A stretch of 64,000 nt of DNA from Streptomyces sp. TRM49041 (GTDB lineage: Bacteria > Actinomycetota > Actinomycetes > Streptomycetales > Streptomycetaceae). Of the stretch, positions 1 through 64,000 are shown piece by piece; position 1 is the stretch's first letter; each line of letters opens with the position of its first letter. A program made the position numbers and the translations under genes. The DNA lies in contig NZ_VSRY01000091.1 of the NCBI RefSeq assembly GCF_008271805.1, positions 62,001 through 126,000 on the forward strand. The letters are read 5' to 3'. A model generated the notes under the pieces. It did no database searches. It was not told the DNA's origin and saw only the letters and a program-made list of their open reading frames with translations.

Positions 1-54
1 GACGGCACCGTCCGTCCGGCCCGGTGCCCCGGTCCTCTCGTGGCTGGGTGGCGG

Positions 55-687
55 CTAGCGCGCCGCTGTCCGCCGCAGGGGCTCGGGGGCGCCACTCGCC
101 CTGCGCGGCGCCGACGGACCGTTGTCCACGCCGCTCTCCGCGAGGTCGCTCGGCGGGGACGCAGAGTGGGGGTGCCGTCCGCCGCGGCCCTCGCCCAGCA
201 CCTGCCAGCCGTCGTGGGTCAGGGTGATGTAGGCGCCGCAGCGGAGCCCGTGGAGTGTGCAGGCGTCCCGCAGACCCCACATCCACGCCCCGTCCTCCTC
301 CGTCCAGCGCGCGTCACCGTCACGGCAGTAGAGCAGGACCGCGGTACGCACCGGGGTGCGGCGCCGCAGATCGTGCGGGACGACCCGGCGCAGATGCGCG
401 AGCAGCGCGTTGCGGAACTCCCAGCCGTCCGCCGGTGTCGCTTGCCGGGGTGTGAACGAGGCGCTGGCGGTGAGCCGTTCCTCGTGGTCGAGTACGGCGA
501 CGACGGCCGTCGCGGGACTCGGCCGGTGACGGGCGTGCAGTCCGGTGACGACTTCACGAGGGTTGCGTAGCAGGGGAATTCCGGCAGCCGCCCACTCGGC
601 GGGCTCGAGCATACGGGCGAGACGGCTGGCAGTGGCGGCCGGTGTGGACAACGAGCCGGCTGCGGACGGAGCGAATCCGAAGGTCAC
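55..687 (-). CDS. Conserved hypothetical protein (210 aa)
   Basis: I do not recognise a named family. The GTG start at 687 is chosen because GGGAGG lies just upstream on the minus strand. An open frame continues far upstream but only as antisense to recQ. The protein opens VTFGFAPSAAG and has a globular middle rich in Arg, Leu and Trp (for example DGAWMWGLRDACTLHGLRCG) and a low-complexity Ser/Pro/Arg tail. No signal peptide or membrane segment is visible. It lies downstream of recQ on the same strand, separated by about 215 bases, so it probably has its own promoter. It looks like a conserved streptomycete protein of unknown role. Confidence 0.7.
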   Translation of the reverse strand: MTFGFAPSAAGSLSTPAATASRLARMLEPAEWAAAGIPLLRNPREVVTGLHARHRPSPATAVVAVLDHEERLTASASFTPRQATPADGWEFRNALLAHLRRVVPHDLRRRTPVRTAVLLYCRDGDARWTEEDGAWMWGLRDACTLHGLRCGAYITLTHDGWQVLGEGRGGRHPHSASPPSDLAESGVDNGPSAPRRASGAPEPLRRTAAR

Positions 688-902
688 GGTCCTCCCTTCG
701 CATACGCGCCCACAGTGCGGGCAGGGTCGGGTGAGGGCGCGCCGCGACACGGCCCTTCGGACCGCGAACAGACCGTGCTGGGGCGGAATCCAATTCTTGC
801 GGGCGTCATGGGTGGGCGGCAACGAGCAATTGGGGCCCCTGACGGGAATGGGCTGGTATGACACCCAATTCCCGGCCGCAGTAATTCCGTTTCCCGCCCC
901 CG
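688..902. other. Spacer between recQ stop and the hypothetical gene
   Basis: Less GC-rich than its flanks and presumably holds the promoter of the downstream minus-strand gene. It contains a loose inverted repeat (AATTGGGG near 828 and ACCCAATT near 864). I could not assign -35/-10 boxes with confidence. Confidence 0.3.
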
Positions 903-3074
903 TCACCCCGCGACGGCCAGGACCAGCGGAAACACCCCCGGTGCACCGGCCCGCCGGAGCAGGCGCGCCGCGACGGCGAGCGTCCAGCCGCTGTCCGCGA
1001 AGTCGTCGACCAGCAGCACCGGCCCGCCCAGCGACGACAACCGGTCGGCAAGATCGGCCGGAACGGTCAGCGCCCGGTGCAGACCGCACAGACGCTGGGC
1101 GCTGTTGGTCCGTGAGATCCGCGCGTCCACCGCCTCCGGGGTGTACGTGACGGAGCCCAGCAGCGGCATCCTGCCGACCTCCGCGATCCGCCCGCCCAGC
1201 GAAGCCACCAGTCGGGGACGGCTGCGCGAGTCGACCGTGACCACCCCGGCCGGACGGGGTGGCGCCTCCGCACCGCCGGACGCCCAGCCGCCCGGCCCCT
1301 TGGCCCAGTCGGCCAGGACCCGCACCACCGCCTCGACCACATCGTCGGGCACCGGCCCGTCCGGTGCCCGCTCCGCCAGCATCGGCCGCAGCCGGTTGCC
1401 CCAGCCGATGTCCGACAGCCGCCCGAGCGCCCGGCCCGGGAACGACTGCTCCCCGGCCGGGATACGGCCCTTGAGGTCGACGCCGACCGCCGGCAGCCCC
1501 GTGGGCCACATCTTGCGCGGCTCGACCTCCACCCCGGGCCTGTTCAGCTCACCGCGCGCTGTTTCCAGAGTGGTGGCTGACACCTTGGGGTCGAAGCGCG
1601 GCCCCGCACAGTTGTCACAACGGCCGCACGGCGTCGCCTCCTCGTCGTCCAACTGTCGCCGCAGGAACTCCATACGGCAGGCGTCCGTCGTGACGTAGTC
1701 GCGCATCGCCTGCTGCTCGGTCGCCCGTTGCCGCGCCACCCAGGCGTACCGCTCCGTGTCGTAGGACCAGGGTCGGCCCGTGCTCGTCCAGCCGCCCTTC
1801 ACCCGGCGTACCGCCCCGTCCACGTCGAGGACCTTGAGCATGGTCTCCAGCCGGGCACGCCGAAGCTCGACCAGCGGCTCCAGCGCCGGCAGTGACAGAG
1901 GCCGGTCGGCGTGCGCCAGGACGTCCAGGGTGCGCCGCACCTGCTCCTCGGGAGGGAAGGCCACCGAGGCGAAGTACTGCCAGATCGCCTCGTCCTCCCG
2001 GCCGGGCAGCAGCAGCACCTCGGCGTGCGCCACACCGCGGCCGGCCCGGCCCACCTGCTGGTAGTAGGCGATGGGGGAGGAGGGGGAGCCGAGGTGCACC
2101 ACGAACCCCAGGTCCGGCTTGTCGAAACCCATGCCCAGGGCCGACGTGGCGACCAGGGCCTTGACCCGGTTGGCGAGGAGATCCTCCTCCGCCTGGCGGC
2201 GGTCCGCGTTCTCCGTGCGGCCCGTGTACGAGGCCACTGCGTACCCGCACTGCCGCAGATGCGCGGCGACCTCCTCCGCCGCCGCGACCGTGAGCGTGTA
2301 GATGATCCCCGAGCCCGGAAGCTCACCGAGATGGTCGGCGAGCCAGGCCAGCCGGTGCGCCGCGTCGGGCAACTGGACGACACCCAGCCGCAGGCTTTCG
2401 CGGTCCAGCGGGCCGCGCAGCACCAGGGCGTCGGAGCCCGCCGTGGTGCCCAGCTGCTCGGCGACGTCCGCCGTCACCCGCGCGTTGGCCGTCGCGGTGG
2501 TCGCCAGGACCGGCACACCCGGCGGCAGCTCCGCCAGCATGGTGCGCAGCCTGCGGTAGTCGGGGCGGAAGTCGTGCCCCCAGTCCGAGATGCAGTGCGC
2601 CTCGTCGACCACGAGCAGGCCCGTCGCCGCGGTCAGCCGGGGCAGCACCTGATCGCGGAAGTCGGGGTTGTTCAGCCGTTCCGGCGAGACCAGGAGCACA
2701 TCGACCCCGCCCTGTGCGATCTCCTCCTGGACGGTCTCCCACTCCTCCGTGTTCGACGAGTTGATCGTCCGGGCGTGGATACCGGCCCTGGCCGCGGCCT
2801 CCACCTGGTTCCGCATGAGCGCGAGCAGTGGCGAGACGATCACCGTCGGGCCGCCGCCCCGGGCCCGCAGCAGCGCCGTGGCCACGAAGTACACGGCCGA
2901 CTTGCCCCAGCCGGTGCGCTGCACGACCAGCGCCCGTCTGCCATGCGCGACCAGCGCCTCGATGGCCCGCCACTGGTCCTCGCGCAGCTTCGCCGCACCG
3001 GTGGCGTCGCCGACCAGGCGGGCCAGCACGGCGTCCGCTGCCGCACGCAGATCTCCGTCGTTCGTGTGCTCCAT
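903..3074 (-). CDS. recQ: RecQ-family DNA helicase with C-terminal phosphoribosyltransferase-like domain
   Basis: ATP-dependent 3'-5' DNA helicase, 723 aa. Seen: Walker A-like RTGWGKS near residues 53-60, DEAH at 157-160 in VVDEAHCISDWGHDFRPDYR, the helicase C domain motif QQVGRAGRG, and a zinc-binding cysteine set (CRMEF...CGRCDNC). The last ~130 residues are not RecQ-like. They contain VLLVDDFADSGWTL near 686-699, which fits the PRPP-binding loop of type I phosphoribosyltransferases. RecQ proteins usually end in an RQC or HRDC domain, so this tail is the notable departure. The ATG at 3074 faces the divergent DUF4192 gene across a 113-base promoter carrying two DnaA boxes. A role in recombination or repair is inferred; the substrate of the tail is unknown. 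Confidence 0.88.
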   Translation of the reverse strand: MEHTNDGDLRAAADAVLARLVGDATGAAKLREDQWRAIEALVAHGRRALVVQRTGWGKSAVYFVATALLRARGGGPTVIVSPLLALMRNQVEAAARAGIHARTINSSNTEEWETVQEEIAQGGVDVLLVSPERLNNPDFRDQVLPRLTAATGLLVVDEAHCISDWGHDFRPDYRRLRTMLAELPPGVPVLATTATANARVTADVAEQLGTTAGSDALVLRGPLDRESLRLGVVQLPDAAHRLAWLADHLGELPGSGIIYTLTVAAAEEVAAHLRQCGYAVASYTGRTENADRRQAEEDLLANRVKALVATSALGMGFDKPDLGFVVHLGSPSSPIAYYQQVGRAGRGVAHAEVLLLPGREDEAIWQYFASVAFPPEEQVRRTLDVLAHADRPLSLPALEPLVELRRARLETMLKVLDVDGAVRRVKGGWTSTGRPWSYDTERYAWVARQRATEQQAMRDYVTTDACRMEFLRRQLDDEEATPCGRCDNCAGPRFDPKVSATTLETARGELNRPGVEVEPRKMWPTGLPAVGVDLKGRIPAGEQSFPGRALGRLSDIGWGNRLRPMLAERAPDGPVPDDVVEAVVRVLADWAKGPGGWASGGAEAPPRPAGVVTVDSRSRPRLVASLGGRIAEVGRMPLLGSVTYTPEAVDARISRTNSAQRLCGLHRALTVPADLADRLSSLGGPVLLVDDFADSGWTLAVAARLLRRAGAPGVFPLVLAVAG

Positions 3075-3123
3075 GCCTCACATGGAACAGCACCACACCG
3101 ACAACCGGCGAACGGGCCGCCGC

Positions 3124-3151
3124 GCCCTGTGGACAACGTTATCCACAGGGG
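3124..3151. promoter_or_regulatory. Face-to-face pair of DnaA boxes
   Basis: 3128-3136 reads TGTGGACAA (TTGTCCACA on the minus strand, the GC-rich streptomycete DnaA box) and 3139-3147 reads TTATCCACA (the canonical box). With flanking CCC/GGG they form a 26-bp palindrome with one mismatched pair. It sits in the divergent recQ/DUF4192 promoter region. Two isolated boxes suggest transcriptional control or DnaA titration and not an origin. Confidence 0.7.
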
Positions 3152-3187
3152 TCGACGGGATGGCGGCTGTGACGGGACCGTCGAGCC

Positions 3188-4705
3188 ATGAACGCACACC
3201 ACGACAACACGGGTCCCCACGACGCACACCCGCCGTCCGGCAGCCCGCTCCCCGTCCGCTCGACCGGTTTCACCGAGGAGCCGCAGATCACCCTGCGAGG
3301 GCCGGCGGAACTGGCCGACGCGCTGCCCTACATGCTGGGCTTCCACCCGACCGACTCCGTAGTTCTGCTGGCGCTGCACGGAGAGCTCGGCCGCTTCGGC
3401 GGGCGGCTCAGGCTGGGCATTCCGCGCTCGCCCCGCGAATGGGCGCCCGTCGCCGAACAGCTCGCCGAATGCCTGGTCGAAGGCTGCGAGCGGCGCGGCT
3501 CCCGGCCGGACGGCATCGTCGTCTTCCTCTGCCAGGACCCGGCGGACGGGGAGAGCGGCCGACAGGTGATGGAGCGGCTGCGGCCCTTCGCCCAGAAGCT
3601 GCGCACGGCGTGCGGGGCACTCGACGTCCCGGTGTACGAGGCACTGTGCGTCTCCGCCGGCAGGTCCTGGTCGTACTGCTGCCCCGACAGTGACTGCTGC
3701 CCGCCCGACGGAACCCGGCTCGCCCCGCCCGGCACATCGGTGATGGCGGCCGCCGCGGCCTACGCGGGCATCCACGTCCGCGGCTCGCTGCGCGACATGG
3801 AGGCCAGGCTTAAGCCCCGGACGACCGCTGCCACCGTGGCCGAGCAGGAGCGGGCCCTGGACGCGGCGAGCGCCGCGCTCGTGCACCGCATGCTCGGCAC
3901 GAAGGCCCGCAAACGTGTGCGGGACGACACGATCCTGCTGGCACACCGGCTGCTCGACCGGCTCACCGAGCACCCGCCCCTCGCCGACCAGGGCACGTGC
4001 GACGACAGGGACGACGCCCTCATCGGACACGAGGAGGCCGCCGAGCTGATCGTCGGCCTGCAGGACCGCCGCACCCGGGACCGCGCCGCCGAGTGGATGG
4101 AGGGCCCGGAGGCGGACCCCGCTCTCCGGCTGTGGCGGGCGCTGGCCCGCCGCTGCGTCGGCGCCTACCGGGAACACGCCGCCGCACCGCTCACCCTCGC
4201 CGGATGGGTCGCCTGGTCGACCGGCGACGAGCCGAGCGCCCGCGTCGCTCTGGGGCTCGCGCTGGAGGCCGACCCCGAGTACGTGTTCGCCCGGCTGCTG
4301 CACCAGGCGTGCAACGAGCAGCTGGACCCCGAGACCCTCCGCCAGTGCCTCCGCGGCGAGCGCGACGCCCGTACGGCGGCGGCCGAAGCACGGCGTGCGT
4401 CCGGCACACGGGGCAGGGCCCGAGGCAGCGGGGCGCGCGGGGTGCGGCGGAGGACGCGTACCCGCGCGGCAGTCCGGCCGCGGGCAGCCGGGAGCACTCC
4501 GCCCGCCGCGCCACACCCGTCCCGCCCCGCCGCGGTGCCCGTCCCCACGGCGACGCGCACCGGACGCGGCGGCGACCTCCAGGGGCAGCGCAGCGGCCGG
4601 GGCGGCACGCGGGACGGTGGACCGGGCGACGGTCTGCCCGGCAGCACCGGCACCGGCACCGGGCCCGGGAGCGGGAGCGGGACTGACAGTGGGAGTGGCC
4701 GGTGA
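3188..4705 (+). CDS. DUF4192 domain-containing protein
   Basis: 505 aa. The N-terminal ~330 residues match the actinobacterial DUF4192 pattern: TLRGPAELADALPYMLGFHP, then DSVVLLALHG, and GDEPSARVALGLALEADPEY later. The C-terminal ~130 residues are low-complexity, basic (Arg/Ala/Gly) and end in a Gly/Ser/Thr tract, probably disordered. No signal peptide. Function unknown; DUF4192 proteins are soluble and common in actinomycetes. It is divergent from recQ, and the DnaA-box pair lies only 40-60 bases upstream of its ATG. That could place it with recQ in a replication- or damage-linked response, which is inference only. Confidence 0.8.
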   Translation: MNAHHDNTGPHDAHPPSGSPLPVRSTGFTEEPQITLRGPAELADALPYMLGFHPTDSVVLLALHGELGRFGGRLRLGIPRSPREWAPVAEQLAECLVEGCERRGSRPDGIVVFLCQDPADGESGRQVMERLRPFAQKLRTACGALDVPVYEALCVSAGRSWSYCCPDSDCCPPDGTRLAPPGTSVMAAAAAYAGIHVRGSLRDMEARLKPRTTAATVAEQERALDAASAALVHRMLGTKARKRVRDDTILLAHRLLDRLTEHPPLADQGTCDDRDDALIGHEEAAELIVGLQDRRTRDRAAEWMEGPEADPALRLWRALARRCVGAYREHAAAPLTLAGWVAWSTGDEPSARVALGLALEADPEYVFARLLHQACNEQLDPETLRQCLRGERDARTAAAEARRASGTRGRARGSGARGVRRRTRTRAAVRPRAAGSTPPAAPHPSRPAAVPVPTATRTGRGGDLQGQRSGRGGTRDGGPGDGLPGSTGTGTGPGSGSGTDSGSGR

Positions 4706-4820
4706 CGGCCGTGACCCCCACCCACGTACCACCGTTCACGTCTGTGGCGGAGTCGCCCGACCCGTGCCGCCGTACCTCCAGCGGCTGTCCGGAGCGCACA
4801 GAAGGCTCAGCAGACGAACC

Positions 4821-6893
4821 ATGGACCTCACCGTCCCCTCCCCGACCTCCCGCCCCGCCGGACACACACCTGCCCGGAACCCCGGCGGTCAGACCCGTCC
4901 GCCGTCCGCCGTCGGCCACGGTCCGCCGCCCCCGGCAGGGCGCACCGGGGAACTGCCGTCCGTGCACCACGCCCTCGTCTGCGTCGCCCTCCCCGGCCTG
5001 GCGATCTCGGCGGAGCACGGCCAGCTCACCGGCCACGGCCTCGAAGGCGTCTACCGGTCGGGCCGACGGTTGCTCGCCCGCTGCCGGCTGCGGGTGTTCG
5101 GCCGCGAACCCATCACGCTCCAGGGCCGGCTCGCCTCCGCCGACCGGGCCCGGTTCCTCGGCGTTGTCCGTACCCCCGCCGACCCGGGCCCCGACCCCTG
5201 TGTCTCCGTGGAACGAACCCGGGACGCCGACGGCTCCGAGCGGATCACCCTGCGCAACGCGACGGGCCGCCCACTCCGGATCCCTGTCGAACTCGCACTC
5301 GGCACCGACCTCGCCGTCCTCGGCGCTGTCGCCTCCGGACGGCCAGGACCCGAACTGCGGGCCACCGTCCACGGGTCGGGGCTCCGCTGGTCGGCGTGGG
5401 ACGGTGCCCAGGCCGTCGTCACCGCCGAACCCACGCCCGAGGACGCCCTGGCCTCCGCCGGACTGCTGCGCTGGGAGCTGGAGCTGGCCCCAGGAGCCGC
5501 CCGCACCATCGAACTGGGCGTCCACGCGGGGCGCACCTTCCGGCCGGCCGCCCGGACGGGTGGGCAGAGCCTCCTGGAGGCCCGCGCCGAGGGCGACGAC
5601 CCCCGGACGGCGAAGCTGCTCCGGACCGCCCTCGACGATCTGCGGGCACTGCTTCTCCGCGACCCCGCGTACCCGGCGGACCTCCATCTCGCGGCAGGCG
5701 TCCCCTGGCGCACCGGCCTCGCCCCGGCCGAGGCGCTCTGGGCCGCCCGTATGGTCCTTCCGCTCGGCACCCGGCTCGCCGCGGACACCCTGCGCGGCGT
5801 CGCCCGCGGTGTACCCGCCGGGACGGGGCCGTCTGCCGGGCGGGTCCCAGGACCGCTCCGCGACGCGGGCCCCCACCTCCCGCCCGCCTGCACCGGCGTC
5901 GAAGCCACGCTCGCCTTCCCGGCCGTGCTCGCGGAGGCCCGTCTCTGGGGCCTCCCCGAACAGGGCCTGGCGGAGCTGCTGCCCACCGCCGAGCGATGCC
6001 TGCACTGGCTGCGAGAAGCGGTCGACGGCGACGGACTGGTGGCCGAGCCGGGCCCCGCCGGACAGGTACGGCGTGCCGAGACGCAGGCCCACGCCCACCG
6101 GGCCGCCCTGCTCGGCGCCGACCTTCTGGAGGCGTGCGACCGGCGCGGGGCCGACGACTGGCGCGACTGGGCCTCCGCCCTGCGCGGGCGCTTCCGCGAG
6201 GGCTTCTGGCTGGACGACCTGACGGGCGGGCGCCCGGCCTCGGGCCTCGCCGCCGACGGACGCCCCCTGCCGCACCTGGGCGGAGCCATGGCCCACCTCC
6301 TCGACACCGGCCTGCTCGGGTCGGGCCGCCGTGCGGAGGGCCTGCTGGACAAGGTGCAGACCGACCAGGTGGCGAGGCTGCTCGGCAGCCCCGCTCTCGA
6401 TACCGGCTGGGGGCTGCGCAGTCTCGGGGCCAAGGAGCCGGGGCACAACCCGTTCGGTCACCGGGCAGGGGCAGTCCGCGTCCATGAGACAGCCGTCGCC
6501 GTGTCCGGGCTCGCCGCCGCGGGGTACGAGAAGGAGGCGTCCGGCCTGCTCCGGGGCATGCTCGACGCAGCCGAGGCGTTCGGGTACCGGCTCCCCGAGA
6601 TATACGCGGGGGACCAGCGGACGGCGGACGGCGCACCCGTGCCGCACCCTGCCGCCTGTCGCCCGGCCGCCGTGGCCGCGGCCGCCGCCGTTCATGTGCT
6701 CACCGCTCTCGCGGGCATCCGCCCGGACGCACCGGCCCGCACAGTGGCGCTGCACCCGGTACGCTGCGCCCCCTTGGGGGCGATCCGGCTGGACGGGCTC
6801 AGTGTCGCGGGGGAGCCGTTCGCGGTGCGCGTGAGCAGACTGGGCCTCGGCATGGTCGAGGAGGCCGCCGCCGGACTTCAGTTGGGGGTGTGA
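4821..6893 (+). CDS. Glycogen-debranching N-terminal domain / amylo-alpha-1,6-glucosidase-like protein
   Basis: 690 aa from the ATG at 4821 (the frame is open further upstream, but over the previous gene). After a Pro-rich start, an N-terminal beta-rich domain (about 45-240: HGLEGVYRSGRRLLARCRL, VSVERTRDADGSERITLRN) resembles the glycogen-debranching N-terminal domain. The rest looks like an (alpha/alpha)6 glycosidase-type toroid with repeated Trp/His-rich helices (CLHWLREAVDGDGLV, FREGFWLDD, LPEIYAGDQR). Family members hydrolyse alpha-1,6 glucosidic links in glycogen, but many streptomycete paralogues are uncharacterised. No signal peptide, so cytoplasmic. The call rests on overall pattern; I did not identify catalytic acids with certainty. 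Confidence 0.72.
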   Translation: MDLTVPSPTSRPAGHTPARNPGGQTRPPSAVGHGPPPPAGRTGELPSVHHALVCVALPGLAISAEHGQLTGHGLEGVYRSGRRLLARCRLRVFGREPITLQGRLASADRARFLGVVRTPADPGPDPCVSVERTRDADGSERITLRNATGRPLRIPVELALGTDLAVLGAVASGRPGPELRATVHGSGLRWSAWDGAQAVVTAEPTPEDALASAGLLRWELELAPGAARTIELGVHAGRTFRPAARTGGQSLLEARAEGDDPRTAKLLRTALDDLRALLLRDPAYPADLHLAAGVPWRTGLAPAEALWAARMVLPLGTRLAADTLRGVARGVPAGTGPSAGRVPGPLRDAGPHLPPACTGVEATLAFPAVLAEARLWGLPEQGLAELLPTAERCLHWLREAVDGDGLVAEPGPAGQVRRAETQAHAHRAALLGADLLEACDRRGADDWRDWASALRGRFREGFWLDDLTGGRPASGLAADGRPLPHLGGAMAHLLDTGLLGSGRRAEGLLDKVQTDQVARLLGSPALDTGWGLRSLGAKEPGHNPFGHRAGAVRVHETAVAVSGLAAAGYEKEASGLLRGMLDAAEAFGYRLPEIYAGDQRTADGAPVPHPAACRPAAVAAAAAVHVLTALAGIRPDAPARTVALHPVRCAPLGAIRLDGLSVAGEPFAVRVSRLGLGMVEEAAAGLQLGV

Positions 6894-7031
6894 CCGCATG
6901 CGTGCCGCTGCCGGGGAACGGGCGGAGGAACGGCGAGGGGAACGGAACGAGCGACGGACGAGTGAACGGGGTGACCATGGAGGCGAGACCGCGTCGGAAG
7001 TCGTGAAGGTAGATCGCGACGGGCGTGTTTA

Positions 7032-7046
7032 TCGTCAGGCAGACGA
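7032..7046. promoter_or_regulatory. Inverted repeat upstream of the NUDIX/NrtR-like gene
   Basis: TCGTC-AGGCA-GACGA: perfect 5-bp arms with a 5-base spacer, ending 13 bases before the ATG. NrtR-type regulators bind palindromic operators at their own and at NAD-related genes, so this is a candidate autoregulatory site. The short arms make chance occurrence possible. Confidence 0.4.
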
Positions 7047-7059
7047 CTATGATCGCGGC

Positions 7060-7830
7060 ATGCCCCCCTACGACCCCTCGGCCTTCCCGCCCTTCGCCGT
7101 GACCGTCGACCTGGTCGTCCTCACGGTGCGCAGTGACGCCCTCTGCGCACTGGTCGTCCGGCGAGGGGAACCGCCCTTTCAGGGACGCTGGGCGCTGCCC
7201 GGGGGGTTCGTGCGGCCCGACGAGGACCTCGGGGCGGCCGCCGCCCGGGAGCTGTCCGAGGAGACGGGGCTCTGCGTGCACGATCCGGGCGATCCGTCGC
7301 CCGCGCCCGGGGCCGGTGCCCACCTGGAGCAGCTGGCCACCTACGGCGACCCCAAGCGCGACCCCCGTATGCGGGTCGTCAGCGTCGCCCACCTCGCCCT
7401 CGCGCCCGACCTGCCCGCGCCCCGGCCGGGCGGCGACGCCAACAGTGTGCGCTGGGCTCCCGTGGAGGAACTGCTCAGCCCCGAGACCGGCTTCGGCCGC
7501 GACGGGGAGCCGCCCGCCCCGCTCGCCTTCGACCACGCGCGCATTCTGGCGGACGGAGTCGAACGCGCCCGCTCCAAGATCGAGTACTCGTCGCTGGCCA
7601 CTGCCTTCTGCCCGCCCGAGTTCACGGTCGGCGAGCTGCGGCGGGTGTACGAAGCGGTGTGGGGCGTGGCGCTCGACCCGCGCAACTTCCACCGGAAGGT
7701 CACCGGCACGCCGGGCTTCCTGGTGCCCGCCGGAGGCACCACCACGCGCCAGGGCGGCCGCCCCGCCCAGCTCTTCCGCGCGGGCGGCGCGACCCTGCTC
7801 AACCCGCCGATGCTGCGCCCGGAAGTCTGA
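7060..7830 (+). CDS. NUDIX hydrolase / NrtR-like transcriptional regulator
   Basis: 256 aa from the ATG at 7060. A complete Nudix box occupies residues 49-71: G-x5-E-x7-REL-SEETGL, preceded by GRWALPGG. The C-terminal ~100 residues (FTVGELRRVYEAVWGVALDPRNFHRKV...) match the winged-helix segment of NrtR-type regulators, which sense ADP-ribose or related NAD metabolites through a usually inactive Nudix domain. Here the catalytic Glu pattern appears intact, so hydrolase activity cannot be excluded. No NAD gene is adjacent. A small inverted repeat just upstream may be its own operator. The frame is open upstream of 7060, but that stretch is Arg/Glu-rich and not family-like. Confidence 0.82.
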   Translation: MPPYDPSAFPPFAVTVDLVVLTVRSDALCALVVRRGEPPFQGRWALPGGFVRPDEDLGAAAARELSEETGLCVHDPGDPSPAPGAGAHLEQLATYGDPKRDPRMRVVSVAHLALAPDLPAPRPGGDANSVRWAPVEELLSPETGFGRDGEPPAPLAFDHARILADGVERARSKIEYSSLATAFCPPEFTVGELRRVYEAVWGVALDPRNFHRKVTGTPGFLVPAGGTTTRQGGRPAQLFRAGGATLLNPPMLRPEV

Positions 7831-7852
7831 GGGACGTATCTGAGGGACGTAT
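7827..7852. repeat. 2 x 13-bp tandem repeat spanning the stop codon
   Basis: CTGAGGGACGTAT occurs twice without interruption; the first TGA (7828-7830) is the stop of the NUDIX gene. One of several stop-codon-anchored short repeats in this window. Confidence 0.85.
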
Positions 7853-7978
7853 ACGGCAACGCCCGGGAATCCGGCGCCCGGGCCCTCGCACCCTTGCGTA
7901 AAAAGTCCGAAATGCCGGGTTATCGTGCTCCGGTACCCGCCCTGCCGCCGAGCGGTCTCATCTACCGCGAGAGAAGCG

Positions 7979-10006
7979 ATGCTCCAGGCAATCGGACTCA
8001 CCAGCACGCCCCGCCGGAACCGCCCGCCCGCCGTGGACGACCTCACCTTCGAGGCGAGGCCCGGTAAGGTCACCGTCCTCCTCGGCCCGCCCGGCTCCGG
8101 CAAGACAACCGCGCTGCGGCTGATGCTCGGCCTCGAACGGGGCCGGGGCGTCACCTACTTCCGAGGCCGGCCGCTGCATCGAGTCGCCCACCCGCTGCGC
8201 GAGGTCGGCGTGCTCCTCGGTGACGTACCCGGCCATCCCGCGCGGACCGTGCGCGGCCAGCTCAGGATGCTGTGCGCGGCCGCGGGCGTACCGGTCACCC
8301 GCGCCGACGACCTGCTCGGCGTCGTCGGCCTGGAGTCTCTCCGCGACCAGCGGCTCGGCGCCCTGTCCCGGGGGATGGACCGCCGACTCGGCGTCGCGGC
8401 GGCCCTGTTGGGCGACCCGCACACGCTGATCCTGGATGAGCCCGCCGCCGGGCTGTCGCCGCGCGAGGCCGGCCGGCTGCACGGCCTGCTGCGCACCCAT
8501 GCCGCCCACGGCGGCACCGTCCTGTACACCACCGCCGACGCCAAGGCGGCCGCGCGCACCGCCGACCGGGTCGTCGCCGTGGCCGCAGGCCGGCTGGTCG
8601 CCGACCAGGACGCCGTCGCCTTCGCCCGTACGAGGCTCCGCCCTCGCGTCGCGGTCCGCACCCCGCACGCCACCCGCCTCGCCGCCCACCTCACCCGCGA
8701 AGCCCGCGCCGCCCGTCGCTCGGTCGAGGCCGTCGCCGACCACGGCAACCGGCTGTACGTGTACGGCACCGACTGCGCCGAGGTGGGCGAGGCCGCGTTC
8801 CGCCATGGCATCCTCCTCCACCGCCTGGCCGACGAGACAGGCCCCGTTCACGCTCCGACGGCTCCCGCAGCCGAGGAGAACGACCGACCCCCCGCACCAG
8901 CCCCCGAAAGTGCCGGCCCCGCAGCCCCCGCACCGACCGACGCCGGACCCGCACCCGCATCCGCACCCGACCTCGCACCCGGCCCCGGCCCCGGCCCCGG
9001 ACCCGCACCCGGCCCCGGCTCCGCACCCTGCCCCGGCCCCGCACCCTGCCCCGGCCCCGCACCCGCACCCGCACCCGCCGACAGTCTCGCCTCCGCGCCG
9101 GAGCCCGACACCGGACCCGCCCGCGTCCCCACCTCCGCACCCGAGCCCGGTCAGGTTCGCGCTCACCACCGAGGCCACGCCACCCCATGCCACCCCACCC
9201 CCCGCACGCCCGAACGCGACGCCGTCAAACCGCGGCGCGGGCCCCTGCGGCCGCTCCGGTACGAGCTGCGGCGTATCGCGGGTGTGCCCTCGACCGCGGT
9301 CGTCCTCGGCGCCGCGGTCGTCGTGTCCGCCGTGCTCGCCGTGCTGCTGGCGCGCTTCGGGCGAGTGCCGCTGCCCGCCACCGTGGCCGCCTGGCCGGAG
9401 CTGCTGCCGCTGCCGCCTGCCGCGCTGGGGGCCGGGCTCATCGGGGCCTACTCCTTCGGGGACGAGTACCGGTACCCGGCGCTGCCCGCCTCCCTCGGAG
9501 CCGCCCCGCGCCGACTCGGCCTGCTGCTGGCCAAGCTCGCGGTGACGGCCGCCACAGCCCTGCTGCTCGCCGTCGTGGTCGCCGTCGTGGACCTGGAGGT
9601 GCTACGGCTTTTGTACGGCGGCGCGTTGATCCCGGTGCCCGGTAACTGGCCGTTGCTCTGCGGTGGTTGGATCGCTCTCCTGGTCGGCTGCGCATGGGCC
9701 GGTCTGCTTGCGGCCGGTGTGTTCCGGGTCGCCGCCGCCGGGTTCGCGGCCGTTCTCGCCGTACCGGTGCTGATCGCCCCGCTCGTCGAGAAGGCGCTCC
9801 TCGGCCCGTCTGTCCGCACCGTCGCCGGGTTGCCCGCGCGGCTCCGCGAACTGGCCTGGCCCCGCGGGCCCCGGGAGGCCGACCGCTGGGTCGACGGCGC
9901 TCTGCGGGTGATGGCCCAACCCGTCGGCGCGGCACTGGCCTTGTCCCTGACCGCGCTCCTCTGCGCGTTTCTGTTCGCGGGGATGCGTCGCAGAGCCCGT
10001 TGGTGA
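7979..10006 (+). CDS. ABC transporter: ATPase fused to permease-like domain through a Pro/Ala/Gly linker
   Basis: 675 aa from the ATG at 7979. Residues 1-~215 are an ABC ATPase: Walker A GPPGSGKTT near 39, a signature-like LSRGMDRRLGVAAALLGDP, and Walker B TLILDEPAAGLS. A repetitive linker at about residues 300-400 (DNA 8940-9085) is mostly Pro, Ala and Gly dipeptides. The C-terminal ~250 residues contain about six hydrophobic segments (AVVLGAAVVVSAVLAVLLA, LLLAVVVAVVDLEVLRLL, ALALSLTALLCAFLFAGM), as in ABC-2-type permeases. Substrate unknown. A single chain joining ATPase and permease is less common than separate subunits. It lies immediately upstream of the whiH-like gene on the same strand. 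Confidence 0.8.
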   Translation: MLQAIGLTSTPRRNRPPAVDDLTFEARPGKVTVLLGPPGSGKTTALRLMLGLERGRGVTYFRGRPLHRVAHPLREVGVLLGDVPGHPARTVRGQLRMLCAAAGVPVTRADDLLGVVGLESLRDQRLGALSRGMDRRLGVAAALLGDPHTLILDEPAAGLSPREAGRLHGLLRTHAAHGGTVLYTTADAKAAARTADRVVAVAAGRLVADQDAVAFARTRLRPRVAVRTPHATRLAAHLTREARAARRSVEAVADHGNRLYVYGTDCAEVGEAAFRHGILLHRLADETGPVHAPTAPAAEENDRPPAPAPESAGPAAPAPTDAGPAPASAPDLAPGPGPGPGPAPGPGSAPCPGPAPCPGPAPAPAPADSLASAPEPDTGPARVPTSAPEPGQVRAHHRGHATPCHPTPRTPERDAVKPRRGPLRPLRYELRRIAGVPSTAVVLGAAVVVSAVLAVLLARFGRVPLPATVAAWPELLPLPPAALGAGLIGAYSFGDEYRYPALPASLGAAPRRLGLLLAKLAVTAATALLLAVVVAVVDLEVLRLLYGGALIPVPGNWPLLCGGWIALLVGCAWAGLLAAGVFRVAAAGFAAVLAVPVLIAPLVEKALLGPSVRTVAGLPARLRELAWPRGPREADRWVDGALRVMAQPVGAALALSLTALLCAFLFAGMRRRARW

Positions 10007-10175
10007 TCAGCGTCGATCGACAAGTGATCGTTGCGCTTCAATCGGTCGCAGGCCCTTGGATTTTGCCCGCTTCCTTCCGATAAGGCGTCAATTGCAGAGC
10101 GGGCGCCGATCACCCTTTCGTGTGCTTTTCACCAAAGACCTCAAGGGCTCCGGAACCCGCGCCGACAAAGGATGC
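10007..10175 (+). promoter_or_regulatory. whiH upstream region with candidate WhiG-type promoter
   Basis: At 10076-10083 the sequence TCCGATAA closely matches the -10 element (GCCGATAA) of sigma-WhiG/FliA-type promoters, with TGGA at 10057-10060 as a weak match to the -35 (TAAA) at a 15-base spacing. In S. coelicolor whiH transcription is known to depend on sigma-WhiG. The start region also has TGATC repeats (10013, 10025), possible regulator contacts. Confidence 0.5.
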
Positions 10176-11063
10176 GTGAGTACCCTTGCGCACACCATGA
10201 TGACCGCCGCCCGCCCCGCCGAGGCCCCCCTCGCCGCCACGGGCGGTCTCGACCGCTACCCCTACGGGGAGGCCCCCGCCGCAGACCGCGTCGGTGCGCC
10301 CTCCTGGGACACCACCGAAACGGAGTTGGGCCGCATGGGCCGCCGAGCGGCCGGCAACCGCGGCCGCGGACTCCACGGTCAACTCGTCCAGCAGCTCGGC
10401 CAGATGATCGTCTCCGGCGACCTCGGCGCCGACCGGCCGCTCGTCCCCGAGGAGATCGGCCAGCGCTTCGAGGTCTCCCGCACCGTCGTACGCGAGTCGC
10501 TCCGCGTCCTGGAGGCCAAGGGCCTCGTCAGCGCGCGGCCCAACGTCGGCACCCGCGTCCGCCCGGTCAGCGACTGGAACCTCCTGGACCCCGACATCAT
10601 CGAGTGGCGAGCCTTCGGGCCCCAGCGCGACGACCAGCGCCGCGAGCTCGCCGAGCTCCGCTGGACCATCGAACCCCTGGCCGCCCGCCTCGCCGCGGGC
10701 CACGGGCGGCAGGATGTCCAGCAGCGCATCGGCGACATGGTCGAGATCATGGGGCACGCCCTCGCCCAGGGCGACGCGATCACGTTCTCGCGCGCCGACA
10801 CCGAGTTCCACTCGCTCCTCATCCAGCTCGCCGGCAATCGCATGCTGGAGCACCTCTCCGGCATCGTCTCCGCAGCCCTCCAGGTCTCCGGCGCCCCGGC
10901 GATCAGCTGCGACCACCCCGGGGACTCCTGCCTCGCCCACCACTCCCGCATCGTCGAAGCCCTGGCCACCGGCGACGGTCAGGCCGCCGAGGCCGCCATG
11001 CGGCAGCTCCTCACCATTCAGCCCGACGTGGAACGGGTCGTGCCCGCTCCGCGCGAGCACTGA
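10176..11063 (+). CDS. whiH: GntR/FadR-family sporulation regulator WhiH
   Basis: 295 aa from the GTG at 10176, chosen for AAAGGA 4-9 bases upstream and the start VSTLAHTMMTAARPAE, which I recall from WhiH. After a ~60-residue variable N-terminus comes a winged-helix GntR DNA-binding domain (about 68-135: GLHGQLVQQLGQMIVSGDLGA, FEVSRTVVRESLRVLEAKGLVSARPNVGTRV). An FCD-type effector domain follows (about 155-285), with the metal-site histidines expected in SRADTEFHSLLIQ and CLAHHSRIVEAL. In S. coelicolor WhiH is needed for sporulation septation and lies next to hrdB, exactly as here. A WhiG-type promoter candidate precedes it and a GC hairpin follows. FadR-family metabolic regulators are the alternative, but synteny favours WhiH. 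Confidence 0.85.
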   Translation: MSTLAHTMMTAARPAEAPLAATGGLDRYPYGEAPAADRVGAPSWDTTETELGRMGRRAAGNRGRGLHGQLVQQLGQMIVSGDLGADRPLVPEEIGQRFEVSRTVVRESLRVLEAKGLVSARPNVGTRVRPVSDWNLLDPDIIEWRAFGPQRDDQRRELAELRWTIEPLAARLAAGHGRQDVQQRIGDMVEIMGHALAQGDAITFSRADTEFHSLLIQLAGNRMLEHLSGIVSAALQVSGAPAISCDHPGDSCLAHHSRIVEALATGDGQAAEAAMRQLLTIQPDVERVVPAPREH

Positions 11064-11065
11064 CC

Positions 11066-11087
11066 GCGGCCCGTGACTGCGGGCCGC
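11066..11087 (+). terminator. Hairpin after whiH
   Basis: GCGGCCCG / CGGGCCGC, 8-bp stem with 6-base loop, directly after the whiH stop; no T-tract, as is usual for this GC-rich genome. Confidence 0.6.
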
Positions 11088-11314
11088 ACGCACAGTGACG
11101 AACCGAGCTCGTGCGGAAGTGTCGTACGCAGGCGTGTCGCCGGGGCCTACTGGGTACCTGACCAATTCAGGTACTCGAAGGACCGGCGGCACGGCCCGGT
11201 GGCGCTCCGGCGACACGGGCGCCGATACGGCCCGGTGGCAGGATTGCGCGGCAATCATCCCATCTGGCCGTTTACTCCCGTTCTGCGGTGTGACTCGGGC
11301 CACGTGGATTGGGC

Positions 11315-11341
11315 GTAACGCTCCTCGAAGCACGGCGATGA
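11315..11341 (+). promoter_or_regulatory. Candidate ECF (ShbA-type) promoter of hrdB
   Basis: GTAAC at 11315-11319 and CGATGA at 11336-11341, separated by 16 bases, lie about 165 bases before the hrdB GTG. I recall the hrdB promoter of S. griseus being read by the ECF sigma factor ShbA with this kind of element. The typical ECF -35 'AAC' supports it. Confidence 0.55.
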
Positions 11342-11505
11342 CTTAAGAGGTGATGGCCTAGAAGGGAATACGGCCGCCGTTGACGGCGCTGTGCACCTCC
11401 GAGGTTCAGCCCGCGTCGTCGGCTCACTCCCCGCCGGCGGTCGTCGGCTCCGGCCCGATCATGGGCGGGGCCGGAAGCCGTTTCCATCGTTCCGAGAGGT
11501 TGTTC

Positions 11506-13056
11506 GTGTCGGCCAGCACATCCCGTACGCTCCCGCCGGAGATCGCCGAGTCCGAGTCTGTGATGGCGCTCATCGAGCGGGGAAAGGCTGATGGGCAGAT
11601 CGCCGGCGATGACGTGCGTCGGGCCTTCGAGGCTGACCAGATTCCGCCAACCCAGTGGAAGAATGTTCTGCGCAGCCTCAATCAGATCCTCGAGGAAGAG
11701 GGTGTGACGCTGATGGTCAGTGCAGCGGAGTCGCCTAAGCGCGCCCGCAAGAGCGTCGCAGCGAAGAGCCCGGCAAAGCGCACCGCCACCAAGGCCGTCA
11801 CCGCGAGGACGACCGCTGCCAAGGCGGCCGCGTCCTCCCCGGCGGCCCCGGAGGCCCAGAGTGCGGACACTCCGGCCGACGAGGCCGGTACCCCTGCCAA
11901 GAAGACCGCCGCGAAGAAGACCGCGGCGAAGAAGACGGCCGCGAAGAAGACCGCGGCCAAGAAGACGACGGCCAAGAAGACGGCCGCCAAGAAGGACACC
12001 GAAGAGATCGTCGAGGGCGAAGAGGTCCTCGAGGAGGTCCAGCCCGGCAAGGGCGAGGAAGAAGAGACCGACGGTGAGGCCAAGGGCTTCGTCCTGTCCG
12101 ACGAGGACGAGGACGACGCGCCCGCGCAGCAGGTCGCCGTGGCCGGCGCCACCGCCGACCCGGTCAAGGACTACCTGAAGCAGATCGGTAAGGTCCCGCT
12201 GCTCAACGCCGAGCAGGAGGTCGAGCTCGCCAAGCGCATCGAGGCCGGTCTGTTCGCCGAGGACAAGCTGGCCAACGCCGACAAGCTGGCGCCCAAGCTC
12301 AAGCGCGAGCTCGAGATCATCGCCGAGGACGGCCGGCGCGCCAAGAACCACCTGCTGGAGGCCAACCTCCGTCTGGTCGTCTCCCTCGCCAAGCGCTACA
12401 CGGGCCGAGGCATGCTGTTCCTGGACCTGATCCAGGAGGGCAACCTCGGTCTGATCCGCGCGGTCGAGAAGTTCGACTACACCAAGGGCTACAAGTTCTC
12501 CACGTACGCCACGTGGTGGATCCGCCAGGCGATCACCCGCGCCATGGCCGACCAGGCCCGCACCATCCGTATCCCGGTGCACATGGTCGAGGTCATCAAC
12601 AAGCTCGCGCGCGTCCAGCGCCAGATGCTCCAGGACCTGGGCCGCGAGCCCACGCCGGAGGAGCTGGCCAAGGAGCTCGACATGACCCCCGAGAAGGTCA
12701 TCGAGGTCCAGAAGTACGGCCGCGAGCCCATCTCGCTGCACACCCCGCTCGGCGAGGACGGTGACAGCGAGTTCGGTGATCTGATCGAGGACTCCGAGGC
12801 GGTCGTGCCGGCCGACGCGGTCAGCTTCACGCTCCTCCAGGAGCAGCTGCACTCGGTGCTCGACACGCTCTCCGAGCGTGAGGCGGGCGTCGTCTCCATG
12901 CGCTTCGGCCTCACCGACGGTCAGCCGAAGACGCTGGACGAGATCGGCAAGGTCTACGGCGTGACCCGTGAGCGGATTCGCCAGATCGAGTCCAAGACCA
13001 TGTCGAAGCTGCGCCACCCGTCGCGCTCCCAGGTCCTTCGGGACTACCTCGACTGA
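11506..13056 (+). CDS. hrdB: Principal sigma factor HrdB (RpoD)
   Basis: Primary housekeeping sigma-70 factor, 516 aa from the GTG at 11506 (GAGAGG upstream; the start [16 protein letters not shown] is the classic HrdB N-terminus). Region 1.1-like N-terminus, then a lysine/alanine tract ([12 protein letters not shown] repeats, DNA about 11898-12000) and an acidic stretch. The conserved core follows: region 1.2 [16 protein letters not shown], region 2 [39 protein letters not shown], the -10 helix [18 protein letters not shown], region 3, and the region 4 helix-turn-helix [33 protein letters not shown]. The lysine-rich insert resembles histone H1 tails and is typical of streptomycete HrdB. Transcription probably starts from an ECF-type promoter at 11315-11341. 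Confidence 0.98.
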
Positions 13057-13109
13057 GCGACGTCCTGACGAGGTCTGACGAGGTCCTGACGAGCTCATGG
13101 CCCTGACGA
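13053..13109. repeat. Degenerate CTGACGAGGTC repeats starting at the hrdB stop
   Basis: From the hrdB stop onward: CTGAGCGACGTC, CTGACGAGGT, CTGACGAGGTC, then more distant copies CTGACGAGCTC at 13086 and CTGACGAAG at 13103. Each unit contains TGA. Confidence 0.75.
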
Positions 13110-13122
13110 AGCCTGCTACGCC

Positions 13123-13160
13123 CGGAGGGCCCGGTTCCTGAGAAGGAGCCGGGCCCTCCG
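13123..13160 (+). terminator. Strong hairpin after hrdB
   Basis: CGGAGGGCCCGG / CCGGGCCCTCCG, 12-bp perfect stem with 14-base loop; separates hrdB from the protease gene. Confidence 0.8.
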
Positions 13161-13236
13161 GCGTTGCGCGGGTGCGGGCTGTCGCATCCTGACTGACGCT
13201 GAGTGAACAATCTGCTTCTCTGAGTCAGGAGGCCGA

Positions 13237-14100
13237 ATGCGCGGAACGCGTCATCCCAGCAGCAGGAAGCGGGCGGCAGCCGCCGCCCTCATCGCGGCGG
13301 CGGTCGTCGCGCCGCTTGTGGCACCCGCCCCCGCGACCGCCGACAGCGGTGTCGTCGGCGGGCAACAGACGCGCGTCTCCGAGGCGCCCTGGGTGGTGGC
13401 ACTGTCCAGCCGTGACCAGTTCGGGCGCATGCGGGCGGGGCAGTTCTGCGGCGGCGTGGTCATCGCCCCGGCGAAGGTGGCCACCGCCGCGCACTGCTTG
13501 AGGGAGGATGTGCTGGGTGTACACCCCAGCCGGCTCCGGGACCTCAAGATCATCGCGGGCCGTACGGAGCTGCGGGGGAGCGGTGGCTTCGAGATGCCCG
13601 TCAAGAGCATGTGGGTCAACCCCGCGTACGACCCGGAGACCCAGGCGGGCGACGTCGCCGTACTGACCCTCGCCGCGCCCCTGCCGCCCGGCCACACCCT
13701 GCCCGTGGCGCCCAAGGGCGACACCGCGTACGCGCCCGGTACGTCGGCGACGGTGTACGGCTGGGGGGACACCACGGGTATCGGTACGTACGCGTACGGG
13801 CTCCGCGCCGCACAGGTGTACGTCCTGCCCGACGCATCCTGCGCACGTGCCTACCCGGCCGGCAAGGGCCCTTCCCGGTACCTCCCCGACACGATGCTGT
13901 GTGCTGGGCATCCCGAGGGCGGCCGTGACGCCTGCCAGGGCGACAGCGGCGGTCCGCTGGTCGCGCGGGGGCGGCTCATCGGCCTGGTCTCCTGGGGGAG
14001 CGGCTGCGGCCGGGCGGACAGCCCGGGCGTCTACACCCGCGTCTCGGCGGTCCTTCCCGAGCCCCTGACGTCCCATGTCCCGGGTGTCTTCCTGCCGTGA
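13237..14100 (+). CDS. Secreted trypsin-like serine protease (S1 family)
   Basis: 287 aa with AGGAGG shortly before the ATG. The N-terminus (MRGTRHPSSRKR, then AAAAALIAAAVVAPLVAPAPATA) is a Sec or Tat-like signal peptide with a likely Ala-x-Ala cleavage site near residue 35. A chymotrypsin-fold domain starts at VVGGQQTRVSEAPWVVAL. The catalytic triad is visible: His in TAAHC, Asp in GDVAVLTL, Ser in DACQGDSGGPLV. The Asp six residues before the catalytic Ser favours trypsin-like cleavage after Arg/Lys. Cysteine pairs for disulphides are present. Some S1 proteases carry a short propeptide before the VVGG motif; here it would be only a few residues. Confidence 0.93.
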   Translation: MRGTRHPSSRKRAAAAALIAAAVVAPLVAPAPATADSGVVGGQQTRVSEAPWVVALSSRDQFGRMRAGQFCGGVVIAPAKVATAAHCLREDVLGVHPSRLRDLKIIAGRTELRGSGGFEMPVKSMWVNPAYDPETQAGDVAVLTLAAPLPPGHTLPVAPKGDTAYAPGTSATVYGWGDTTGIGTYAYGLRAAQVYVLPDASCARAYPAGKGPSRYLPDTMLCAGHPEGGRDACQGDSGGPLVARGRLIGLVSWGSGCGRADSPGVYTRVSAVLPEPLTSHVPGVFLP

Positions 14101-14126
14101 CGGCCCGCCCGGCTCCGCACGTGCCG

Positions 14127-14153
14127 AGGCCCCGGGATGGTGTCCCGGGGCCT
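14127..14153. terminator. Hairpin between protease and DUF7455 genes
   Basis: AGGCCCCGGGA / TCCCGGGGCCT, 11-bp perfect stem with 5-base loop, between convergent genes; likely works in both directions. Confidence 0.8.
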
Positions 14154-14253
14154 GATGGTCGGGTCGGGGGTACGGGACGGACGGCCCAGCCCTTGGTCAG
14201 GGGAGGCCGCCCGTGTCCGAGACCTGGGGGTCGGCTCGTCGTGGATGCGCGTG

Positions 14254-14484
14254 TCAGCGGTCCTCGTCGCCTGCGCCGGCCGGCACCGTGGTGAGCCGGT
14301 CGGTCTCATCCTGTATCTCCGCGGCGATCTTCTTCAGTTCCGGCTCGAACTTGCGACCGTGGTGGGCGCAGAAGAGCAGTTCGCCACCGCTTGTCAGCAC
14401 GACGCGCAGATATGCCTGGGCGCCGCAGCGGTCGCAGCGGTCGGCGGCCGTCAGCGGGCTCGCGGGGGTCAGAACAGTAGTCAC
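14254..14484 (-). CDS. Small conserved zinc-binding-type protein (DUF7455-like)
   Basis: 76 aa, GTG start at 14484 with AGAGG upstream. It contains CDRCGAQAYLRVVLTSGGELLFCAHHGRKF, a CxxC...CxxH set likely to bind zinc, followed by a helical acidic tail. Conserved in actinomycetes beside hrdB/parE; function unknown. It is divergent from parE. Confidence 0.85.
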   Translation of the reverse strand: MTTVLTPASPLTAADRCDRCGAQAYLRVVLTSGGELLFCAHHGRKFEPELKKIAAEIQDETDRLTTVPAGAGDEDR

Positions 14485-14921
14485 GTCGCCTCTTCTCTAG
14501 CTCGACGAGCTGTCGTACCAGGGTCAACATCCAACCAGGCCGAAAACGTTCCCGCTCGCGGCTTTTCCTCGAAACTTTTTCAAGGCGGCTGTCTGCTGCC
14601 GGTTGGCGGCGAATGAGCCGTATTGCCGTGTCGCCGTGCGTTACGGGTTTCGCGTTGCTTGTCTCGTATGTCCCCCCGGCTGGGTTGCCGGTTGTTCATG
14701 AGGACGTGCCCGGAGCCTAAATGGTTCATGCCTGGAAGGGAACGTGATGTCCACGTCACCCGACCGAGGGATCGAACATGCATGCGACTCTGGACTAGCA
14801 TGAGTTTTCACGAGGGTGGCGTTACACCGGCTCTACCAGGGCTCTGTACGCTCGGACCGGCACAGAAGCCGAGCCTTTACCCCCATGGGCCAGAACTCAA
14901 ATTCAGCGAGGAGCGAACCGC
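14485..14921. other. 437-bp divergent promoter region before parE
   Basis: Holds the promoters for the DUF7455 gene (minus) and parE (plus). The only box I would nominate is TAGCAT at 14796-14801 as a -10 for parE, with TCGAAC at 14772-14777 as a poor -35. The stretch is relatively A/T-rich near 14540-14590. No coding sequence is convincing. Confidence 0.35.
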
Positions 14922-17039
14922 GTGACCGCCGAGACGTCCGTTCCGTCCAGTGCGCTGCTGACCGCAGACCGTGACGGTTCCAACTACACCGCGCGGCACC
15001 TGCTCGTACTCGAGGGGCTCGAAGCGGTTCGCAAACGCCCCGGCATGTACATCGGGTCCACCGACAGTCGCGGTCTCATGCACTGCCTCTGGGAGATCAT
15101 CGACAACTCCGTCGACGAGGCCCTCGGCGGCTACTGCGACCACATCGACGTGACACTCCACGACGACGGCTCCGTGGAGGTCCGGGACAACGGCCGCGGC
15201 ATCCCCGTCGACGTCGAGCCCAAGACCGGGCTCTCCGGCGTCGAGGTCGTCATGACCAAGCTGCACGCCGGCGGCAAGTTCGGCGGCGGTTCCTACGCCG
15301 CGTCCGGCGGTCTGCACGGCGTGGGTGCCTCCGTGGTGAACGCCCTGTCGGCCCGCCTCGACGTCGAGGTCGACCGGAGCGGCGCCACGCACGCGATCAG
15401 CTTCCGCCGCGGCGTCCCCGGCATCTTCACCGAGTCCGGCCCCGACGCCCCCTTCGACCCGGGCAACGGCCTCCGCAAGGGCAAGCGCGTCCCCAAGACC
15501 CGCACCGGCACACGCGTGCGGTACTGGGCGGACCGGCAGATCTTCCTCAAGGACGCCAAGCTCTCCCTGGAGACCCTGCACCAGCGCGCCCGGCAGACCG
15601 CCTTCCTCGTCCCCGGCCTCACCATCGTCGTCCGCGACGACCGCGACCTCGAGGGCGTCGGCAAGAGCGAGGAGGTCTTCCGCTTCGACGGCGGCATCAG
15701 CGAGTTCTGCGAGTTCCTCGCCCAGGACAAGGCCGTCTGCGACATCCTCCGCCTCACCGGCCAGGGCACCTTCAAGGAGACCGTGCCCGTCCTCGACGAG
15801 CGCGGCCACATGACCCCCACCGAGGTCACCCGCGAGCTCGGCGTCGACGTCGCCCTCCGCTGGGGCACCGGCTACGACACGACGGTCAGGTCGTTCGTCA
15901 ACATCATCGCCACCCCCAAGGGCGGCACCCACGTCACCGGCTTCGAGCGCGCCGTCACCAGGACTGTGAACGAGGTGCTGCGCGCCTCCAAGCTGCTTCG
16001 CGTCGCAGAGGACGACATCGTCAAGGACGACGCACTGGAGGGCCTCACCGCCGTCGTGACCGTCCGGCTGGCCGAGCCGCAGTTCGAGGGCCAGACCAAG
16101 GAGGTCCTCGGGACGTCCGCCGCCAACCGGATCGTCGCCAACGTCGTCGCCAAGGAACTCAAGGCGTTCCTGACCTCCACCAAGCGCGACGCCAAGGCCC
16201 AGGCCCGCGCCGTGCTGGAGAAGGCCGTCGCCGCTGCCCGCACCCGTATCGCGGCCCGCCAGCACAAGGAGGCCCAGCGCCGCAAGACCGCGCTGGAGAC
16301 CTCGTCGCTGCCCGCCAAGCTCGCCGACTGCCGCAGCGACGACGTCGAGCGCAGCGAGCTGTTCATCGTCGAGGGTGACTCCGCGCTCGGTACGGCCAAG
16401 CTCGCCCGGAACAGCGAGTTCCAGGCCCTGCTGCCGATCCGCGGCAAGATCCTCAACGTCCAGAAGTCGTCCGTCTCGGACATGCTGAAGAACGCCGAGT
16501 GCGGCGCGATCATCCAGGTCATAGGGGCCGGATCCGGCAGGACCTTCGACCTCGACGCCGCCCGGTACGGCAAGATCGTGCTGCTCGTCGACGCCGATGT
16601 CGACGGCGCGCACATCCGCTGCCTGCTCCTCACGCTCTTCCAGCGGTACATGCGCCCCATGGTGGAGGCCGGCCGCGTCTTCGCCGCCGTACCGCCGCTG
16701 CACCGCATCGAGCTCATCCAGCCCAAGCGTGGCCAGGACAAGTACGTGTACACGTACTCGGACAGCGAGCTGCGGCAGACGCTGCTGGAGTTCCAGCGCA
16801 AGGGCGTCCGGTTCAAGGACTCCATCCAGCGCTACAAGGGCCTCGGCGAGATGGACGCCGACCAGCTCGCGGAGACCACCATGGACCCGCGCCACCGCAC
16901 CCTGCGCCGGATCAACATCGGCGACCTGGAGGCGGCGGAGCAGGTCTTCGACCTGCTGATGGGCAACGACGTGGCGCCCCGCAAGGAGTTCATCACCAGC
17001 TCGGCGGCCACGCTCGACCGCTCCCGCATCGACGCCTGA
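14922..17039 (+). CDS. parE: DNA topoisomerase IV / gyrase-type subunit B (ParE)
   Basis: ATPase subunit of a type IIA topoisomerase, 705 aa, GTG start with GAGGAG 12-17 bases upstream. Seen: GHKL ATPase motifs EIIDNSVDEALGG, DNGRGIPVD and GLHGVGASVVNALS; transducer domain; TOPRIM domain with EGDSALGTAK and DADVDGAHIRCLLL; C-terminal KGLGEMDADQLAETTMDP. With ParC (22442-24895) it should decatenate daughter chromosomes, which matters for the multi-genomic hyphae of this genus. Assignment as ParE and not GyrB follows from the lone position away from dnaN/recF and from the nearby parC. Confidence 0.95.
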   Translation: MTAETSVPSSALLTADRDGSNYTARHLLVLEGLEAVRKRPGMYIGSTDSRGLMHCLWEIIDNSVDEALGGYCDHIDVTLHDDGSVEVRDNGRGIPVDVEPKTGLSGVEVVMTKLHAGGKFGGGSYAASGGLHGVGASVVNALSARLDVEVDRSGATHAISFRRGVPGIFTESGPDAPFDPGNGLRKGKRVPKTRTGTRVRYWADRQIFLKDAKLSLETLHQRARQTAFLVPGLTIVVRDDRDLEGVGKSEEVFRFDGGISEFCEFLAQDKAVCDILRLTGQGTFKETVPVLDERGHMTPTEVTRELGVDVALRWGTGYDTTVRSFVNIIATPKGGTHVTGFERAVTRTVNEVLRASKLLRVAEDDIVKDDALEGLTAVVTVRLAEPQFEGQTKEVLGTSAANRIVANVVAKELKAFLTSTKRDAKAQARAVLEKAVAAARTRIAARQHKEAQRRKTALETSSLPAKLADCRSDDVERSELFIVEGDSALGTAKLARNSEFQALLPIRGKILNVQKSSVSDMLKNAECGAIIQVIGAGSGRTFDLDAARYGKIVLLVDADVDGAHIRCLLLTLFQRYMRPMVEAGRVFAAVPPLHRIELIQPKRGQDKYVYTYSDSELRQTLLEFQRKGVRFKDSIQRYKGLGEMDADQLAETTMDPRHRTLRRINIGDLEAAEQVFDLLMGNDVAPRKEFITSSAATLDRSRIDA

Positions 17040-17123
17040 GGGCCGCCTCCCTCCGTCGTCCGTCTCGGTCGTCCTTCTCCGGCGGCCCGCTCCGTCCGCC
17101 TCCCCCTCCCGGCACCACTCATA

Positions 17124-17167
17124 CAGAAGCCCACCGGCCGGAATTCGCCCCGGCCGGTGGGCTTCTG
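17124..17167 (+). terminator. Strong hairpin after parE
   Basis: 18-bp perfect stem (CAGAAGCCCACCGGCCGG and its complement) with an 8-base loop. Confidence 0.88.
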
Positions 17168-17284
17168 CAGGTCCAACATCACCTGATGGGGTGAAGTGCC
17201 CGAGAGAAGAGTCCGGGATCTTCCCGTTCTGCCCATGCTTGGGTCATGCGGCCGAAACGGTTCGCTGACAAGGAGAGTTCATCG

Positions 17285-17767
17285 GTGGACAACTGGGAAG
17301 GACGCGACGCCGCCGCGACGCGGATCGAAGATCCCTGGTACGACGCACTGGCCACCGGATGGGGCGAGCTGGACGGGGGGACGGCACAGCCGCACCCGCC
17401 CCCGCCCGGGCCGGCGGCCGCCGAGCGGCGCCCCAGCGCGGCCGACATCTATCTGGAGGTGCAGCGCAGCCCCGCCTTCCAGGAAGTCCGCGGCCGCTAC
17501 CGACGGTTCGTCGCACCGGCGACCCTCGCGTTCCTCGGCTGGTACCTCGCCTATGTGGTCGCAGCGACCGCCGCGCCCGGCCTGATGTCCCGGCCGGTCC
17601 TGGGCGCGGTGAACGTGGCGATGGTCGCCGGCCTCGGGCAGTTCCTCACCACCGCCCTGCTCACCTGGGCGTATTCCCGCCACGCGCGCGTGCACCGGGA
17701 CCACGCCGCACTCGAACTGCGCTGGGACACACAGCAGATGACCCGGGAGGCGAGCATTGACCGGTGA
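17285..17767 (+). CDS. DUF485 membrane protein, symporter partner
   Basis: 160 aa from the GTG at 17285, chosen because AAGGAG lies 10-15 bases upstream. The N-terminus is polar and Pro-rich. The DUF485 core covers about 70-150 with two membrane segments (PATLAFLGWYLAYVVAATAA and VAMVAGLGQFLTTALLTWAY) and a conserved basic Tyr/Arg C-terminus. DUF485 proteins are almost always encoded just before an acetate/solute symporter and are thought to be accessory subunits. That is the case here: the stop overlaps the next start by 11 bases. Confidence 0.9.
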   Translation: MDNWEGRDAAATRIEDPWYDALATGWGELDGGTAQPHPPPPGPAAAERRPSAADIYLEVQRSPAFQEVRGRYRRFVAPATLAFLGWYLAYVVAATAAPGLMSRPVLGAVNVAMVAGLGQFLTTALLTWAYSRHARVHRDHAALELRWDTQQMTREASIDR

Positions 17768-19361
17768 CCACCAGACCCTGGCCCTGCTGCTGTTCAGCGT
17801 GTTCGTGGCGGTGACGCTCGGCATCACCACCTGGGCGAGCCGCAGACGCCACGGCTCGGCGGAGGAGTTCTACGCCGGGGGACGGCTCTTCTCGCCGATG
17901 GAGAACGGCTTCGCCATCTCCGGCGACTACATGTCCGCCGCGTCCTTCCTCGGCATCTCCGGGCTCATCGCGCTCAACGGCTACGACGGCATGCTGTACT
18001 CCGTCGGCTTCCTCGTGGCCTGGCTGGTCGTGCTCTTCCTCGTCGCCGAACTCGTCCGCAACTGCGGGCGCTTCACCCTCGCCGACGTCGTCGCCGCGCG
18101 CATGGGCGAGCGACGGATCCGGACCGCGCTGGGAACCTCGTCGGTGGCCGTGTCCGTGCTCTACCTGGTGGCCCAGATGGTCGGCGCGGGCAGCCTCGTC
18201 GCCCTGCTGCTGGGCGGTACGAGCGGTGCCGCTCGCTCGTGGACCGTCGTCGGTGTGGGCGCCCTGATGGTGATCTATGTGTCGCTGGGCGGGATGCGCG
18301 CCACGACCTGGATCCAGATCGTCAAGGCGGTCCTGCTGATGACCGGCGCGCTCGCGCTGACCGTGCTCGTACTGCTGCGCTTCGGCGGCGACTTCGACGC
18401 GCTGCTGACCACCGCCGCGGACCGCAGCGGCCACGGCAGGGACTTCCTCGGCCCCGGCCTCAGTTACGGCGGGGACTGGACCGCGCGGCTCGACTTCATC
18501 AGTCTCGGGCTCGCCCTGGTTCTCGGCACGGCCGGGCTGCCGCACATCCTGGCCCGCTTCTACACCGTGCCCACCGCGCGGTCCGCACGTCGCTCGGTCG
18601 TCTGGTCCATCGGCCTCATCGGCAGCTTCTACCTCATGACGATCGTGCTCGGTTTCGGCGCCGCGGCCATCGTAGGTACGGACGCGGTGCGCGCGTCCAA
18701 CGCGGCAGGGAACACCGCGGTGCCGCTGCTCGCCCTCGACCTCGGCGGGGGAGCGGGGTCCACCGGCGGCGCCGTCCTCTTCGCGGTGGTCGCCGCCGTG
18801 GCCTTCGCGACCATCCTCGCAGTCGTCGCCGGCATCACCCTCGCCTCGTCCACCTCGGTCGCCCACGACCTGTACGCCTCGCTGACCCGGGGCCGGGACG
18901 GCAGCGGCGCAGGGCGGTACAGCGAGGTCGCCGTCGCACGCGTGGCCGCCGTGGTCATCGGAGCGGTCGCCATCGGCCTCGGCCTGCTCGCCCAGGACCT
19001 GAACGTGGCGTTCCTCGTCGGGCTCGCCTTCGCGGTCGCCGCGTCCGCCAACCTGCCCGTGCTCCTGTACTCGCTCTTCTGGCGCCGGTTCACCACGCGC
19101 GGCGCGGTGTGGTCCGTGTACGGCGGCCTGATCCCCGCGGTCCTCCTGGTCGCGCTCTCACCCGTCGTGTCGGGCAGCCCAGAGGCGCTGTTCCCGGGCG
19201 TGGACCTCCACCTCTTCCCGCTCCAGAACCCGGGCGTGGTCTCCATCCCCCTCGGCTTCCTCACCGGCTGGCTCGGCACGGTCACATCGCCGGAACCACC
19301 GGACCCGGCCACGTACGCGGAGACGGAGGTCCGCGCCCTGACCGGAGCGGGAGCGGTCTGA
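17757..19361 (+). CDS. Sodium:solute symporter (ActP-like, SSS family)
   Basis: 534 aa, TTG start overlapping the end of the DUF485 gene, with GGGAGG 7 bases upstream. About 13 membrane segments. The family signature is visible in GGRLFSPMENGFAISGDYMSAASFLGISG and in FVGLAFAVAASANLPVLLYSLFWRRFTTRGA. The protein belongs to the acetate/cation symporter branch and probably imports acetate or another short monocarboxylate with Na+ or H+. The overlapping start implies translational coupling with the DUF485 protein. A CitA-type sensor kinase is convergent and could sense the same carboxylate (inference). Confidence 0.92.
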   Translation: MTGDHQTLALLLFSVFVAVTLGITTWASRRRHGSAEEFYAGGRLFSPMENGFAISGDYMSAASFLGISGLIALNGYDGMLYSVGFLVAWLVVLFLVAELVRNCGRFTLADVVAARMGERRIRTALGTSSVAVSVLYLVAQMVGAGSLVALLLGGTSGAARSWTVVGVGALMVIYVSLGGMRATTWIQIVKAVLLMTGALALTVLVLLRFGGDFDALLTTAADRSGHGRDFLGPGLSYGGDWTARLDFISLGLALVLGTAGLPHILARFYTVPTARSARRSVVWSIGLIGSFYLMTIVLGFGAAAIVGTDAVRASNAAGNTAVPLLALDLGGGAGSTGGAVLFAVVAAVAFATILAVVAGITLASSTSVAHDLYASLTRGRDGSGAGRYSEVAVARVAAVVIGAVAIGLGLLAQDLNVAFLVGLAFAVAASANLPVLLYSLFWRRFTTRGAVWSVYGGLIPAVLLVALSPVVSGSPEALFPGVDLHLFPLQNPGVVSIPLGFLTGWLGTVTSPEPPDPATYAETEVRALTGAGAV

Positions 19362-19376
19362 CCCCACATGGTCAGA
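19357..19376. terminator. Short hairpin in the convergent symporter/kinase junction
   Basis: TCTGACC / GGTCAGA with a 6-base loop, covering the symporter stop and abutting the kinase stop. Confidence 0.5.
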
Positions 19377-21116
19377 TCACCGCCCGGGTCCCGCCCTCCG
19401 GGCACCCTCCTCCGGGCTCAGGGCGGCGCGGGTCGCGTCCGGTGCGGTGTCCGGTGAGGGCTCCGCGAGGGCCTCCGGGAGTGTGACCGTGAACTCGGCG
19501 CCGCCGCCCGCCGCCGTACCCAGGCCGACGTCGCCGCCGTGGCGCTCCGCGAGGCGGCGGACCAGGGCCAGGCCCAGGCCGCGGCCGGCGCCGTGGGAGG
19601 GACGGCGCTTGGTGGACCAGCCCTCCGTGAACACCGCCTCCCGGTGCTCCGTCGGGACGCCCGGGCCGCTGTCCGCGACCCTAAGCACCGCCGTACGGCC
19701 CCGTACGCACAGCTCCACCTCGACCCATGGCTCCCTGGACCCGACCGCCGCGTCCACGGCGTTGTCGACCAGGTTGCCGACCACCGTGACCAGCTCGCTC
19801 GGTGCGACCAGCCGGTCCGGCAGCAGCGAGCCGGGGGCGATCCGCAGGGCCACGCCCCGCTCGCCCGCGACGGTCGCCTTGCCCACCAGCAGCGCCGCCA
19901 CCAGCGGATCGTGGACCTTCTCGGTGACCTGCTCGGCGGTCGTCCGGTGCACCCCCACGACCTCGGTGAGGAACTCCGCCGCCTCGTCGTGCAGCCCCAG
20001 CTCCAGGAGGCCCAGCAGCGTGTGCATCCGGTTGGCGTGCTCGTGGTCCTGCGCCCGCAGCGCGTCGATCAGGCCACGGGTGGCGTCCAGCTCGCGGCCC
20101 AGCCGCTCCAGCTCCGTACGGTCCCGCAGGGTCACCACAGCGCCCCCGTCGTCCGTCGGCATGCGGTTCGCCACCAGCACCCGCTGGCCCCGCACCGCCA
20201 CCAGGTCGTCGCCGGTGACCCGGCCGGCCAGCACATCCGTCGTACGGCCGTCACCGAGGACTTCGTCCAGCGCCCGGCCGGTGACCTCGGGCCCGAGGCC
20301 CAGCAGCCGCTGCGCCTCGTCGTTGAGCAGCCGGATCCGCCCCTTCCCGTCCAGCGCGACGAAGCCCTCCCGGATGCCGTGCAGCATCGCCTCCCGCTCC
20401 GCGAGCAGCGCCGCGATATCGGAGAACGCAAGGTCACGGGTCTGCCGCTGGATACGCCTGGCGATCAGCCACGCGGCCAGCGCCCCCGCCGCCAGCGCCC
20501 CGCCCGAGTACGCCAGCAGCCCCGGGATCGCCGCCAGGAACCGGCCGCGCACACTGTCGTACGCGATACCGACGGACACCGCCCCGACGATCTCACCGTC
20601 CCGGTCACGCAGCGGCACCTTCCCGCGCGCCGTACGCCCGAGCGTGCCGCTGTCGATCTCCAGCACGTCCCGGCCGGCCAGCGCCTGGCTCGGGTCGGTG
20701 GACACGACCCCGCCGATCCTGCTGGGCTCCGTGTGCGACCAGCGGACCCCGCGCAGGTCCATGACCACCACGTATTCGGCGCCCGTCGCCCGTCTGATCC
20801 GCTCGGCCTCGGCCTGCACCGGGCCGTGCTCCGACGGAGGCGAGCCCAGCAGCTCCCCGGCGAGCCTGGCGGACGCCGTGGTCTGCGCGATGGCGTGGGC
20901 CCGGCGCATCGCCTGCTCGTCCAGCTGCCTGCTGAGCGGCGCCAGGAACAGGCCCGTGATCAGGATCGTCACCCCGGCCGCCACGGCCACCTGCATCAGC
21001 AGCACCTGGGAGAACATCCGCCGCGGTCGCCACGGCCACCACCGCCGCCGTCGGCGCGCCGCGGACGGGCGGTCGACCGGGCTGCGGAGGGAGGACGTGG
21101 CCGGGACCGAGGTCAT
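19377..21116 (-). CDS. CitA/DcuS-type sensor histidine kinase
   Basis: 579 aa from the ATG at 21116 (an in-frame GTG at 21125 is possible; neither has a clear ribosome site). Layout: basic N-terminus, membrane segment (FSQVLLMQVAVAAGVTILITGLFLAPL), a periplasmic sensor of single-Cache/PASp type with YVVVMDLRGVRWSHTEPSRIGG, second membrane segment, PAS domain (ALLAEREAMLHGIREGFVALDGKGRIRLLNDEAQRLLG), the SpoB-like H-box QDHEHANRMHTLLGLLELG, and an ATPase with NLVDNAVDA, DSGPGVP and GRGLGLALVRRL. This architecture senses extracellular di- or tricarboxylates. No response-regulator gene is adjacent, unlike most citA/dcuS loci, so the partner must be elsewhere. Confidence 0.92.
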   Translation of the reverse strand: MTSVPATSSLRSPVDRPSAARRRRRWWPWRPRRMFSQVLLMQVAVAAGVTILITGLFLAPLSRQLDEQAMRRAHAIAQTTASARLAGELLGSPPSEHGPVQAEAERIRRATGAEYVVVMDLRGVRWSHTEPSRIGGVVSTDPSQALAGRDVLEIDSGTLGRTARGKVPLRDRDGEIVGAVSVGIAYDSVRGRFLAAIPGLLAYSGGALAAGALAAWLIARRIQRQTRDLAFSDIAALLAEREAMLHGIREGFVALDGKGRIRLLNDEAQRLLGLGPEVTGRALDEVLGDGRTTDVLAGRVTGDDLVAVRGQRVLVANRMPTDDGGAVVTLRDRTELERLGRELDATRGLIDALRAQDHEHANRMHTLLGLLELGLHDEAAEFLTEVVGVHRTTAEQVTEKVHDPLVAALLVGKATVAGERGVALRIAPGSLLPDRLVAPSELVTVVGNLVDNAVDAAVGSREPWVEVELCVRGRTAVLRVADSGPGVPTEHREAVFTEGWSTKRRPSHGAGRGLGLALVRRLAERHGGDVGLGTAAGGGAEFTVTLPEALAEPSPDTAPDATRAALSPEEGARRAGPGR

Positions 21117-21267
21117 GGCGGGCACGGTAGACGCCCGGGCCGCCTCGCGGAATGGCCGCCGTCACGCCGACCGGGTCGGCCGACCCTTCCGCCGGCCCCG
21201 TCCCGCCTATCCTGAGGACCCCTCCGATCCCCGTGTCCGAGTCGGAGCCGACTGAGAAAGGTGCCCC

Positions 21268-22335
21268 TTGAGCGCGCAGCAGATTCCCGTCGTCGTTCTC
21301 GCGGGATTCCTCGGGTCCGGCAAGACCACCCTGCTCAACCACCTTCTGCGCAGCGCCCGCGGCACCCGCGTCGGCGTGCTGGTCAACGACTTCGGGTCCA
21401 TCGAGATCGACGCCATGACCGTCGCCGGCCAGGTCGGCTCGACCGTCTCCCTCGGCAACGGCTGCCTGTGCTGCGCCGTCGACGCGAGCGAGCTCGACAC
21501 CTACCTGGAGACCCTCGCCCGGCCCTCCTCCCGCCTCGACGTCATCGTCATCGAGGCCAGCGGCCTGGCCGAGCCGCAGGAGCTGGTCAGGATGATCCTC
21601 GCCAGCGACAACGAGCGGATCGTGTACGGCGGGCTCGTCCAGGTCGTGGACGCCACCGAGTTCGACGCCACCCGCGCCCGTCACCCGGAGACCGACCGGC
21701 ACCTCGGCATCGCCGACCTGGTCGTCGTCAACAAGGCCGACCGCGTCCCGGACGAGGAACTGCGGCGGGTCCACACCACCGTCACCGGGCTCGCCGACCG
21801 CGCCGCCGTGGTCAGCGCCGCGTACGGACGCGTCGACCCCGAGCTGCTCTTCGACCACGCGGCCCGCGCCGAGGACCCCGACGGCACCCGCCAGCTGTCC
21901 TTCGAGGACCTGTACGCCGAGGCGCACGAGGCCGGACACCACGACCATCCGCACGCCGCGTACGAGACGGTGTCGTTCACCGCCGACGAGCCCATGCACC
22001 CGCGTCGGCTCATGGATTTCCTCGACTCCCGGCCCGACGGCCTCTACCGGATCAAGGGGTTCGTCGACTTCGGCGCCTCCGACCCCGGCAACCGGTACGC
22101 CGTGCACGCGGTGGGCCGCTTCCTGCGGTTCTACCCGCGGCCCTGGCCGTCCGGCGAGCGGCGCCGCACGCAGCTCGTGCTCATCGGCTCCGGCACGGAC
22201 GCCGAGGCCCTCCGCAAGGCCCTCGACGCCTGCCGTGTGGCGGGCCCGCACGACGTGCCGGAGGAGCACACCATGTGGGGCGTCCTCCGCTACGTACCCG
22301 AGCCGGGGCAGGAAGCGGAGGACGACGCCTCCTGA
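21268..22335 (+). CDS. CobW/COG0523-family GTPase metallochaperone
   Basis: 355 aa, TTG start with GAAAGG upstream. G3E GTPase: Walker A GFLGSGKTT (13-21), metal-binding CLCC (66-69), switch region IEASGLAEPQELV, G4-like VVNKAD, a His-rich loop EAGHHDHPHAAYE, and the CobW C-terminal domain RLMDFLDSRPDGLYRIKGFVDF. Members deliver Zn2+, Co2+ or Fe to target enzymes, and in actinobacteria some are under Zur control. The metal and client here are unknown. The gene stands between a kinase and parC on opposite strands with no operon partner. Confidence 0.9.
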   Translation: MSAQQIPVVVLAGFLGSGKTTLLNHLLRSARGTRVGVLVNDFGSIEIDAMTVAGQVGSTVSLGNGCLCCAVDASELDTYLETLARPSSRLDVIVIEASGLAEPQELVRMILASDNERIVYGGLVQVVDATEFDATRARHPETDRHLGIADLVVVNKADRVPDEELRRVHTTVTGLADRAAVVSAAYGRVDPELLFDHAARAEDPDGTRQLSFEDLYAEAHEAGHHDHPHAAYETVSFTADEPMHPRRLMDFLDSRPDGLYRIKGFVDFGASDPGNRYAVHAVGRFLRFYPRPWPSGERRRTQLVLIGSGTDAEALRKALDACRVAGPHDVPEEHTMWGVLRYVPEPGQEAEDDAS

Positions 22336-22383
22336 CCGCGGCCCCTGACGGCGGCCCCTGACCGCGGCCCCTGAGGACGGCCC
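22332..22383. repeat. 4 x 13-bp tandem repeat starting at the cobW-like stop
   Basis: Units CTGACCGCGGCCC, CTGACGGCGGCCC, CTGACCGCGGCCC, CTGAGGACGGCCC; the first TGA is the stop codon of the GTPase gene. Related GTGACGGCC units continue to about 22410. Confidence 0.9.
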
Positions 22384-22441
22384 CGTGACGGCCGTCCCGT
22401 GACGGCCGCGGCGGACGCCGTCCTCCGACGACCGCGCGGCG

Positions 22442-24895
22442 CTACGACGAGGGGCCCGCCAGCACCGCCACCGGCTTCACCAGCGGCGTGCCCGAGCCGT
22501 CCCGGCGCGGGTCCGGGTCCGGCAGCTCCACCGGCGACCCGTTCTTCTGCGCCGCCTTGGCCGGCGCCGCGCCCGCCCAGGCCAGCACCAGCACGTCCTC
22601 GCCCTTCAGGAACCGATGGCAGCGGACGCCACCCGTGGCCCGGCCCTTGCGCGGGTACTGGTCGAACGGCGTCAGCTTCGCAGACGTACCCACCGACGTG
22701 TCCAGCTGGCCACTGGAGCCGGCGACGGTGAACACCACCCCGTCGGCCGCGGGGTCCACGGCCGTGAACGAGATCACCTCGGCACCGGCCGCCAGCTTGA
22801 CGCCCGCCATACCGCCCGCGGGACGGCCCTGCGGCCGTACCTGCGACGCCTGGAACCGCAGCAGCTGCGCATCGGACGTGATGAAGACCAGGTCCTCCTC
22901 GCCGGTCCGCAGCTCCGTCGCGCCGACGATCCGGTCGCCCTCCTTGAGGGTGATGACCTCCAGCTCGTCCTTGTTCGCCGGATAGTCCGGCACCACCCGC
23001 TTCACGACGCCCTGCAGCGTGCCGAGCGCCAGACCGGGCGACGACTCGTCGAGCGTGGTCAGGCAGACGACGCTCTCGTCCTTCTCCAGCGTCAGGAACT
23101 CCGACAGCGGCGCCCCGCCCGACAGGGTCGGCGCAGTCGCCGTGTCCGGCAGCTGCGGCAGGTCGATGACCGAGACCCGCAGGAGCCGCCCGGTGGATGT
23201 CACCGCGCCCACCGTGCCGCGCTGCGTCGCCGGAACCGCCGACACGATCACATCGTGCTTGGCGCGCTTGCCGCCGCTCTCCGGCAGCGGCTCACCGGTC
23301 GCCGTACGCGCCAGCAGCCCCGTCGAGGACAGCAGCACCCGGCACGGGTCGTCCGCCACCTCCAGCGGCACCGACGCGACCGACGTGCCGGCCGACTCCA
23401 GCAGCACCGTGCGCCGCTCCGTGCCGAACTTCTTCGCCACCGTGGCCAGCTCGGACGACACCAGCTTGCGCAGCTCGGCGTCCGAGTCCAGGATCCGCGT
23501 GAGCTGCTCGATCTCGCTGTTCAGCCGGTCCCGCTCGCTCTCCAGCTCCAGCCGGTCGAACTTGGTGAGCCGCCGCAGCGGCGTGTCCAGGATGTACTGC
23601 GTCTGGATGTCGCTCAGCGAGAACCGCTCGATCAGCCGCTCCTTGGCCTGCGCGGAGTTCTCGCTCGACCGGATCAGGCGGATGACCTCGTCGATGTCCA
23701 GGAGCGCCACGAGCAGGCCCTCGACGAGGTGGAGCCGGTCCTGCTTCTTGCCGCGCCGGAACTCGCTGCGCCGCCGCACCACCTCGAAGCGGTGGTCCAG
23801 ATAAACCTCCAGCAGCTCCTTCAGGCCGAGCGTGACGGGCTGGCCGTCCACCAGCGCCACGTTGTTGATGCCGAAGGACTCCTCCATCGGCGTCAGCTTG
23901 TAGAGCTGCTCCAGCACCGCCTCGGGTACGAAGCCGTTCTTCACCTCGATGACCAGGCGCAGCCCGTGCGCACGGTCGGTCAGGTCCTTGACGTCCGCGA
24001 TGCCCTGGAGCTTCTTCGAGTTGACCAGGTCCTTGATCTTGGCGATGACCTTCTCCGGGCCCACCGTGAACGGCAGCTCGGTGACGATCAGGCCCTTGCG
24101 GCGTGCCGTGACGTTCTCCACGGTCGCCGTCGCGCGGATCTTGAACGATCCGCGGCCCGACTCGTACGCGTCCCTGACGCCGTTCAGGCCCACGATCTTG
24201 CCGCCGGTCGGCAGGTCGGGGCCCGGCACGAACCGCATCAGGGTCTCCAGGTCGGCGCCCGGGTGCCTGATCAGATGCCGGGCGGCCGCGATGACCTCGC
24301 CCAGATTGTGCGGTGGCATGTTGGTCGCCATACCGACCGCGATCCCGGACGCGCCGTTGACCAGCAGGTTCGGGTAGGCGGCCGGGAGGGCGACGGGCTC
24401 GCGCTCCTGCCCGTCGTAGTTCGGGACGAAGTCGACGGTGTTCTCGTCGATCGACTCCGTCATCAGGGACGTCGCGTCGGCCATCCGGCACTCGGTGTAC
24501 CGCATGGCGGCCGGCGGGTCGTCGTTGCCCAGCGAACCGAAGTTGCCGTGCCCGTCGACCAGCGGCAGGCGCATGGAGAACGGCTGCGCCATGCGCACCA
24601 GCGCGTCGTAGATCGACGCGTCACCGTGCGGGTGGAGCTTGCCCATCACCTCGCCGACGACCCGGGCGCACTTCACGAAGCCGCGGTCCGGCCGCAGGCC
24701 CATCTCGTTCATCTGGTACACGATCCGGCGGTGCACCGGTTTCATGCCGTCGCGTGCGTCCGGCAGAGCCCGGGAGTAGATCACCGAGTACGCGTACTCG
24801 AGGAAGGAGCCCTGCATCTCGTCGACGACGTCGATGTCGAGGATCCTCTCCTCGAACTCGTCGGGCGGCGTGGTCTTCGTGCTGCGGCGGGCCAT
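22442..24895 (-). CDS. parC: DNA topoisomerase IV / gyrase-type subunit A (ParC)
   Basis: DNA-cleaving subunit of a type IIA topoisomerase, 817 aa. Seen: [44 protein letters not shown], the catalytic Tyr in [24 protein letters not shown]-like [18 protein letters not shown], and a long coiled-coil/tower region. A C-terminal beta-pinwheel follows (repeated blades such as [18 protein letters not shown] and [13 protein letters not shown]). The GyrA box (QRRGGRG-like) is not obvious, which supports ParC over GyrA. It is encoded opposite to and 5.4 kb from parE, not in an operon with it. Confidence 0.95.
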
Positions 24896-25075
24896 CGCTG
24901 CTGCGGCTCCTTCACCAACAAGGTTGATCTGACGCGGACCATTGTGGACCGTCCCACTGACAGGACCGACCGCGACCCGGAAGAGGGACCTCGCGGGATC
25001 CCGGAAACTTAGCCGCGGCGCGGTGCGCTTGCATACAGTGGCAGGACTTTTTCATGAGCGATCGAAGGGACGTAC

Positions 25076-26431
25076 ATGCCCATGGGTCACACGGCCACAG
25101 CCCAGGCCGGCTCCGGCGGCCTGACAGCGACCGAGCACCGGCTGGCCAACGGCCTGCGTGTGGTGCTCTCGGAGGACCACCTGACCCCGGTCGCCGCGGT
25201 GTGCCTCTGGTACGACGTCGGCTCACGCCACGAGGTCCAGGGCCGCACCGGCCTCGCCCACCTCTTCGAGCACCTGATGTTCCAGGGCTCCAAGCAGGTC
25301 CAGGGCAACGGCCACTTCGAACTGGTGCAGGGCGCCGGCGGCTCGCTCAACGGCACCACCAGCTTCGAGCGCACCAACTACTTCGAGACTATGCCCGCCC
25401 ACCAGCTGGAGCTCGCCCTCTGGCTGGAGGCCGACCGCATGGGCTCCCTGCTCGCCGCGCTCGACGACGAGTCCATGGAGAACCAGCGGGACGTCGTCAA
25501 GAACGAGCGCCGTCAGCGGTACGACAATGTGCCGTACGGCACCGCTTTCGAGCGGCTGGCCGCCCTCGCCTACCCGGAGGGGCACCCCTACCACCACACG
25601 CCGATCGGCTCCATGGCCGACCTGGACGCGGCCACGCTCGAGGACGCCCGCAACTTCTTCCGTACGTACTACGCGCCGAACAACGCGGTGCTGTCGGTCG
25701 TCGGCGACATCGACCCCGAGGAGACCCTCGCCTGGATCGAGAAGTACTTCGGGAGCATCCCCGGCCACGACGGCAAGCCCGACCCGCGCGACGGCACGCT
25801 TCCGGACACCATCGGCGAGCAGCTCCGCCAGGTCGTCGAGGAGGACGTCCCGGCCCGCGCCCTGATGGCCGCCTACCGCCTCCCGCTGGACGGCACGCGC
25901 GCGTGCGACGCCGCCGACCTCGCCCTGACCATCCTGGGCGGCGGTGAGTCGTCCCGGCTGCACAACCGGCTCGTACGCCACGACCGCACCGCCGTCGCGG
26001 CCGGCTTCGGCCTGCTGCGGCTGGCCGGCGCGCCCTCGCTCGGCTGGCTGGACGTCAAGACGTCCCACGGCGTCGAGGTGCCGGACATCGAGACGGCCGT
26101 CGACGAGGAGCTGGCCCGGTTCGCCACCGAGGGCCCCACGGCAGAGGAGATGGAACGCGCCCAGGCCCAGCTGGAGCGGGAGTGGCTGGACCGGCTCGGC
26201 ACGGTCTCGGGCCGCGCCGACGAACTGTGCCGGTTCACCGTGCTGTTCGACGACCCGCAGCTCGCCCTCACCGCCGTCCAGCGGGTACTGGAGATCACCG
26301 CGGACGAGGTCCGGGAGATCGCCGCGGCGCGGCTGCACCGGGACAACCGCGCGGTCCTCGTCTACGAACCCACCAAGGCCGACGACGGCGACCAGAACGA
26401 CAGCGACGAGGAAGAGGGGGCGGATCAGTGA
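25076..26431 (+). CDS. M16-family zinc metallopeptidase, catalytic subunit
   Basis: 451 aa, ATG start after GAAGGGA. Inverzincin motif HLFEH (residues 62-66 within GRTGLAHLFEHLMFQGS), with the distal Glu in ENQRDVVKNERRQ. Two M16 halves are visible: the N-terminal catalytic domain and an M16_C domain (TYYAPNNAVLSVVGDIDPEETLAWIEKYFGSI). No signal peptide, so cytoplasmic or released by other means. Its stop overlaps the next gene's GTG by 3 bases (26429-26430 shared), so the two are translationally coupled and likely form a heterodimer of processing-peptidase type. Confidence 0.93.
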   Translation: MPMGHTATAQAGSGGLTATEHRLANGLRVVLSEDHLTPVAAVCLWYDVGSRHEVQGRTGLAHLFEHLMFQGSKQVQGNGHFELVQGAGGSLNGTTSFERTNYFETMPAHQLELALWLEADRMGSLLAALDDESMENQRDVVKNERRQRYDNVPYGTAFERLAALAYPEGHPYHHTPIGSMADLDAATLEDARNFFRTYYAPNNAVLSVVGDIDPEETLAWIEKYFGSIPGHDGKPDPRDGTLPDTIGEQLRQVVEEDVPARALMAAYRLPLDGTRACDAADLALTILGGGESSRLHNRLVRHDRTAVAAGFGLLRLAGAPSLGWLDVKTSHGVEVPDIETAVDEELARFATEGPTAEEMERAQAQLEREWLDRLGTVSGRADELCRFTVLFDDPQLALTAVQRVLEITADEVREIAAARLHRDNRAVLVYEPTKADDGDQNDSDEEEGADQ

Positions 26432-27825
26432 GCGACGCTGCCGTGTCTCTGACCAGCATGGAGTTCCACCCGCAGCCCAAGCCGGGCACGCCCCGGGTGT
26501 GGGCCTTCCCCGCCCCCGAGCGGGGCACCCTCGGCAACGGCCTGACCGTGCTTCGCTGCCACCGCCCCGGCCAGCAGGTCGTGGCCGTCGAGATCGTCCT
26601 CGACGCCCCCCTGGACGCCGAGCCCGAGGGTCTCGACGGCGTCGCCACGATCATGGCGCGCGCCCTGTCCGAGGGCACCGACAAGCACTCGGCCGAGGAG
26701 TTCGCCGCCGAGCTGGAGCGGTGCGGTGCCACCCTCGACGCGCACGCCGACCACCCCGGCGTACGCGTCTCCCTGGAGGTCCCGGCCTCCCGCCTGCCGA
26801 AGGCCCTCGGGCTCCTCGCCGAGGCCCTCCGGGCGCCCGCCTTCGCCGACAGCGAGGTCGAGCGCCTGGTCCGCAACCGGCTCGACGAGATCCCGCACGA
26901 GACGGCCAACCCGGCGCGGCGCGCCGCCAAGCAGCTCTCCGCCGAGCTGTTCCCGGCCTCCTCGCGCATGTCCCGCCCCCGCCAGGGCTCCGAGGACACC
27001 GTCGCCCGGATCGACTCGGCGGCCGTACGCGCCTTCTACGAGGCCCATGTCCGGCCCGCGTCGGCCACCGCCGTGGTGGTCGGCGACCTGACCGGGATCG
27101 ACCTCGACACGGTGCTCGGCGACACCCTCGGCGCCTGGACCGGCGACGCCCCCCGGCCGGGTGCGGCGCGGCCCGTGACCGCCGACGACACCGGCCGCGT
27201 GGTCATCGTCGACCGGCCGGGCGCCGTGCAGACGCAGCTGCTCATCGGCCGTACCGGCGCCGACCGGCACGACCGGGTGTGGCCGGCGCAGGTCGTCGGC
27301 ACCTACTGTCTGGGCGGCACCCTCACCTCCCGCCTGGACCGCGTCCTACGCGAGGAGAAGGGCTACACCTACGGCGTACGGGCCTTCGGCCAGGTGCTGC
27401 GCTCTCTGCCGGACGGCACGGGTGCGGCGATGCTCGCCATCAGCGGCTCGGTCGACACGCCCAACACCGGCCCCGCGCTGGACGACCTGTGGAAGGTCCT
27501 GCGCACCCTCGCGGCCGAGGGCCTGACCGACGCCGAGCGGGACGCGGCCGTGCACAACCTGGTGGGCGTGGCCCCGCTCAAGTACGAGACGGCCGCGTCC
27601 GTCGCGGGCACGCTCGCCGACCAGGTCGAGCAGCACCTGCCGGACGACTTCCAGGCGCAGCTGTACCAGCGCCTGGACACGACGGGCACGGTGGAGGCCA
27701 CGGCGGCGGTCGTCAACGCCTTCCCGCCGGACCGTCTGGTCACCGTGCTCGTCGGTGACGCCGCGCAGATCAAGGCGCCCGTGGAGGCGCTCGGCATCGG
27801 TGAAGTCACGGTCGTCACCGGCTGA
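26428..27825 (+). CDS. M16-family peptidase, non-catalytic partner subunit
   Basis: 465 aa from the GTG at 26428, overlapping the upstream stop. It has the M16 fold (LGNGLTVLRCHRPGQQVVAVEIVL, then DGVATIMARALSEGTDKHS) but lacks HxxEH; the equivalent stretch carries no zinc ligands. It keeps the C-terminal Arg/Tyr pair, SRLDRVLREEKGYTYGVRAF, which positions substrate in M16B pairs. Division of labour with the upstream catalytic subunit is therefore expected, as in mitochondrial processing peptidase alpha/beta. Substrate unknown. Confidence 0.9.
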   Translation: MSDAAVSLTSMEFHPQPKPGTPRVWAFPAPERGTLGNGLTVLRCHRPGQQVVAVEIVLDAPLDAEPEGLDGVATIMARALSEGTDKHSAEEFAAELERCGATLDAHADHPGVRVSLEVPASRLPKALGLLAEALRAPAFADSEVERLVRNRLDEIPHETANPARRAAKQLSAELFPASSRMSRPRQGSEDTVARIDSAAVRAFYEAHVRPASATAVVVGDLTGIDLDTVLGDTLGAWTGDAPRPGAARPVTADDTGRVVIVDRPGAVQTQLLIGRTGADRHDRVWPAQVVGTYCLGGTLTSRLDRVLREEKGYTYGVRAFGQVLRSLPDGTGAAMLAISGSVDTPNTGPALDDLWKVLRTLAAEGLTDAERDAAVHNLVGVAPLKYETAASVAGTLADQVEQHLPDDFQAQLYQRLDTTGTVEATAAVVNAFPPDRLVTVLVGDAAQIKAPVEALGIGEVTVVTG

Positions 27826-27858
27826 TTGACGCCCGGCGGGCCCATCTGCCGGTCCGAC

Positions 27859-27894
27859 CGGAACCCCGGCATCCTCTCGGATGCCGGGGTTCCG
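27859..27894 (+). terminator. Strong hairpin after the M16 operon
   Basis: 16-bp perfect stem (CGGAACCCCGGCATCC and complement) with a 4-base TCTC loop. Confidence 0.9.
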
Positions 27895-28051
27895 CTTATC
27901 CCGGGCCATATGTCCGGTTTATTGGAGAGGTTGGGTGTCTGCCCTGTGGCGTGCGCTACAAAAAACCGTGTCCGTTTGGTGATTGAAAGATCGGCCGCTT
28001 AGCGTCTTAGCCGCTGTCCGCCCGCTGTACCCGCCGCATCCGCGGCACCGG

Positions 28052-28235
28052 GCAGCCATCGCCGAATCCCCGTCGGGCGCGAGCCCGGGGAGCCGGGGAC
28101 CCGCCCTCCTGTCGCCGCCTTCGCGGCTGGAGGGGCCCAGTCCCTGGGGTGAATCGGACGCCTTCGCGACCGCGCGGAGGGGCCCGTAGGAGACCTTCCT
28201 GCTCCGAACCCGTCAGCTAACCCGGTAGGCGAGAA
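28052..28235 (+). promoter_or_regulatory. c-di-AMP riboswitch (ydaO-yuaA type)
   Basis: The leader of the M23 gene shows the hallmark conserved blocks of this class: GCCGAATCC near 28061, GAGCCGGGGACCC at 28087-28101, TGGGGTGAATC at 28146, GTAGGAGACCTTCC at 28186, and CCGAACCCGTCAGCTAACCC followed by GGTAGGCG ending near 28232. In streptomycetes this RNA sits before cell-wall hydrolase genes and c-di-AMP binding turns expression down. The end lies about 28 bases before the ATG. Exact boundaries are approximate. Confidence 0.93.
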
Positions 28236-28259
28236 GGAAGGAAAGGACACGTCCACTTC

Positions 28260-29030
28260 ATGGCGTTCACCCGTGCCACCGGGAAGCACCGTGCCGCGAG
28301 CCGTCTGAGCCGCAGAAGCGCCCACGCCGCCGGCGTCGCCGCCCTCGCCACCTCCGGCGTCATCGGAACCCTCACCTCCCCCGCGTCCGCCGCCGACGCG
28401 GACCGCGCCTCCTTCGAGGACACCGGCCTCAATCAGGCCATCACCACCTACGACCTGGCGGACGAGGTCGAGGACCAGGCGTCGGCCCAGGAGCAGGTCG
28501 CCGAGGTGGCCGAGCGTCAGGCGGCGGCCGAGGTGGCCGCGAAGCGCAAGGCCGAGGCCCGTGTCGAGGCCGCCCGCGAGGCCGCGGAGCGCGCCGACCG
28601 TGAGGCCGAGCGCAAGCGCCTGAACTCGTTCCAGCTGCCGGTCGCCGGCTCGTACGTCTCCACCGCCTACAAGGCGGGCGGCTCCCTGTGGTCCTCCGGC
28701 AGCCACTCGGGCGTCGACTTCCACGCCGCGTACGGCTCCGGCGTCGTCTCCGTGGGGCTCGGCACCGTCGTCGAGGCCGGCTGGGGCGGCGCGTACGGCA
28801 ACAACGTCGTGATCCGCATGCACGACGGCACGTACACCCAGTACGGCCACCTGTCCTCGATCGGCGTCTCGGTCGGCCAGACTGTCATGCCCGGCCAGCA
28901 GATCGGCCTCGCCGGCTCGACCGGCAACTCGACCGGTCCGCACCTGCACTTCGAGGCCCGCACGAGCGCCGAGTACGGCTCGGACATCGACCCCGTCGCC
29001 TACCTCAGGGCGCGCGGCGTCAGCGTCTGA
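28260..29030 (+). CDS. Secreted M23 metallopeptidase (cell-wall hydrolase)
   Basis: 256 aa. Signal peptide: basic SRLSRRSAHAAGVAALATSGVI with Ala-x-Ala cleavage near SPASAADA (residue ~44). A charged coiled coil covers about 60-118 (EVEDQASAQEQVAEVAERQAAAEVAAKRK...). The LytM/M23 domain spans about 125-250, with zinc ligands in HSGVDFHA (H...D) and GPHLHFE (HxH). It is a lysostaphin-like endopeptidase that should cut peptidoglycan cross-links; coiled-coil M23 proteins can also act as activators or degenerate scaffolds, but the ligands look intact here. Controlled by the c-di-AMP riboswitch directly upstream. Confidence 0.95.
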   Translation: MAFTRATGKHRAASRLSRRSAHAAGVAALATSGVIGTLTSPASAADADRASFEDTGLNQAITTYDLADEVEDQASAQEQVAEVAERQAAAEVAAKRKAEARVEAAREAAERADREAERKRLNSFQLPVAGSYVSTAYKAGGSLWSSGSHSGVDFHAAYGSGVVSVGLGTVVEAGWGGAYGNNVVIRMHDGTYTQYGHLSSIGVSVGQTVMPGQQIGLAGSTGNSTGPHLHFEARTSAEYGSDIDPVAYLRARGVSV

Positions 29031-29046
29031 CGCCCCCTCGGACCCC

Positions 29047-29081
29047 CGAAGGCCCCGGCTCCGGACGAGCCGGGGCCTTCG
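29047..29081 (+). terminator. Strong hairpin after the M23 gene
   Basis: CGAAGGCCCCGGCTC and complement, 15-bp perfect stem, 5-base loop. Confidence 0.88.
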
Positions 29082-29235
29082 TCGTGGGCTTCCGTCCTCC
29101 CGGCGGCCAAAAATTCACCATGGAATCCGGCGCGGGATCGGAAAATGCGCTTCGTTGCAATAGAGTCACCGGACAGCGTCGAACTACTGGGTTTCGCGCG
29201 GATAAACGGTGGGCGGAGCGATTCGGAGGTTCGGT

Positions 29236-29913
29236 ATGCGCATTCCTGCGCACTCGGTATGCACGGCGATCCGAGCGGACATCATCTCCGGAGTGCTGCC
29301 GCGCGGCAGCCGGCTCACCGAGGAGCAGCTGGCCCGCCGCTACGGCGTCTCCCGCGTCCCGGTCCGTGAGGCCCTGCGCACCCTGGAGTCCGAGGGGTTC
29401 GTCACCTCCCGCCGCCATGTCGGCGCCTGTGTCGCCGAGCCCACCGAGCAGGAGGCCGCCGACCTGCTGGAGATGCGTACCCTTCTGGAGCCCCTCGGCG
29501 CCGCCCGCGCGGCCCAGCGGCGCACCGACGCCCATCTCAAGGTGCTCCGCGGCCTGGTCCGGCTGGGCCAGGAGCGGGCCCGCCGCGGCCAGGGCGAGGA
29601 CCTGCGGTCCCTGGGCGCCTGGTTCCACGAGACGCTCGCCCAGGCATCGGCCAGCCCCGGCCTGACCGCCCTGCTCGCCCAGCTGCGCCACAAGATCGCC
29701 TGGATGTACGCGATCGAGGAGCCCGTCCAGCCGACGGAGGTGTGGACCGAACACGGCGCGATCGTCGATGCGGTGGCGCGCGGTGACGCGGAGCGCGCCC
29801 GGGCGCTGACCGCCCAGCACGTCGAGCGCTGGCGCGGCGCCCACCGGCTGCGCCGCAGCGACCGCGTGAGGGGTTTGCAACATCCCGTAAACACCGCGGG
29901 AGCACGGAATTAA
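29236..29913 (+). CDS. GntR-family (FCD) transcriptional regulator
   Basis: 225 aa from the ATG at 29236, with GGAGG 6 bases upstream. Winged-helix GntR domain at about 1-75 (MRIPAHSVCTAIRADIISGVLPRGSRLTEEQLARRYGVSRVPVREALRTLESEGFV), FCD effector domain at about 85-210. The FCD metal histidines are only partly obvious (GAWFHETLAQ, EHGAIVDAV, TAQHVERW). Ligand unknown. It is convergent with ptsH and not divergent from a metabolic operon, so its targets are not evident from context. A 46-bp perfect palindrome lies between it and ptsH. Confidence 0.9.
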   Translation: MRIPAHSVCTAIRADIISGVLPRGSRLTEEQLARRYGVSRVPVREALRTLESEGFVTSRRHVGACVAEPTEQEAADLLEMRTLLEPLGAARAAQRRTDAHLKVLRGLVRLGQERARRGQGEDLRSLGAWFHETLAQASASPGLTALLAQLRHKIAWMYAIEEPVQPTEVWTEHGAIVDAVARGDAERARALTAQHVERWRGAHRLRRSDRVRGLQHPVNTAGARN

Positions 29914-30036
29914 CAGCGGGGCCGTATACAAAGGTGGGAAGAATTGACGGGGGGCTGTTTTCTGCTGCCGGAAAATGGTGGGCGGGAAAAGCGGAAAGTG
30001 CACGGCGGTCGGGTCGGTGTGTTGTCGCCGGAAAAG

Positions 30037-30082
30037 CAGCGGAGCCGCATTGTCCCGAATTCGGGACAATGCGGCTCCGCTG
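30037..30082. terminator. 46-bp perfect palindrome between convergent GntR gene and ptsH
   Basis: Perfect inverted repeat with 23-bp arms and no spacer, centred on GAATTC (30057-30062); outer end CAGCGGAGCCGCATTGTCCC. Most likely a bidirectional terminator, with an AATT tetraloop when folded as RNA. Its length and lack of any mismatch are unusual. Confidence 0.85.
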
Positions 30083-30096
30083 GTACGGCCGGAGGG

Positions 30097-30378
30097 TCAG
30101 ACGGTCTCGGGGAGCTCCTCGAGACCCTCGGCGACCAGCTTCGCCAGACGGTCCAGGGCGGCGTCCGCGCCCTCCGCGTCCGAAGCCAGCACGATCTCCT
30201 CGCCCCCCTGTGCGCCCAGGCCGAGCACCGCGAGCATCGACGCGGCGTTGACCGGGGTGCCGCCGGCCTTCGCGATGGTCACGGGGACGCCGGAGGCCGT
30301 GGTGGCGCGGACGAAGATGGAAGCGGGGCGGGCGTGCAGGCCCTCGGCCCAACCGACGTTGACGCGGCGCTCAGCCAT
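30097..30378 (-). CDS. ptsH: Phosphocarrier protein HPr
   Basis: 93 aa, ATG at 30378 with GAAGGG upstream. HPr relays phosphate from enzyme I to sugar-specific EIIA of the phosphotransferase system. The phosphoacceptor His15 is in EGLHARPASIFVRAT. The regulatory-site serine equivalent (Ser47) is in NAASMLAVLGLG. The remainder (GEEIVLASDAEG...LAKLVAEGLEELPETV) matches streptomycete HPr closely. A DasR-type dre box overlaps its promoter, which ties it to N-acetylglucosamine signalling. Confidence 0.97.
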   Translation of the reverse strand: MAERRVNVGWAEGLHARPASIFVRATTASGVPVTIAKAGGTPVNAASMLAVLGLGAQGGEEIVLASDAEGADAALDRLAKLVAEGLEELPETV

Positions 30379-30401
30379 GATGTTGCCCTTCAAACGCTAG
30401 C

Positions 30402-30417
30402 GGTTGTCTAGACCAGT
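30402..30417 (-). promoter_or_regulatory. dre site (DasR-responsive element) upstream of ptsH
   Basis: On the minus strand ACTGGTCTAGACAACC, close to the dre consensus ACTGGTCTAGACCACT, 24-39 bases before the ptsH ATG. DasR control of pts genes is established in S. coelicolor. Confidence 0.85.
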
Positions 30418-30591
30418 CTCTCATGCTCGGTAGAATGCTCGAACCGGTGCCCGAATCTTCTGTTTCGTCCGGGCCGTCCGGTCCGGCCGCGGCCGGACCT
30501 CCGGCCCCTGGTCGTACGCCGACCGACCCTCTTCGCGCCGCCATCCTCTCGGGCGCCTCCCGCATCGGTGGCAGCGCCGTACTCTTGGCCC

Positions 30592-33534
30592 ATGCTGAAC
30601 CCGTCCGATCAGTCGGCGCACGCCTACCCCGACCACTGGGAAGCCGACGTGGTGCTGCGTGACGGCGGCACCGCGCGGATCAGACCGATCACGACGGACG
30701 ACGCCGAACGCCTGGTCAGCTTCTACGAACAGGTCTCGGACGAGTCGAAGTACTACCGGTTCTTCGCACCCTACCCCCGGCTCTCCGCCAAGGACGTGCG
30801 CCACTTCACCCACCATGACTACGTGGACCGGGTGGGGTTGGCCGCCACGATCGGCGGCGAGTTCATCGCGACGGTCCGCTACGACCGGATCGACGAGCAC
30901 GGCCACCCCGCGACCGCACCCGCCGACGAGGCCGAGGTCGCCTTCCTCGTGCAGGACGCCCACCAGGGCCGGGGCGTCGCCTCCGCGCTCCTGGAGCACA
31001 TCGCCGCCGTCGCGCGCGAGCGCGGCATCCGGCGGTTCGCCGCGGAGGTGCTGCCCGCCAACACCAAGATGATCAAGGTGTTCACGGACGCCGGGTACAC
31101 CCAGAAGCGCAGCTTCGAGGACGGCGCCGTCCGCCTCCACCTCGACCTGGAGCCCACCGACCGGTCCCTCGCCGTCCAGCGCGCCCGCGAACAGCGCGCC
31201 GAGGCACGGTCGGTGCAGCGGCTCCTCGCCCCCGGCTCGGTCGCCGTCGTCGGCGCAGGCCGCACACCCGGCGGTGTCGGCCGCACGGTTCTGCGCAACC
31301 TCGTCGACTCCGGATTCACCGGCCGCGCGTACGCCGTGAACCACGCCCTGCCCGAAGGCCCCCCGGCCACCATGGACGGCGTCCCCGCGTACCGCTCCGT
31401 CGCCGACATCGGCGAGCCCGTCGACCTCGCGGTCGTCGCCGTGCCCGCCGCTCACGTCCCCGACGCCGTCGCCGACTGCGGCGAACACGGCGTCCGGGGA
31501 CTCGTCGTCCTCTCCGCCGGGTACGCCGAGAGCGGCCCGGCCGGGCGCGAGCGCCAGCGCGAGCTCGTACGGCAGGCCCGCTCGTACGGCATGCGGGTCA
31601 TCGGCCCCAACGCCTTCGGTGTGATCAACACCGCGGACGGGACCCGCCTCAACGCGTCCCTGGCCCCGCAACTGCCCTCGGCCGGACGCATCGGCCTGTT
31701 CACCCAGTCCGGCGCCATTGGCATCGCCCTGCTGTCCGGGCTGCACCGGCGCGGTGCGGGCGTGTCGTCGTTCGTGTCCGCCGGCAACCGGGCGGACGTG
31801 TCCGGCAACGACATCCTCCAGTACTGGTACGAGGACCCCGACACCGATGTCGTCCTGCTGTACCTGGAGTCCATCGGCAACCCGCGCAAGTTCACCCGCC
31901 TCGCGCGCCGTACCGCCGCCGTCAAGCCCGTCGTGGTCGTCAAGGGCGCCCGGCACAGCGGCAGCGCCCCGCCCGGCCACGCCGTGCCGGTCACCCGCAT
32001 CCCGCACGCCACGGTGTCCGAGCTGCTCCGCCAGGCCGGCGTCATCCGTGTCGACACGGTCACCGAACTGGTCGACGCGGGCCTGCTTCTCGCCGGGCAG
32101 CCGCTGCCCGCCGGTCCGCGCGTCGCGATCCTCGGCAACTCCGAGTCGCTCGGCCTCCTCACGTACGACGCCTGCCTCACCGAGGGCCTGCGCCCGCTGC
32201 ACCCCCGCGACCTGACGACCGCCGCCACGCCCGACGACTTCCGCACCGCCCTGGCGGAGGCCCTGCACGACGACGGCTGCGACGCCGTGGTCGTGACCGC
32301 GATCCCCTGGGTCGGCCCGCAGGGCACGACCGAGCTCACCGACGAGGGCGAGCTCCTGGCCGAGGCTCTCCAGGAGGCCACCGCCGCGTCCCCGTCCAAG
32401 CCGGTGGTCGTCGTCCACGTCGAACTGGGTGCCCTGGCCGACGCCCTGGCCGCGGCCACCAGCACGGCCCCGGCCCCGGAACGGCCCCCGGGGACCGCCC
32501 CTCCCGCCACCGGGACGGCCGCGGGCCCCGCCGGTGCCAGGGGCGGCACGCCCGCCGGTAACGCCGCGCACCCGGCCCGGCCGCCCGGGCCCGCATCGCC
32601 CCCCGGGCCCGCCGCCCAGGACCCCGCCTCCGCCCCCGACGCCACCCCCCATGCCGCCCCCGGGCGCATTCCCGCCTACCCCGCCGCCGAGCGGGCCGTG
32701 CGCGCGCTCGCCGAGGCCGTCAGATACGCGGAGTGGCGGCGGAAGGCAGCCGAGCCGGGGCGGGTGCCCGAGTACGACGGGATCGACGAGGGCGGGGCCG
32801 CCGCGCAGATCGGGCGGTTGCTCGACGGCCAGGGAGTGGGGGAGCGGGGCGTCACCCTCCCGCAGCACGACGCCCAGGAACTGCTCGGTCGGTACGGGAT
32901 CGCCGTACAGCCCGCGCTGCCGGCGCCCGACCCGGACGCCGCCGTCCACGCGGCCGCCCGCCTCGGCTACCCGGTCGCCCTCAAGACCACCGCGCCGCAC
33001 CTGCGGCACCGCCCTGACCTCGGCGGCGTACGCCTCGACCTGGCCACCGAGGAACAGCTGCGCACCGCGTACGCCGAGCTCACCGACGACCTCGGCAAGC
33101 CGACGGAGCTCCAGCCGGTCGTCCAGGCCATGGTCCCGCGCGGCGTCGACACCGTCGTCCGCGCCGCCATCGACCCCGCCGTCGGCGCCGTCCTCTCCTT
33201 CGGCCTCGCCGGGGCGCCCTCCGAGCTGCTCGGCGACACCGCGCACCGACTCGTTCCGGCCACCGACCGCGACGTGGCCGAGCAGATCCGCTCGATCCGG
33301 ACAGCCCCTCTCCTCTTCGGCTGGCGCGGCTCCGCCCCCGTCGACACCGCCGCCCTGGAGGAACTGCTCCTCCGCGTCTCCCGGCTGGTCGACGACCACC
33401 CGGAGATCGTCGCCGTCGCCCTGGAGCCGGTCATCGTCGCCCCGCAGGGCCTCGCCGTCCTCGGCGCGACCATACGGCTCGCCCCGCCCCCGGCCCGTAC
33501 CGACCTCGGCCCCAGGCGCCTGCCCAGCTACTGA
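30592..33534 (+). CDS. GNAT acetyltransferase fused to ADP-forming acyl-CoA synthetase-like protein
   Basis: 980 aa from the ATG at 30592 (MLNPSDQSAHAYPDHWEADV). Order: GNAT domain about 20-190 (acetyl-CoA loop QDAHQGRGVASALL), CoA-binding Rossmann domain about 205-340 (LLAPGSVAVVGAGRTPGGVGRTVL), two succinyl-CoA-ligase-like flavodoxin domains about 345-625, a Pro/Ala/Gly linker at about 625-695, then an ATP-grasp domain about 755-980 (YPVALKTTAPHLRHRPDLGGVRLDL). Pat-type enzymes with these modules acetylate lysines of acetyl-CoA synthetase; E. coli Pat has GNAT at the C-terminus, here it is N-terminal. The usual HTGALAG phospho-histidine loop reads GHAVPVT, so synthetase activity may be lost. 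Protein acylation is the most likely role. Confidence 0.88.
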   Translation: MLNPSDQSAHAYPDHWEADVVLRDGGTARIRPITTDDAERLVSFYEQVSDESKYYRFFAPYPRLSAKDVRHFTHHDYVDRVGLAATIGGEFIATVRYDRIDEHGHPATAPADEAEVAFLVQDAHQGRGVASALLEHIAAVARERGIRRFAAEVLPANTKMIKVFTDAGYTQKRSFEDGAVRLHLDLEPTDRSLAVQRAREQRAEARSVQRLLAPGSVAVVGAGRTPGGVGRTVLRNLVDSGFTGRAYAVNHALPEGPPATMDGVPAYRSVADIGEPVDLAVVAVPAAHVPDAVADCGEHGVRGLVVLSAGYAESGPAGRERQRELVRQARSYGMRVIGPNAFGVINTADGTRLNASLAPQLPSAGRIGLFTQSGAIGIALLSGLHRRGAGVSSFVSAGNRADVSGNDILQYWYEDPDTDVVLLYLESIGNPRKFTRLARRTAAVKPVVVVKGARHSGSAPPGHAVPVTRIPHATVSELLRQAGVIRVDTVTELVDAGLLLAGQPLPAGPRVAILGNSESLGLLTYDACLTEGLRPLHPRDLTTAATPDDFRTALAEALHDDGCDAVVVTAIPWVGPQGTTELTDEGELLAEALQEATAASPSKPVVVVHVELGALADALAAATSTAPAPERPPGTAPPATGTAAGPAGARGGTPAGNAAHPARPPGPASPPGPAAQDPASAPDATPHAAPGRIPAYPAAERAVRALAEAVRYAEWRRKAAEPGRVPEYDGIDEGGAAAQIGRLLDGQGVGERGVTLPQHDAQELLGRYGIAVQPALPAPDPDAAVHAAARLGYPVALKTTAPHLRHRPDLGGVRLDLATEEQLRTAYAELTDDLGKPTELQPVVQAMVPRGVDTVVRAAIDPAVGAVLSFGLAGAPSELLGDTAHRLVPATDRDVAEQIRSIRTAPLLFGWRGSAPVDTAALEELLLRVSRLVDDHPEIVAVALEPVIVAPQGLAVLGATIRLAPPPARTDLGPRRLPSY

Positions 33535-33603
33535 GTGATACCAGCTCCGGAACCGGCTCCAGGACCGTCACCGGGGCCCCGCGCGCCCCGTAGGATGGAG
33601 TCC

Positions 33604-34188
33604 ATGGCGAAGACCGGTACGACGACCCAGGGGCTGCGCGCGGCGATCGAGCGCAGCGGCTATTACCCGGCCCTCGTGGCCGAGGCGGTGGAGGCCGCCG
33701 TCGGCGGCGAGCCGATCGCGTCGTACCTCGTCCACCAGGAGACCACCTTCGACGCCAACGAGGTACGGCGCCATGTCACCGTCCTCGTCCTGACGTCGAC
33801 CCGCTTCATCGTCAGCCACACGGACGAGCAGAACGCCGACACCAGCTCGCCGACGCCGTACGCGACCACCTCCACCGAGTCGGTCAAGCTCGATCGGATC
33901 TCGTCGGTCGTGGTCAGCCGGGTCGTCGCCAACCCGGAGGCGTACACCCCGGGCACCCTGCCCCGCGAGGTCGTCCTCACCATCGGCTGGGGCGCCGTCT
34001 CCCGTATCGACCTCGAACCGGCCGCCTGCGGCGACCCGAACTGCGAGGCCGACCACGGCTACACCGGCAACTCCACCGCCGACGACCTCAGCCTCCGCGT
34101 CAGCGAGGCGGGCGACGGTCCGGAGACGGTCCGCCAGGCCCTACTCTTCGCCCAGGCCCTCTCCGAAGCCACCGCGGCCACCCGCTGA
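33604..34188 (+). CDS. DUF5998 family protein
   Basis: 194 aa from the ATG at 33604 (another in-frame ATG 9 bases upstream is possible). Soluble alpha/beta protein: HVTVLVLTSTRFIVSHTDEQ, TESVKLDRISSVVVSRVV, REVVLTIGWGAVSRIDLEPAACGDPNCEADHGYTG. The CGDPNCEADHGY cluster may bind a metal. Conserved in actinomycetes immediately before the phosphodiesterase-like gene, with which its stop overlaps (TGATG). Function unknown. Confidence 0.85.
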   Translation: MAKTGTTTQGLRAAIERSGYYPALVAEAVEAAVGGEPIASYLVHQETTFDANEVRRHVTVLVLTSTRFIVSHTDEQNADTSSPTPYATTSTESVKLDRISSVVVSRVVANPEAYTPGTLPREVVLTIGWGAVSRIDLEPAACGDPNCEADHGYTGNSTADDLSLRVSEAGDGPETVRQALLFAQALSEATAATR

Positions 34189-35393
34189 TGGTCCAGCCCA
34201 CCACCACGGCCTCCGCCTGGCCCGAAGACCCGGTCCCGCTGTCCCTCGACACCGCGCCCGTACCCGCGTACGGCTCCGGCTCCCTCGCCGATCTGCTGCC
34301 GACCCTGGCGGCCGGGCTCGGTGTCCCCGACTTCGAGCACCGCATCGCCGAGCTGACGCCCGCCGACCGCGTCTGCGTGTTCCTGATCGACGGGCTCGGC
34401 TGGGAGCAGATCAAGGCACACCCCGCCGAGGCCCCCTTCCTCACCTCCCTTCTCGGCTCCTCGCGCGGCGGTACGGGCCGCCCCATCACCGCCGGCTTCC
34501 CCGCCACCACCGCGACCTCGCTCGCCTCCGTCGGCACCGGACTGCCCCCCGGCGCGCACGGCCTCGCCGGGTACACGGTCCGCGACCCGGAGAGCGGCGA
34601 GCTGATGAACCAGCTGCGCTGGCGTCCCTGGACCCCGCCGCGCGTCTGGCAGCCGTACCCCACGGTCTTCAAACGCGCCGACGCCGCGGGCGTCCACACC
34701 GCCCAGGTGTCGTCCCCCGCGTTCCAGGACACGCCACTCACCAAGGTCGCGCTCAGTGGCGGAACGTTCCACGGGCGGCTCTCGGGCGAGGACCGTATGG
34801 ACTTCGCGGCCCGGCAGCTCGCCGCCGCCGACCGCACGCTCGTCTACACGTACTTCAGCGAGGTCGACGGCGCGGGCCACCGGTTCGGCATCGACTCCGA
34901 CGCCTGGCGCGGCCAGCTGATGCACGCCGACCAGCTCGTCCAGCGCCTCGCCGAGCAGCTCCCGGCGCGCTCCGCGCTGTACGTCACGGCCGACCACGGC
35001 ATGGTCGACATCCCGTTCGACGAGGAGTCCCGGGTCGACTTCGACGAGGACTGGGAGCTGCGCGCCGGTGTCGCCCTGCTGGGCGGCGAGGGCCGCGCCC
35101 GCCATGTCTACGCCGTGCCGGGCGCCCAGTCCGACGTCCTGACCTGCTGGCGCGAGGTGCTCGGCGACCGCTTCTGGGTGGCGAGCCGCGACGAGGCGAT
35201 CGCCGCGGGCTGGTTCGGCCCGCACCTCGACGAGCGGGTCCACGGACGGATCGGCGATGTCGTCGCGGCCGCCCACGACGACGTCGCCCTCACGGCGTCC
35301 CTCAACGAGCCGCACGAGTCGGCCATGGCCGGGATGCACGGCTCCATGACCCCGGCGGAACAGCTCGTCCCGCTGCTCGAAGTACGCCCGTAG
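34188..35393 (+). CDS. Alkaline-phosphatase-superfamily nucleotide pyrophosphatase/phosphodiesterase
   Basis: 401 aa, ATG overlapping the DUF5998 stop by one base. Metal-binding and nucleophile motifs of the superfamily are visible: VCVFLIDGLGWEQ (first Asp), TAGFPATTATSLASVGTGLPPGAHGL (Thr nucleophile), YFSEVDGAGHRFG (Asp and His ligands), VTADHGMVDIP (Asp-His). No signal peptide, so a cytoplasmic phosphodiesterase or phosphomutase-like hydrolase; substrate unknown. Translationally coupled to DUF5998 and 81 bases before tdk. Confidence 0.88.
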   Translation: MVQPTTTASAWPEDPVPLSLDTAPVPAYGSGSLADLLPTLAAGLGVPDFEHRIAELTPADRVCVFLIDGLGWEQIKAHPAEAPFLTSLLGSSRGGTGRPITAGFPATTATSLASVGTGLPPGAHGLAGYTVRDPESGELMNQLRWRPWTPPRVWQPYPTVFKRADAAGVHTAQVSSPAFQDTPLTKVALSGGTFHGRLSGEDRMDFAARQLAAADRTLVYTYFSEVDGAGHRFGIDSDAWRGQLMHADQLVQRLAEQLPARSALYVTADHGMVDIPFDEESRVDFDEDWELRAGVALLGGEGRARHVYAVPGAQSDVLTCWREVLGDRFWVASRDEAIAAGWFGPHLDERVHGRIGDVVAAAHDDVALTASLNEPHESAMAGMHGSMTPAEQLVPLLEVRP

Positions 35394-35474
35394 CCGGCCC
35401 GCCCCGCCAGGACCGCCCGCCCGTACCCGCCCTTCCGTTCCCGTACCGCAGACCCGAAAGGCCGTCACCTCACC

Positions 35475-36125
35475 ATGCCCGAGCTGGTGTTCTTCTCCGG
35501 AACGATGGACTGCGGAAAGAGCACCCTGGCGCTGCAGATCGGGCACAACCGTGCGGCTCGCGGCCTCCAAGGTGTCAACTTCACCCGCTGCGACCGGGCC
35601 GGCGAGGGCAAGCTCTCCTCGCGGCTGGGTCTGGTGACGGAGGCCGTCGAGGTCACCGACCACATGGACGTGTACGGCTACCTGGTCGAGCAGCTGTCGA
35701 AGGGCGGCAGGGCGGACTACGTGATCGTGGACGAGGCACAGTTCCTCGCGCCAGAGCAGATAGACCAGCTGGCCCGGATCGTGGACGACCTGGGTCTGGA
35801 CGTCTTCGCCTTCGGGATCACCACCGACTTCCGCACGAAGCTCTTCCCCGGCTCCCAACGGCTGATCGAACTGGCGGACCGGGTCGAGACCCTGCAGGTC
35901 GAGGCCATGTGCTGGTGCGGAGCCCGCGCCACCCACAACGCCCGTACGGTGGGCGGCGAGATGGTGGTGGAGGGGGAACAGGTCGTCGTCGGCGACGTCA
36001 ATCGCCCGGCGGAGGAGGTCGGCTACGAGGTGCTGTGCCGACGCCACCACCGCCGGCGTATGACCAGCGCCGCGGCCCACGCGGGCGCCCTCTCTCCAGA
36101 TGTCCTGCCCGTCACGCCCGCCTGA
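35475..36125 (+). CDS. tdk: Thymidine kinase
   Basis: 216 aa, type II thymidine kinase. P-loop SGTMDCGKST (8-17), the Asp-Glu pair in VIVDEAQFL, the lasso region, and a zinc site built from CWCGARATHNART and CRRHH. It phosphorylates thymidine to dTMP for nucleotide salvage. The start ATG follows GAAAGG by about 11 bases. The gene is convergent with the conservon P450. Confidence 0.96.
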   Translation: MPELVFFSGTMDCGKSTLALQIGHNRAARGLQGVNFTRCDRAGEGKLSSRLGLVTEAVEVTDHMDVYGYLVEQLSKGGRADYVIVDEAQFLAPEQIDQLARIVDDLGLDVFAFGITTDFRTKLFPGSQRLIELADRVETLQVEAMCWCGARATHNARTVGGEMVVEGEQVVVGDVNRPAEEVGYEVLCRRHHRRRMTSAAAHAGALSPDVLPVTPA

Positions 36126-36163
36126 CACCGGCCGCCGAACTGGAGAGAAGACACCCTGCCGGC

Positions 36164-37609
36164 CTACCGCCGCCGCAGGAACCGCATCAGCCGCGCCCGC
36201 CAGGAAGCGCGGGGTTCGGGCCTGGCCGTCGGATCGGGCTCGGGCACCGGGCACCGCTGCTCCGGCGGCATGGCGCTGCTCGCCACGGGTGGCGCGGGCA
36301 GCGGTACCAGCACATCACGGGCTTCCGCGGTCCGCGGAGCGAACTTCACGGGCAGCGCCGTCAGATGCCGGGCCCAGGTGGAGGAGCGCCAGGTGAGCTC
36401 CTCCTCGGGGATGGCCAGGTTGATGTCGGGAAGCCGGGTCAGCAGGATGTCGATGCCGGTGTCGGCGATGACACGGGCGATGTCCTGGCCGGGGCACTCG
36501 TGGGTGCCGGTGCTGAAGGCGAGGTGCGCCCGGTTGTGGTGGACGCGAGTCGAGGAGCTCGGGCGGATGACCTGATCGGCGTTCCCGGCGGCCAGGCCCA
36601 GCATGAGCATGTCCCCCGCCTTGATCTCCTGCCCTCCGAGGGTGGTGTCACCCGTGGCCCAGCGCGCCGGGGTGACCATCAGCGGTGGCTCGTCCCAGAG
36701 CACCTGCTCCACCGCTTCCGGCAGGGTCATCTGGCCCCCGGCCAGCGATCCGCGGAACCGCGGGTCGATGACCACCATACGGAGCACGTTGGCCATGAGA
36801 TTGACGGTCGTCTCATAGCCCGCGAGCAGCATGAGGCGCAGGTGGTGCAGCACCTCCTCGTCGCTGAGGCGGGCCTCGTGGCTCATCAGCACGGATGCGA
36901 CGTCGTGCCCCGGCATGACGCGCTTGGCGGCGACGAGCTGCTCAAGGGTCTCCACCAGCTTGGCGTTGAGGGCGACCGCGTCCGCGGAGCCCTTGATCAG
37001 GTCCCGGCAGTTGCGTACGAGCTTGGGACCGTACGCGTCCGGCATCCCGAGGAGGTGGGTGAGCACGAGCATCGGCAGGTGCTCGGTGAACTGGTCGATC
37101 AGCTCCGCCTTGCCGTCCGCGCAGAACTCGTCGATCAGCTGGTGTGCGAAGCGGGTGATGTGGCGGCGGACCCCGCGTTGGTCGAACTGGTCGAGGCTGG
37201 CCGTGACCGCGCCACGCAGACGCTGGTGGTCGTCGCCGTCGGCGCACGCACAGTCGGGACGCCAGGCGATCAGCGGCAGCAGCGGCGAGTTGGTGGTGTC
37301 GATCTCACCGGTGGTCCAGCCGTGCCAGATACGGGAGTCACGGGTGAACTGGGTCGCGCGGCTCGCCACATCGCGGTTCTCCATGTACCCCAGGACGAGC
37401 CAGGAACGTACGTCCCCCTCGAGCAGGACGGGCGCCACCGGACCGTGGGCCGCACGCAGCTTCTCGTACAGGCCCATGGGGTCGGTCTCGGCAGCCGGTC
37501 CGTAGAGCCGGGCCACTCCGCCGGCTCCTGTGGCGGTGTGGGCCGGGCAGCCCGGGGGAGGGGTGAGCCCCGGATCGGTTGTGGTGTGGTCAGAGGACGG
37601 GACGGTCAT
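36164..37609 (-). CDS. Cytochrome P450, CYP157-like, lacking the ExxR motif
   Basis: 481 aa. The heme loop AFSTGTHECPGQDIA is intact (Cys372) and the I-helix AGYETT at 263-268 has the conserved Thr. The K-helix, normally ExxR, reads EQVLWDEPP (301-309): the ExxR positions are Gln302 and Trp305. This absence is known from the CYP157 family of S. coelicolor, which also sits in conservons. A C-terminal Pro/Arg-rich extension ends in RASWRARLMRFLRRR, possibly membrane-associating. It is the last gene of the conservon; its ATG overlaps the cvnD stop (ATGA). Substrate unknown. Confidence 0.92.
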   Translation of the reverse strand: MTVPSSDHTTTDPGLTPPPGCPAHTATGAGGVARLYGPAAETDPMGLYEKLRAAHGPVAPVLLEGDVRSWLVLGYMENRDVASRATQFTRDSRIWHGWTTGEIDTTNSPLLPLIAWRPDCACADGDDHQRLRGAVTASLDQFDQRGVRRHITRFAHQLIDEFCADGKAELIDQFTEHLPMLVLTHLLGMPDAYGPKLVRNCRDLIKGSADAVALNAKLVETLEQLVAAKRVMPGHDVASVLMSHEARLSDEEVLHHLRLMLLAGYETTVNLMANVLRMVVIDPRFRGSLAGGQMTLPEAVEQVLWDEPPLMVTPARWATGDTTLGGQEIKAGDMLMLGLAAGNADQVIRPSSSTRVHHNRAHLAFSTGTHECPGQDIARVIADTGIDILLTRLPDINLAIPEEELTWRSSTWARHLTALPVKFAPRTAEARDVLVPLPAPPVASSAMPPEQRCPVPEPDPTARPEPRASWRARLMRFLRRR

Positions 37610-38229
37610 GCGGACTCCTGAGCGGCGGCGAGGGTGCGCAGATAACCCATCAGCGAGAGCAGGGCGTCGCGGCTGGAGGACCGCTCGCGTGCGTCGCAGT
37701 TCATGATGGGTACCGATTCATTGAGGGCCAGGGCAGCGCGCAGGTCCGGAATCGGGTGCTGCGGGGCATCGGGAAAGGTGTTGACGGCCACGACGAAGGG
37801 GACGCGCCGGTCTTCCAGGCGGGTGATGATCTCGAAGCAGACCTCGATCTGCCGGGTGTCGACGAGGACCACGGCGCCGAGAGCGCCCTCGAAGATGCCG
37901 TTCCACAGGAACCAGAAGCGCTCCTGTCCGGGCGTGCCGAAGAGATAGAGGATCAGCTGCTCGTTGATGCTGATGCGGCCGAAGTCCATCGCGACGGTCG
38001 TGGTGTTCTTGCCCGCGGCGCCGGGGTTGTGATCGATTCCGACGCCGGCCTGGGTCATGGTTTCCTCGGTGGTCAGGGGCGGGATCTCGCTCACCGCCCC
38101 GACCATGGTCGTCTTGCCGACTCCGAAGCCGCCGACGATCACGACCTTGACCCCCCTCGCGCCGTGTGGCAGCGGCATGTCCGAGCCGTGGGGGCCCGCG
38201 GGAGAGGAGTCAGAGCTTACGTAGTCCAT
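37606..38229 (-). CDS. cvnD: Conservon GTPase CvnD
   Basis: 207 aa, small Ras/Rab-like GTP-binding protein (MglA-like). P-loop GGFGVGKTT (33-41), switch region TEETMTQAGVG, G3 FGTPGQERF and G4-like VNTFPD in place of NKxD. In conservons it works with CvnA-C at the membrane in a G-protein-coupled-like signalling complex. Its start overlaps the 3' end of cvnC by 20 bases, and its stop overlaps the P450 start. Confidence 0.93.
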   Translation of the reverse strand: MDYVSSDSSPAGPHGSDMPLPHGARGVKVVIVGGFGVGKTTMVGAVSEIPPLTTEETMTQAGVGIDHNPGAAGKNTTTVAMDFGRISINEQLILYLFGTPGQERFWFLWNGIFEGALGAVVLVDTRQIEVCFEIITRLEDRRVPFVVAVNTFPDAPQHPIPDLRAALALNESVPIMNCDARERSSSRDALLSLMGYLRTLAAAQESA

Positions 38230-38566
38230 GGATCACCGCCTCCAGAAGGCCGAGTTCGGGCACCGCTGTGACAGGAACGGGAGCGGTGGCCTCGACCCGC
38301 TCGTCCTCGACGAGTTTGGAGAGCAGCACCGTGACGACGCTGAACGGCAGGCTGAGATGCGCGGACACCTCGGCCACCGACAGCGGGTAGTGGCATATGG
38401 AGAGGATGGCCGCCTGCTCGGGCTGCATACCGGCTTCCGGGTCGGACCTCGATGCGATGAGGGTGACCAGGTCGAAGTTCTCGGCTGTGGGACCGGGGCC
38501 ACCGGTGATGACGAACAGCGGCACGGGATTGCCCTCGTCCCAGCTGCCCTGGTTCTCCAACGTCAC
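38210..38566 (-). CDS. cvnC: Conservon DUF742 protein CvnC
   Basis: 118 aa, GTG start overlapping the cvnB stop (GTGA). Typical DUF742: FVITGGPGPTAENFDLVTLIAS, then a winged-helix-like domain AAILSICHYPLSVAEVSAHLSLPFSVVTVLLSKLVEDERV, ending GLLEAVIHGLRKL. Presumed effector or scaffold between the kinase-like CvnA and the GTPase CvnD. Confidence 0.93.
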   Translation of the reverse strand: MTLENQGSWDEGNPVPLFVITGGPGPTAENFDLVTLIASRSDPEAGMQPEQAAILSICHYPLSVAEVSAHLSLPFSVVTVLLSKLVEDERVEATAPVPVTAVPELGLLEAVIHGLRKL

Positions 38567-38970
38567 ATCGCCTGCCAGATGTCATCACGAGGCGGGCTGG
38601 TCATGTGCTGGCCGATGCGCTGCACCAGCGTACGCATGCGGTCGCCCAGCAGCCCCGCGTCCACCTCCTCGTCGGCCAGCACCGCGAGGTAGGCCCCCGG
38701 TCCGGCCGCCATGAGGGAGAAGTACCCGCCGTCGACCTCGATCCCGACCATGCGCATCGAGCCGTCTCCGTGCGGGAACTTCTGCGCGATGGCCTTCGAC
38801 AGGCTCTGCACGCCCGAGCACGCGGCGGCGATCGCGTCAGCGGTGTCGGTCTCTGTGTTCGCTTGACCGATGCACAGGCCGTCCGCGGACAGCACGATCA
38901 CGTGCCGCACATACGGGACGCTGGTCGTGAGTTCCTTGAGCATCCAGTCCATGTTGGGCAGTGGCGGCAC
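38563..38970 (-). CDS. cvnB: Conservon roadblock/LC7 protein CvnB
   Basis: 135 aa, GTG start two bases after the cvnA stop. Roadblock/LC7 fold: LTTSVPYVRHVIVLSADGLCIGQ, SGVQSLSKAIAQKF, MVGIEVDGGYFSLMAAGPGAYLAVLADEEVD. In MglA/MglB-like systems such proteins regulate the partner GTPase, here CvnD. Confidence 0.94.
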   Translation of the reverse strand: MPPLPNMDWMLKELTTSVPYVRHVIVLSADGLCIGQANTETDTADAIAAACSGVQSLSKAIAQKFPHGDGSMRMVGIEVDGGYFSLMAAGPGAYLAVLADEEVDAGLLGDRMRTLVQRIGQHMTSPPRDDIWQAM

Positions 38971-38972
38971 GG

Positions 38973-40469
38973 TTACTCACCCTTATCTGATGGCTCGCTG
39001 GTCTGGCTGGGAGGGGTTGTGCCCGGTCTGTCGGTGTTGAACGCTTCCCACATCAGGCCCGGCTGCCGGGCCTTGCCGTCTGTGCGGGGGGAGGCGGCCG
39101 GAGCGGCGGGGGGGTGGGGAGTCGTACGGACGACCGGTTTGGGGACGGGCGACTGGCGTCGTCGCTGGGGCAGTCCGTTGGCGGTCTGTCGAACCTCGAC
39201 GGAATCCGCGGCGGCGTCGCGCGTCATCGTCGGCCTCGGCCGGTTGGGCGCGCCCCGGTGCTTCAGGGCGGGCTGTGGGATTCTCAGGGCAGGCTTTCGA
39301 ACTGTGGTGATCAGGTTCCGCGGGACGAGTACGACGGCCCGGACGCCTCCGTACGCGGAGGTGCGCAGGTCGATGGCGAGGCCGTGCTCCTTGGCCAGCC
39401 GGCTGACCACGGGCAGGCCGAGCTGCGTCGTCTCGCCCAGGTCGGCCAGATCCAGGTTGCCGGACGTCGCGTGGGCCATGATGCGGTCGACGCGGTGCCG
39501 GACCTCTTCGGTGAGCCCGACGCCACGGTCCTCGATCTCGATCGCGACGCCGGAGGGCACCTCGCTCGCGCTCACCTGGACCGGGGCGTTCGGCGGGGAG
39601 AAGGTCGTGGCGTTGTCGAGCAGTTCGGCGAGAACGTGGATCAGAGGTTCGGCCCCTGGACCGACCACGGCCACCTCGGTGATCGACTGCAGCTTCACCC
39701 GTGGAAAGTCCACGATGCGTGACATGGCCCCGCGCACCACGTCGTAGAGCGCGATGGGCTTCGACCACTGGCGCCCGGGCCGGGAGTCGCCCAGGACCGC
39801 GATGCTGGCCGCGAGGCGGCCGATCAGGGCGTTGCGGTGGTCGACGTTCTGCAGGCCACGGGAGCCCACGACATCCGTGCCGTGCAGGAGCTGCATCTCG
39901 TGCAGGTCCTTGGCGAGTTGGTGCACGATCGCCTGGACCCGGCGGGCGATGGCCACCAGTGCGCGCTGTGAGGAGTCCCGTGTCCGCTCCTCGGCTTCCA
40001 CGGCTTCCAGGAGCGTCCGCAGGGCTGCCCTGAGCGCGTCGGCGAACTCGCTGTCGAGATGATCCCCGAACGTGGCGGAGAGCATGATCTCCGACGCGGG
40101 CTCTCCCCTCTGCAGCCGGGCGACCGCCGCGGGCAGGAGCTCTTCGGCGAGCCAGACGGTGGTGGTCTGCTGGTCGGCCAGACGCTGGAACAACGCGGCC
40201 TCGCGCTGCGTGTAGTACTGATGCACGCCGGCCGTCGCCCGGGTGTGGCGGGCGGCTTCCGCCGCGCGCGCCCTGCGGGCCGCCTCGGCGGAAGCGATCG
40301 CCGCCAGGACGACCGCGACGAGACCGGACAGCGCGATCGTCGGACGTATCTGTGCGGGGACGGCCATCAGCGCTATACCGCAGGCCCCGGCCAGAACACC
40401 AGGAGGGATGAGCCACGCCGGAGCCACTGCACGTGGCAGGGCTCCAGGGGATGAATCTGCACGAACCAT
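38973..40469 (-). CDS. cvnA: Conservon histidine-kinase-like membrane protein CvnA
   Basis: 498 aa from the ATG at 40469, preferred because AGGGA lies 8-12 bases upstream; the in-frame ATG at 40487 lacks a ribosome site. Two N-terminal membrane segments (AWLIPPGVLAGACGIALMAV, TIALSGLVAVVLAAIASAEA), a helical dimerisation region (AEELLPAAVARLQRGE...), a GHKL ATPase (HVLAELLDNATTFSPP, IEDRGVGLTEE, LGLPVVSRLAKEHG), and a disordered basic/Pro tail. The H-box lacks a clear phospho-acceptor motif. It heads the cvnABCD-P450 operon; its stop is followed within bases by cvnB. Confidence 0.92.
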   Translation of the reverse strand: MVRADSSPGALPRAVAPAWLIPPGVLAGACGIALMAVPAQIRPTIALSGLVAVVLAAIASAEAARRARAAEAARHTRATAGVHQYYTQREAALFQRLADQQTTTVWLAEELLPAAVARLQRGEPASEIMLSATFGDHLDSEFADALRAALRTLLEAVEAEERTRDSSQRALVAIARRVQAIVHQLAKDLHEMQLLHGTDVVGSRGLQNVDHRNALIGRLAASIAVLGDSRPGRQWSKPIALYDVVRGAMSRIVDFPRVKLQSITEVAVVGPGAEPLIHVLAELLDNATTFSPPNAPVQVSASEVPSGVAIEIEDRGVGLTEEVRHRVDRIMAHATSGNLDLADLGETTQLGLPVVSRLAKEHGLAIDLRTSAYGGVRAVVLVPRNLITTVRKPALRIPQPALKHRGAPNRPRPTMTRDAAADSVEVRQTANGLPQRRRQSPVPKPVVRTTPHPPAAPAASPRTDGKARQPGLMWEAFNTDRPGTTPPSQTSEPSDKGE

Positions 40470-40892
40470 CAAGGAGTCCCTAAACATTATGCAATCTGTG
40501 GACTGGGGATGATGCGGTGCGCCGACAGGACTGGTCGGGACTTCGCTAGGCCGAGCGCAAGTGTTCTGACGGGTGCCCCCGATGGGTCCGAGACGGCATC
40601 GGTGGTCACACCTCCCTGGCAGCCGGGCTCCGCCCGCGCGCAACACAGCGTGGTTACTCGCTGTGAGAGCAGCGCAACACGAGTGGGGAGCATAGTCAGT
40701 TCGACATGGCCAGGTGCCTGTGCCGGAACGATAACCGCCACTTGACCGATCCAGGTTGATATTCGATCGATCGAAGTCGATATCGGCGCTGTGGATAGAG
40801 GGAATCGACCGCATGCGGCAGTCGCCGGGCATGGCGGCCGACATCGTCCGGCCGAGCGCTCAGCCGCCGGCCGTCACCCGCGGTTCGCTGGT
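40470..40892. other. 423-bp region upstream of the conservon
   Basis: Relatively A/T-rich and presumably the conservon promoter. It contains the palindrome at 40762-40775. CATAAT at 40485-40490 on the minus strand could be a -10 box, but no good -35 precedes it. No coding sequence seen. Confidence 0.4.
40762..40775. promoter_or_regulatory. 14-bp perfect palindrome upstream of the conservon
   Basis: TTCGATCGATCGAA, flanked by GATAT on the left and CGATATC on the right. About 290 bases before cvnA and 130 bases after the VOC gene stop. Candidate operator. Confidence 0.4.
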
Positions 40893-41660
40893 TCACGCCG
40901 TCCGTACGATCGTGAAGACGGCGCCCTCCGGGTCCGCCACCGTCGCCCGCCGGCCCCCCGCGACATCGTGCGGTGCGTGCAGCACCCGGCCGCCCAGGTC
41001 CACCACCTGCCGCGCGGACGCGTCCGGGTCGGTCACCTCGAACCAGGTCATCCAGTGGGCGCCGCGGTCGCGCGGAAGGGCGTTGCCGACCCCGCGCAGC
41101 GCCGCTACCGGCCGCCCCTCCACGAGCAGGGTCACGAAGTCCATGTCGGCCGAGACGAGCGGGTCCAGCTCATAGCCGAAGACCGTCCGGTAGAACTTGG
41201 CGACCGAGTCGGTCTCCTGTGTCAGCAGTTCGTTCCAGACGGGGGTACCGTGTGTGCCCGCCACCGCCGTCCCCAGGTGGTCCGCGGCCTGCCAGACCCC
41301 GAAGACGGCGCCCGACGGGTCGGAGCAGATCACCATCCGGCCCGCGTCGCCGGCGTCGAGCGGGCCGACGGCGACCGTGCCGCCGCTGCAGTGGATCGAT
41401 TCGGCGGTGTCGTCGGCGTCGTCGGACGCCAGGTACGTGGTCCAGGCGATCGGCAGATCACGGTCGGCCGGGAGCTGGCCGATACCGGCGACCTCCTTGC
41501 CGTCGAGCAGTCCCCGCACATACGGTCCGAGCTGCTGCGGACCCGGCTGGAAGTCCCAGCCGAACAGCTCCCCGTAGAACTCCTGCGTCGCGTCAAGGCC
41601 GTGCACCATCAAGCTCACCCAACAGGGTGTGCCGGGCTTGCGCCGAGTCGCCTCGGTCAT
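40893..41660 (-). CDS. VOC-family protein with two glyoxalase-like domains
   Basis: 255 aa from the ATG at 41660 with GGAGAG upstream; the frame is open far beyond this but only as antisense of the rhodanese gene. Two tandem VOC domains: PCWVSLMVHGLDATQEFYGELFGW (about 12-125) and PVWNELLTQETDSVAKFYRTVFGYE (about 140-250), each ending with a DPSG/DPEGAVF segment. This two-domain form resembles 27-kDa antibiotic-resistance-like and hydroxylase-like VOC proteins of actinomycetes; the reaction is unknown. It is divergent from the sulfurtransferase gene. Confidence 0.9.
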   Translation of the reverse strand: MTEATRRKPGTPCWVSLMVHGLDATQEFYGELFGWDFQPGPQQLGPYVRGLLDGKEVAGIGQLPADRDLPIAWTTYLASDDADDTAESIHCSGGTVAVGPLDAGDAGRMVICSDPSGAVFGVWQAADHLGTAVAGTHGTPVWNELLTQETDSVAKFYRTVFGYELDPLVSADMDFVTLLVEGRPVAALRGVGNALPRDRGAHWMTWFEVTDPDASARQVVDLGGRVLHAPHDVAGGRRATVADPEGAVFTIVRTA

Positions 41661-41886
41661 CGTCACTCTCTCCTCGGACCATCGTCGTGGCCGTGCGGGG
41701 CGGACCGGGCGCACGTGTGCCGGCCAAGCGGCTTCACGCCCCGTCAGATGCTCGCACCGCAGGCCGGGCGGTGCGCCCCGGCCGCGCCGTGGATTGGCGC
41801 GATCCCGCAGGAGGATGCCCGAAATTTCATGCCGCATCCCCCGCTGCCGTCCCGGCGCGGTATGTGTCTGCGCGAGGATGGCATGT

Positions 41887-42738
41887 ATGAAGCCCAACTC
41901 AAGCACCGACTCGAACCCTCTGGTCCCGGCGCACGACCTGGCGGCGGAACTCGGCTCCGCTCCCCGGCCGGTTCTGCTGGACGTCCGCTGGGAGCTCGGC
42001 GGCCCGCCCGGGCGTCCCGCGTACGAGGCGGGGCACATCCCGGGAGCCGTGTACGTGGACCTCGACACCGAGCTGGCCGGTGCGCCGGGCACGGCCGGCC
42101 GCCATCCACTGCCGGACCTCGCGGTGTTCGGCGCGGCGATGCGCGCGGCGGGTGTCTCCGCCGGGTCGCGGGTGGTCGTGTACGACGGAGGCCAGGGCTG
42201 GGCGGCGGCGCGGGCCTGGTGGCTGCTGCGCTGGGCAGGCCACCCCGACGTGCGGGTCCTGGACGGCGGACTCGCGGCGTGGCGGGGTGAGCTGTCGACG
42301 GCGGTGCCGCAGCCGGTGCCGGGCGACTTCGTACCGCAGCCGGGCGGGCTGCCGCTGCTGGACGCGGACGGGGCGGCGGCCGTGGCGCGGTCGGGGCTGC
42401 TGCTGGACGCGCGGGCGGGGGAGCGGTACCGGGGCGAGGTGGAGCCGATCGACCCGGTGGCCGGGCACATCCCGGGCGCGGCCTCGGCCCCGACGACCGA
42501 GAACGTCACCGGGGACGGCCGCTTCCTCGCCCCGGAGGCGCTGGCGGCACGCTTCAAGGAACTGGGTGCCCTGGACGCTCCCCAGGTGGGCGTCTACTGC
42601 GGCTCCGGCGTATCCGGCGCCCATGAGGTCCTGGCCCTGGAGGTGGCCGGCATCAGGGCCGCACTGTACGCGGGCTCCTGGTCCGAGTGGTCCCGGGACC
42701 CCGCCCGCCCGGTCGCCACCGGTCCCGAACGGGGCTGA
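41887..42738 (+). CDS. Sulfurtransferase (rhodanese, two-domain)
   Basis: 283 aa from the ATG at 41887, with GAGG 9 bases upstream. Two rhodanese domains: an inactive N-terminal one (VLLDVRWELGGPPGRPAYEAGHIPGAVYVDLDTEL) and a C-terminal one with the catalytic Cys in VYCGSGVSGAHEVLAL. The CGSGVS loop is closer to 3-mercaptopyruvate sulfurtransferase than to the CRKGVT of thiosulfate enzymes. It transfers sulfane sulfur to cyanide or thiols. Convergent with sepH. Confidence 0.92.
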   Translation: MKPNSSTDSNPLVPAHDLAAELGSAPRPVLLDVRWELGGPPGRPAYEAGHIPGAVYVDLDTELAGAPGTAGRHPLPDLAVFGAAMRAAGVSAGSRVVVYDGGQGWAAARAWWLLRWAGHPDVRVLDGGLAAWRGELSTAVPQPVPGDFVPQPGGLPLLDADGAAAVARSGLLLDARAGERYRGEVEPIDPVAGHIPGAASAPTTENVTGDGRFLAPEALAARFKELGALDAPQVGVYCGSGVSGAHEVLALEVAGIRAALYAGSWSEWSRDPARPVATGPERG

Positions 42739-42789
42739 CGCGGGGCCACGGCTCCACGGGCGGTCCCCGGGCGGGGCTGTGACAGGGCC

Positions 42790-42812
42790 GCGGCGCCCGT
42801 GCGGGGCGCCGC
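42790..42812. terminator. Hairpin between rhodanese gene and sepH
   Basis: GCGGCGCCC / GGGCGCCGC, 9-bp stem with 5-base loop; overlaps the sepH stop by one base. Confidence 0.7.
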
Positions 42813-43837
42813 TACTCCTGTTTCTTGCGGCGGGTTCCGAAGACGATCTCGTCCCAGCTGGGGACGGCCGCGCGGCGGCCGGGGCGGACGCCGTCGGCCT
42901 CCGCCTGGCGGTCCGTCGTGCCGGTCAGCCGGTCGCGGTGCCCGGTCACGGAGCGCGGCATCAGGACGTCCGCGTACGCCGATCCGGCCCCGGCCGACGC
43001 GGCGGGCGCCGGCGGGTCCTCCGCCTCCGCCTCCGTGTCGGGCTCGGTGCCGGCCGCGTCCGAGCCGGCGGGGCGGTCGGGGACGACCATGTCGCCGCGG
43101 AAGCTGGGCACCGCCTCCAGGAGACTGGTCAGCGAGTCCCGCTCGGACTCCTCCTCCGGCTCGGGGCTCGGCGCGGGTGCCGCGGGCCGGTCCAGCGGCC
43201 GGTCGCGCGGCAGCCGAGCGATACGCGGTACGAACGGGAAGCTCGGCTCCTGGACGGCCACGGCGTCGTCGGTCTCGCCGATCAGCGCACGCGCCTCGTC
43301 GTCGACGGCCTGGACGAGCCGCCGGGGCGGGTCGTACGTCCAGATCGCCGTGTGCACCTCACCGGCGACCCGGTAGACGAGCAGCACCTCCCATGTGCCG
43401 TCGTCCCGGCGCCAGGAGTCCCACGCGGTGGTGTCCTTCTCGGCGCCGCGCAGCAGCAGCCGCTCCCGCACCGCCTCGCCGAGCTGGGGACCGGCGTTCT
43501 CACCGGGCCTGCGGACAGGGGTCTTACGGGCCCGCTCGGCCATGAAGGCGCGCTCCGCGAGCACCGGGCCCTCGAAGCGGCGGACACGTTCGACGGGGAT
43601 GCCCGCGAGCTGGGCGACCTCCTCGGCGGAGGCGCCGGCACGTATACGCGCCTGGATGTCACGGGGGCGGAGGTGGCTCTCGACCTCGATCTCGATCTGG
43701 CCGAGGCGGGGGCGGTCGTTGCGGACCGCGGCGCGCAGCCGTTCGTCGATCGGAAGCGTGTACTCCGTGTTGTCCGCACCCTTCAGCACCAGTCGTGTGC
43801 CGTCGTTGGAGACGGCCACGACACGCAGTTCGGGCAT
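42812..43837 (-). CDS. sepH: Septation protein SepH (DUF3071)
   Basis: 341 aa from the ATG at 43837 with GGGAGG 5 bases upstream. N-terminal DUF3071 domain (MPELRVVAVSNDGTRLVLKGADNTEYTLPIDERLRAAVR) including a helix-turn-helix-like stretch (LRPRDIQARIRAGASAEEVAQLAGIPVERVRRFEGPVL). Then a conserved DUF3071 C-part (TAWDSWRRDDGTWEVLLVY), and an acidic/Pro/Ala disordered tail ending in the conserved PSWDEIVFGTRRKK. SepH binds FtsZ and helps assemble division septa in Streptomyces; the final motif is highly conserved in homologues. Monocistronic, with a 459-base upstream region containing an operator-like palindrome. Confidence 0.95.
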   Translation of the reverse strand: MPELRVVAVSNDGTRLVLKGADNTEYTLPIDERLRAAVRNDRPRLGQIEIEVESHLRPRDIQARIRAGASAEEVAQLAGIPVERVRRFEGPVLAERAFMAERARKTPVRRPGENAGPQLGEAVRERLLLRGAEKDTTAWDSWRRDDGTWEVLLVYRVAGEVHTAIWTYDPPRRLVQAVDDEARALIGETDDAVAVQEPSFPFVPRIARLPRDRPLDRPAAPAPSPEPEEESERDSLTSLLEAVPSFRGDMVVPDRPAGSDAAGTEPDTEAEAEDPPAPAASAGAGSAYADVLMPRSVTGHRDRLTGTTDRQAEADGVRPGRRAAVPSWDEIVFGTRRKKQE

Positions 43838-44002
43838 GGGGACCTCCCGGGTGGTGCCTGCCGACGTCACGTGCGTCGCTGCTTCCGCTAGTCGAGTGTG
43901 GCCTGCCCGGGTGCAGCCTGCCACAACATTGCCGAGTTGCCCGGCGTGTCGGGCATGGGCCCTGGAACGCCGTTATGGCACGGTTACCTATTCTGTGACT
44001 CA

Positions 44003-44022
44003 GTGTGACTGGTCGGTCACAC
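44003..44022. promoter_or_regulatory. Operator-like inverted repeat upstream of sepH
   Basis: GTGTGAC-TGGTCG-GTCACAC: perfect 7-bp arms, 6-base spacer, about 170 bases before sepH. A third TGTGACT copy lies at 43994-44000. The architecture suits a dimeric TetR- or GntR-type repressor. Confidence 0.5.
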
Positions 44023-44094
44023 CCTGTCGCAGGCCTCCGTGCGGTATACGCGACGCCGCCGGATCGAGTGCCATTGTCGGCCCCTCCCGTTGAT

Positions 44095-44125
44095 CCTGGG
44101 CATCCGTAAGGGACCGATGCCCAGG
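44095..44125 (-). terminator. Hairpin after the lactone oxidase gene
   Basis: CCTGGGCATC / GATGCCCAGG, 10-bp perfect stem with 11-base loop, about 170 bases past the oxidase stop. The rest of 43838-44296 holds the sepH promoter region and no gene. Confidence 0.6.
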
Positions 44126-44296
44126 GTTCGCCACAGTACTCCATTCGGGCCATGTCAGTGGACCGGCGCGCCGCCGAAGTTGTCGTGCCGCCCGGGAGCT
44201 GACCCTCCGACATCGGGCCCCGGTTGCGGCCTCCTTGGTGGAAATCGGCTGAAATGGAACTAACCGCGCCTCCTATGGGCGCCGCCGGACGAGCCG

Positions 44297-45655
44297 TCAG
44301 TCACCGAGCACCCGCCGCAGATAGCCGTTGCCGAACAGCCGGTCCGGATCCAGCCGGTCACGCACCGCCGTGAACTCCCCGAACCTCGGGTAGACCTCCG
44401 CCAGATACGCCGCGTCCCGCGTGTGCACCTTGCCCCAGTGCGGCCGCCCCGCGTGCGCCGTCAGGATCCGCTCCGCCGCCGTGAAGTACGACCGGTACGG
44501 CGTCCCCCGGTACATGTGCACCGCGATGTACGCGGTGTCCCGGCCCGACGCCGTCGAAAGCGTGATGTCGTCCGCGGGCGCCGTCCGTACCTCGACCGGG
44601 AAGCCGACCCGCAGCGACGAGCGGTCCACCATCGCCTTCAGCTCGCGCAGCGCCGCCACCGCCGCCTCGCGCGGTACGGCGTACTCCATTTCCATGAATC
44701 GCACCCGGCGCGGACTGGTGAAGACCTTGTACGGGATGTCCGTGTAGGTACGCGCCGACAGGGCCCGGCTGGACACCTTCGCGATCGCCGGGACCGCCGC
44801 CGGCAGCGCACGGCCGAACGAGTTCGCCACCTGGAACACCCCGTTGGAGAGGAACTCGTCCTCGAACCAGCCGCTGAGCCGGCCCGGCGGGTCCGCCGGG
44901 CCCTGACTGCGGTTGTTGCGCTTGGTGTTGCAGTTGCCGGTGTGCGGGAACCAGTAGAACTCGAAGTGCTCGTTCTCCGCGTGCAGCGCCTCGAACTCGG
45001 ACGTGACCCGGTCGAAGCTCATCGGCTCCTCGCGCGCGGTGAGCAGGAACATCGGCTCCACCGCGAACGTGATCGCGGAGACGACGCCCAGCGCGCCCAG
45101 GCCGATCCGGGCGGCCGCGAAGATCTCCGGGTGCTCCTTCTCGGAGCACGTCAGCACCCGCCCGTCCGCGGTGACCAGCTCCAGCTCCTTGATCTGTGCC
45201 GCGATCGACGCCGAGTCCCGGCCCGTCCCGTGCGTCCCGGTGCCGGCCGCGCCCGCGACGGTCTGCTCCATGATGTCGCCCATGTTCGTGAGCGTCAGGC
45301 CCTCCCCGGCCAGTGCCGCGTTCAGGCGCCTCAACGGCGTACCCGACTCCACGGTCACGGTCATCGCCGAACGGTCGATCCGCCGGATCCCGGTGAGCAG
45401 ATCCGGCCGGATCAGCAGCCCGTCCGTGGCGGCTATCGACGTGAACGAGTGACCCGTACCGACGGTCTTGACCCGCAGCCCGTCGTCGACGGCGCCCCTG
45501 ATCACCCCGGCGAGTTCCGCCACGGACGCCGGACGTGCCTCCCGAGTCGGCCGCACGGTCACATTGCCCGCCCAGTTACGCCATGTTCCGCTCGGGCAGC
45601 TCCGCCCGATCCGGCCGCTCCAACCGCTCAGAGTGCTCAGGGTCCTGCTGCTCAC
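44297..45655 (-). CDS. D-arabinono-1,4-lactone oxidase-type FAD-linked oxidoreductase
   Basis: 452 aa from the GTG at 45655, chosen for GGGAGGGG 5 bases upstream; this overlaps the MFS gene by 80 bases. FAD-binding PP-loop KTVGTGHSFTSIAATDGLLI (VAO/PCMH fold), DIMEQTVAGAAGTGTHGTG, and the ALO C-terminal domain ending HWGKVHTRDAAYLAEVYPRFGEF...NGYLRRVLG. The HWGK motif is characteristic of aldonolactone oxidases. The likely reaction is oxidation of an aldonolactone or related polyol to a keto product with O2. Translationally coupled to the upstream MFS transporter. Confidence 0.88.
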   Translation of the reverse strand: MSSRTLSTLSGWSGRIGRSCPSGTWRNWAGNVTVRPTREARPASVAELAGVIRGAVDDGLRVKTVGTGHSFTSIAATDGLLIRPDLLTGIRRIDRSAMTVTVESGTPLRRLNAALAGEGLTLTNMGDIMEQTVAGAAGTGTHGTGRDSASIAAQIKELELVTADGRVLTCSEKEHPEIFAAARIGLGALGVVSAITFAVEPMFLLTAREEPMSFDRVTSEFEALHAENEHFEFYWFPHTGNCNTKRNNRSQGPADPPGRLSGWFEDEFLSNGVFQVANSFGRALPAAVPAIAKVSSRALSARTYTDIPYKVFTSPRRVRFMEMEYAVPREAAVAALRELKAMVDRSSLRVGFPVEVRTAPADDITLSTASGRDTAYIAVHMYRGTPYRSYFTAAERILTAHAGRPHWGKVHTRDAAYLAEVYPRFGEFTAVRDRLDPDRLFGNGYLRRVLGD

Positions 45656-46862
45656 GCTGCCCCTCCCGCGTCGGCACCGGCCTGACCAGCCGGCGGTACC
45701 CCGGGAACGCCACCGCCGCCGCCAGCACCCCCGCAACACCGGGCACCGCGTACCCCGCGGCCGCTCCGTGCACGGCGACCACCCAGCCGGCGATCGACGA
45801 GCCGAGCGCCACACCGACCGCGAGCCCGGTCCCTGTCCAGGTCATGCCCTCGGTGAGCTTGCCGCGCGGTACGTGCGCCTCCACAAGGGCCATGGTGGTC
45901 ACCATCGTCGGCGCGATGGCGAGGCCCGCGACGAAGAGCGCGACGGCCAGCAACGGAAGGTTCCCGGCCAGTTGGAGGGGGATCATACTCACGGCCATCG
46001 CACAGACACCCACGACCCAGCGACGGGCCGGGTCGCCCTTCGGCCGCAGCAGCCCGAACACGGCGCCCGCCAGGCACGAACCCAGCGCGTACACCGCCAG
46101 CACCAGGCTGGACGCGGTCTTGTGGCCGCGCTCCTCGGCGAACGCCACCGTCACCACGTCGACCGCGCCGAAAATGGCGCCCGTCGCGACGAACGTGACG
46201 ACGAGCACCTGAAGGCCCGGGGAGCGCAGGGCGCTGGACCGGCCACCGGCGTGCCCGGCGACCGGGTGCGGCGCCGGCTCCGTGTCCCGCTGTGCGGTCA
46301 GCCACCACACCCCGATCAGCAGGAAGCCACCCGCCAGGAGCGGGCCCGCCGCGGGGAACCAGACCGTCGACAGGCCGATGGAGACGGGCGGCCCCACGAT
46401 GAAGCAGATCTCGTCGACGATGGACTCCAGCGAGTACGCCGTGTGCAGCTCCCGCGACCTGCCCCGGTAGATCTCCGCCCACCGCGCGCGCGTCATCGCG
46501 CCGGGGCTCGGCACACAGCCCGCGGCGGCCGTGCACAGGAACAGCGTCCAGTCCGGCAGCCCCCGCTCGGCACAGAGCAGCAGACCGCCGGCGGCCGTGA
46601 CCGACACCAGCGTGGCCGGACGCAGCACCCGGCGCTGGCCGTACCGGTCGACGAGCCGGGAGACCTGCGGGCCCAGCACCGCGGCCGACAGCGCGAGCGT
46701 CCCGGTGAGCGCGCCCGCGAGCCCGTACCGGCCGGTGAGCTCGGTGATCATCGTCAGAATGCCGACGCCCATCATCGCCAGCGGCATACGGCCGACGAAT
46801 CCGGCTGCGGAGAACCCCAGGGTGCCGGGAACGGCGAAGATCGCGCGGTAGGGACTGGGCAA
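45576..46862 (-). CDS. MFS transporter
   Basis: 428 aa from the TTG at 46862 (start LPSPYRAIFAVPGTLGFSAAGFVGRMPL), preferred because CCGGAG sits 7-12 bases upstream and homologues begin near this point. Twelve hydrophobic segments. The cytoplasmic motif VSRLVDRYGQRRVLRP matches the MFS loop 2-3 signature. A polar Glu/Arg-rich tail ends in RPDRAELPERNMA, encoded inside the overlap with the oxidase gene. Substrate unknown. An imperfect 27-28-bp tandem repeat lies immediately upstream. Confidence 0.88.
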   Translation of the reverse strand: MPSPYRAIFAVPGTLGFSAAGFVGRMPLAMMGVGILTMITELTGRYGLAGALTGTLALSAAVLGPQVSRLVDRYGQRRVLRPATLVSVTAAGGLLLCAERGLPDWTLFLCTAAAGCVPSPGAMTRARWAEIYRGRSRELHTAYSLESIVDEICFIVGPPVSIGLSTVWFPAAGPLLAGGFLLIGVWWLTAQRDTEPAPHPVAGHAGGRSSALRSPGLQVLVVTFVATGAIFGAVDVVTVAFAEERGHKTASSLVLAVYALGSCLAGAVFGLLRPKGDPARRWVVGVCAMAVSMIPLQLAGNLPLLAVALFVAGLAIAPTMVTTMALVEAHVPRGKLTEGMTWTGTGLAVGVALGSSIAGWVVAVHGAAAGYAVPGVAGVLAAAVAFPGYRRLVRPVPTREGQREQQDPEHSERLERPDRAELPERNMA

Positions 46863-46879
46863 GGGGTACTCCGGAGCGG

Positions 46880-46962
46880 GGGTGAAGCGCAGGGGGTGAG
46901 GCTGCGAGGGTGAAGCGCAGGGGTGAGGCTGCGGGGGGTGAAGCTGCGGGTGAGGCGTAAGG
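46880..46962. repeat. About 3 x 27-28-bp imperfect tandem repeat
   Basis: Units begin GGGTGAAGC at 46880, 46908 and about 46936; each contains a second GGGTGAGGC half-copy. Lies between the MFS start and the ferrochelatase gene, in the leader of the MFS transcript. Confidence 0.85.
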
Positions 46963-47052
46963 CGTATGAACCGCCTTGACAGATTACGGCCGAACGGGTG
47001 GCCGCGCACGGCGGTTTTCCGGCTGTCAGCGGCGGGTGGCAGGATCGTTCCC

Positions 47053-48195
47053 ATGTCCGATCAGCGTGTGTCCGACCCTCGTGACCCAGCCCCGTACGAC
47101 GCCCTGCTGCTGCTCTCCTTCGGCGGTCCGGAGGGCCCCGACGACGTGGTCCCGTTCCTGGAGAACGTGACGCGGGGCAGGGGCATCCCCAAGGAGCGTC
47201 TGAAGGAGGTCGGGCAGCACTACTTCCTGTTCGGCGGTGTCAGCCCGATCAACGACCAGTGCCGCGCGCTCCTCGCCGCGCTGCGCGAGGACTTCGCGGG
47301 CGCCGGCCTCGACCTCCCCGTCCACTGGGGCAACCGGAACTGGGCGCCGTATCTGACGGACACGCTGCGGGAGATGGTCCTCGACGGGCGGCGCCACATC
47401 GCCGTCCTCGCCACGAGCGCGTACGCCTCCTACTCCGGCTGCCGGCAATACCGCGAGAACCTCGCGGACGCGCTGGCCACCCTGGAAGCGGAGGGCCTGC
47501 CGCTGCCGAGGGTCGACAAGCTGCGGCACTACTTCAACCACCCCGGCTTCGTGGAGCCCATGATCGAGGGGGTCCTGAAGTCGCTGTCCGAGCTGGACGA
47601 GTCGGTCCGCGCGGACGCCCACCTCGCCTTCACCACGCACTCCATCCCCGTGTCCGCCGCCGACACGTCGGGCCCGGTCGAGGGCCATGGCGAGGGCGGC
47701 GCGTACGTCAGGCAGCACCTGGACGTCGCCCGGCTCATCGCCGAGGCCGTACGGGAGCGCACCGGCGTCGACCACCCCTGGCGGCTCGTGTACCAGTCCC
47801 GCAGCGGCGCCCCGCACATCCCGTGGCTGGAGCCGGACATCTGCGACCACCTGGAGGAGCTCCACAAGGAGGGCGCGCCGGCCGTCGTCATGGTGCCCAT
47901 CGGGTTCGTCTCGGACCATATGGAGGTCCTGTACGACCTCGACACGGAGGCCACCGCGAAGGCCGCCGAGCTGGGCCTGCCGGTACGCCGGTCCGCCACC
48001 GTGGGCTCCGACCCGCGCTTCGCCGCCGCCGTCCGTGACCTGCTCCTGGAACGGGCGGCCACGGAGCGGGGCGCCGCCGTGGAGCGTTGCGCCCTGGGCG
48101 CGCTCGGGCCCTCCCACGACCTGTGCCCGGTCGGCTGCTGCCCCGCCCGCGCCGAGCGGCCCGCCGCCGCCGGTGCCGACAGCCCGTACGCCTGA
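47053..48195 (+). CDS. hemH: Ferrochelatase (coproporphyrin-type) with [2Fe-2S] cysteines
   Basis: 380 aa from the ATG at 47053. Inserts Fe2+ into a porphyrin; in actinobacteria the family member acts on coproporphyrin III (CpfC). Seen: [37 protein letters not shown], the metal-inserting His in [27 protein letters not shown], and [21 protein letters not shown] cysteine in SYSGCRQY and the C-terminal cluster [18 protein letters not shown] fit the [2Fe-2S] site known from actinobacterial ferrochelatases. Followed after 9 bases by the inositol monophosphatase gene, so probably one operon. Confidence 0.95.
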
Positions 48196-48204
48196 GGAGG
48201 CCCC

Positions 48205-49032
48205 ATGAGCGATCCGCTGCCGCACGAGCCGGAGGACGACCGGCTGCTGGACGAGCTCCTGGGCGTCGCCCTGGAGGCCGGGCGCCGCGCGGGCGCGCTG
48301 CTGCGCGACGGGCGGCCGGCCGACCTGGGCGTCGCCGCGACCAAGTCCAGCCCCATCGACGTGGTCACCGAGATGGACATCGCCGCAGAGAAGCTGATCA
48401 CCGCCCTTCTCGCCGAGCACCGCCCGCACGACGGCCTGCTCGGCGAGGAGGGCGGCGCCGCGGAGGGGACCAGCGGCATCCGCTGGGTGGTCGACCCCCT
48501 GGACGGCACGGTCAACTACCTGTACGGCCTGCCGACCTGGGCGGTGTCCATCGCCGCCGAGCGGGACGGCGAGGCCCTGGTCGGCGTCGTCGAGATCCCG
48601 ATGCGCGGCGAGACGTACCACGCCGTACGCGGCAGGGGCGCCCACCTCGGCGAGCGCCGCCTGCGCTGCCGACCGGCCCCGCCCCTGGACCAGGCACTGG
48701 TGTCGACCGGCTTCAACTACGTCACCGAGGTCCGCGTCCACCAGGCCGAGGTGGCCCGGCAGCTGATCCCCCGGCTCCGCGACATCCGCCGTGGCGGCTC
48801 GGCCGCGGTCGACCTGGCCGACGTCGCCGCCGGCCGCCTGGACGGCTACTACGAGCGCGGGCTGCGTCCCTGGGACCGCGCCGCGGGCGCGCTCATCGCG
48901 CGCGAGGCGGGCGCCCTCATCGGCGGCCGCCCCGGCTCGCCCCCGACCGACGACCTCACCGTCGCGGCCGGTCCGGGCGTCTTCGAACCGCTCCAGGCCC
49001 TCCTGGAGGACCTGGGCGCCTGGCACGACTGA
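48205..49032 (+). CDS. Inositol monophosphatase family protein
   Basis: 275 aa, GAGGAGG just before the ATG. Mg2+-dependent phosphatase fold with all motifs: GEEGG (Glu pair), WVVDPLDGTVNYLYGLP, GGSAAVDLADVAAGRLDGYYERGLRPWDRAAG. Substrates in this family include inositol-1-phosphate, histidinol phosphate and fructose-1,6-bisphosphate; which applies is open. Probably co-transcribed with hemH. Confidence 0.92.
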   Translation: MSDPLPHEPEDDRLLDELLGVALEAGRRAGALLRDGRPADLGVAATKSSPIDVVTEMDIAAEKLITALLAEHRPHDGLLGEEGGAAEGTSGIRWVVDPLDGTVNYLYGLPTWAVSIAAERDGEALVGVVEIPMRGETYHAVRGRGAHLGERRLRCRPAPPLDQALVSTGFNYVTEVRVHQAEVARQLIPRLRDIRRGGSAAVDLADVAAGRLDGYYERGLRPWDRAAGALIAREAGALIGGRPGSPPTDDLTVAAGPGVFEPLQALLEDLGAWHD

Positions 49033-49112
49033 CCGCCCCCACCAGGGCCGCCCCGGCCGCCCTGCGCGGCCCTCCTGTGGCCCTGTGGCCGCTGCACGGG
49101 CCTACGTGAAGG

Positions 49113-49139
49113 GCCCCGGTGCCACCAGGACACCGGGGC
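49113..49139. terminator. Hairpin between inositol phosphatase and the 57-aa gene
   Basis: GCCCCGGTG / CACCGGGGC, 9-bp stem, 9-base loop, between convergent genes. Confidence 0.75.
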
Positions 49140-49175
49140 GCCCGGCCCACGGGCAGGCGCGTACGCGCCCGAACG

Positions 49176-49349
49176 TCAGGCGTTCGCCGTGGAGACCTCC
49201 ACGCCGTGCTCCTCGGCCAGTCGGCGGAGATCGTCGAGCTCCGCCTGCTCGACATCGGCCAGGAAGTCGTCCCCGGTCTCCCGGGCGTACGTGAGGTCAC
49301 TCTCCGCGGCCCTTATGCGCTGCAGGAGTCCTGCGGTGAAAGCGTCCAT
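49176..49349 (-). CDS. Small conserved acidic protein (57 aa)
   Basis: Start ATG at 49349 with GAGGGGGCG upstream. Sequence MDAFTAGLLQRIRAAESDLTYARETGDDFLADV..., predicted to be an alpha-helical hairpin. The type is widespread in Streptomyces beside hemH/cutR; function unknown. It is divergent from cutR. Confidence 0.75.
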   Translation of the reverse strand: MDAFTAGLLQRIRAAESDLTYARETGDDFLADVEQAELDDLRRLAEEHGVEVSTANA

Positions 49350-49502
49350 GATGCGCCCCCTCGTCATGGGTCGGTGGCACGGGGGTGTGCCGAGGGTGTG
49401 GTCGGATCACGCACAGCGCCTCTGGTCTCTGGGGACAGAGCGGCCCGTGGCGTGCCTCATACACGGCGTGATCTCGGGTGTGCAGTCGTCCTCCCCCGGG
49501 GC

Positions 49503-49520
49503 AACCTCAGGGAAACCTCA
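49503..49520 (+). promoter_or_regulatory. Direct repeat resembling an OmpR-family response-regulator site
   Basis: AACCTCA at 49503-49509 and again at 49514-49520, 11 bases start to start (one helical turn), the spacing preferred by OmpR-type regulators. About 170 bases before cutR; candidate autoregulatory CutR site. Confidence 0.5.
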
Positions 49521-49596
49521 AAAAACCGGGACTGTCGCGAATACGCCCGCCCGCCCCCGGTCCCCGGAACCGTCCGCCGACCGCCTTACAGCCGGT

Positions 49597-49608
49597 TTAC
49601 GCGCGTAA
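49597..49608. promoter_or_regulatory. Palindrome in the cutR promoter region
   Basis: TTACGCGCGTAA, perfect 12-bp palindrome, nested in CCTTAC (49584)...GTAAGG (49605). The rest of 49350-49689 is non-coding leader with an A-rich run at about 49519-49526. Confidence 0.45.
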
Positions 49609-49689
49609 GGGGCAGGATGGGCAGCGCACCGTCGATCCGTCTGTGTCGAAGATCTGCCCGGATCCGGGCTTGGAGGAAGGAACAGCGCC

Positions 49690-50343
49690 GTGCGCGTACT
49701 CGTCGTCGAGGACGAGCAGCTGCTCGCCGATGCGGTGGCCACCGGACTGCGCCGGGAGGCCATGGCCGTCGACGTCGTCTATGACGGGGCCGCCGCCCTG
49801 GAGCGCATCGGCGTCAACGACTACGACGTCGTCGTGCTGGACCGCGACCTGCCCGTCATCCACGGCGACGACGTCTGCCGCAAGGTCGTCGAGCTGGGCG
49901 TGCCCACTCGCGTCCTGATGCTCACCGCCTCGGGCGACGTCAGCGACCGGGTCGAGGGCCTGGAGCTGGGCGCCGACGACTACCTGCCCAAGCCGTTCGC
50001 CTTCAGCGAGCTGACCGCCCGCGTCCGGGCGCTGGGCCGGCGGACGACCGTACCGCTGCCGCCCGTCCTGGAGCGGGCCGGCATCAAGCTCGACCCCAAC
50101 CGCCGCGAGGTGTTCCGCGACGGCAGAGAGATCCAGCTCGCGCCCAAGGAGTTCGCCGTCCTCGAAGTGCTCATGCGCAGCGAGGGCGCCGTCGTCTCCG
50201 CCGAGCAGCTCCTGGAGAAGGCATGGGACGAGCACACCGACCCGTTCACCAACGTCGTCCGGGTCACGGTGATGACCCTCCGCCGCAAGCTGGGCGAGCC
50301 CCCGGTCATCATCACCGTGCCCGGCTCCGGCTACCGGATCTGA
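49690..50343 (+). CDS. cutR: Response regulator CutR
   Basis: 217 aa, OmpR/PhoB family, GTG start after GGAAGGA. Receiver domain with phospho-acceptor Asp51 (VVVLDRDLP) and Lys101 (LPKPF). Winged-helix output domain from about 125 (LDPNRREVFRDGREIQLAPKEFAVLEVLMRSEGAVVSAEQLLEKAW...VTVMTLRRKLGEPPVIITVPGSGYRI). Length and sequence fit CutR of the S. lividans/S. coelicolor cutRS pair. Two bases separate its stop from the cutS GTG. Confidence 0.95.
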   Translation: MRVLVVEDEQLLADAVATGLRREAMAVDVVYDGAAALERIGVNDYDVVVLDRDLPVIHGDDVCRKVVELGVPTRVLMLTASGDVSDRVEGLELGADDYLPKPFAFSELTARVRALGRRTTVPLPPVLERAGIKLDPNRREVFRDGREIQLAPKEFAVLEVLMRSEGAVVSAEQLLEKAWDEHTDPFTNVVRVTVMTLRRKLGEPPVIITVPGSGYRI

Positions 50344-50345
50344 CC

Positions 50346-51581
50346 GTGCCAGGAACTCCCACGCCACGAGGGGCGCCACCGAAACCCACCTGGGACCCCC
50401 GGATCCCCGCCCGGCCCCTGCTGCGCCCGACCATCCGGATACGCCTCACCCTGCTGTACGGGGGCATGTTCCTGATCGCCGGCGTCCTGCTGCTGTCGAT
50501 CATCTATCTGCTCACCCGGCAGGCGCTGTACATCAGCACCGACGACCTGCCGTTCAGGATCCTGCGCGGCGAGGTGCAGCCCACCCAGGACTGGTGCCGG
50601 CTGCCCGGACCTGTGACCACCGACGAGTTCAGCGAGGCGATGGCCAGCTGCCTCCAGCACCAGCGTGATCTGGCCCTGGACGACCTGCTGCGCCGCTCGC
50701 TCTTCGCGCTGCTGGGCCTCAGCATCATCGCGTTCGCCTTCGGCTACGCGATGGCGGGCCGGGTGCTGTCCCCGCTGGGCCGGATCACCCGCACCGCCCG
50801 GCAGGTGGCCGGCTCCGACCTGAGCCGCCGGATCAAGCTGGCCGGCCCGGACGACGAGCTGAAGGAGCTGGCGGACACCTTCGACGACATGCTGGAGCGG
50901 CTGGAGCGGGCCTTCACCGCCCAGCAGCGGTTCGTCGCCAACGCCTCGCACGAGCTGCGCACCCCGCTGGCGATCAACCGCACCCTCCTGGAGGTCCATC
51001 TCTCCGACACGGCGGCGCCCGTGGAGCTGCGGGAGCTGGGCAAGGCGCTGCTGGCCACCAACGAGCGCAGCGAGCAGCTCGTCGAGGGCCTGCTGCTGCT
51101 CGCCAGGAGCGAGAACCAGATCGTGGAGCGCAAGCCCGTCGACATCGCGGAGGTGGCGTCCCGCGCAGTCGACCAGGTACATGCCGAGGCCGAGGCCAAG
51201 GGTGTGGAGATCCGCGGTGAGCGGGCCCCCGCCGTCGTACAGGGCAGCGGTGTGCTCCTGGAGCGGATCGCGCTGAACCTGGTGCAGAACGCCGTGCGGT
51301 ACAACGTTCCCGAGGACGGCTGGGTCGAGGTCACGACCGCGGTGGAGCACGATCAGGCGGTGCTGGTGGTGTCGAACACGGGGCCGATCGTCCCGGCGTA
51401 CGAGATCGACAACATCTTCGAGCCGTTCCGGCGGCTCCGGGAGGAGCGCACCGGCAGCGACCGGGGCGTCGGGCTCGGGCTCTCGATCGCCCGGTCCATC
51501 GCGCGGGCCCACGGCGGACGGATCACGGCGGAGCCTCGTGAGGGCGGCGGGCTCGTGATGCGCGTCACTCTGCCCCGCTGA
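50346..51581 (+). CDS. cutS: Sensor histidine kinase CutS
   Basis: 411 aa from the GTG at 50346. Membrane segments at about 35-57 and 118-138 flank a short extracellular domain holding exactly two cysteines, Cys84 (QDWCRLPGP) and Cys102 (MASCLQHQ). HAMP linker at about 139-192, H-box with His202 (ASHELRTPLAINR), and ATPase motifs NLVQNAVRYN, EIDNIFEPFRRL, GVGLGLSIARSIA. I recall that CutS cysteines have been tied to sensing extracytoplasmic disulphide or secretion stress; the paired cysteines here agree. Confidence 0.95.
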   Translation: MPGTPTPRGAPPKPTWDPRIPARPLLRPTIRIRLTLLYGGMFLIAGVLLLSIIYLLTRQALYISTDDLPFRILRGEVQPTQDWCRLPGPVTTDEFSEAMASCLQHQRDLALDDLLRRSLFALLGLSIIAFAFGYAMAGRVLSPLGRITRTARQVAGSDLSRRIKLAGPDDELKELADTFDDMLERLERAFTAQQRFVANASHELRTPLAINRTLLEVHLSDTAAPVELRELGKALLATNERSEQLVEGLLLLARSENQIVERKPVDIAEVASRAVDQVHAEAEAKGVEIRGERAPAVVQGSGVLLERIALNLVQNAVRYNVPEDGWVEVTTAVEHDQAVLVVSNTGPIVPAYEIDNIFEPFRRLREERTGSDRGVGLGLSIARSIARAHGGRITAEPREGGGLVMRVTLPR

Positions 51582-51974
51582 TCACCGGCTCGGGGGACAC
51601 GGTTGTTCGCTGTACGCGGAATTTCTCGTGGGTGTCGTAAGGGGCTCACTGTGTGATCGATCACAACGAGACACTTCCGCCCGCTTACGTTCCGTGATGA
51701 ATTTCTGCCCCAAAAAAGCCTGAAATGTCTGGGTTTTTAGGTGGCAGACTTACGGGAAGTACACGGGGTGGTGCCTGTGAAGCGCACGAACCCGACCGTG
51801 TACGGTCCCGTTCGCCACCCAAACCCGATCACTCGTGAGGGGTCCGGTTGGGTGTCGATTGAGTAACAGACCTTGATGTGAGGCAAAATCTCCGCCTCAG
51901 GTCGGGCACAAGTCCGGCCTCTCACGCGTTACGTGCGCTGGAGACACCGCAAACACCCAGAGGGGGAGAGTGAC
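51582..51974 (+). other. 393-bp leader/promoter region of the DUF4193 gene
   Basis: A/T-rich around 51690-51745. Contains the palindrome at 51652-51665, and TTGAGT near 51857 followed 19 bases later by CAAAAT near 51882, a poor promoter match. The long leader suggests regulated expression. No gene seen. Confidence 0.4.
51652..51665. promoter_or_regulatory. 14-bp perfect palindrome upstream of the DUF4193 gene
   Basis: TGTGATCGATCACA. It resembles a Crp half-site pair (TGTGA/TCACA) but with a 4-base spacer where Crp uses 6. It starts 71 bases after the cutS stop. Confidence 0.45.
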
Positions 51975-52271
51975 ATGGCTACGGACTACGACACCCCACG
52001 CAAGACCGATGACGACGTCGACCAGGACAGTCTCGAGGAGCTGAAGGCCCGGCGGAACGACAAGTCGACCTCCGCGGTCGACGTCGACGAGTTCGAGGCC
52101 GCCGAGGGCCTGGAGCTGCCGGGTGCCGACCTCTCCAACGAGGAACTGGCCGTCCGAGTCCTTCCGAAGCAGGCGGACGAGTTCACCTGCATGAGCTGCT
52201 TCCTGGTGCACCACCGCAGCCAGCTGGCTCGGGAGAAGAACGGTCAGCCGATCTGCCGCGACTGCGACTGA
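51975..52271 (+). CDS. DUF4193 family zinc-binding protein
   Basis: 98 aa from the ATG at 51975 with GGGGGAGAG upstream. Highly acidic N-terminus (MATDYDTPRKTDDDVDQDS) and a C-terminal four-cysteine motif CMSCFLVHHRSQLAREKNG...CRDCD, likely to bind zinc. A universal, highly expressed small protein of actinomycetes; by size and acidity it may act on RNA polymerase or ribosomes, but its function is not known to me. Confidence 0.92.
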   Translation: MATDYDTPRKTDDDVDQDSLEELKARRNDKSTSAVDVDEFEAAEGLELPGADLSNEELAVRVLPKQADEFTCMSCFLVHHRSQLAREKNGQPICRDCD

Positions 52272-52284
52272 GGTCCGGTCGGCC

Positions 52285-53208
52285 GTGGCAGGCGACAACC
52301 CGTTCCGGAAGCGGCGCTTCCGGCTCCCTGGGAAGCCAGAGGCCCACCAGGGCGGCACAGGCCCGGCGCAGGGCGCTCACGAGGCGTCTGCCGAGCCCTT
52401 CGCCCACCTGCCCTCCTCCGATGCGCGTGACGACGACGAGCGAGGCCGTACGGCCTCGCTCGAATCGACCCGCCGTGGCGCGGCACCCCGCCGGATACGC
52501 CGCTCGACGGCCCGCGCAGGCGGCAGCCTGGACGCCGTCCGGCGCGGAGTGAAGAAGAGCGGCGCGGGCGCCCGGGCGGGCATCGCTCACCTGGCCGACC
52601 GGATCATCGAGAACGCCCCCCGCGTTCCCGTCCGGGACCTGGCCACCCTCCGCAGGCAGTTCCCGGGCCTCGGTCCGGAACAGCTCGCGGACAAACTGAT
52701 CGCGGGCGCGGCCGGTGCCACCGCCACAGTGGGCGCCGGAGTCGGCGCGGCCGCCATGCTGCCCGTTCCCCCCGCGATGTCGGCCGAGCTGGCCGCCGAG
52801 ATCACCGGCGTCGCCGCGATCGAGCTCAAGCTGATCGCCGAACTCCACGAGGTCTACGGACTACGGCCGCCGGGCAACCTCAAACAGCGCGCGATGGCCT
52901 GTCTGACCTCCTGGACGCAGGAGCGCGGCATCGACGTCACCAACCCCGTCACCGTCAACGCGGCCCTCGGCGGCCCGATGAGACGCGAACTGCGCCAGCA
53001 GATCATGAAGCGCACCGTGCGCAATCTGCCGAACCTCATCCCGTTCATGGTGGGTGCCGCGGTCGGCGCCGTCATGAACCGACGCGACACCAAGAAGCTC
53101 GCCGAGCGGATCCGCCGCGACCTGCGCAGCCGCCAGGTCCCCTGGGACGCGCTCCCCGAGCTGCCCCCGCTGGAGCAGCCCGAGAACCCCCGGCAACTCG
53201 GCTACTGA
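52285..53208 (+). CDS. Conserved hypothetical protein with hydrophobic central segments
   Basis: 307 aa, GTG start 13 bases after the DUF4193 stop, so probably one transcript. The N-terminal ~90 residues are basic and disordered. A helical core follows with two glycine/alanine-rich hydrophobic stretches (LIAGAAGATATVGAGVGAAAMLPVPPAMSAELAAEITGVAAIELKLIAELHEVYG and NLIPFMVGAAVGAVMNRRDTKKLAERIRRDL). These look like membrane-inserting or pore-like helices similar in style to EcsC/DUF697 proteins. I do not recognise the family. Confidence 0.75.
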   Translation: MAGDNPFRKRRFRLPGKPEAHQGGTGPAQGAHEASAEPFAHLPSSDARDDDERGRTASLESTRRGAAPRRIRRSTARAGGSLDAVRRGVKKSGAGARAGIAHLADRIIENAPRVPVRDLATLRRQFPGLGPEQLADKLIAGAAGATATVGAGVGAAAMLPVPPAMSAELAAEITGVAAIELKLIAELHEVYGLRPPGNLKQRAMACLTSWTQERGIDVTNPVTVNAALGGPMRRELRQQIMKRTVRNLPNLIPFMVGAAVGAVMNRRDTKKLAERIRRDLRSRQVPWDALPELPPLEQPENPRQLGY

Positions 53209-53251
53209 CCGGCCGGGCCCGGCGGCTAGGCCACCTGCCAGGCCGCCCGTC

Positions 53252-53311
53252 GCCCAGTGCCCCGTCGCCCAGCGTCCCGCCGCCCAGTGCGCCGCCGCCT
53301 AGTGCCCCGCC
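53252..53311. repeat. 4 x 15-bp tandem repeat over the DUF3093 stop
   Basis: Units GCCCAGTGCCCCGTC, GCCCAGCGTCCCGCC, GCCCAGTGCGCCGCC and GCCTAGTGCCCCGCC. The last contains CTA at 53299-53301, the minus-strand TAG stop of the DUF3093 gene. Confidence 0.9.
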
Positions 53312-53781
53312 GTCGCGCCGCGTGCCTGCTGGAGCGCCGCCGCCAGCGCCTCCGGATTCCTGGTCGACAGATACACGTACGGCGTGGGATCGGCCGGGTC
53401 CGTCACCTCGACCCGCACCGCCGTCGGGATGTAGCTGCGCAGCACCATGAACGCCCGCGGGTCCGCCTTGTGCGTACGCCAGGCCCGGGCCTCCTCCGCG
53501 TCCAGGACCTCGGGCTCGCCCAGCGCGCCCGCCGGGATCCGCGCGTCCCCCGCGACGAGGGAGCCCGCCACCACACGGAGACGGGCGGAGCCGTACGCGC
53601 TGACGCCGGTCGCCGCGAGCGCGCCCGCGGCGATCAGCCCGCCGAGCATCGGCACCGCACCCAGCGGCATCAGCATCAGACCGCCGGAGAGGCCCAGCGC
53701 GGCGGCGATCAGCCACCACGGTCCAGGGGCGGTGAGACGTTCGTCGTACTGCGGAGCCGAAGGGAGGTCGGAAGGCTGCAT
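53299..53781 (-). CDS. DUF3093 membrane protein
   Basis: 160 aa from the ATG at 53781. Start MQPSDLPSAPQYDERLTAPGPWW is typical of DUF3093, followed by two adjacent membrane segments (LIAAALGLSGGLMLMPLG, MLGGLIAAGALAATGVSAYG) and a C-terminal cytoplasmic domain (ARLRVVAGSLVAGDARIPAGALG...TPYVYLSTRNPEALAAALQQA). Actinobacterial, function unknown. Divergent from the thioesterase gene across 58 bases. Confidence 0.9.
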   Translation of the reverse strand: MQPSDLPSAPQYDERLTAPGPWWLIAAALGLSGGLMLMPLGAVPMLGGLIAAGALAATGVSAYGSARLRVVAGSLVAGDARIPAGALGEPEVLDAEEARAWRTHKADPRAFMVLRSYIPTAVRVEVTDPADPTPYVYLSTRNPEALAAALQQARGATAGH

Positions 53782-53839
53782 ACACCCAAGCTTGGCACGG
53801 TGCGACCGGGGCCCCGCCGCGCGGGTAAGGTCTGCGGCT

Positions 53840-54415
53840 GTGAGCACTGCACTGACCCCTCCCGCCGAGGCGAGACCGCCGGTACGGCACCCCGACGCAC
53901 CCGCCCCGGGCGCGCCCCTCGGGTCCCACTACGCGCACTGCTTCGGCTGCGGCGGCGGCCAGCCGCACGGACTGCACCTGGAGGCCCGGGCCGGTGAGGG
54001 CGTGACCGTCACCGCCGAGTTCACGGTGACCCCCGACCATCAGGGCGCCCCCGGCCTCGCTCACGGCGGCGTGCTGGCCACCGCGCTCGACGAGACGCTC
54101 GGCTCGCTCGGCTGGCTGCTGCGGGTCGTCGCCGTGACCGGCCGCCTGGAGACCGACTTCGCCCGCCCCGTGCCCGTCGGCACCGTGCTCCACCTGCAGG
54201 CAGCGGTCACCGCCGTGCACGGCCGCAAGATCTACTCCACGGCGACCGGTCGGATCGGCGGGCCCGACGGCCCTGTCGCGGTCCGTGCCGACGCCCTCTT
54301 CATCGAGGTCAAGGTCGATCACTTCATCGACAACGGCCGCCCGGAGGAGATCCGGGCTGCCATGGCCGATCCCGACCAGGTCCGGCGCGCCCGCGCCTTC
54401 GAGGTGAACCCCTGA
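53840..54415 (+). CDS. PaaI-type hotdog-fold thioesterase
   Basis: 191 aa from the GTG at 53840. Hotdog domain: HYAHCFGCGGGQPHGLHLEARAGEGVTVTAEFTVTPDHQGAPGLAHGGVLATALDETLG, with the HGG motif on the central helix and TDFARPVPVGTVLHLQA. Expected to hydrolyse an acyl-CoA or aryl-CoA. It precedes dut with an overlapping TGATG-type junction (stop 54413-54415, ATG at 54415). Confidence 0.9.
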   Translation: MSTALTPPAEARPPVRHPDAPAPGAPLGSHYAHCFGCGGGQPHGLHLEARAGEGVTVTAEFTVTPDHQGAPGLAHGGVLATALDETLGSLGWLLRVVAVTGRLETDFARPVPVGTVLHLQAAVTAVHGRKIYSTATGRIGGPDGPVAVRADALFIEVKVDHFIDNGRPEEIRAAMADPDQVRRARAFEVNP

Positions 54416-54927
54416 TGCGTAACCCTGTCGACGTGCTGATCCGCCGCGTGGACCCGGAGGTGCCGCTCCCGGCGTACGGGCACCCCGGCGACGCCGGCGC
54501 CGACCTCGTCACCACCGAGGCCGCCGAACTCGCCCCCGGCGAACGCGCAGTTCTCCCGACGGGGGTGTCGATCGCCCTCCCAGAGGGGTACGCGGCCTTC
54601 GTACACCCACGCTCGGGACTGGCAGCCCGGCTGGGCGTGGGAATGGTGAATGCCCCGGGGACGGTCGATGCCGGGTACCGTGGAGAGATCAAGGTGATCG
54701 TGGTCAACCTGGACCCGCGTGACAGCGTGCGGTTCGAACGGTTCGACCGGATCGCCCAACTGGTCGTTCAGCAGGTCGAGAAGGTCCGCTTCCACGAGGT
54801 TGCGGAGCTTCCCGGCTCGGCACGGGGCGAGGGGGGCTTCGGGTCCACCGGCGGGCACTCCGCCGTGGGCGGCTGGACGGGTGGGAATCAATACGCTGCG
54901 GTCGTATCCGACCGGGAAGGACAGTGA
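54415..54927 (+). CDS. dut: dUTP diphosphatase
   Basis: 170 aa. All five trimeric dUTPase motifs are visible: DAGADL, HPRSGLAARLGV, APGTVDAGYRGEIKV, RIAQLVVQQV and RGEGGFGSTGGHS. Converts dUTP to dUMP and keeps uracil out of DNA. Coupled to the thioesterase gene upstream; the DUF3710 gene starts 2 bases after its stop. Confidence 0.97.
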   Translation: MRNPVDVLIRRVDPEVPLPAYGHPGDAGADLVTTEAAELAPGERAVLPTGVSIALPEGYAAFVHPRSGLAARLGVGMVNAPGTVDAGYRGEIKVIVVNLDPRDSVRFERFDRIAQLVVQQVEKVRFHEVAELPGSARGEGGFGSTGGHSAVGGWTGGNQYAAVVSDREGQ

Positions 54928-54928
54928 C

Positions 54929-55699
54929 GTGTTCGGACGTCGCAAGAAGAGCCGTACCGCCGAGAACGCGGCGAGCGAGGCCGAGCAGGTCGTCGACGCG
55001 GTCGACACCGACGAGACGACGGAGGAGGAGGACAGCCGGCCGCGCCGTGCGAACCTCCCGCCCGCGCCCCGGCCCGACGGCCCGTGGGACATCTCCGAGG
55101 TGTCCAAGCCCGACGAGGGCCGCGTCGACCTGGGCGGCGTCTTCGTGCCCGGGGTCGAGGGCATGGAGCTGCGCGTAGAGGTCGCCGGTGACGCGATCGT
55201 CGCGGCCACGGTCGTCCTGCGGGACAGCGCCATCCAGCTTCAGGCGTTCGCGGCGCCCAAGAAGGAGGGCATCTGGGGCGAGGTCCGCGAGGAGATCGCC
55301 TCCGGCATCACCCAGCAGGGCGGCGTCATCGACGAGGTCGAGGGCCCCCTCGGCTGGGAGCTCCGAGCCCAGGTACCGGTGCAGCTGCCGGACGGCACGG
55401 GCGGCGTACAGCTGGTGCGGTTCGTCGGCGTCGACGGCCCGCGCTGGTTCCTCCGCGGTGTCATCTCGGGCCAGGGCGCGGTCCAGCCGCAGGCCGCCGG
55501 GCTGCTGGAGCAGGTCTTCCGCGACACGGTCGTCGTCCGCGGCGACGGCCCGATGGCCCCGCGTGACCCGATCGTCCTGAAGCTGCCGAACGACGCGCAG
55601 ATGGTTCCCGAGGGCGTCCAGACGGACACCCAGGGTTCGCGCTTCTCCGGCGACATGGGCCACCTCCAGCGCGGCCCGGAGATCACCGAGGTCCGCTGA
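54929..55699 (+). CDS. DUF3710 family protein
   Basis: 256 aa from the GTG at 54929, with GGAAGGAC upstream inside dut. Basic start (VFGRRKKSRTAE), acidic linker, then the DUF3710 domain (GPWDISEVSKPDEGRVDLGGVFVPGVEGMELRVEV...GTGGVQLVRFVGVDGPRWFLRGVISGQGA). Conserved next to dut across actinomycetes; function unknown, no membrane segments. Confidence 0.92.
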   Translation: MFGRRKKSRTAENAASEAEQVVDAVDTDETTEEEDSRPRRANLPPAPRPDGPWDISEVSKPDEGRVDLGGVFVPGVEGMELRVEVAGDAIVAATVVLRDSAIQLQAFAAPKKEGIWGEVREEIASGITQQGGVIDEVEGPLGWELRAQVPVQLPDGTGGVQLVRFVGVDGPRWFLRGVISGQGAVQPQAAGLLEQVFRDTVVVRGDGPMAPRDPIVLKLPNDAQMVPEGVQTDTQGSRFSGDMGHLQRGPEITEVR

Positions 55700-55847
55700 C
55701 CCCGTTCGTGAGGGGGCGGGGCACACCGGGTGGTGTCAGAATCCTGTCAAGATCACCCGGAAACCGCCGCCCCCGTCCGGTTTGTCACCGTCTCTGGCCG
55801 TAAGGTCGACGCTGCGCAGTCAGCAGTGCTCGAAAGACAATGAGGCC

Positions 55848-58406
55848 ATGAGACGCGGCAAGCTACGGATCTACCTCGGCGCGGCGCCGGGAGTCGGCAA
55901 GACGTACGCGATGCTGTCCGAGGCCCACCGGCGCGTCGAACGCGGCACCGACTGCGCCGTCGCCTTCGTCGAGCATCACTCCCGGCCCCGTACCGAAGCG
56001 CTGCTGGCCGGCCTGGAGCAGGTGCCCCGCCGGACCGTCGAGCACCGCGGCGCGGCCTTCGCGGAGATGGACGTGGACGCCGTCCTGGCGCGGCGCCCCG
56101 CGGTCGCCCTCGTCGACGAGCTCGCCCACAGCAACGTCCCCGGCTCCCGCAACGCCAAGCGCTGGCAGGACGTCGAAGAGCTGCTCGCCGCCGGGATCGA
56201 CGTCGTCTCCACCGTCAACATCCAGCACCTGGAGTCGCTCGGCGACGTCGTCGAGGCCATCACCGGTGTACGCCGACGGGAGACCGTCCCCGACGAGGTG
56301 GTCCGCCGCGCGGACCAGATCGAGCTGGTCGACATGTCCCCGCAGGCCCTGCGCCGCCGCATGGCCCACGGCAACATCTACCAGCCCGACAAGGTCGACG
56401 CCGCCCTCTCCAACTACTTCCGCCCCGGCAACCTCACCGCGCTCCGCGAGCTCGCCCTGCTCTGGACCGCCGACCGGGCCGACGAGTACCTCCAGCAGTA
56501 CCGCAAGGACCACCGCGTCTCGACGATCTGGGGCTCCCGCGAACGCATCGTCGTCGGCCTGACCGGCGGCCCCGAGGGCCGCACCCTCATACGGCGCGCC
56601 GCCCGGCTCGCCGAGAAGGGCGCCGGCGGCGAGGTCCTCGCCGTCTGCATCGCCCGCAGTGACGGCCTGTCCGCCGCGTCCCCCAAGGAGCTCGCCCTCC
56701 AGCGGACCCTCGTCGAGGACCTGGGCGGCACCTTCCACCACGTCATCGGCGACGACATACCCGCCGCGCTGCTGGAGTTCGCGCGCGGCCACAACGCCAC
56801 GCAGATAGTCCTGGGCGCCAGCCGCCGCAAGGCCTGGCAGTACGTGTTCGGGCCCGGCGTCAGCGCCACCGTCGCCCGCGACTCGGGCCCCGACCTCGAC
56901 GTCCACATCGTCACCCACGACGCCGCGGGGCGCGGCCGCGGCCTGCCCACCACCCACCGGGCCCGCTACAGCCGTGGCCGCAGCGCCGCGGCGTGGCTCG
57001 TGGGCGTTCTCGGGCCCTGCCTCCTCACCTGGCTGATGACCGGCATCGACGACGGACCCGGCCTCGCCGACGACATGCTGCTCTTCCTGACGCTCACCGT
57101 CGGCGCCGCCCTCCTCGGCGGACTCGTCCCCGCCCTCGCCTCCGCCACCGTCGGATCGCTCCTCCTCAACTGGTACTTCACACCCCCCACCCGCACCTGG
57201 ACCATCGCCGACCCGGAGAACACCGTCGCCATCGCGGTGTTCTTCGCGGTCGCCGTCTCCGTCGCCTCCGTCGTCGACGTGTCGGCCCGCCGCACCCACC
57301 AGGCCGCGCGGCTGCGCGCCGAGTCCGAGATCCTCTCCGTCCTCGCCGGCAGCGTCCTGCGCGGCGAGACCACCCTCGACGCCCTCCTCCAGCGCGTCCG
57401 TGAGACCTTCGCCATGGACTCCGCGGCCCTCCTCGAACGCCCCGACGACCGCACCCCCTGGGTCTGCGCCGCGCACGCCGGCCCCGGCCGCCCGCCGGCC
57501 CGGCCCGAGGACGCGGATGTGGACATGCCCGCCGGCGACCACCTCGCCCTCGCCCTGACCGGCCGCGTCCTGCCCGCCGAGGACCGCCGCGTACTCGGCG
57601 CCTTCGCCGCCCAGGCCGCCGTCGTCCTCGACCGCCGACGCCTCGTCGGCCAGGCCGAGGAGGCCCGCAGGCTCGCCGAGGGCAATCGCATCCGTACGGC
57701 GCTGCTGGCCGCCGTCTCGCACGACCTGCGCACGCCGCTCGCCGCCATCAAGGCCGCGGTCTCCTCGCTCCGCTGCGACGACGTCGAATGGTCCGACGAG
57801 GACCGGGCCGACCTCCTGGAGGGCATCGAGGACGGCGCCGACCGCCTCCACCACCTCGTCGGCAACCTCCTCGACATGTCCCGCCTCCAGACCGGAACCG
57901 TCGCACCCCTGCTGCGCGAGACGGACCTCGACGAGGTCGTCCCCATGGCTCTGGGCGGTGTCCCCGAGGGCAGCGTCGACCTCGACATCCCCGAGACCCT
58001 GCCCATGGTCACCGTCGACCGCGGACTCCTCGAACGCACCGTCGCCAACGTCGTCGAGAACGCCGTCGAATACGCTCCCGACGACCGCCGTGTGCTGGTC
58101 TCCGCCAGCGCACACGCCGACCGCGTCGAACTCCGGGTCATCGACCGCGGCCGAGGCGTCCCCGACGAGGCGAAGGAACGGATCTTCGCCCCGTTCCAGC
58201 GGTACGGCGACGCCCCGCGCGGCGCCGGAGTGGGCCTCGGCCTCGCCGTCGCCCGCGGCTTCGCCGAGGCCATGCACGGCACCCTGACCGCCGAGGACAC
58301 TCCCGGCGGCGGCCTCACCATGGTGCTCACCCTCAGGGCAGCCCCCGGCGCCGCGGACGCCCGTACCCCCGATCTCCACCACCTAGAGAAGGCAGGCCCC
58401 TCATGA
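55848..58406 (+). CDS. kdpD: Potassium sensor histidine kinase KdpD
   Basis: 852 aa from the ATG at 55848 (GAGG just before; a longer frame lacks family similarity). KdpD N-domain with Walker A GAAPGVGKT (11-19) and DELAHSNVPGSRNAKRWQDV; USP-like domain (ERIVVGLTGGPEGRTLIRRAARL). Membrane segments at about 370-480, closely spaced; GAF-like region; H-box with His625 (LAAVSHDLRTPLAAIKAAV); ATPase (NVVENAVEYAPDD, GAGVGLGLAVARGFAEAMHG). Senses potassium limitation or c-di-AMP-linked signals through the USP domain in other bacteria. No kdpFABC pump genes are next to it. Confidence 0.96.
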   Translation: MRRGKLRIYLGAAPGVGKTYAMLSEAHRRVERGTDCAVAFVEHHSRPRTEALLAGLEQVPRRTVEHRGAAFAEMDVDAVLARRPAVALVDELAHSNVPGSRNAKRWQDVEELLAAGIDVVSTVNIQHLESLGDVVEAITGVRRRETVPDEVVRRADQIELVDMSPQALRRRMAHGNIYQPDKVDAALSNYFRPGNLTALRELALLWTADRADEYLQQYRKDHRVSTIWGSRERIVVGLTGGPEGRTLIRRAARLAEKGAGGEVLAVCIARSDGLSAASPKELALQRTLVEDLGGTFHHVIGDDIPAALLEFARGHNATQIVLGASRRKAWQYVFGPGVSATVARDSGPDLDVHIVTHDAAGRGRGLPTTHRARYSRGRSAAAWLVGVLGPCLLTWLMTGIDDGPGLADDMLLFLTLTVGAALLGGLVPALASATVGSLLLNWYFTPPTRTWTIADPENTVAIAVFFAVAVSVASVVDVSARRTHQAARLRAESEILSVLAGSVLRGETTLDALLQRVRETFAMDSAALLERPDDRTPWVCAAHAGPGRPPARPEDADVDMPAGDHLALALTGRVLPAEDRRVLGAFAAQAAVVLDRRRLVGQAEEARRLAEGNRIRTALLAAVSHDLRTPLAAIKAAVSSLRCDDVEWSDEDRADLLEGIEDGADRLHHLVGNLLDMSRLQTGTVAPLLRETDLDEVVPMALGGVPEGSVDLDIPETLPMVTVDRGLLERTVANVVENAVEYAPDDRRVLVSASAHADRVELRVIDRGRGVPDEAKERIFAPFQRYGDAPRGAGVGLGLAVARGFAEAMHGTLTAEDTPGGGLTMVLTLRAAPGAADARTPDLHHLEKAGPS

Positions 58407-59089
58407 CGCGGGTGCTCGTGGTCGACGACGAGCCGCAGATCGTACGCGCCCTCGTGATCAACCTGAAGGCGCGCACATACGAGGTCGACGCCGCCCCGGA
58501 CGGGGCGACCGCCCTCGCCGTGGCCGCCGCCCGCCACCCCGACGTGGTCGTCCTCGACCTCGGGCTGCCCGACATGGACGGCGTCGACGTCATCAGGGGC
58601 CTGCGCGGCTGGACCCGCGTCCCCATACTCGTGCTCTCCGCCCGCCATACCTCCGACGAGAAGGTCGAGGCCCTCGACGCGGGCGCCGACGACTACGTCA
58701 CCAAGCCGTTCGGCATGGACGAGCTGCTGGCCCGGCTGCGCGCCGCCGTACGCCGCGCCGAGCCGGTGGGTGGCGGGGACGGCGACGTGGTGGTCGTGGA
58801 GGCCGAGGGGTTCACCGTCGACCTCGCGGCGAAGAAGGTCCACCGGGACGGCAGGGACGTCCGGCTGACCCCGACCGAGTGGCATCTGCTGGAGGTCCTC
58901 GTCCGCAACCGCGGCCGGCTCGTCAGCCAGAAGCAGCTCCTCCAGGAGGTGTGGGGCCCGTCGTACGGCACCGAGACCAACTACCTCCGGGTCTACATGG
59001 CCCAGCTGCGCCGCAAGCTGGAGGCGGACCCGTCGCACCCGAAGCACTTCATCACGGAGCCGGGGATGGGATACCGGTTCGAACGGTGA
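58403..59089 (+). CDS. kdpE: Response regulator KdpE
   Basis: 228 aa, ATG overlapping the kdpD stop (ATGA). OmpR-type: Asp52 (VVVLDLGLPDMDG), Lys101 (YVTKPFGMDELLARLRAAVRR), winged helix ending SYGTETNYLRVYMAQLRRKLEADPSHPKHFITEPGMGYRFER, the typical KdpE C-terminus. Expected to activate kdpFABC, encoded elsewhere. Confidence 0.96.
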   Translation: MTRVLVVDDEPQIVRALVINLKARTYEVDAAPDGATALAVAAARHPDVVVLDLGLPDMDGVDVIRGLRGWTRVPILVLSARHTSDEKVEALDAGADDYVTKPFGMDELLARLRAAVRRAEPVGGGDGDVVVVEAEGFTVDLAAKKVHRDGRDVRLTPTEWHLLEVLVRNRGRLVSQKQLLQEVWGPSYGTETNYLRVYMAQLRRKLEADPSHPKHFITEPGMGYRFER

Positions 59090-59148
59090 TCCGGCGGGCC
59101 CGGAGCCGGGCCCGGGTCGGTGACAGATGGCCCCGGTAGGCTTTCCGT

Positions 59149-59547
59149 ATGAGCGCTGCACCGCATACAGGGAAGCCCGCAGGCCGCTTCCGCCGGATGC
59201 TGGACCGGCTGTCCAGCTCTCAGGGCGAGCTCGAGTCCGAGGAGCTCCAGGATGACGCGTACGCGGCGGGCTGCACCCCCATCTGCGACTGCGGTGACCG
59301 GCAGATCGTGAAGGTGACTGGTACCTTGCGGACGGTCACCCTGCGTCCGCGGGCCGGAGTGCCGGCGCTGGAGGCCGAGCTCTTCGACGGTACGGCCCCG
59401 CTGGACGTGGTGTGGCTGGGCCGGCGGTCCATAGTGGGCATCGAACCGGGACGCAGGCTCATAGCCTCCGGCCGGATCTCGGTGAGCCAGGGACGCCGGG
59501 TCCTCTTCAATCCGAAATACGAACTCCGACCGCTCGGACAGGAGTAG
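59149..59547 (+). CDS. OB-fold nucleic-acid-binding domain protein
   Basis: 132 aa. Single OB fold: IVKVTGTLRTVTLRPRAGVPALEAELFDGTAPLDVVWLGRRSIVGIEPGRRLIASGRIS, similar in layout to the wedge-type OB domain of RecG. The CTPICDCGD cysteines may bind metal. Followed after 3 bases by the DUF3159 gene, so one transcript. Function unknown. Confidence 0.88.
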   Translation: MSAAPHTGKPAGRFRRMLDRLSSSQGELESEELQDDAYAAGCTPICDCGDRQIVKVTGTLRTVTLRPRAGVPALEAELFDGTAPLDVVWLGRRSIVGIEPGRRLIASGRISVSQGRRVLFNPKYELRPLGQE

Positions 59548-59550
59548 CCG

Positions 59551-60318
59551 GTGACGTCACTCGACAAGCCGACCACCGATCAGGACGCCCATCGGGGCCC
59601 GGACGGCCAGGACGGCCCTGAGGGCCCTGAGGGTCCTGACGGTCAGGACGGGCACAACACCAAGGCCGTGACCGAGGCCGCGCTGTTCGACGCGTTCGGC
59701 GGGCTCAGGGGCATGGTGGAGACCGTGCTTCCCGGCCTCCTCTTCGTCACGATCTTCACGATCAACAAGGACCTGCATGTCTCGGCCCTCGCGGCCCTGG
59801 CGGTGTCCCTGCTGCTCGTCGTCGTCCGGCTGGTCCGCCGGGACACCGTGAAGCACGCGTTCAGCGGCGTCTTCGGCGTCGCCTTCGGTGTGGTCTTCGC
59901 GATGATGACGGGTAACGCGAAGGACTTCTACCTGCCCGGCATGCTCTACACGCTGGGGCTGGGCGTCACGTACATCGCGACGACGCTGGCGGGGGTCCCG
60001 CTGATCGGCCTGATCCTCGGCCCGGTGTTCAAGGAGAACCTCTCCTGGCGCACCCGCAACCCCGGCCGCAAGAAGGCGTACGCCAAGGCCAGCTGGGCCT
60101 GGGGCCTGATCCTGCTCGCCAAGTGCGCGATCCTCTTCCCGCTGTACTGGTGGGCGGACACCACCCAGCTCGGCTGGGTCCTGGTCGCCCTGAAGATCCC
60201 GCCGTTCCTGCTCGCGGTGTACCTGACGTGGGTGTTCCTCGCGAAGGCGCCGCCGCCGATCGACGTGTTCGCGGAGATGGAGGCGGCGGAGCGCGCCGAG
60301 AAGGAACGCGAGGGCTGA
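59551..60318 (+). CDS. DUF3159 membrane protein
   Basis: 255 aa, GTG start. The N-terminus has a collagen-like Gly/Pro/Asp stretch (GPDGQDGPEGPEGPDGQDG), unusual for the family. Five or six membrane segments follow (TVLPGLLFVTIFTIN, LAALAVSLLLVVVRLV, HAFSGVFGVAFGVVFAMM, YTLGLGVTYIATTLAG, ILLAKCAILFPLYWW, IPPFLLAVYLTWVFLA) with a charged tail. Conserved with the OB-fold gene and the trk genes in actinomycetes; a link with potassium transport is suggested by context only. Confidence 0.9.
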   Translation: MTSLDKPTTDQDAHRGPDGQDGPEGPEGPDGQDGHNTKAVTEAALFDAFGGLRGMVETVLPGLLFVTIFTINKDLHVSALAALAVSLLLVVVRLVRRDTVKHAFSGVFGVAFGVVFAMMTGNAKDFYLPGMLYTLGLGVTYIATTLAGVPLIGLILGPVFKENLSWRTRNPGRKKAYAKASWAWGLILLAKCAILFPLYWWADTTQLGWVLVALKIPPFLLAVYLTWVFLAKAPPPIDVFAEMEAAERAEKEREG

Positions 60319-60325
60319 CGGGCCC

Positions 60326-60355
60326 GCCGGTCCGTCGCGCCCACGACGGACCGGC
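60326..60355. terminator. Hairpin between DUF3159 and trk genes
   Basis: GCCGGTCCGTCG / CGACGGACCGGC, 12-bp perfect stem, 6-base loop. Confidence 0.8.
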
Positions 60356-60444
60356 AAAGCACTCGTCGCCGGCGGATGCCGGGGCCCCGCCGGTACCGGG
60401 GGTCCAGCCGGTCGCTGCCCCCGGCTTGCGGCGTCAGCCCGGCA

Positions 60445-60483
60445 GACCCAGCCCCCGGACCCAGCCCGCGGACTCAGCCTGCG
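60445..60483. repeat. 3 x 13-bp tandem repeat over the trkA stop
   Basis: GACCCAGCCCCCG, GACCCAGCCCGCG, GACTCAGCCTGCG; the third contains TCA at 60474-60476, the minus-strand TGA stop of the TrkA gene. Confidence 0.88.
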
Positions 60484-61151
60484 GCGTCCTCGCGGCGGAC
60501 CGACAGCAGGTCCTCCAGCTGCTCCTCACGTGCCTGGGCCGCGACGAACAGCAGCTCGTCACCGGCCTCCAGGGTCTCCTGCGGGCTCGGAGTGAGGACC
60601 CGCGAGCCGCGGATGATCGTGACCAGCGAGGTGTCCTCCGGCCACGCCACGTCCCCCACGCGCGTACCGGCCATCGCCGACTCCGGCGGCAGGGTGAGCT
60701 CGACCAGGTTCGCGTCGCCGTGGCTGAAGCGCAGCAGCCGCACCAGGTCGCCGACGCTCACCGCCTCCTCCACGAGCGCCGACATCAGACGCGGCGTCGA
60801 CACCGCGACGTCCACGCCCCACGCCTCGGTGAACAGCCACTCGTTCTTCGGGTTGTTGACCCGGGCGACGACCCGGGGCACCCCGTACTCGGTCTTCGCC
60901 AGCAGCGACACGACGAGGTTCACCTTGTCGTCGCCCGTCGCCGCGATGACCACGTGGCACCGCTGCAGCGCCGCCTCGTCCAGGGACGTGATCTCACAGG
61001 CGTCGGCCAGCAGCCACTCGGCCTGCGGCACCCGCTCCACCGAGATGGCGGTCGGTGCCTTGTCGATCAGCAGCACCTCGTGCCCGTTCTCCAGCAGCTC
61101 TCCCGCGATGGAACGACCCACCGCGCCCGCGCCGGCGATGGCGACACGCAT
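60474..61151 (-). CDS. trkA: TrkA-type potassium regulatory protein (second of pair)
   Basis: 225 aa. RCK_N Rossmann domain (MRVAIAGAGAVGRSIAGELLENGHEVLLID, GxGxxG) and an RCK_C/TrkA_C domain from about 135 (NLVELTLPPESAMAGTRVGDVAWPEDTSLVTIIRG). Cytoplasmic NAD(H)/nucleotide-binding gating subunit for a K+ transporter. Its start overlaps the stop of the first trkA gene by one base. The pair resembles mycobacterial CeoB/CeoC. Confidence 0.93.
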   Translation of the reverse strand: MRVAIAGAGAVGRSIAGELLENGHEVLLIDKAPTAISVERVPQAEWLLADACEITSLDEAALQRCHVVIAATGDDKVNLVVSLLAKTEYGVPRVVARVNNPKNEWLFTEAWGVDVAVSTPRLMSALVEEAVSVGDLVRLLRFSHGDANLVELTLPPESAMAGTRVGDVAWPEDTSLVTIIRGSRVLTPSPQETLEAGDELLFVAAQAREEQLEDLLSVRREDAAG

Positions 61152-61819
61152 CAGTGACCGCTCCCCTCGGGGCCGTGGGCGAAGGCCGCCTCGACCTTCT
61201 CGACCTCGTCCGTCCGCATCATCACGTGCACCAGATCGCCCTCCTGCAGCACCGTCTGCGAGGTCGGCAGAACCGCCTCGCCCAACCGGGTCAGGAACGC
61301 CACACGCACGCCGGTCTCCTCCTGGAGCCTGCTCACCTTGTGGCCGATCCAGTCAGGGGACGTGTGCACCTCCGCGAGCTGCACGCCGCCGCTCGGATCC
61401 CGCCACAGCTCCTCGGAGCCGGACGGCAGCAGCCGCCGCAGCATCTGGTCGGCGGTCCACCGGACGGTGGCGACCGTGGGGATGCCCAGGCGCTGGTACA
61501 CCTCGGCGCGCCGGGGGTCGTAGATGCGGGCCGCGACGTGGTCGATACCGAACATCTCGCGGGCCACGCGCGCCGCGATGATGTTGGAGTTGTCGCCACT
61601 GCTCACCGCCGCGAACGCCCCGGCCTCCTCGATCCCCGCCTCGCGCAAGGTGTCCTGGTCATAGCCCACCCCGGTGACCCGGCGTCCGCCGAAGCCGGAG
61701 CCGAGGCGCCGGAAGGCCGTGGGGTCCTGGTCGACGACGGCGACCGTGTGCCCCTGCTGCTCCAGGGTCTGCGCCAGCTCCGCCCCGACGCGGCCGCAGC
61801 CCATGATCACAATATGCAC
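61151..61819 (-). CDS. trkA: TrkA-type potassium regulatory protein (first of pair)
   Basis: 222 aa, GTG start at 61819. RCK_N domain (MHIVIMGCGRVGAELAQTLEQQGHTVAVVDQD) and RCK_C domain (VQLAEVHTSPDWIGHKVSRLQEETGVRVAFLTRLG). Likely forms a heteromeric gating ring with the next gene's product. Divergent from the KimA-like permease gene across 207 bases, which suggests the ring gates or is co-regulated with that transporter. Confidence 0.93.
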   Translation of the reverse strand: MHIVIMGCGRVGAELAQTLEQQGHTVAVVDQDPTAFRRLGSGFGGRRVTGVGYDQDTLREAGIEEAGAFAAVSSGDNSNIIAARVAREMFGIDHVAARIYDPRRAEVYQRLGIPTVATVRWTADQMLRRLLPSGSEELWRDPSGGVQLAEVHTSPDWIGHKVSRLQEETGVRVAFLTRLGEAVLPTSQTVLQEGDLVHVMMRTDEVEKVEAAFAHGPEGSGH

Positions 61820-62026
61820 GTCCGCCTACCCCGCACTCCTGGTCACCATGCTGACCTGCGAAAACACCCTGCTCACTCTTCTCTCTCACCCTGCGTGCGG
61901 TGCTGTCCCGTCCGAGCTTATGCCCCGCTCGGCCGGTTGCCCCATCCACGTCCGGCACCGGGCGCCGCGTGGCCCCGGTGACCCGCAGGTGTGCCTGGCG
62001 CATTTCGAACGCTTACGATCCTCTGC

Positions 62027-64000
62027 GTGTCCAAACTGACCGACGTGCCCAAGCGGATTCTGATCGGCCGGGCCCTGCGCAGCGACCGGCTCGGGGAAAC
62101 GCTCCTCCCCAAGCGCATCGCGCTCCCCGTCTTCGCCTCCGACCCGCTTTCCTCGGTGGCGTACGCGCCGGGCGAGGTCCTGCTGGTCCTCTCCATCGCG
62201 GGTGCGTCGGCCTACGCCTTCAGCCCCTGGATCGCTGTCGCCGTCGTGATCCTCATGTTCACGGTCGTCGCCTCGTACCGGCAGAACGTCCACGCGTATC
62301 CGAGCGGCGGCGGCGACTACGAGGTCGCGAACACCAACCTCGGCCCCAAGGCCGGGCTCGGCGTGGCGAGCGCGCTGCTCGTCGACTACGTCCTCACCGT
62401 CGCGGTCTCCATCTCCTCCGGCGTCGAGAACCTCGGCTCCGCCATCCCCTTCATCATCGAGCACAAGACGGCGTCCGCGATCGTCATCATCGTGCTGCTG
62501 ACCCTGATGAACCTGCGCGGCGTCAAGGAGTCCGGCCGCCTCTTCGCCATCCCGACGTATGTCTTCGTCTCCGGCGTCTTCGCCCTCATCGCCTGGGGCG
62601 CCTTCCGTGGGCTGGTGCTGGGCGACACCATGCAGGCCCCCACGGCCGACCTGGAGATCAAGGCGGAGCACCAGGGCCTCGCCGGCTTCGCCCTCTTCTT
62701 CCTCCTGCTCCGCGCCTTCTCCTCGGGCTGTGCCGCACTCACCGGCGTCGAGGCGATCAGCAACGGCGTACCGGCCTTCCGCAAGCCGAAGAGCCGGAAC
62801 GCCGCGACGACGCTCGCCCTCATGGGCGGCTTCGCCGTCACCATGTTCTGCGGCATCATCGGCCTCGCCCTCGCCACCGACGTGAAGATGTCGGAGTACC
62901 CGGCGAGAGACCTCCTCCGCGACGGCACCCCGGTCGGCCCCGAGTACACCCAGGAGCCGGTCATCTCGCAGGTCGCGGCCGCCGTCTTCGGCGACGGCAG
63001 CATCATGTTCGTCCTGCTCGCCGCCGCGACCGCGCTGGTCCTGTTCCTGGCCGCGAACACCGCGTACAACGGCTTCCCGCTCCTCGGCTCGATCCTCGCC
63101 CAGGACCGCTACCTGCCGCGCCAGCTGCACACCCGCGGCGACCGGCTCGCCTTCTCCAACGGCATCGTGCTGCTCGCCGGCGCCGCCGCCGTCCTCGTCT
63201 ATGTGTACGGCGCCGACTCGACCCGGCTGATCCAGCTCTACATCGTCGGTGTCTTCGTCTCCTTCACACTCAGCCAGACCGGCATGGTGCGGCACTGGAA
63301 CCGCCACCTGCGCACCGAGACCGACCCCGCCGCGCGGCGTCGCATGATGCGCTCCCGCGTGATCAACACCTTCGGCGCCTTCTTCACCGGCCTGGTCCTC
63401 GTCGTCGTCCTCGTCACCAAGTTCGAGCACGGCGCGTGGGTGTCCCTGGTCGGCATGGCGGTCTTCTATGTGACGATGAGCGCCATCCGCAGGCACTACG
63501 ACCGGGTCTCGGAGGAGCTGGCCGCGCCCGAGGGCCCCAGCGACGACAGTGTCCGCCCCGCCCGTGTCCACTCCATCGTCCTCGTGTCGAAGATCCACCG
63601 GCCGACGCTGCGGGCGGTCGCCTACGCCGAGCTGATGCGTTCGGACAAGCTGGAGGCGCTCAGCATCAACGTCGACCCGGAGGAGACCAAGGCGCTCAAG
63701 GCCGAGTGGGACGAGCGCGGCATCAACGTCCCCCTCAAGATCCTCGACTCCCCGTACCGTGAGATCACCCGCCCGGTCGTCGAGTATGTGAAGAGCCTGC
63801 GCCGCGAGAGCCCGCGCGACGTCGTCAGCGTGATCATCCCCGAGTACGTGGTGGGCCACTGGTACGAGCAGCTCCTCCACAACCAGAGCGCCCTGCGCCT
63901 GAAGGGCCGGCTGCTGTTCACACCCGGCGTCATGGTCACGTCCGTGCCGTACCAGCTGCGCTCCTCCGAGCTGGCGAAGCAGCGCGCGAAAAAGCACCAG
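62027..64000 (+). CDS. APC-superfamily permease, KimA-like potassium transporter (3' end beyond window)
   Basis: At least 658 codons from the GTG at 62027 with no stop before the window ends, so partial. Start VSKLTDVPKRILIGRALRSDRLGETLLPKRIALPVFASDPLSSVAYAP matches the KimA (formerly YdaO) branch of APC permeases. Twelve membrane segments, then a cytoplasmic C-terminal domain from about 500 (VHSIVLVSKIHRPTLRAVAYAELMRSDKLEALSINV). B. subtilis KimA is a high-affinity K+ importer inhibited by c-di-AMP. The divergent trkA pair and nearby kdpDE support a potassium role, but many actinobacterial homologues are annotated only as amino-acid permeases. Confidence 0.9.
   Translation, partial: MSKLTDVPKRILIGRALRSDRLGETLLPKRIALPVFASDPLSSVAYAPGEVLLVLSIAGASAYAFSPWIAVAVVILMFTVVASYRQNVHAYPSGGGDYEVANTNLGPKAGLGVASALLVDYVLTVAVSISSGVENLGSAIPFIIEHKTASAIVIIVLLTLMNLRGVKESGRLFAIPTYVFVSGVFALIAWGAFRGLVLGDTMQAPTADLEIKAEHQGLAGFALFFLLLRAFSSGCAALTGVEAISNGVPAFRKPKSRNAATTLALMGGFAVTMFCGIIGLALATDVKMSEYPARDLLRDGTPVGPEYTQEPVISQVAAAVFGDGSIMFVLLAAATALVLFLAANTAYNGFPLLGSILAQDRYLPRQLHTRGDRLAFSNGIVLLAGAAAVLVYVYGADSTRLIQLYIVGVFVSFTLSQTGMVRHWNRHLRTETDPAARRRMMRSRVINTFGAFFTGLVLVVVLVTKFEHGAWVSLVGMAVFYVTMSAIRRHYDRVSEELAAPEGPSDDSVRPARVHSIVLVSKIHRPTLRAVAYAELMRSDKLEALSINVDPEETKALKAEWDERGINVPLKILDSPYREITRPVVEYVKSLRRESPRDVVSVIIPEYVVGHWYEQLLHNQSALRLKGRLLFTPGVMVTSVPYQLRSSELAKQRAKKHQ

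Follow-up and report, generated by a model that had tools for sequence, protein, structure and literature searches.

A DnaA box at a conserved place before the DUF4192 gene of Streptomyces, a probable DnaA operator

Two DnaA boxes face each other between divergent genes in the window, the 64,000-nucleotide stretch of Streptomyces sp. TRM49041 analysed here, and the question they raise is which of the two genes, if either, they serve. A sequence-only reading of this DNA had described the boxes as a near-perfect 26-bp palindrome between a RecQ helicase gene and a DUF4192 gene, and had proposed that they couple both genes to DnaA level or to initiation, or that they act as a titration site. The site reads CCC TGTGGACAA CG TTATCCACA GGG, and the direct read confirms both the facing boxes and the palindrome; the features are collected in Table 1. 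The 9-mers match the Streptomyces high-affinity sequence TTGTCCACA and TTATCCACA, the former being listed as the high-affinity box of S. coelicolor DnaA in the available part of one report (PMC4285127).

Table 1. Features of the DUF4192 promoter region and its flanking genes, in window coordinates.
Feature	Coordinates	Strand	Remarks
RecQ-like helicase with C-terminal phosphoribosyltransferase-like region	903..3074	-	723 aa
TTCCAT, -10-like hexamer (predicted)	3082..3087	-	8 nt after TTGTCGGTG; orthologs often TTGCAT or TTGTAT
TTGTCGGTG, -35-like, of predicted recQ-like promoter	3096..3104	-	resembles RecA-NDp/PafBC type
Palindrome formed by the two boxes, 26 bp	3125-3150		12 of 13 pairs match; 3134/3141 mismatched
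Facing DnaA box TTGTCCACA	3128-3136	-	lineage-specific; spacer to core box 2 bp (CG)
Core DnaA box TTATCCACA	3139-3147	+	conserved element
11-mer TTATCCACAGG (core box with GG)	3139..3149	+	conserved element
GACCGT, -10-like, of predicted leaderless DUF4192 promoter	3176..3181	+	-12 to -7 of start codon
DUF4192 protein	3188..4705	+	505 aa; PF13830, 289.4 bits, residues 39-382

Exact boxes are over-represented here, with three matches to TTRTCCACA in the window against 0.29 expected from shuffles (one of 100 shuffles reached three), and the genome (7,492,674 bases) has 64 of them against 13 for a reversed control pattern. The palindrome TGTGGAYAACGTTRTCCACA has a single copy in the genome (reversed control 0), and there is one other pair of facing boxes with a spacer of 0–20 bp (contig C174, 9 bp). 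The third exact box of the window is a TTGTCCACA at 643–651 on the minus strand, away from the DUF4192 promoter; three close relatives whose loci span this position (L046, L054 and L112) have no exact box besides the pair.

The palindrome occurs in 22 of 199 genomes of the genus, once in each (reversed control 0), and all 22 copies sit directly upstream of DUF4192, with a recQ-like gene detected by tblastn at 21 of these loci (the exception is L002). All but one of the copies are perfect palindromes, the sole imperfect one being that of the window. Facing pairs with spacers of 0 to 20 bp are present in 67 of the 199 genomes, and of 22 further facing-pair loci that were examined, 15 are at DUF4192 and seven elsewhere. 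Because the box arrangement varies, orthologous promoters were then picked without reference to any box. They come from an even sample of 61 genomes of the genus, in 60 of which PF13830 was found; 59 loci were analysed, including that of the window, after removal of G001, which has no DUF4192, and of G032, whose gene runs off the end of its contig.

An exact plus-strand TTATCCACA starts 43–50 nt before the in-frame DUF4192 start in 55 of the 59 genus loci, although related genomes are not independent samples and the start codons are inferred. The distance is 49 nt in 29 loci (as for the 11-mer of the window), 48 nt in 21, 44 nt in two, 43 nt in two, and 50 nt in one. In the 50 loci with distances of 48 or 49 nt, an alignment anchored on the box leaves TTATCCACAGG as the only invariant stretch between −60 and +46; the mean top-base fraction is 0.44 on its upstream side and 0.55 on its downstream side. 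With the start codon as the anchor, the same loci also have an invariant C at −6 and at −1, such that the box is not the sole constrained part. Four loci break the pattern: L132 and L150 have boxes on the other strand only, L178 has an exact box farther off, and L151 has no box within 900 nt. The sequence-only reading had named conservation in the recQ promoters of other Streptomyces as its check, and the absence of the boxes from orthologous promoters as one half of what would count against it; the core box is conserved there, and that absence is not what we find.

A named sample holds the 78 loci that are the closest relatives of the window's DUF4192. An exact box lies 43–50 nt before the start in 61 of these (59 TTATCCACA and two TTGTCCACA), and a one-mismatch box is present in nine, seven of them at 48–49 nt and two, in Kitasatospora at 40 nt, doubtful. 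The other eight fail the box test, four of these having an exact forward box nearby and a start codon that was not assigned. Other genera of the family are represented by the 21 loci found among the best-scoring 30, and in 19 of them DUF4192 is preceded by an exact box on its own strand, the exceptions being L186 and L189.

The facing box behaves differently from the core box. A look at the 120 bp upstream of each of the 55 core boxes shows a nearest second exact box that faces the core in 32 loci and is on the same strand in three, with none in 20, and the palindrome is accordingly rejected as a conserved unit. The facing spacers are 2 bp in 13 loci, 24 bp in seven and 33 bp in three, with the rest scattered from 1 to 90 bp. 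Such variation is incompatible with a dimer operator of fixed geometry, so that the boxes look like separate DnaA sites of which the one oriented towards DUF4192 is the core; the facing box and the palindrome are lineage-specific.

DUF4192 is present in 78 of 98 genomes of the class. From the 72 of these outside the genus, 64 upstream regions were analysed, all outside the family and drawn from 28 families; the set excludes second copies and eight genomes whose matches are split, broken, partial or weak (G326, G252, G312, G339, G286, G299, G308 and G323). Counting boxes with no more than one mismatch, the 64 loci have 48 on the same strand in the 600 nt that precede the DUF4192 domain start, and 45 of these fall in four of 24 bins, from −175 to −76; other-strand boxes number nine, five of them in one bin of that range. 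An interval of 100 nt, −180 to −80, which was chosen post hoc after the bin distribution had been seen, includes a same-strand box (at most one mismatch) in 37 of the 64 loci, 11 of them exact, and an other-strand box in five. Other 100-nt intervals score zero or one locus on the same strand and zero to two on the other, and 299 permuted motifs average 0.57 loci in the chosen interval, the highest count being 12. Twenty-one of the 28 families have at least one box and seven have none; 27 of the 64 loci are without one, and the box is thus common, not universal. Two same-strand boxes 29–30 nt apart, or about three helical turns, are seen in L225, L229, L230, L234, L235, L250 and L274.

The genes beside DUF4192 were also considered, by scanning 20 neighbour proteins, with greedy open reading frame calls that are unreliable in the GC-rich class loci. 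Named neighbours of box-bearing copies were found at few loci, namely a D-serine dehydratase-like protein (L288), an LPG synthase (L292) and COX1 (L285, about 2 kb off), and a glycosyltransferase (L286) and a GGDEF protein (L290) lie beside copies without a box in the interval used. The differing neighbours are weak evidence and carry no weight in our conclusion.

A box at a fixed place before DUF4192 across these taxa means that expression of the gene is probably coordinated with replication of the chromosome. We think it likely, from conservation of the motif and of its position, that the site is a DnaA operator of the DUF4192 promoter, with the recQ-like gene as a bystander at most. A different reading, which we hold to be improbable, is that the palindrome is a datA-like site for titrating DnaA, and that its proximity to DUF4192 is incidental. 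Its boxes are of the high-affinity type and are paired in the window's lineage, and in a genome with 64 exact boxes each one could matter. Box clusters outside oriC are familiar from S. coelicolor and from the datA locus of E. coli, a titration locus of the datA kind being a cluster of boxes whose position is independent of any gene start. The site described here also has boxes outside oriC, but they are registered to a promoter and do not form a cluster, each core site of the genus having one or two boxes. Titration needs no fixed distance to the start of one gene, and yet in 50 of the 59 genus loci the box keeps to a single strand and to 48–49 nt from the start of a single gene, and the strand bias persists in the class, with 37 against 5 of 64 loci.

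The other gene at the locus is divergent from DUF4192, as the sequence-only reading had it, but is RecQ-like and not recQ proper: its match to the recQ equivalog model TIGR01389 is 283.4 bits, below the curated cut-off of 640.2. The best match is to PADLOC PsyrT (717.7 bits over residues 17–721 of 723), a helicase plus phosphoribosyltransferase; the C-terminal Pribosyltran match (20.8 bits) is under its cut-off of 26.3. We give little credence to the proposal that the box pair couples both this gene and DUF4192 to DnaA. In its favour, 55 of the 78 named loci have the two genes in divergent orientation, the facing box of the window begins 62 nt from the recQ-like start, and the only boxes of L132 and L150 point toward the recQ-like gene. 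Against this, 20 of the 55 core sites have no second box nearby, as noted above, and a search of 24 class loci, each taken with as much as 1.5 kb of flanking sequence, detected no recQ-like gene, although the box is present in 15 of them.

Further evidence comes from 21 loci (15 in the named sample and six in the even sample) where the recQ-like gene is inverted in place, with its 3' end toward DUF4192. Fourteen of these are usable, the recQ-like start being outside the locus in L078, L092, L096, L145, L151, L164 and L170. None of the 14 has an exact box, the only kind scored, in the 300 nt upstream of the inverted recQ-like gene (83 nt in L045), but DUF4192 retains its own, as an exact match in 13 loci and as a one-mismatch box in L080. 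Over all 21 inverted loci DUF4192 has an exact box in 19, the one-mismatch box in L080, and none in L151. The core box is thus independent of the recQ-like gene, and on these 14 loci coupling of that gene is rejected. Of the DnaA coupling first proposed, the link to DUF4192 is strongly suggested by conservation locked in position, and the link to the recQ-like gene is not; as judged from the inverted loci, the latter looks like a bystander at most. The 14 usable loci are L045, L063, L064, L065, L068, L072, L075, L080, L084, L085, L087, L110, L128 and L149. Inversion is scattered in Streptomyces and possibly happened repeatedly, and in L045, L063 and L064 the breakpoints are near the palindrome and the 3' end of the recQ-like gene.

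The genuine recQ of the window's genome is elsewhere (G000:C97:77833-79623; TIGR01389, 764.6 bits against the cut-off of 640.2), and TTATCCACAGG is present 59 nt upstream of its likely start. Thirty true-recQ loci (L323–L352) were inspected of 53 matches, and in 18 of them an exact box lies within the 300 nt before the domain start, on the strand of the gene in 11 and on the other in seven. The distances vary and there is no fixed place; the 11-mer, for example, is at −104 on the same strand in G000 and at −203 on the other strand in G009. Of the two genes measured, placement of the box is more rigid at DUF4192 than at true recQ. With boxes at 18 of 30 loci, a link between DnaA and RecQ may exist, at a locus other than this one.

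Three genomes of the genus contain 12, 14 and 12 copies of TTATCCACAGG (0, 1 and 0 for the reversed control), and the flanks were read for 30 of these 38 loci. Those common to at least two genomes are serS/prephenate dehydratase, Tpt1/MerR, an S9 peptidase gene, KbpA/TetR, DUF6397, true recQ, and dnaB/MatE. By its 11-mer DUF4192 joins a small group of genes, among them two helicase genes of replication and recombination. The copy between dnaB and the MatE transporter gene is seen in two genomes (L307 in G052 and L311 in G009). The interval between serS and the prephenate dehydratase gene has two facing TTATCCACAGG about 260–280 bp apart in three genomes (L300/L303, L302/L305 and L316/L319).

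That TTATCCACAGG is read by a regulator other than DnaA, or is itself a promoter element for a sigma factor, is a reading we regard as very unlikely. It could draw on the constant spacing between box and start within the genus, and on the GG after the box, which is invariant in the 50 aligned loci. Outside the family, however, the place varies, and the changes are mostly at positions 1–3 with TCCACA kept in all but one variant, as is expected of DnaA boxes; the facing second copies are exact DnaA boxes too, and the same 11-mer stands upstream of recQ and dnaB. An RNA hairpin, terminator or leader structure, to which a 26-bp palindrome might also point, is hardly credible and is rejected, as no T-run follows the palindrome on either strand in the window, the second box is missing from those same 20 core sites and the spacers vary elsewhere, and the site would lie upstream of both predicted promoters.

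The sequence near the DUF4192 start suggests a leaderless promoter of the sigma-70 type, with the box just upstream of its predicted −35 region. Of the 50 loci whose box stands 48 or 49 nt away, 21 of 21 and 27 of 29 have A at −11, and the same numbers have T at −7. The candidate promoter of the recQ-like gene resembles DNA-damage promoters of the RecA-NDp/PafBC type. A scan of 53 recQ-like genes finds TTGTC[AG] in the 150 nt before 21 of them (in L159 and L160 only at −79 or −83), and by eye many other recQ-like upstream regions have ATGTC or CTGTC at the same place. Some relatives have TTGTCAGTG-N8-TTGCAT where the window has TTGTCGGTG-N8-TTCCAT. In the accessible portion of a 2022 report, an initial search is described by which the PafBC motif is apparently not conserved in S. 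venezuelae (PMC9380542).

Under the operator reading that we prefer, DnaA would bind the plus-strand TTATCCACAGG, which immediately precedes the predicted −35 region of the probably leaderless promoter, and DUF4192 transcription would be set by the level or the nucleotide state of DnaA. A position upstream of the core promoter, as opposed to one overlapping it, somewhat favours activation over repression. The second box facing it at 2 bp may stabilise DnaA binding in the window's lineage. This would place DUF4192 with true recQ and dnaB in one small DnaA regulon, and sharing a regulon with these suggests a role for it in replication or recombination. A broader version is offered tentatively, and we lean against rather than toward it: DUF4192, with its RadC-like domain short of the metal motif and its TPR-like arm, would be a conserved replication or recombination factor of actinobacteria whose expression has been set by DnaA through the promoter box since early in the class, in one small regulon with dnaB and true recQ, and it may feed back on replication.

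In silico lists of Streptomyces DnaA boxes have been published. We found no study of this site in a search of the literature on Streptomyces DnaA boxes with recQ, DUF4192 or DnaA ChIP-seq, which covered few subscription papers, and the same literature yielded no genome-wide DnaA regulon for Actinobacteria. A box at a fixed place before one uncharacterised gene, and enriched over the class, offers a cheap and direct test of DnaA-controlled transcription, and its conservation points to a replication role for DUF4192, a family that one paper of the literature searched mentions by name.

DnaA is described as a transcription factor in E. coli, Bacillus, Caulobacter and others, activating or repressing according to its nucleotide and level, in the sections available of one review (PMC8203912). 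The DnaA-regulated promoters named there and in a second source, as far as their accessible text goes, are those of dnaA (autoregulation, including S. lividans and mycobacteria), nrdAB, sda and gcrA (PMC8203912, PMC11317965). The site described here is reminiscent of these in having boxes near a promoter and in the company of replication, repair and cell-cycle genes, given the 11-mer at true recQ and dnaB; it differs in that its target is the uncharacterised DUF4192, that it extends over many actinobacterial families, and that DnaA binding at it is a prediction. A point against the operator reading is that E. coli DnaA is described, in what is available of that second source, as preferring in vivo double boxes with 2–3 bp between them, which are modelled in tandem; of 32 single boxes that fit the consensus, only 13 lay in DnaA-bound regions (PMC11317965). 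The boxes of the window are likewise 2 bp apart but face each other, and other loci have one box, such that the tandem arrangement is not what is seen. The 9-mers are of the same family as those of the Streptomyces oriC, for which 19 boxes in two groups are given in the accessible part of one study (PMC3411110), compared with one or two here.

The DUF4192 protein itself was examined through a structure model (mean pLDDT 93.8). Its N-terminal half has a RadC-like fold, with model residues 4–138 matching 2qlc at Z 11.0 (rmsd 2.9 Å over 121 residues), where the usual best Z for models without a clear match is 7 to 8. The five best Foldseek rows against the PDB are all RadC, at E values of 0.005 to 0.014 and none at or below 0.001. 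The C-terminal half is TPR-like, with a best Z of 9.3, which helical repeats can reach without kinship. H-x-H is the metal-binding motif of RadC and the JAB domain. It is present anywhere in the sequence in four of 39 aligned DUF4192 proteins, with no column having H in more than 19 of the 39, and DUF4192 thus shares the N-terminal fold of RadC but differs in that this motif is not conserved and a TPR-like half is added. The shared fold says nothing of what DUF4192 does. A search of PHROGs gave no DUF4192 match; a weak structural match was seen to BFVD A0A6J5QCG9, a phage protein annotated as DUF4192 family, and phages may carry relatives of DUF4192.
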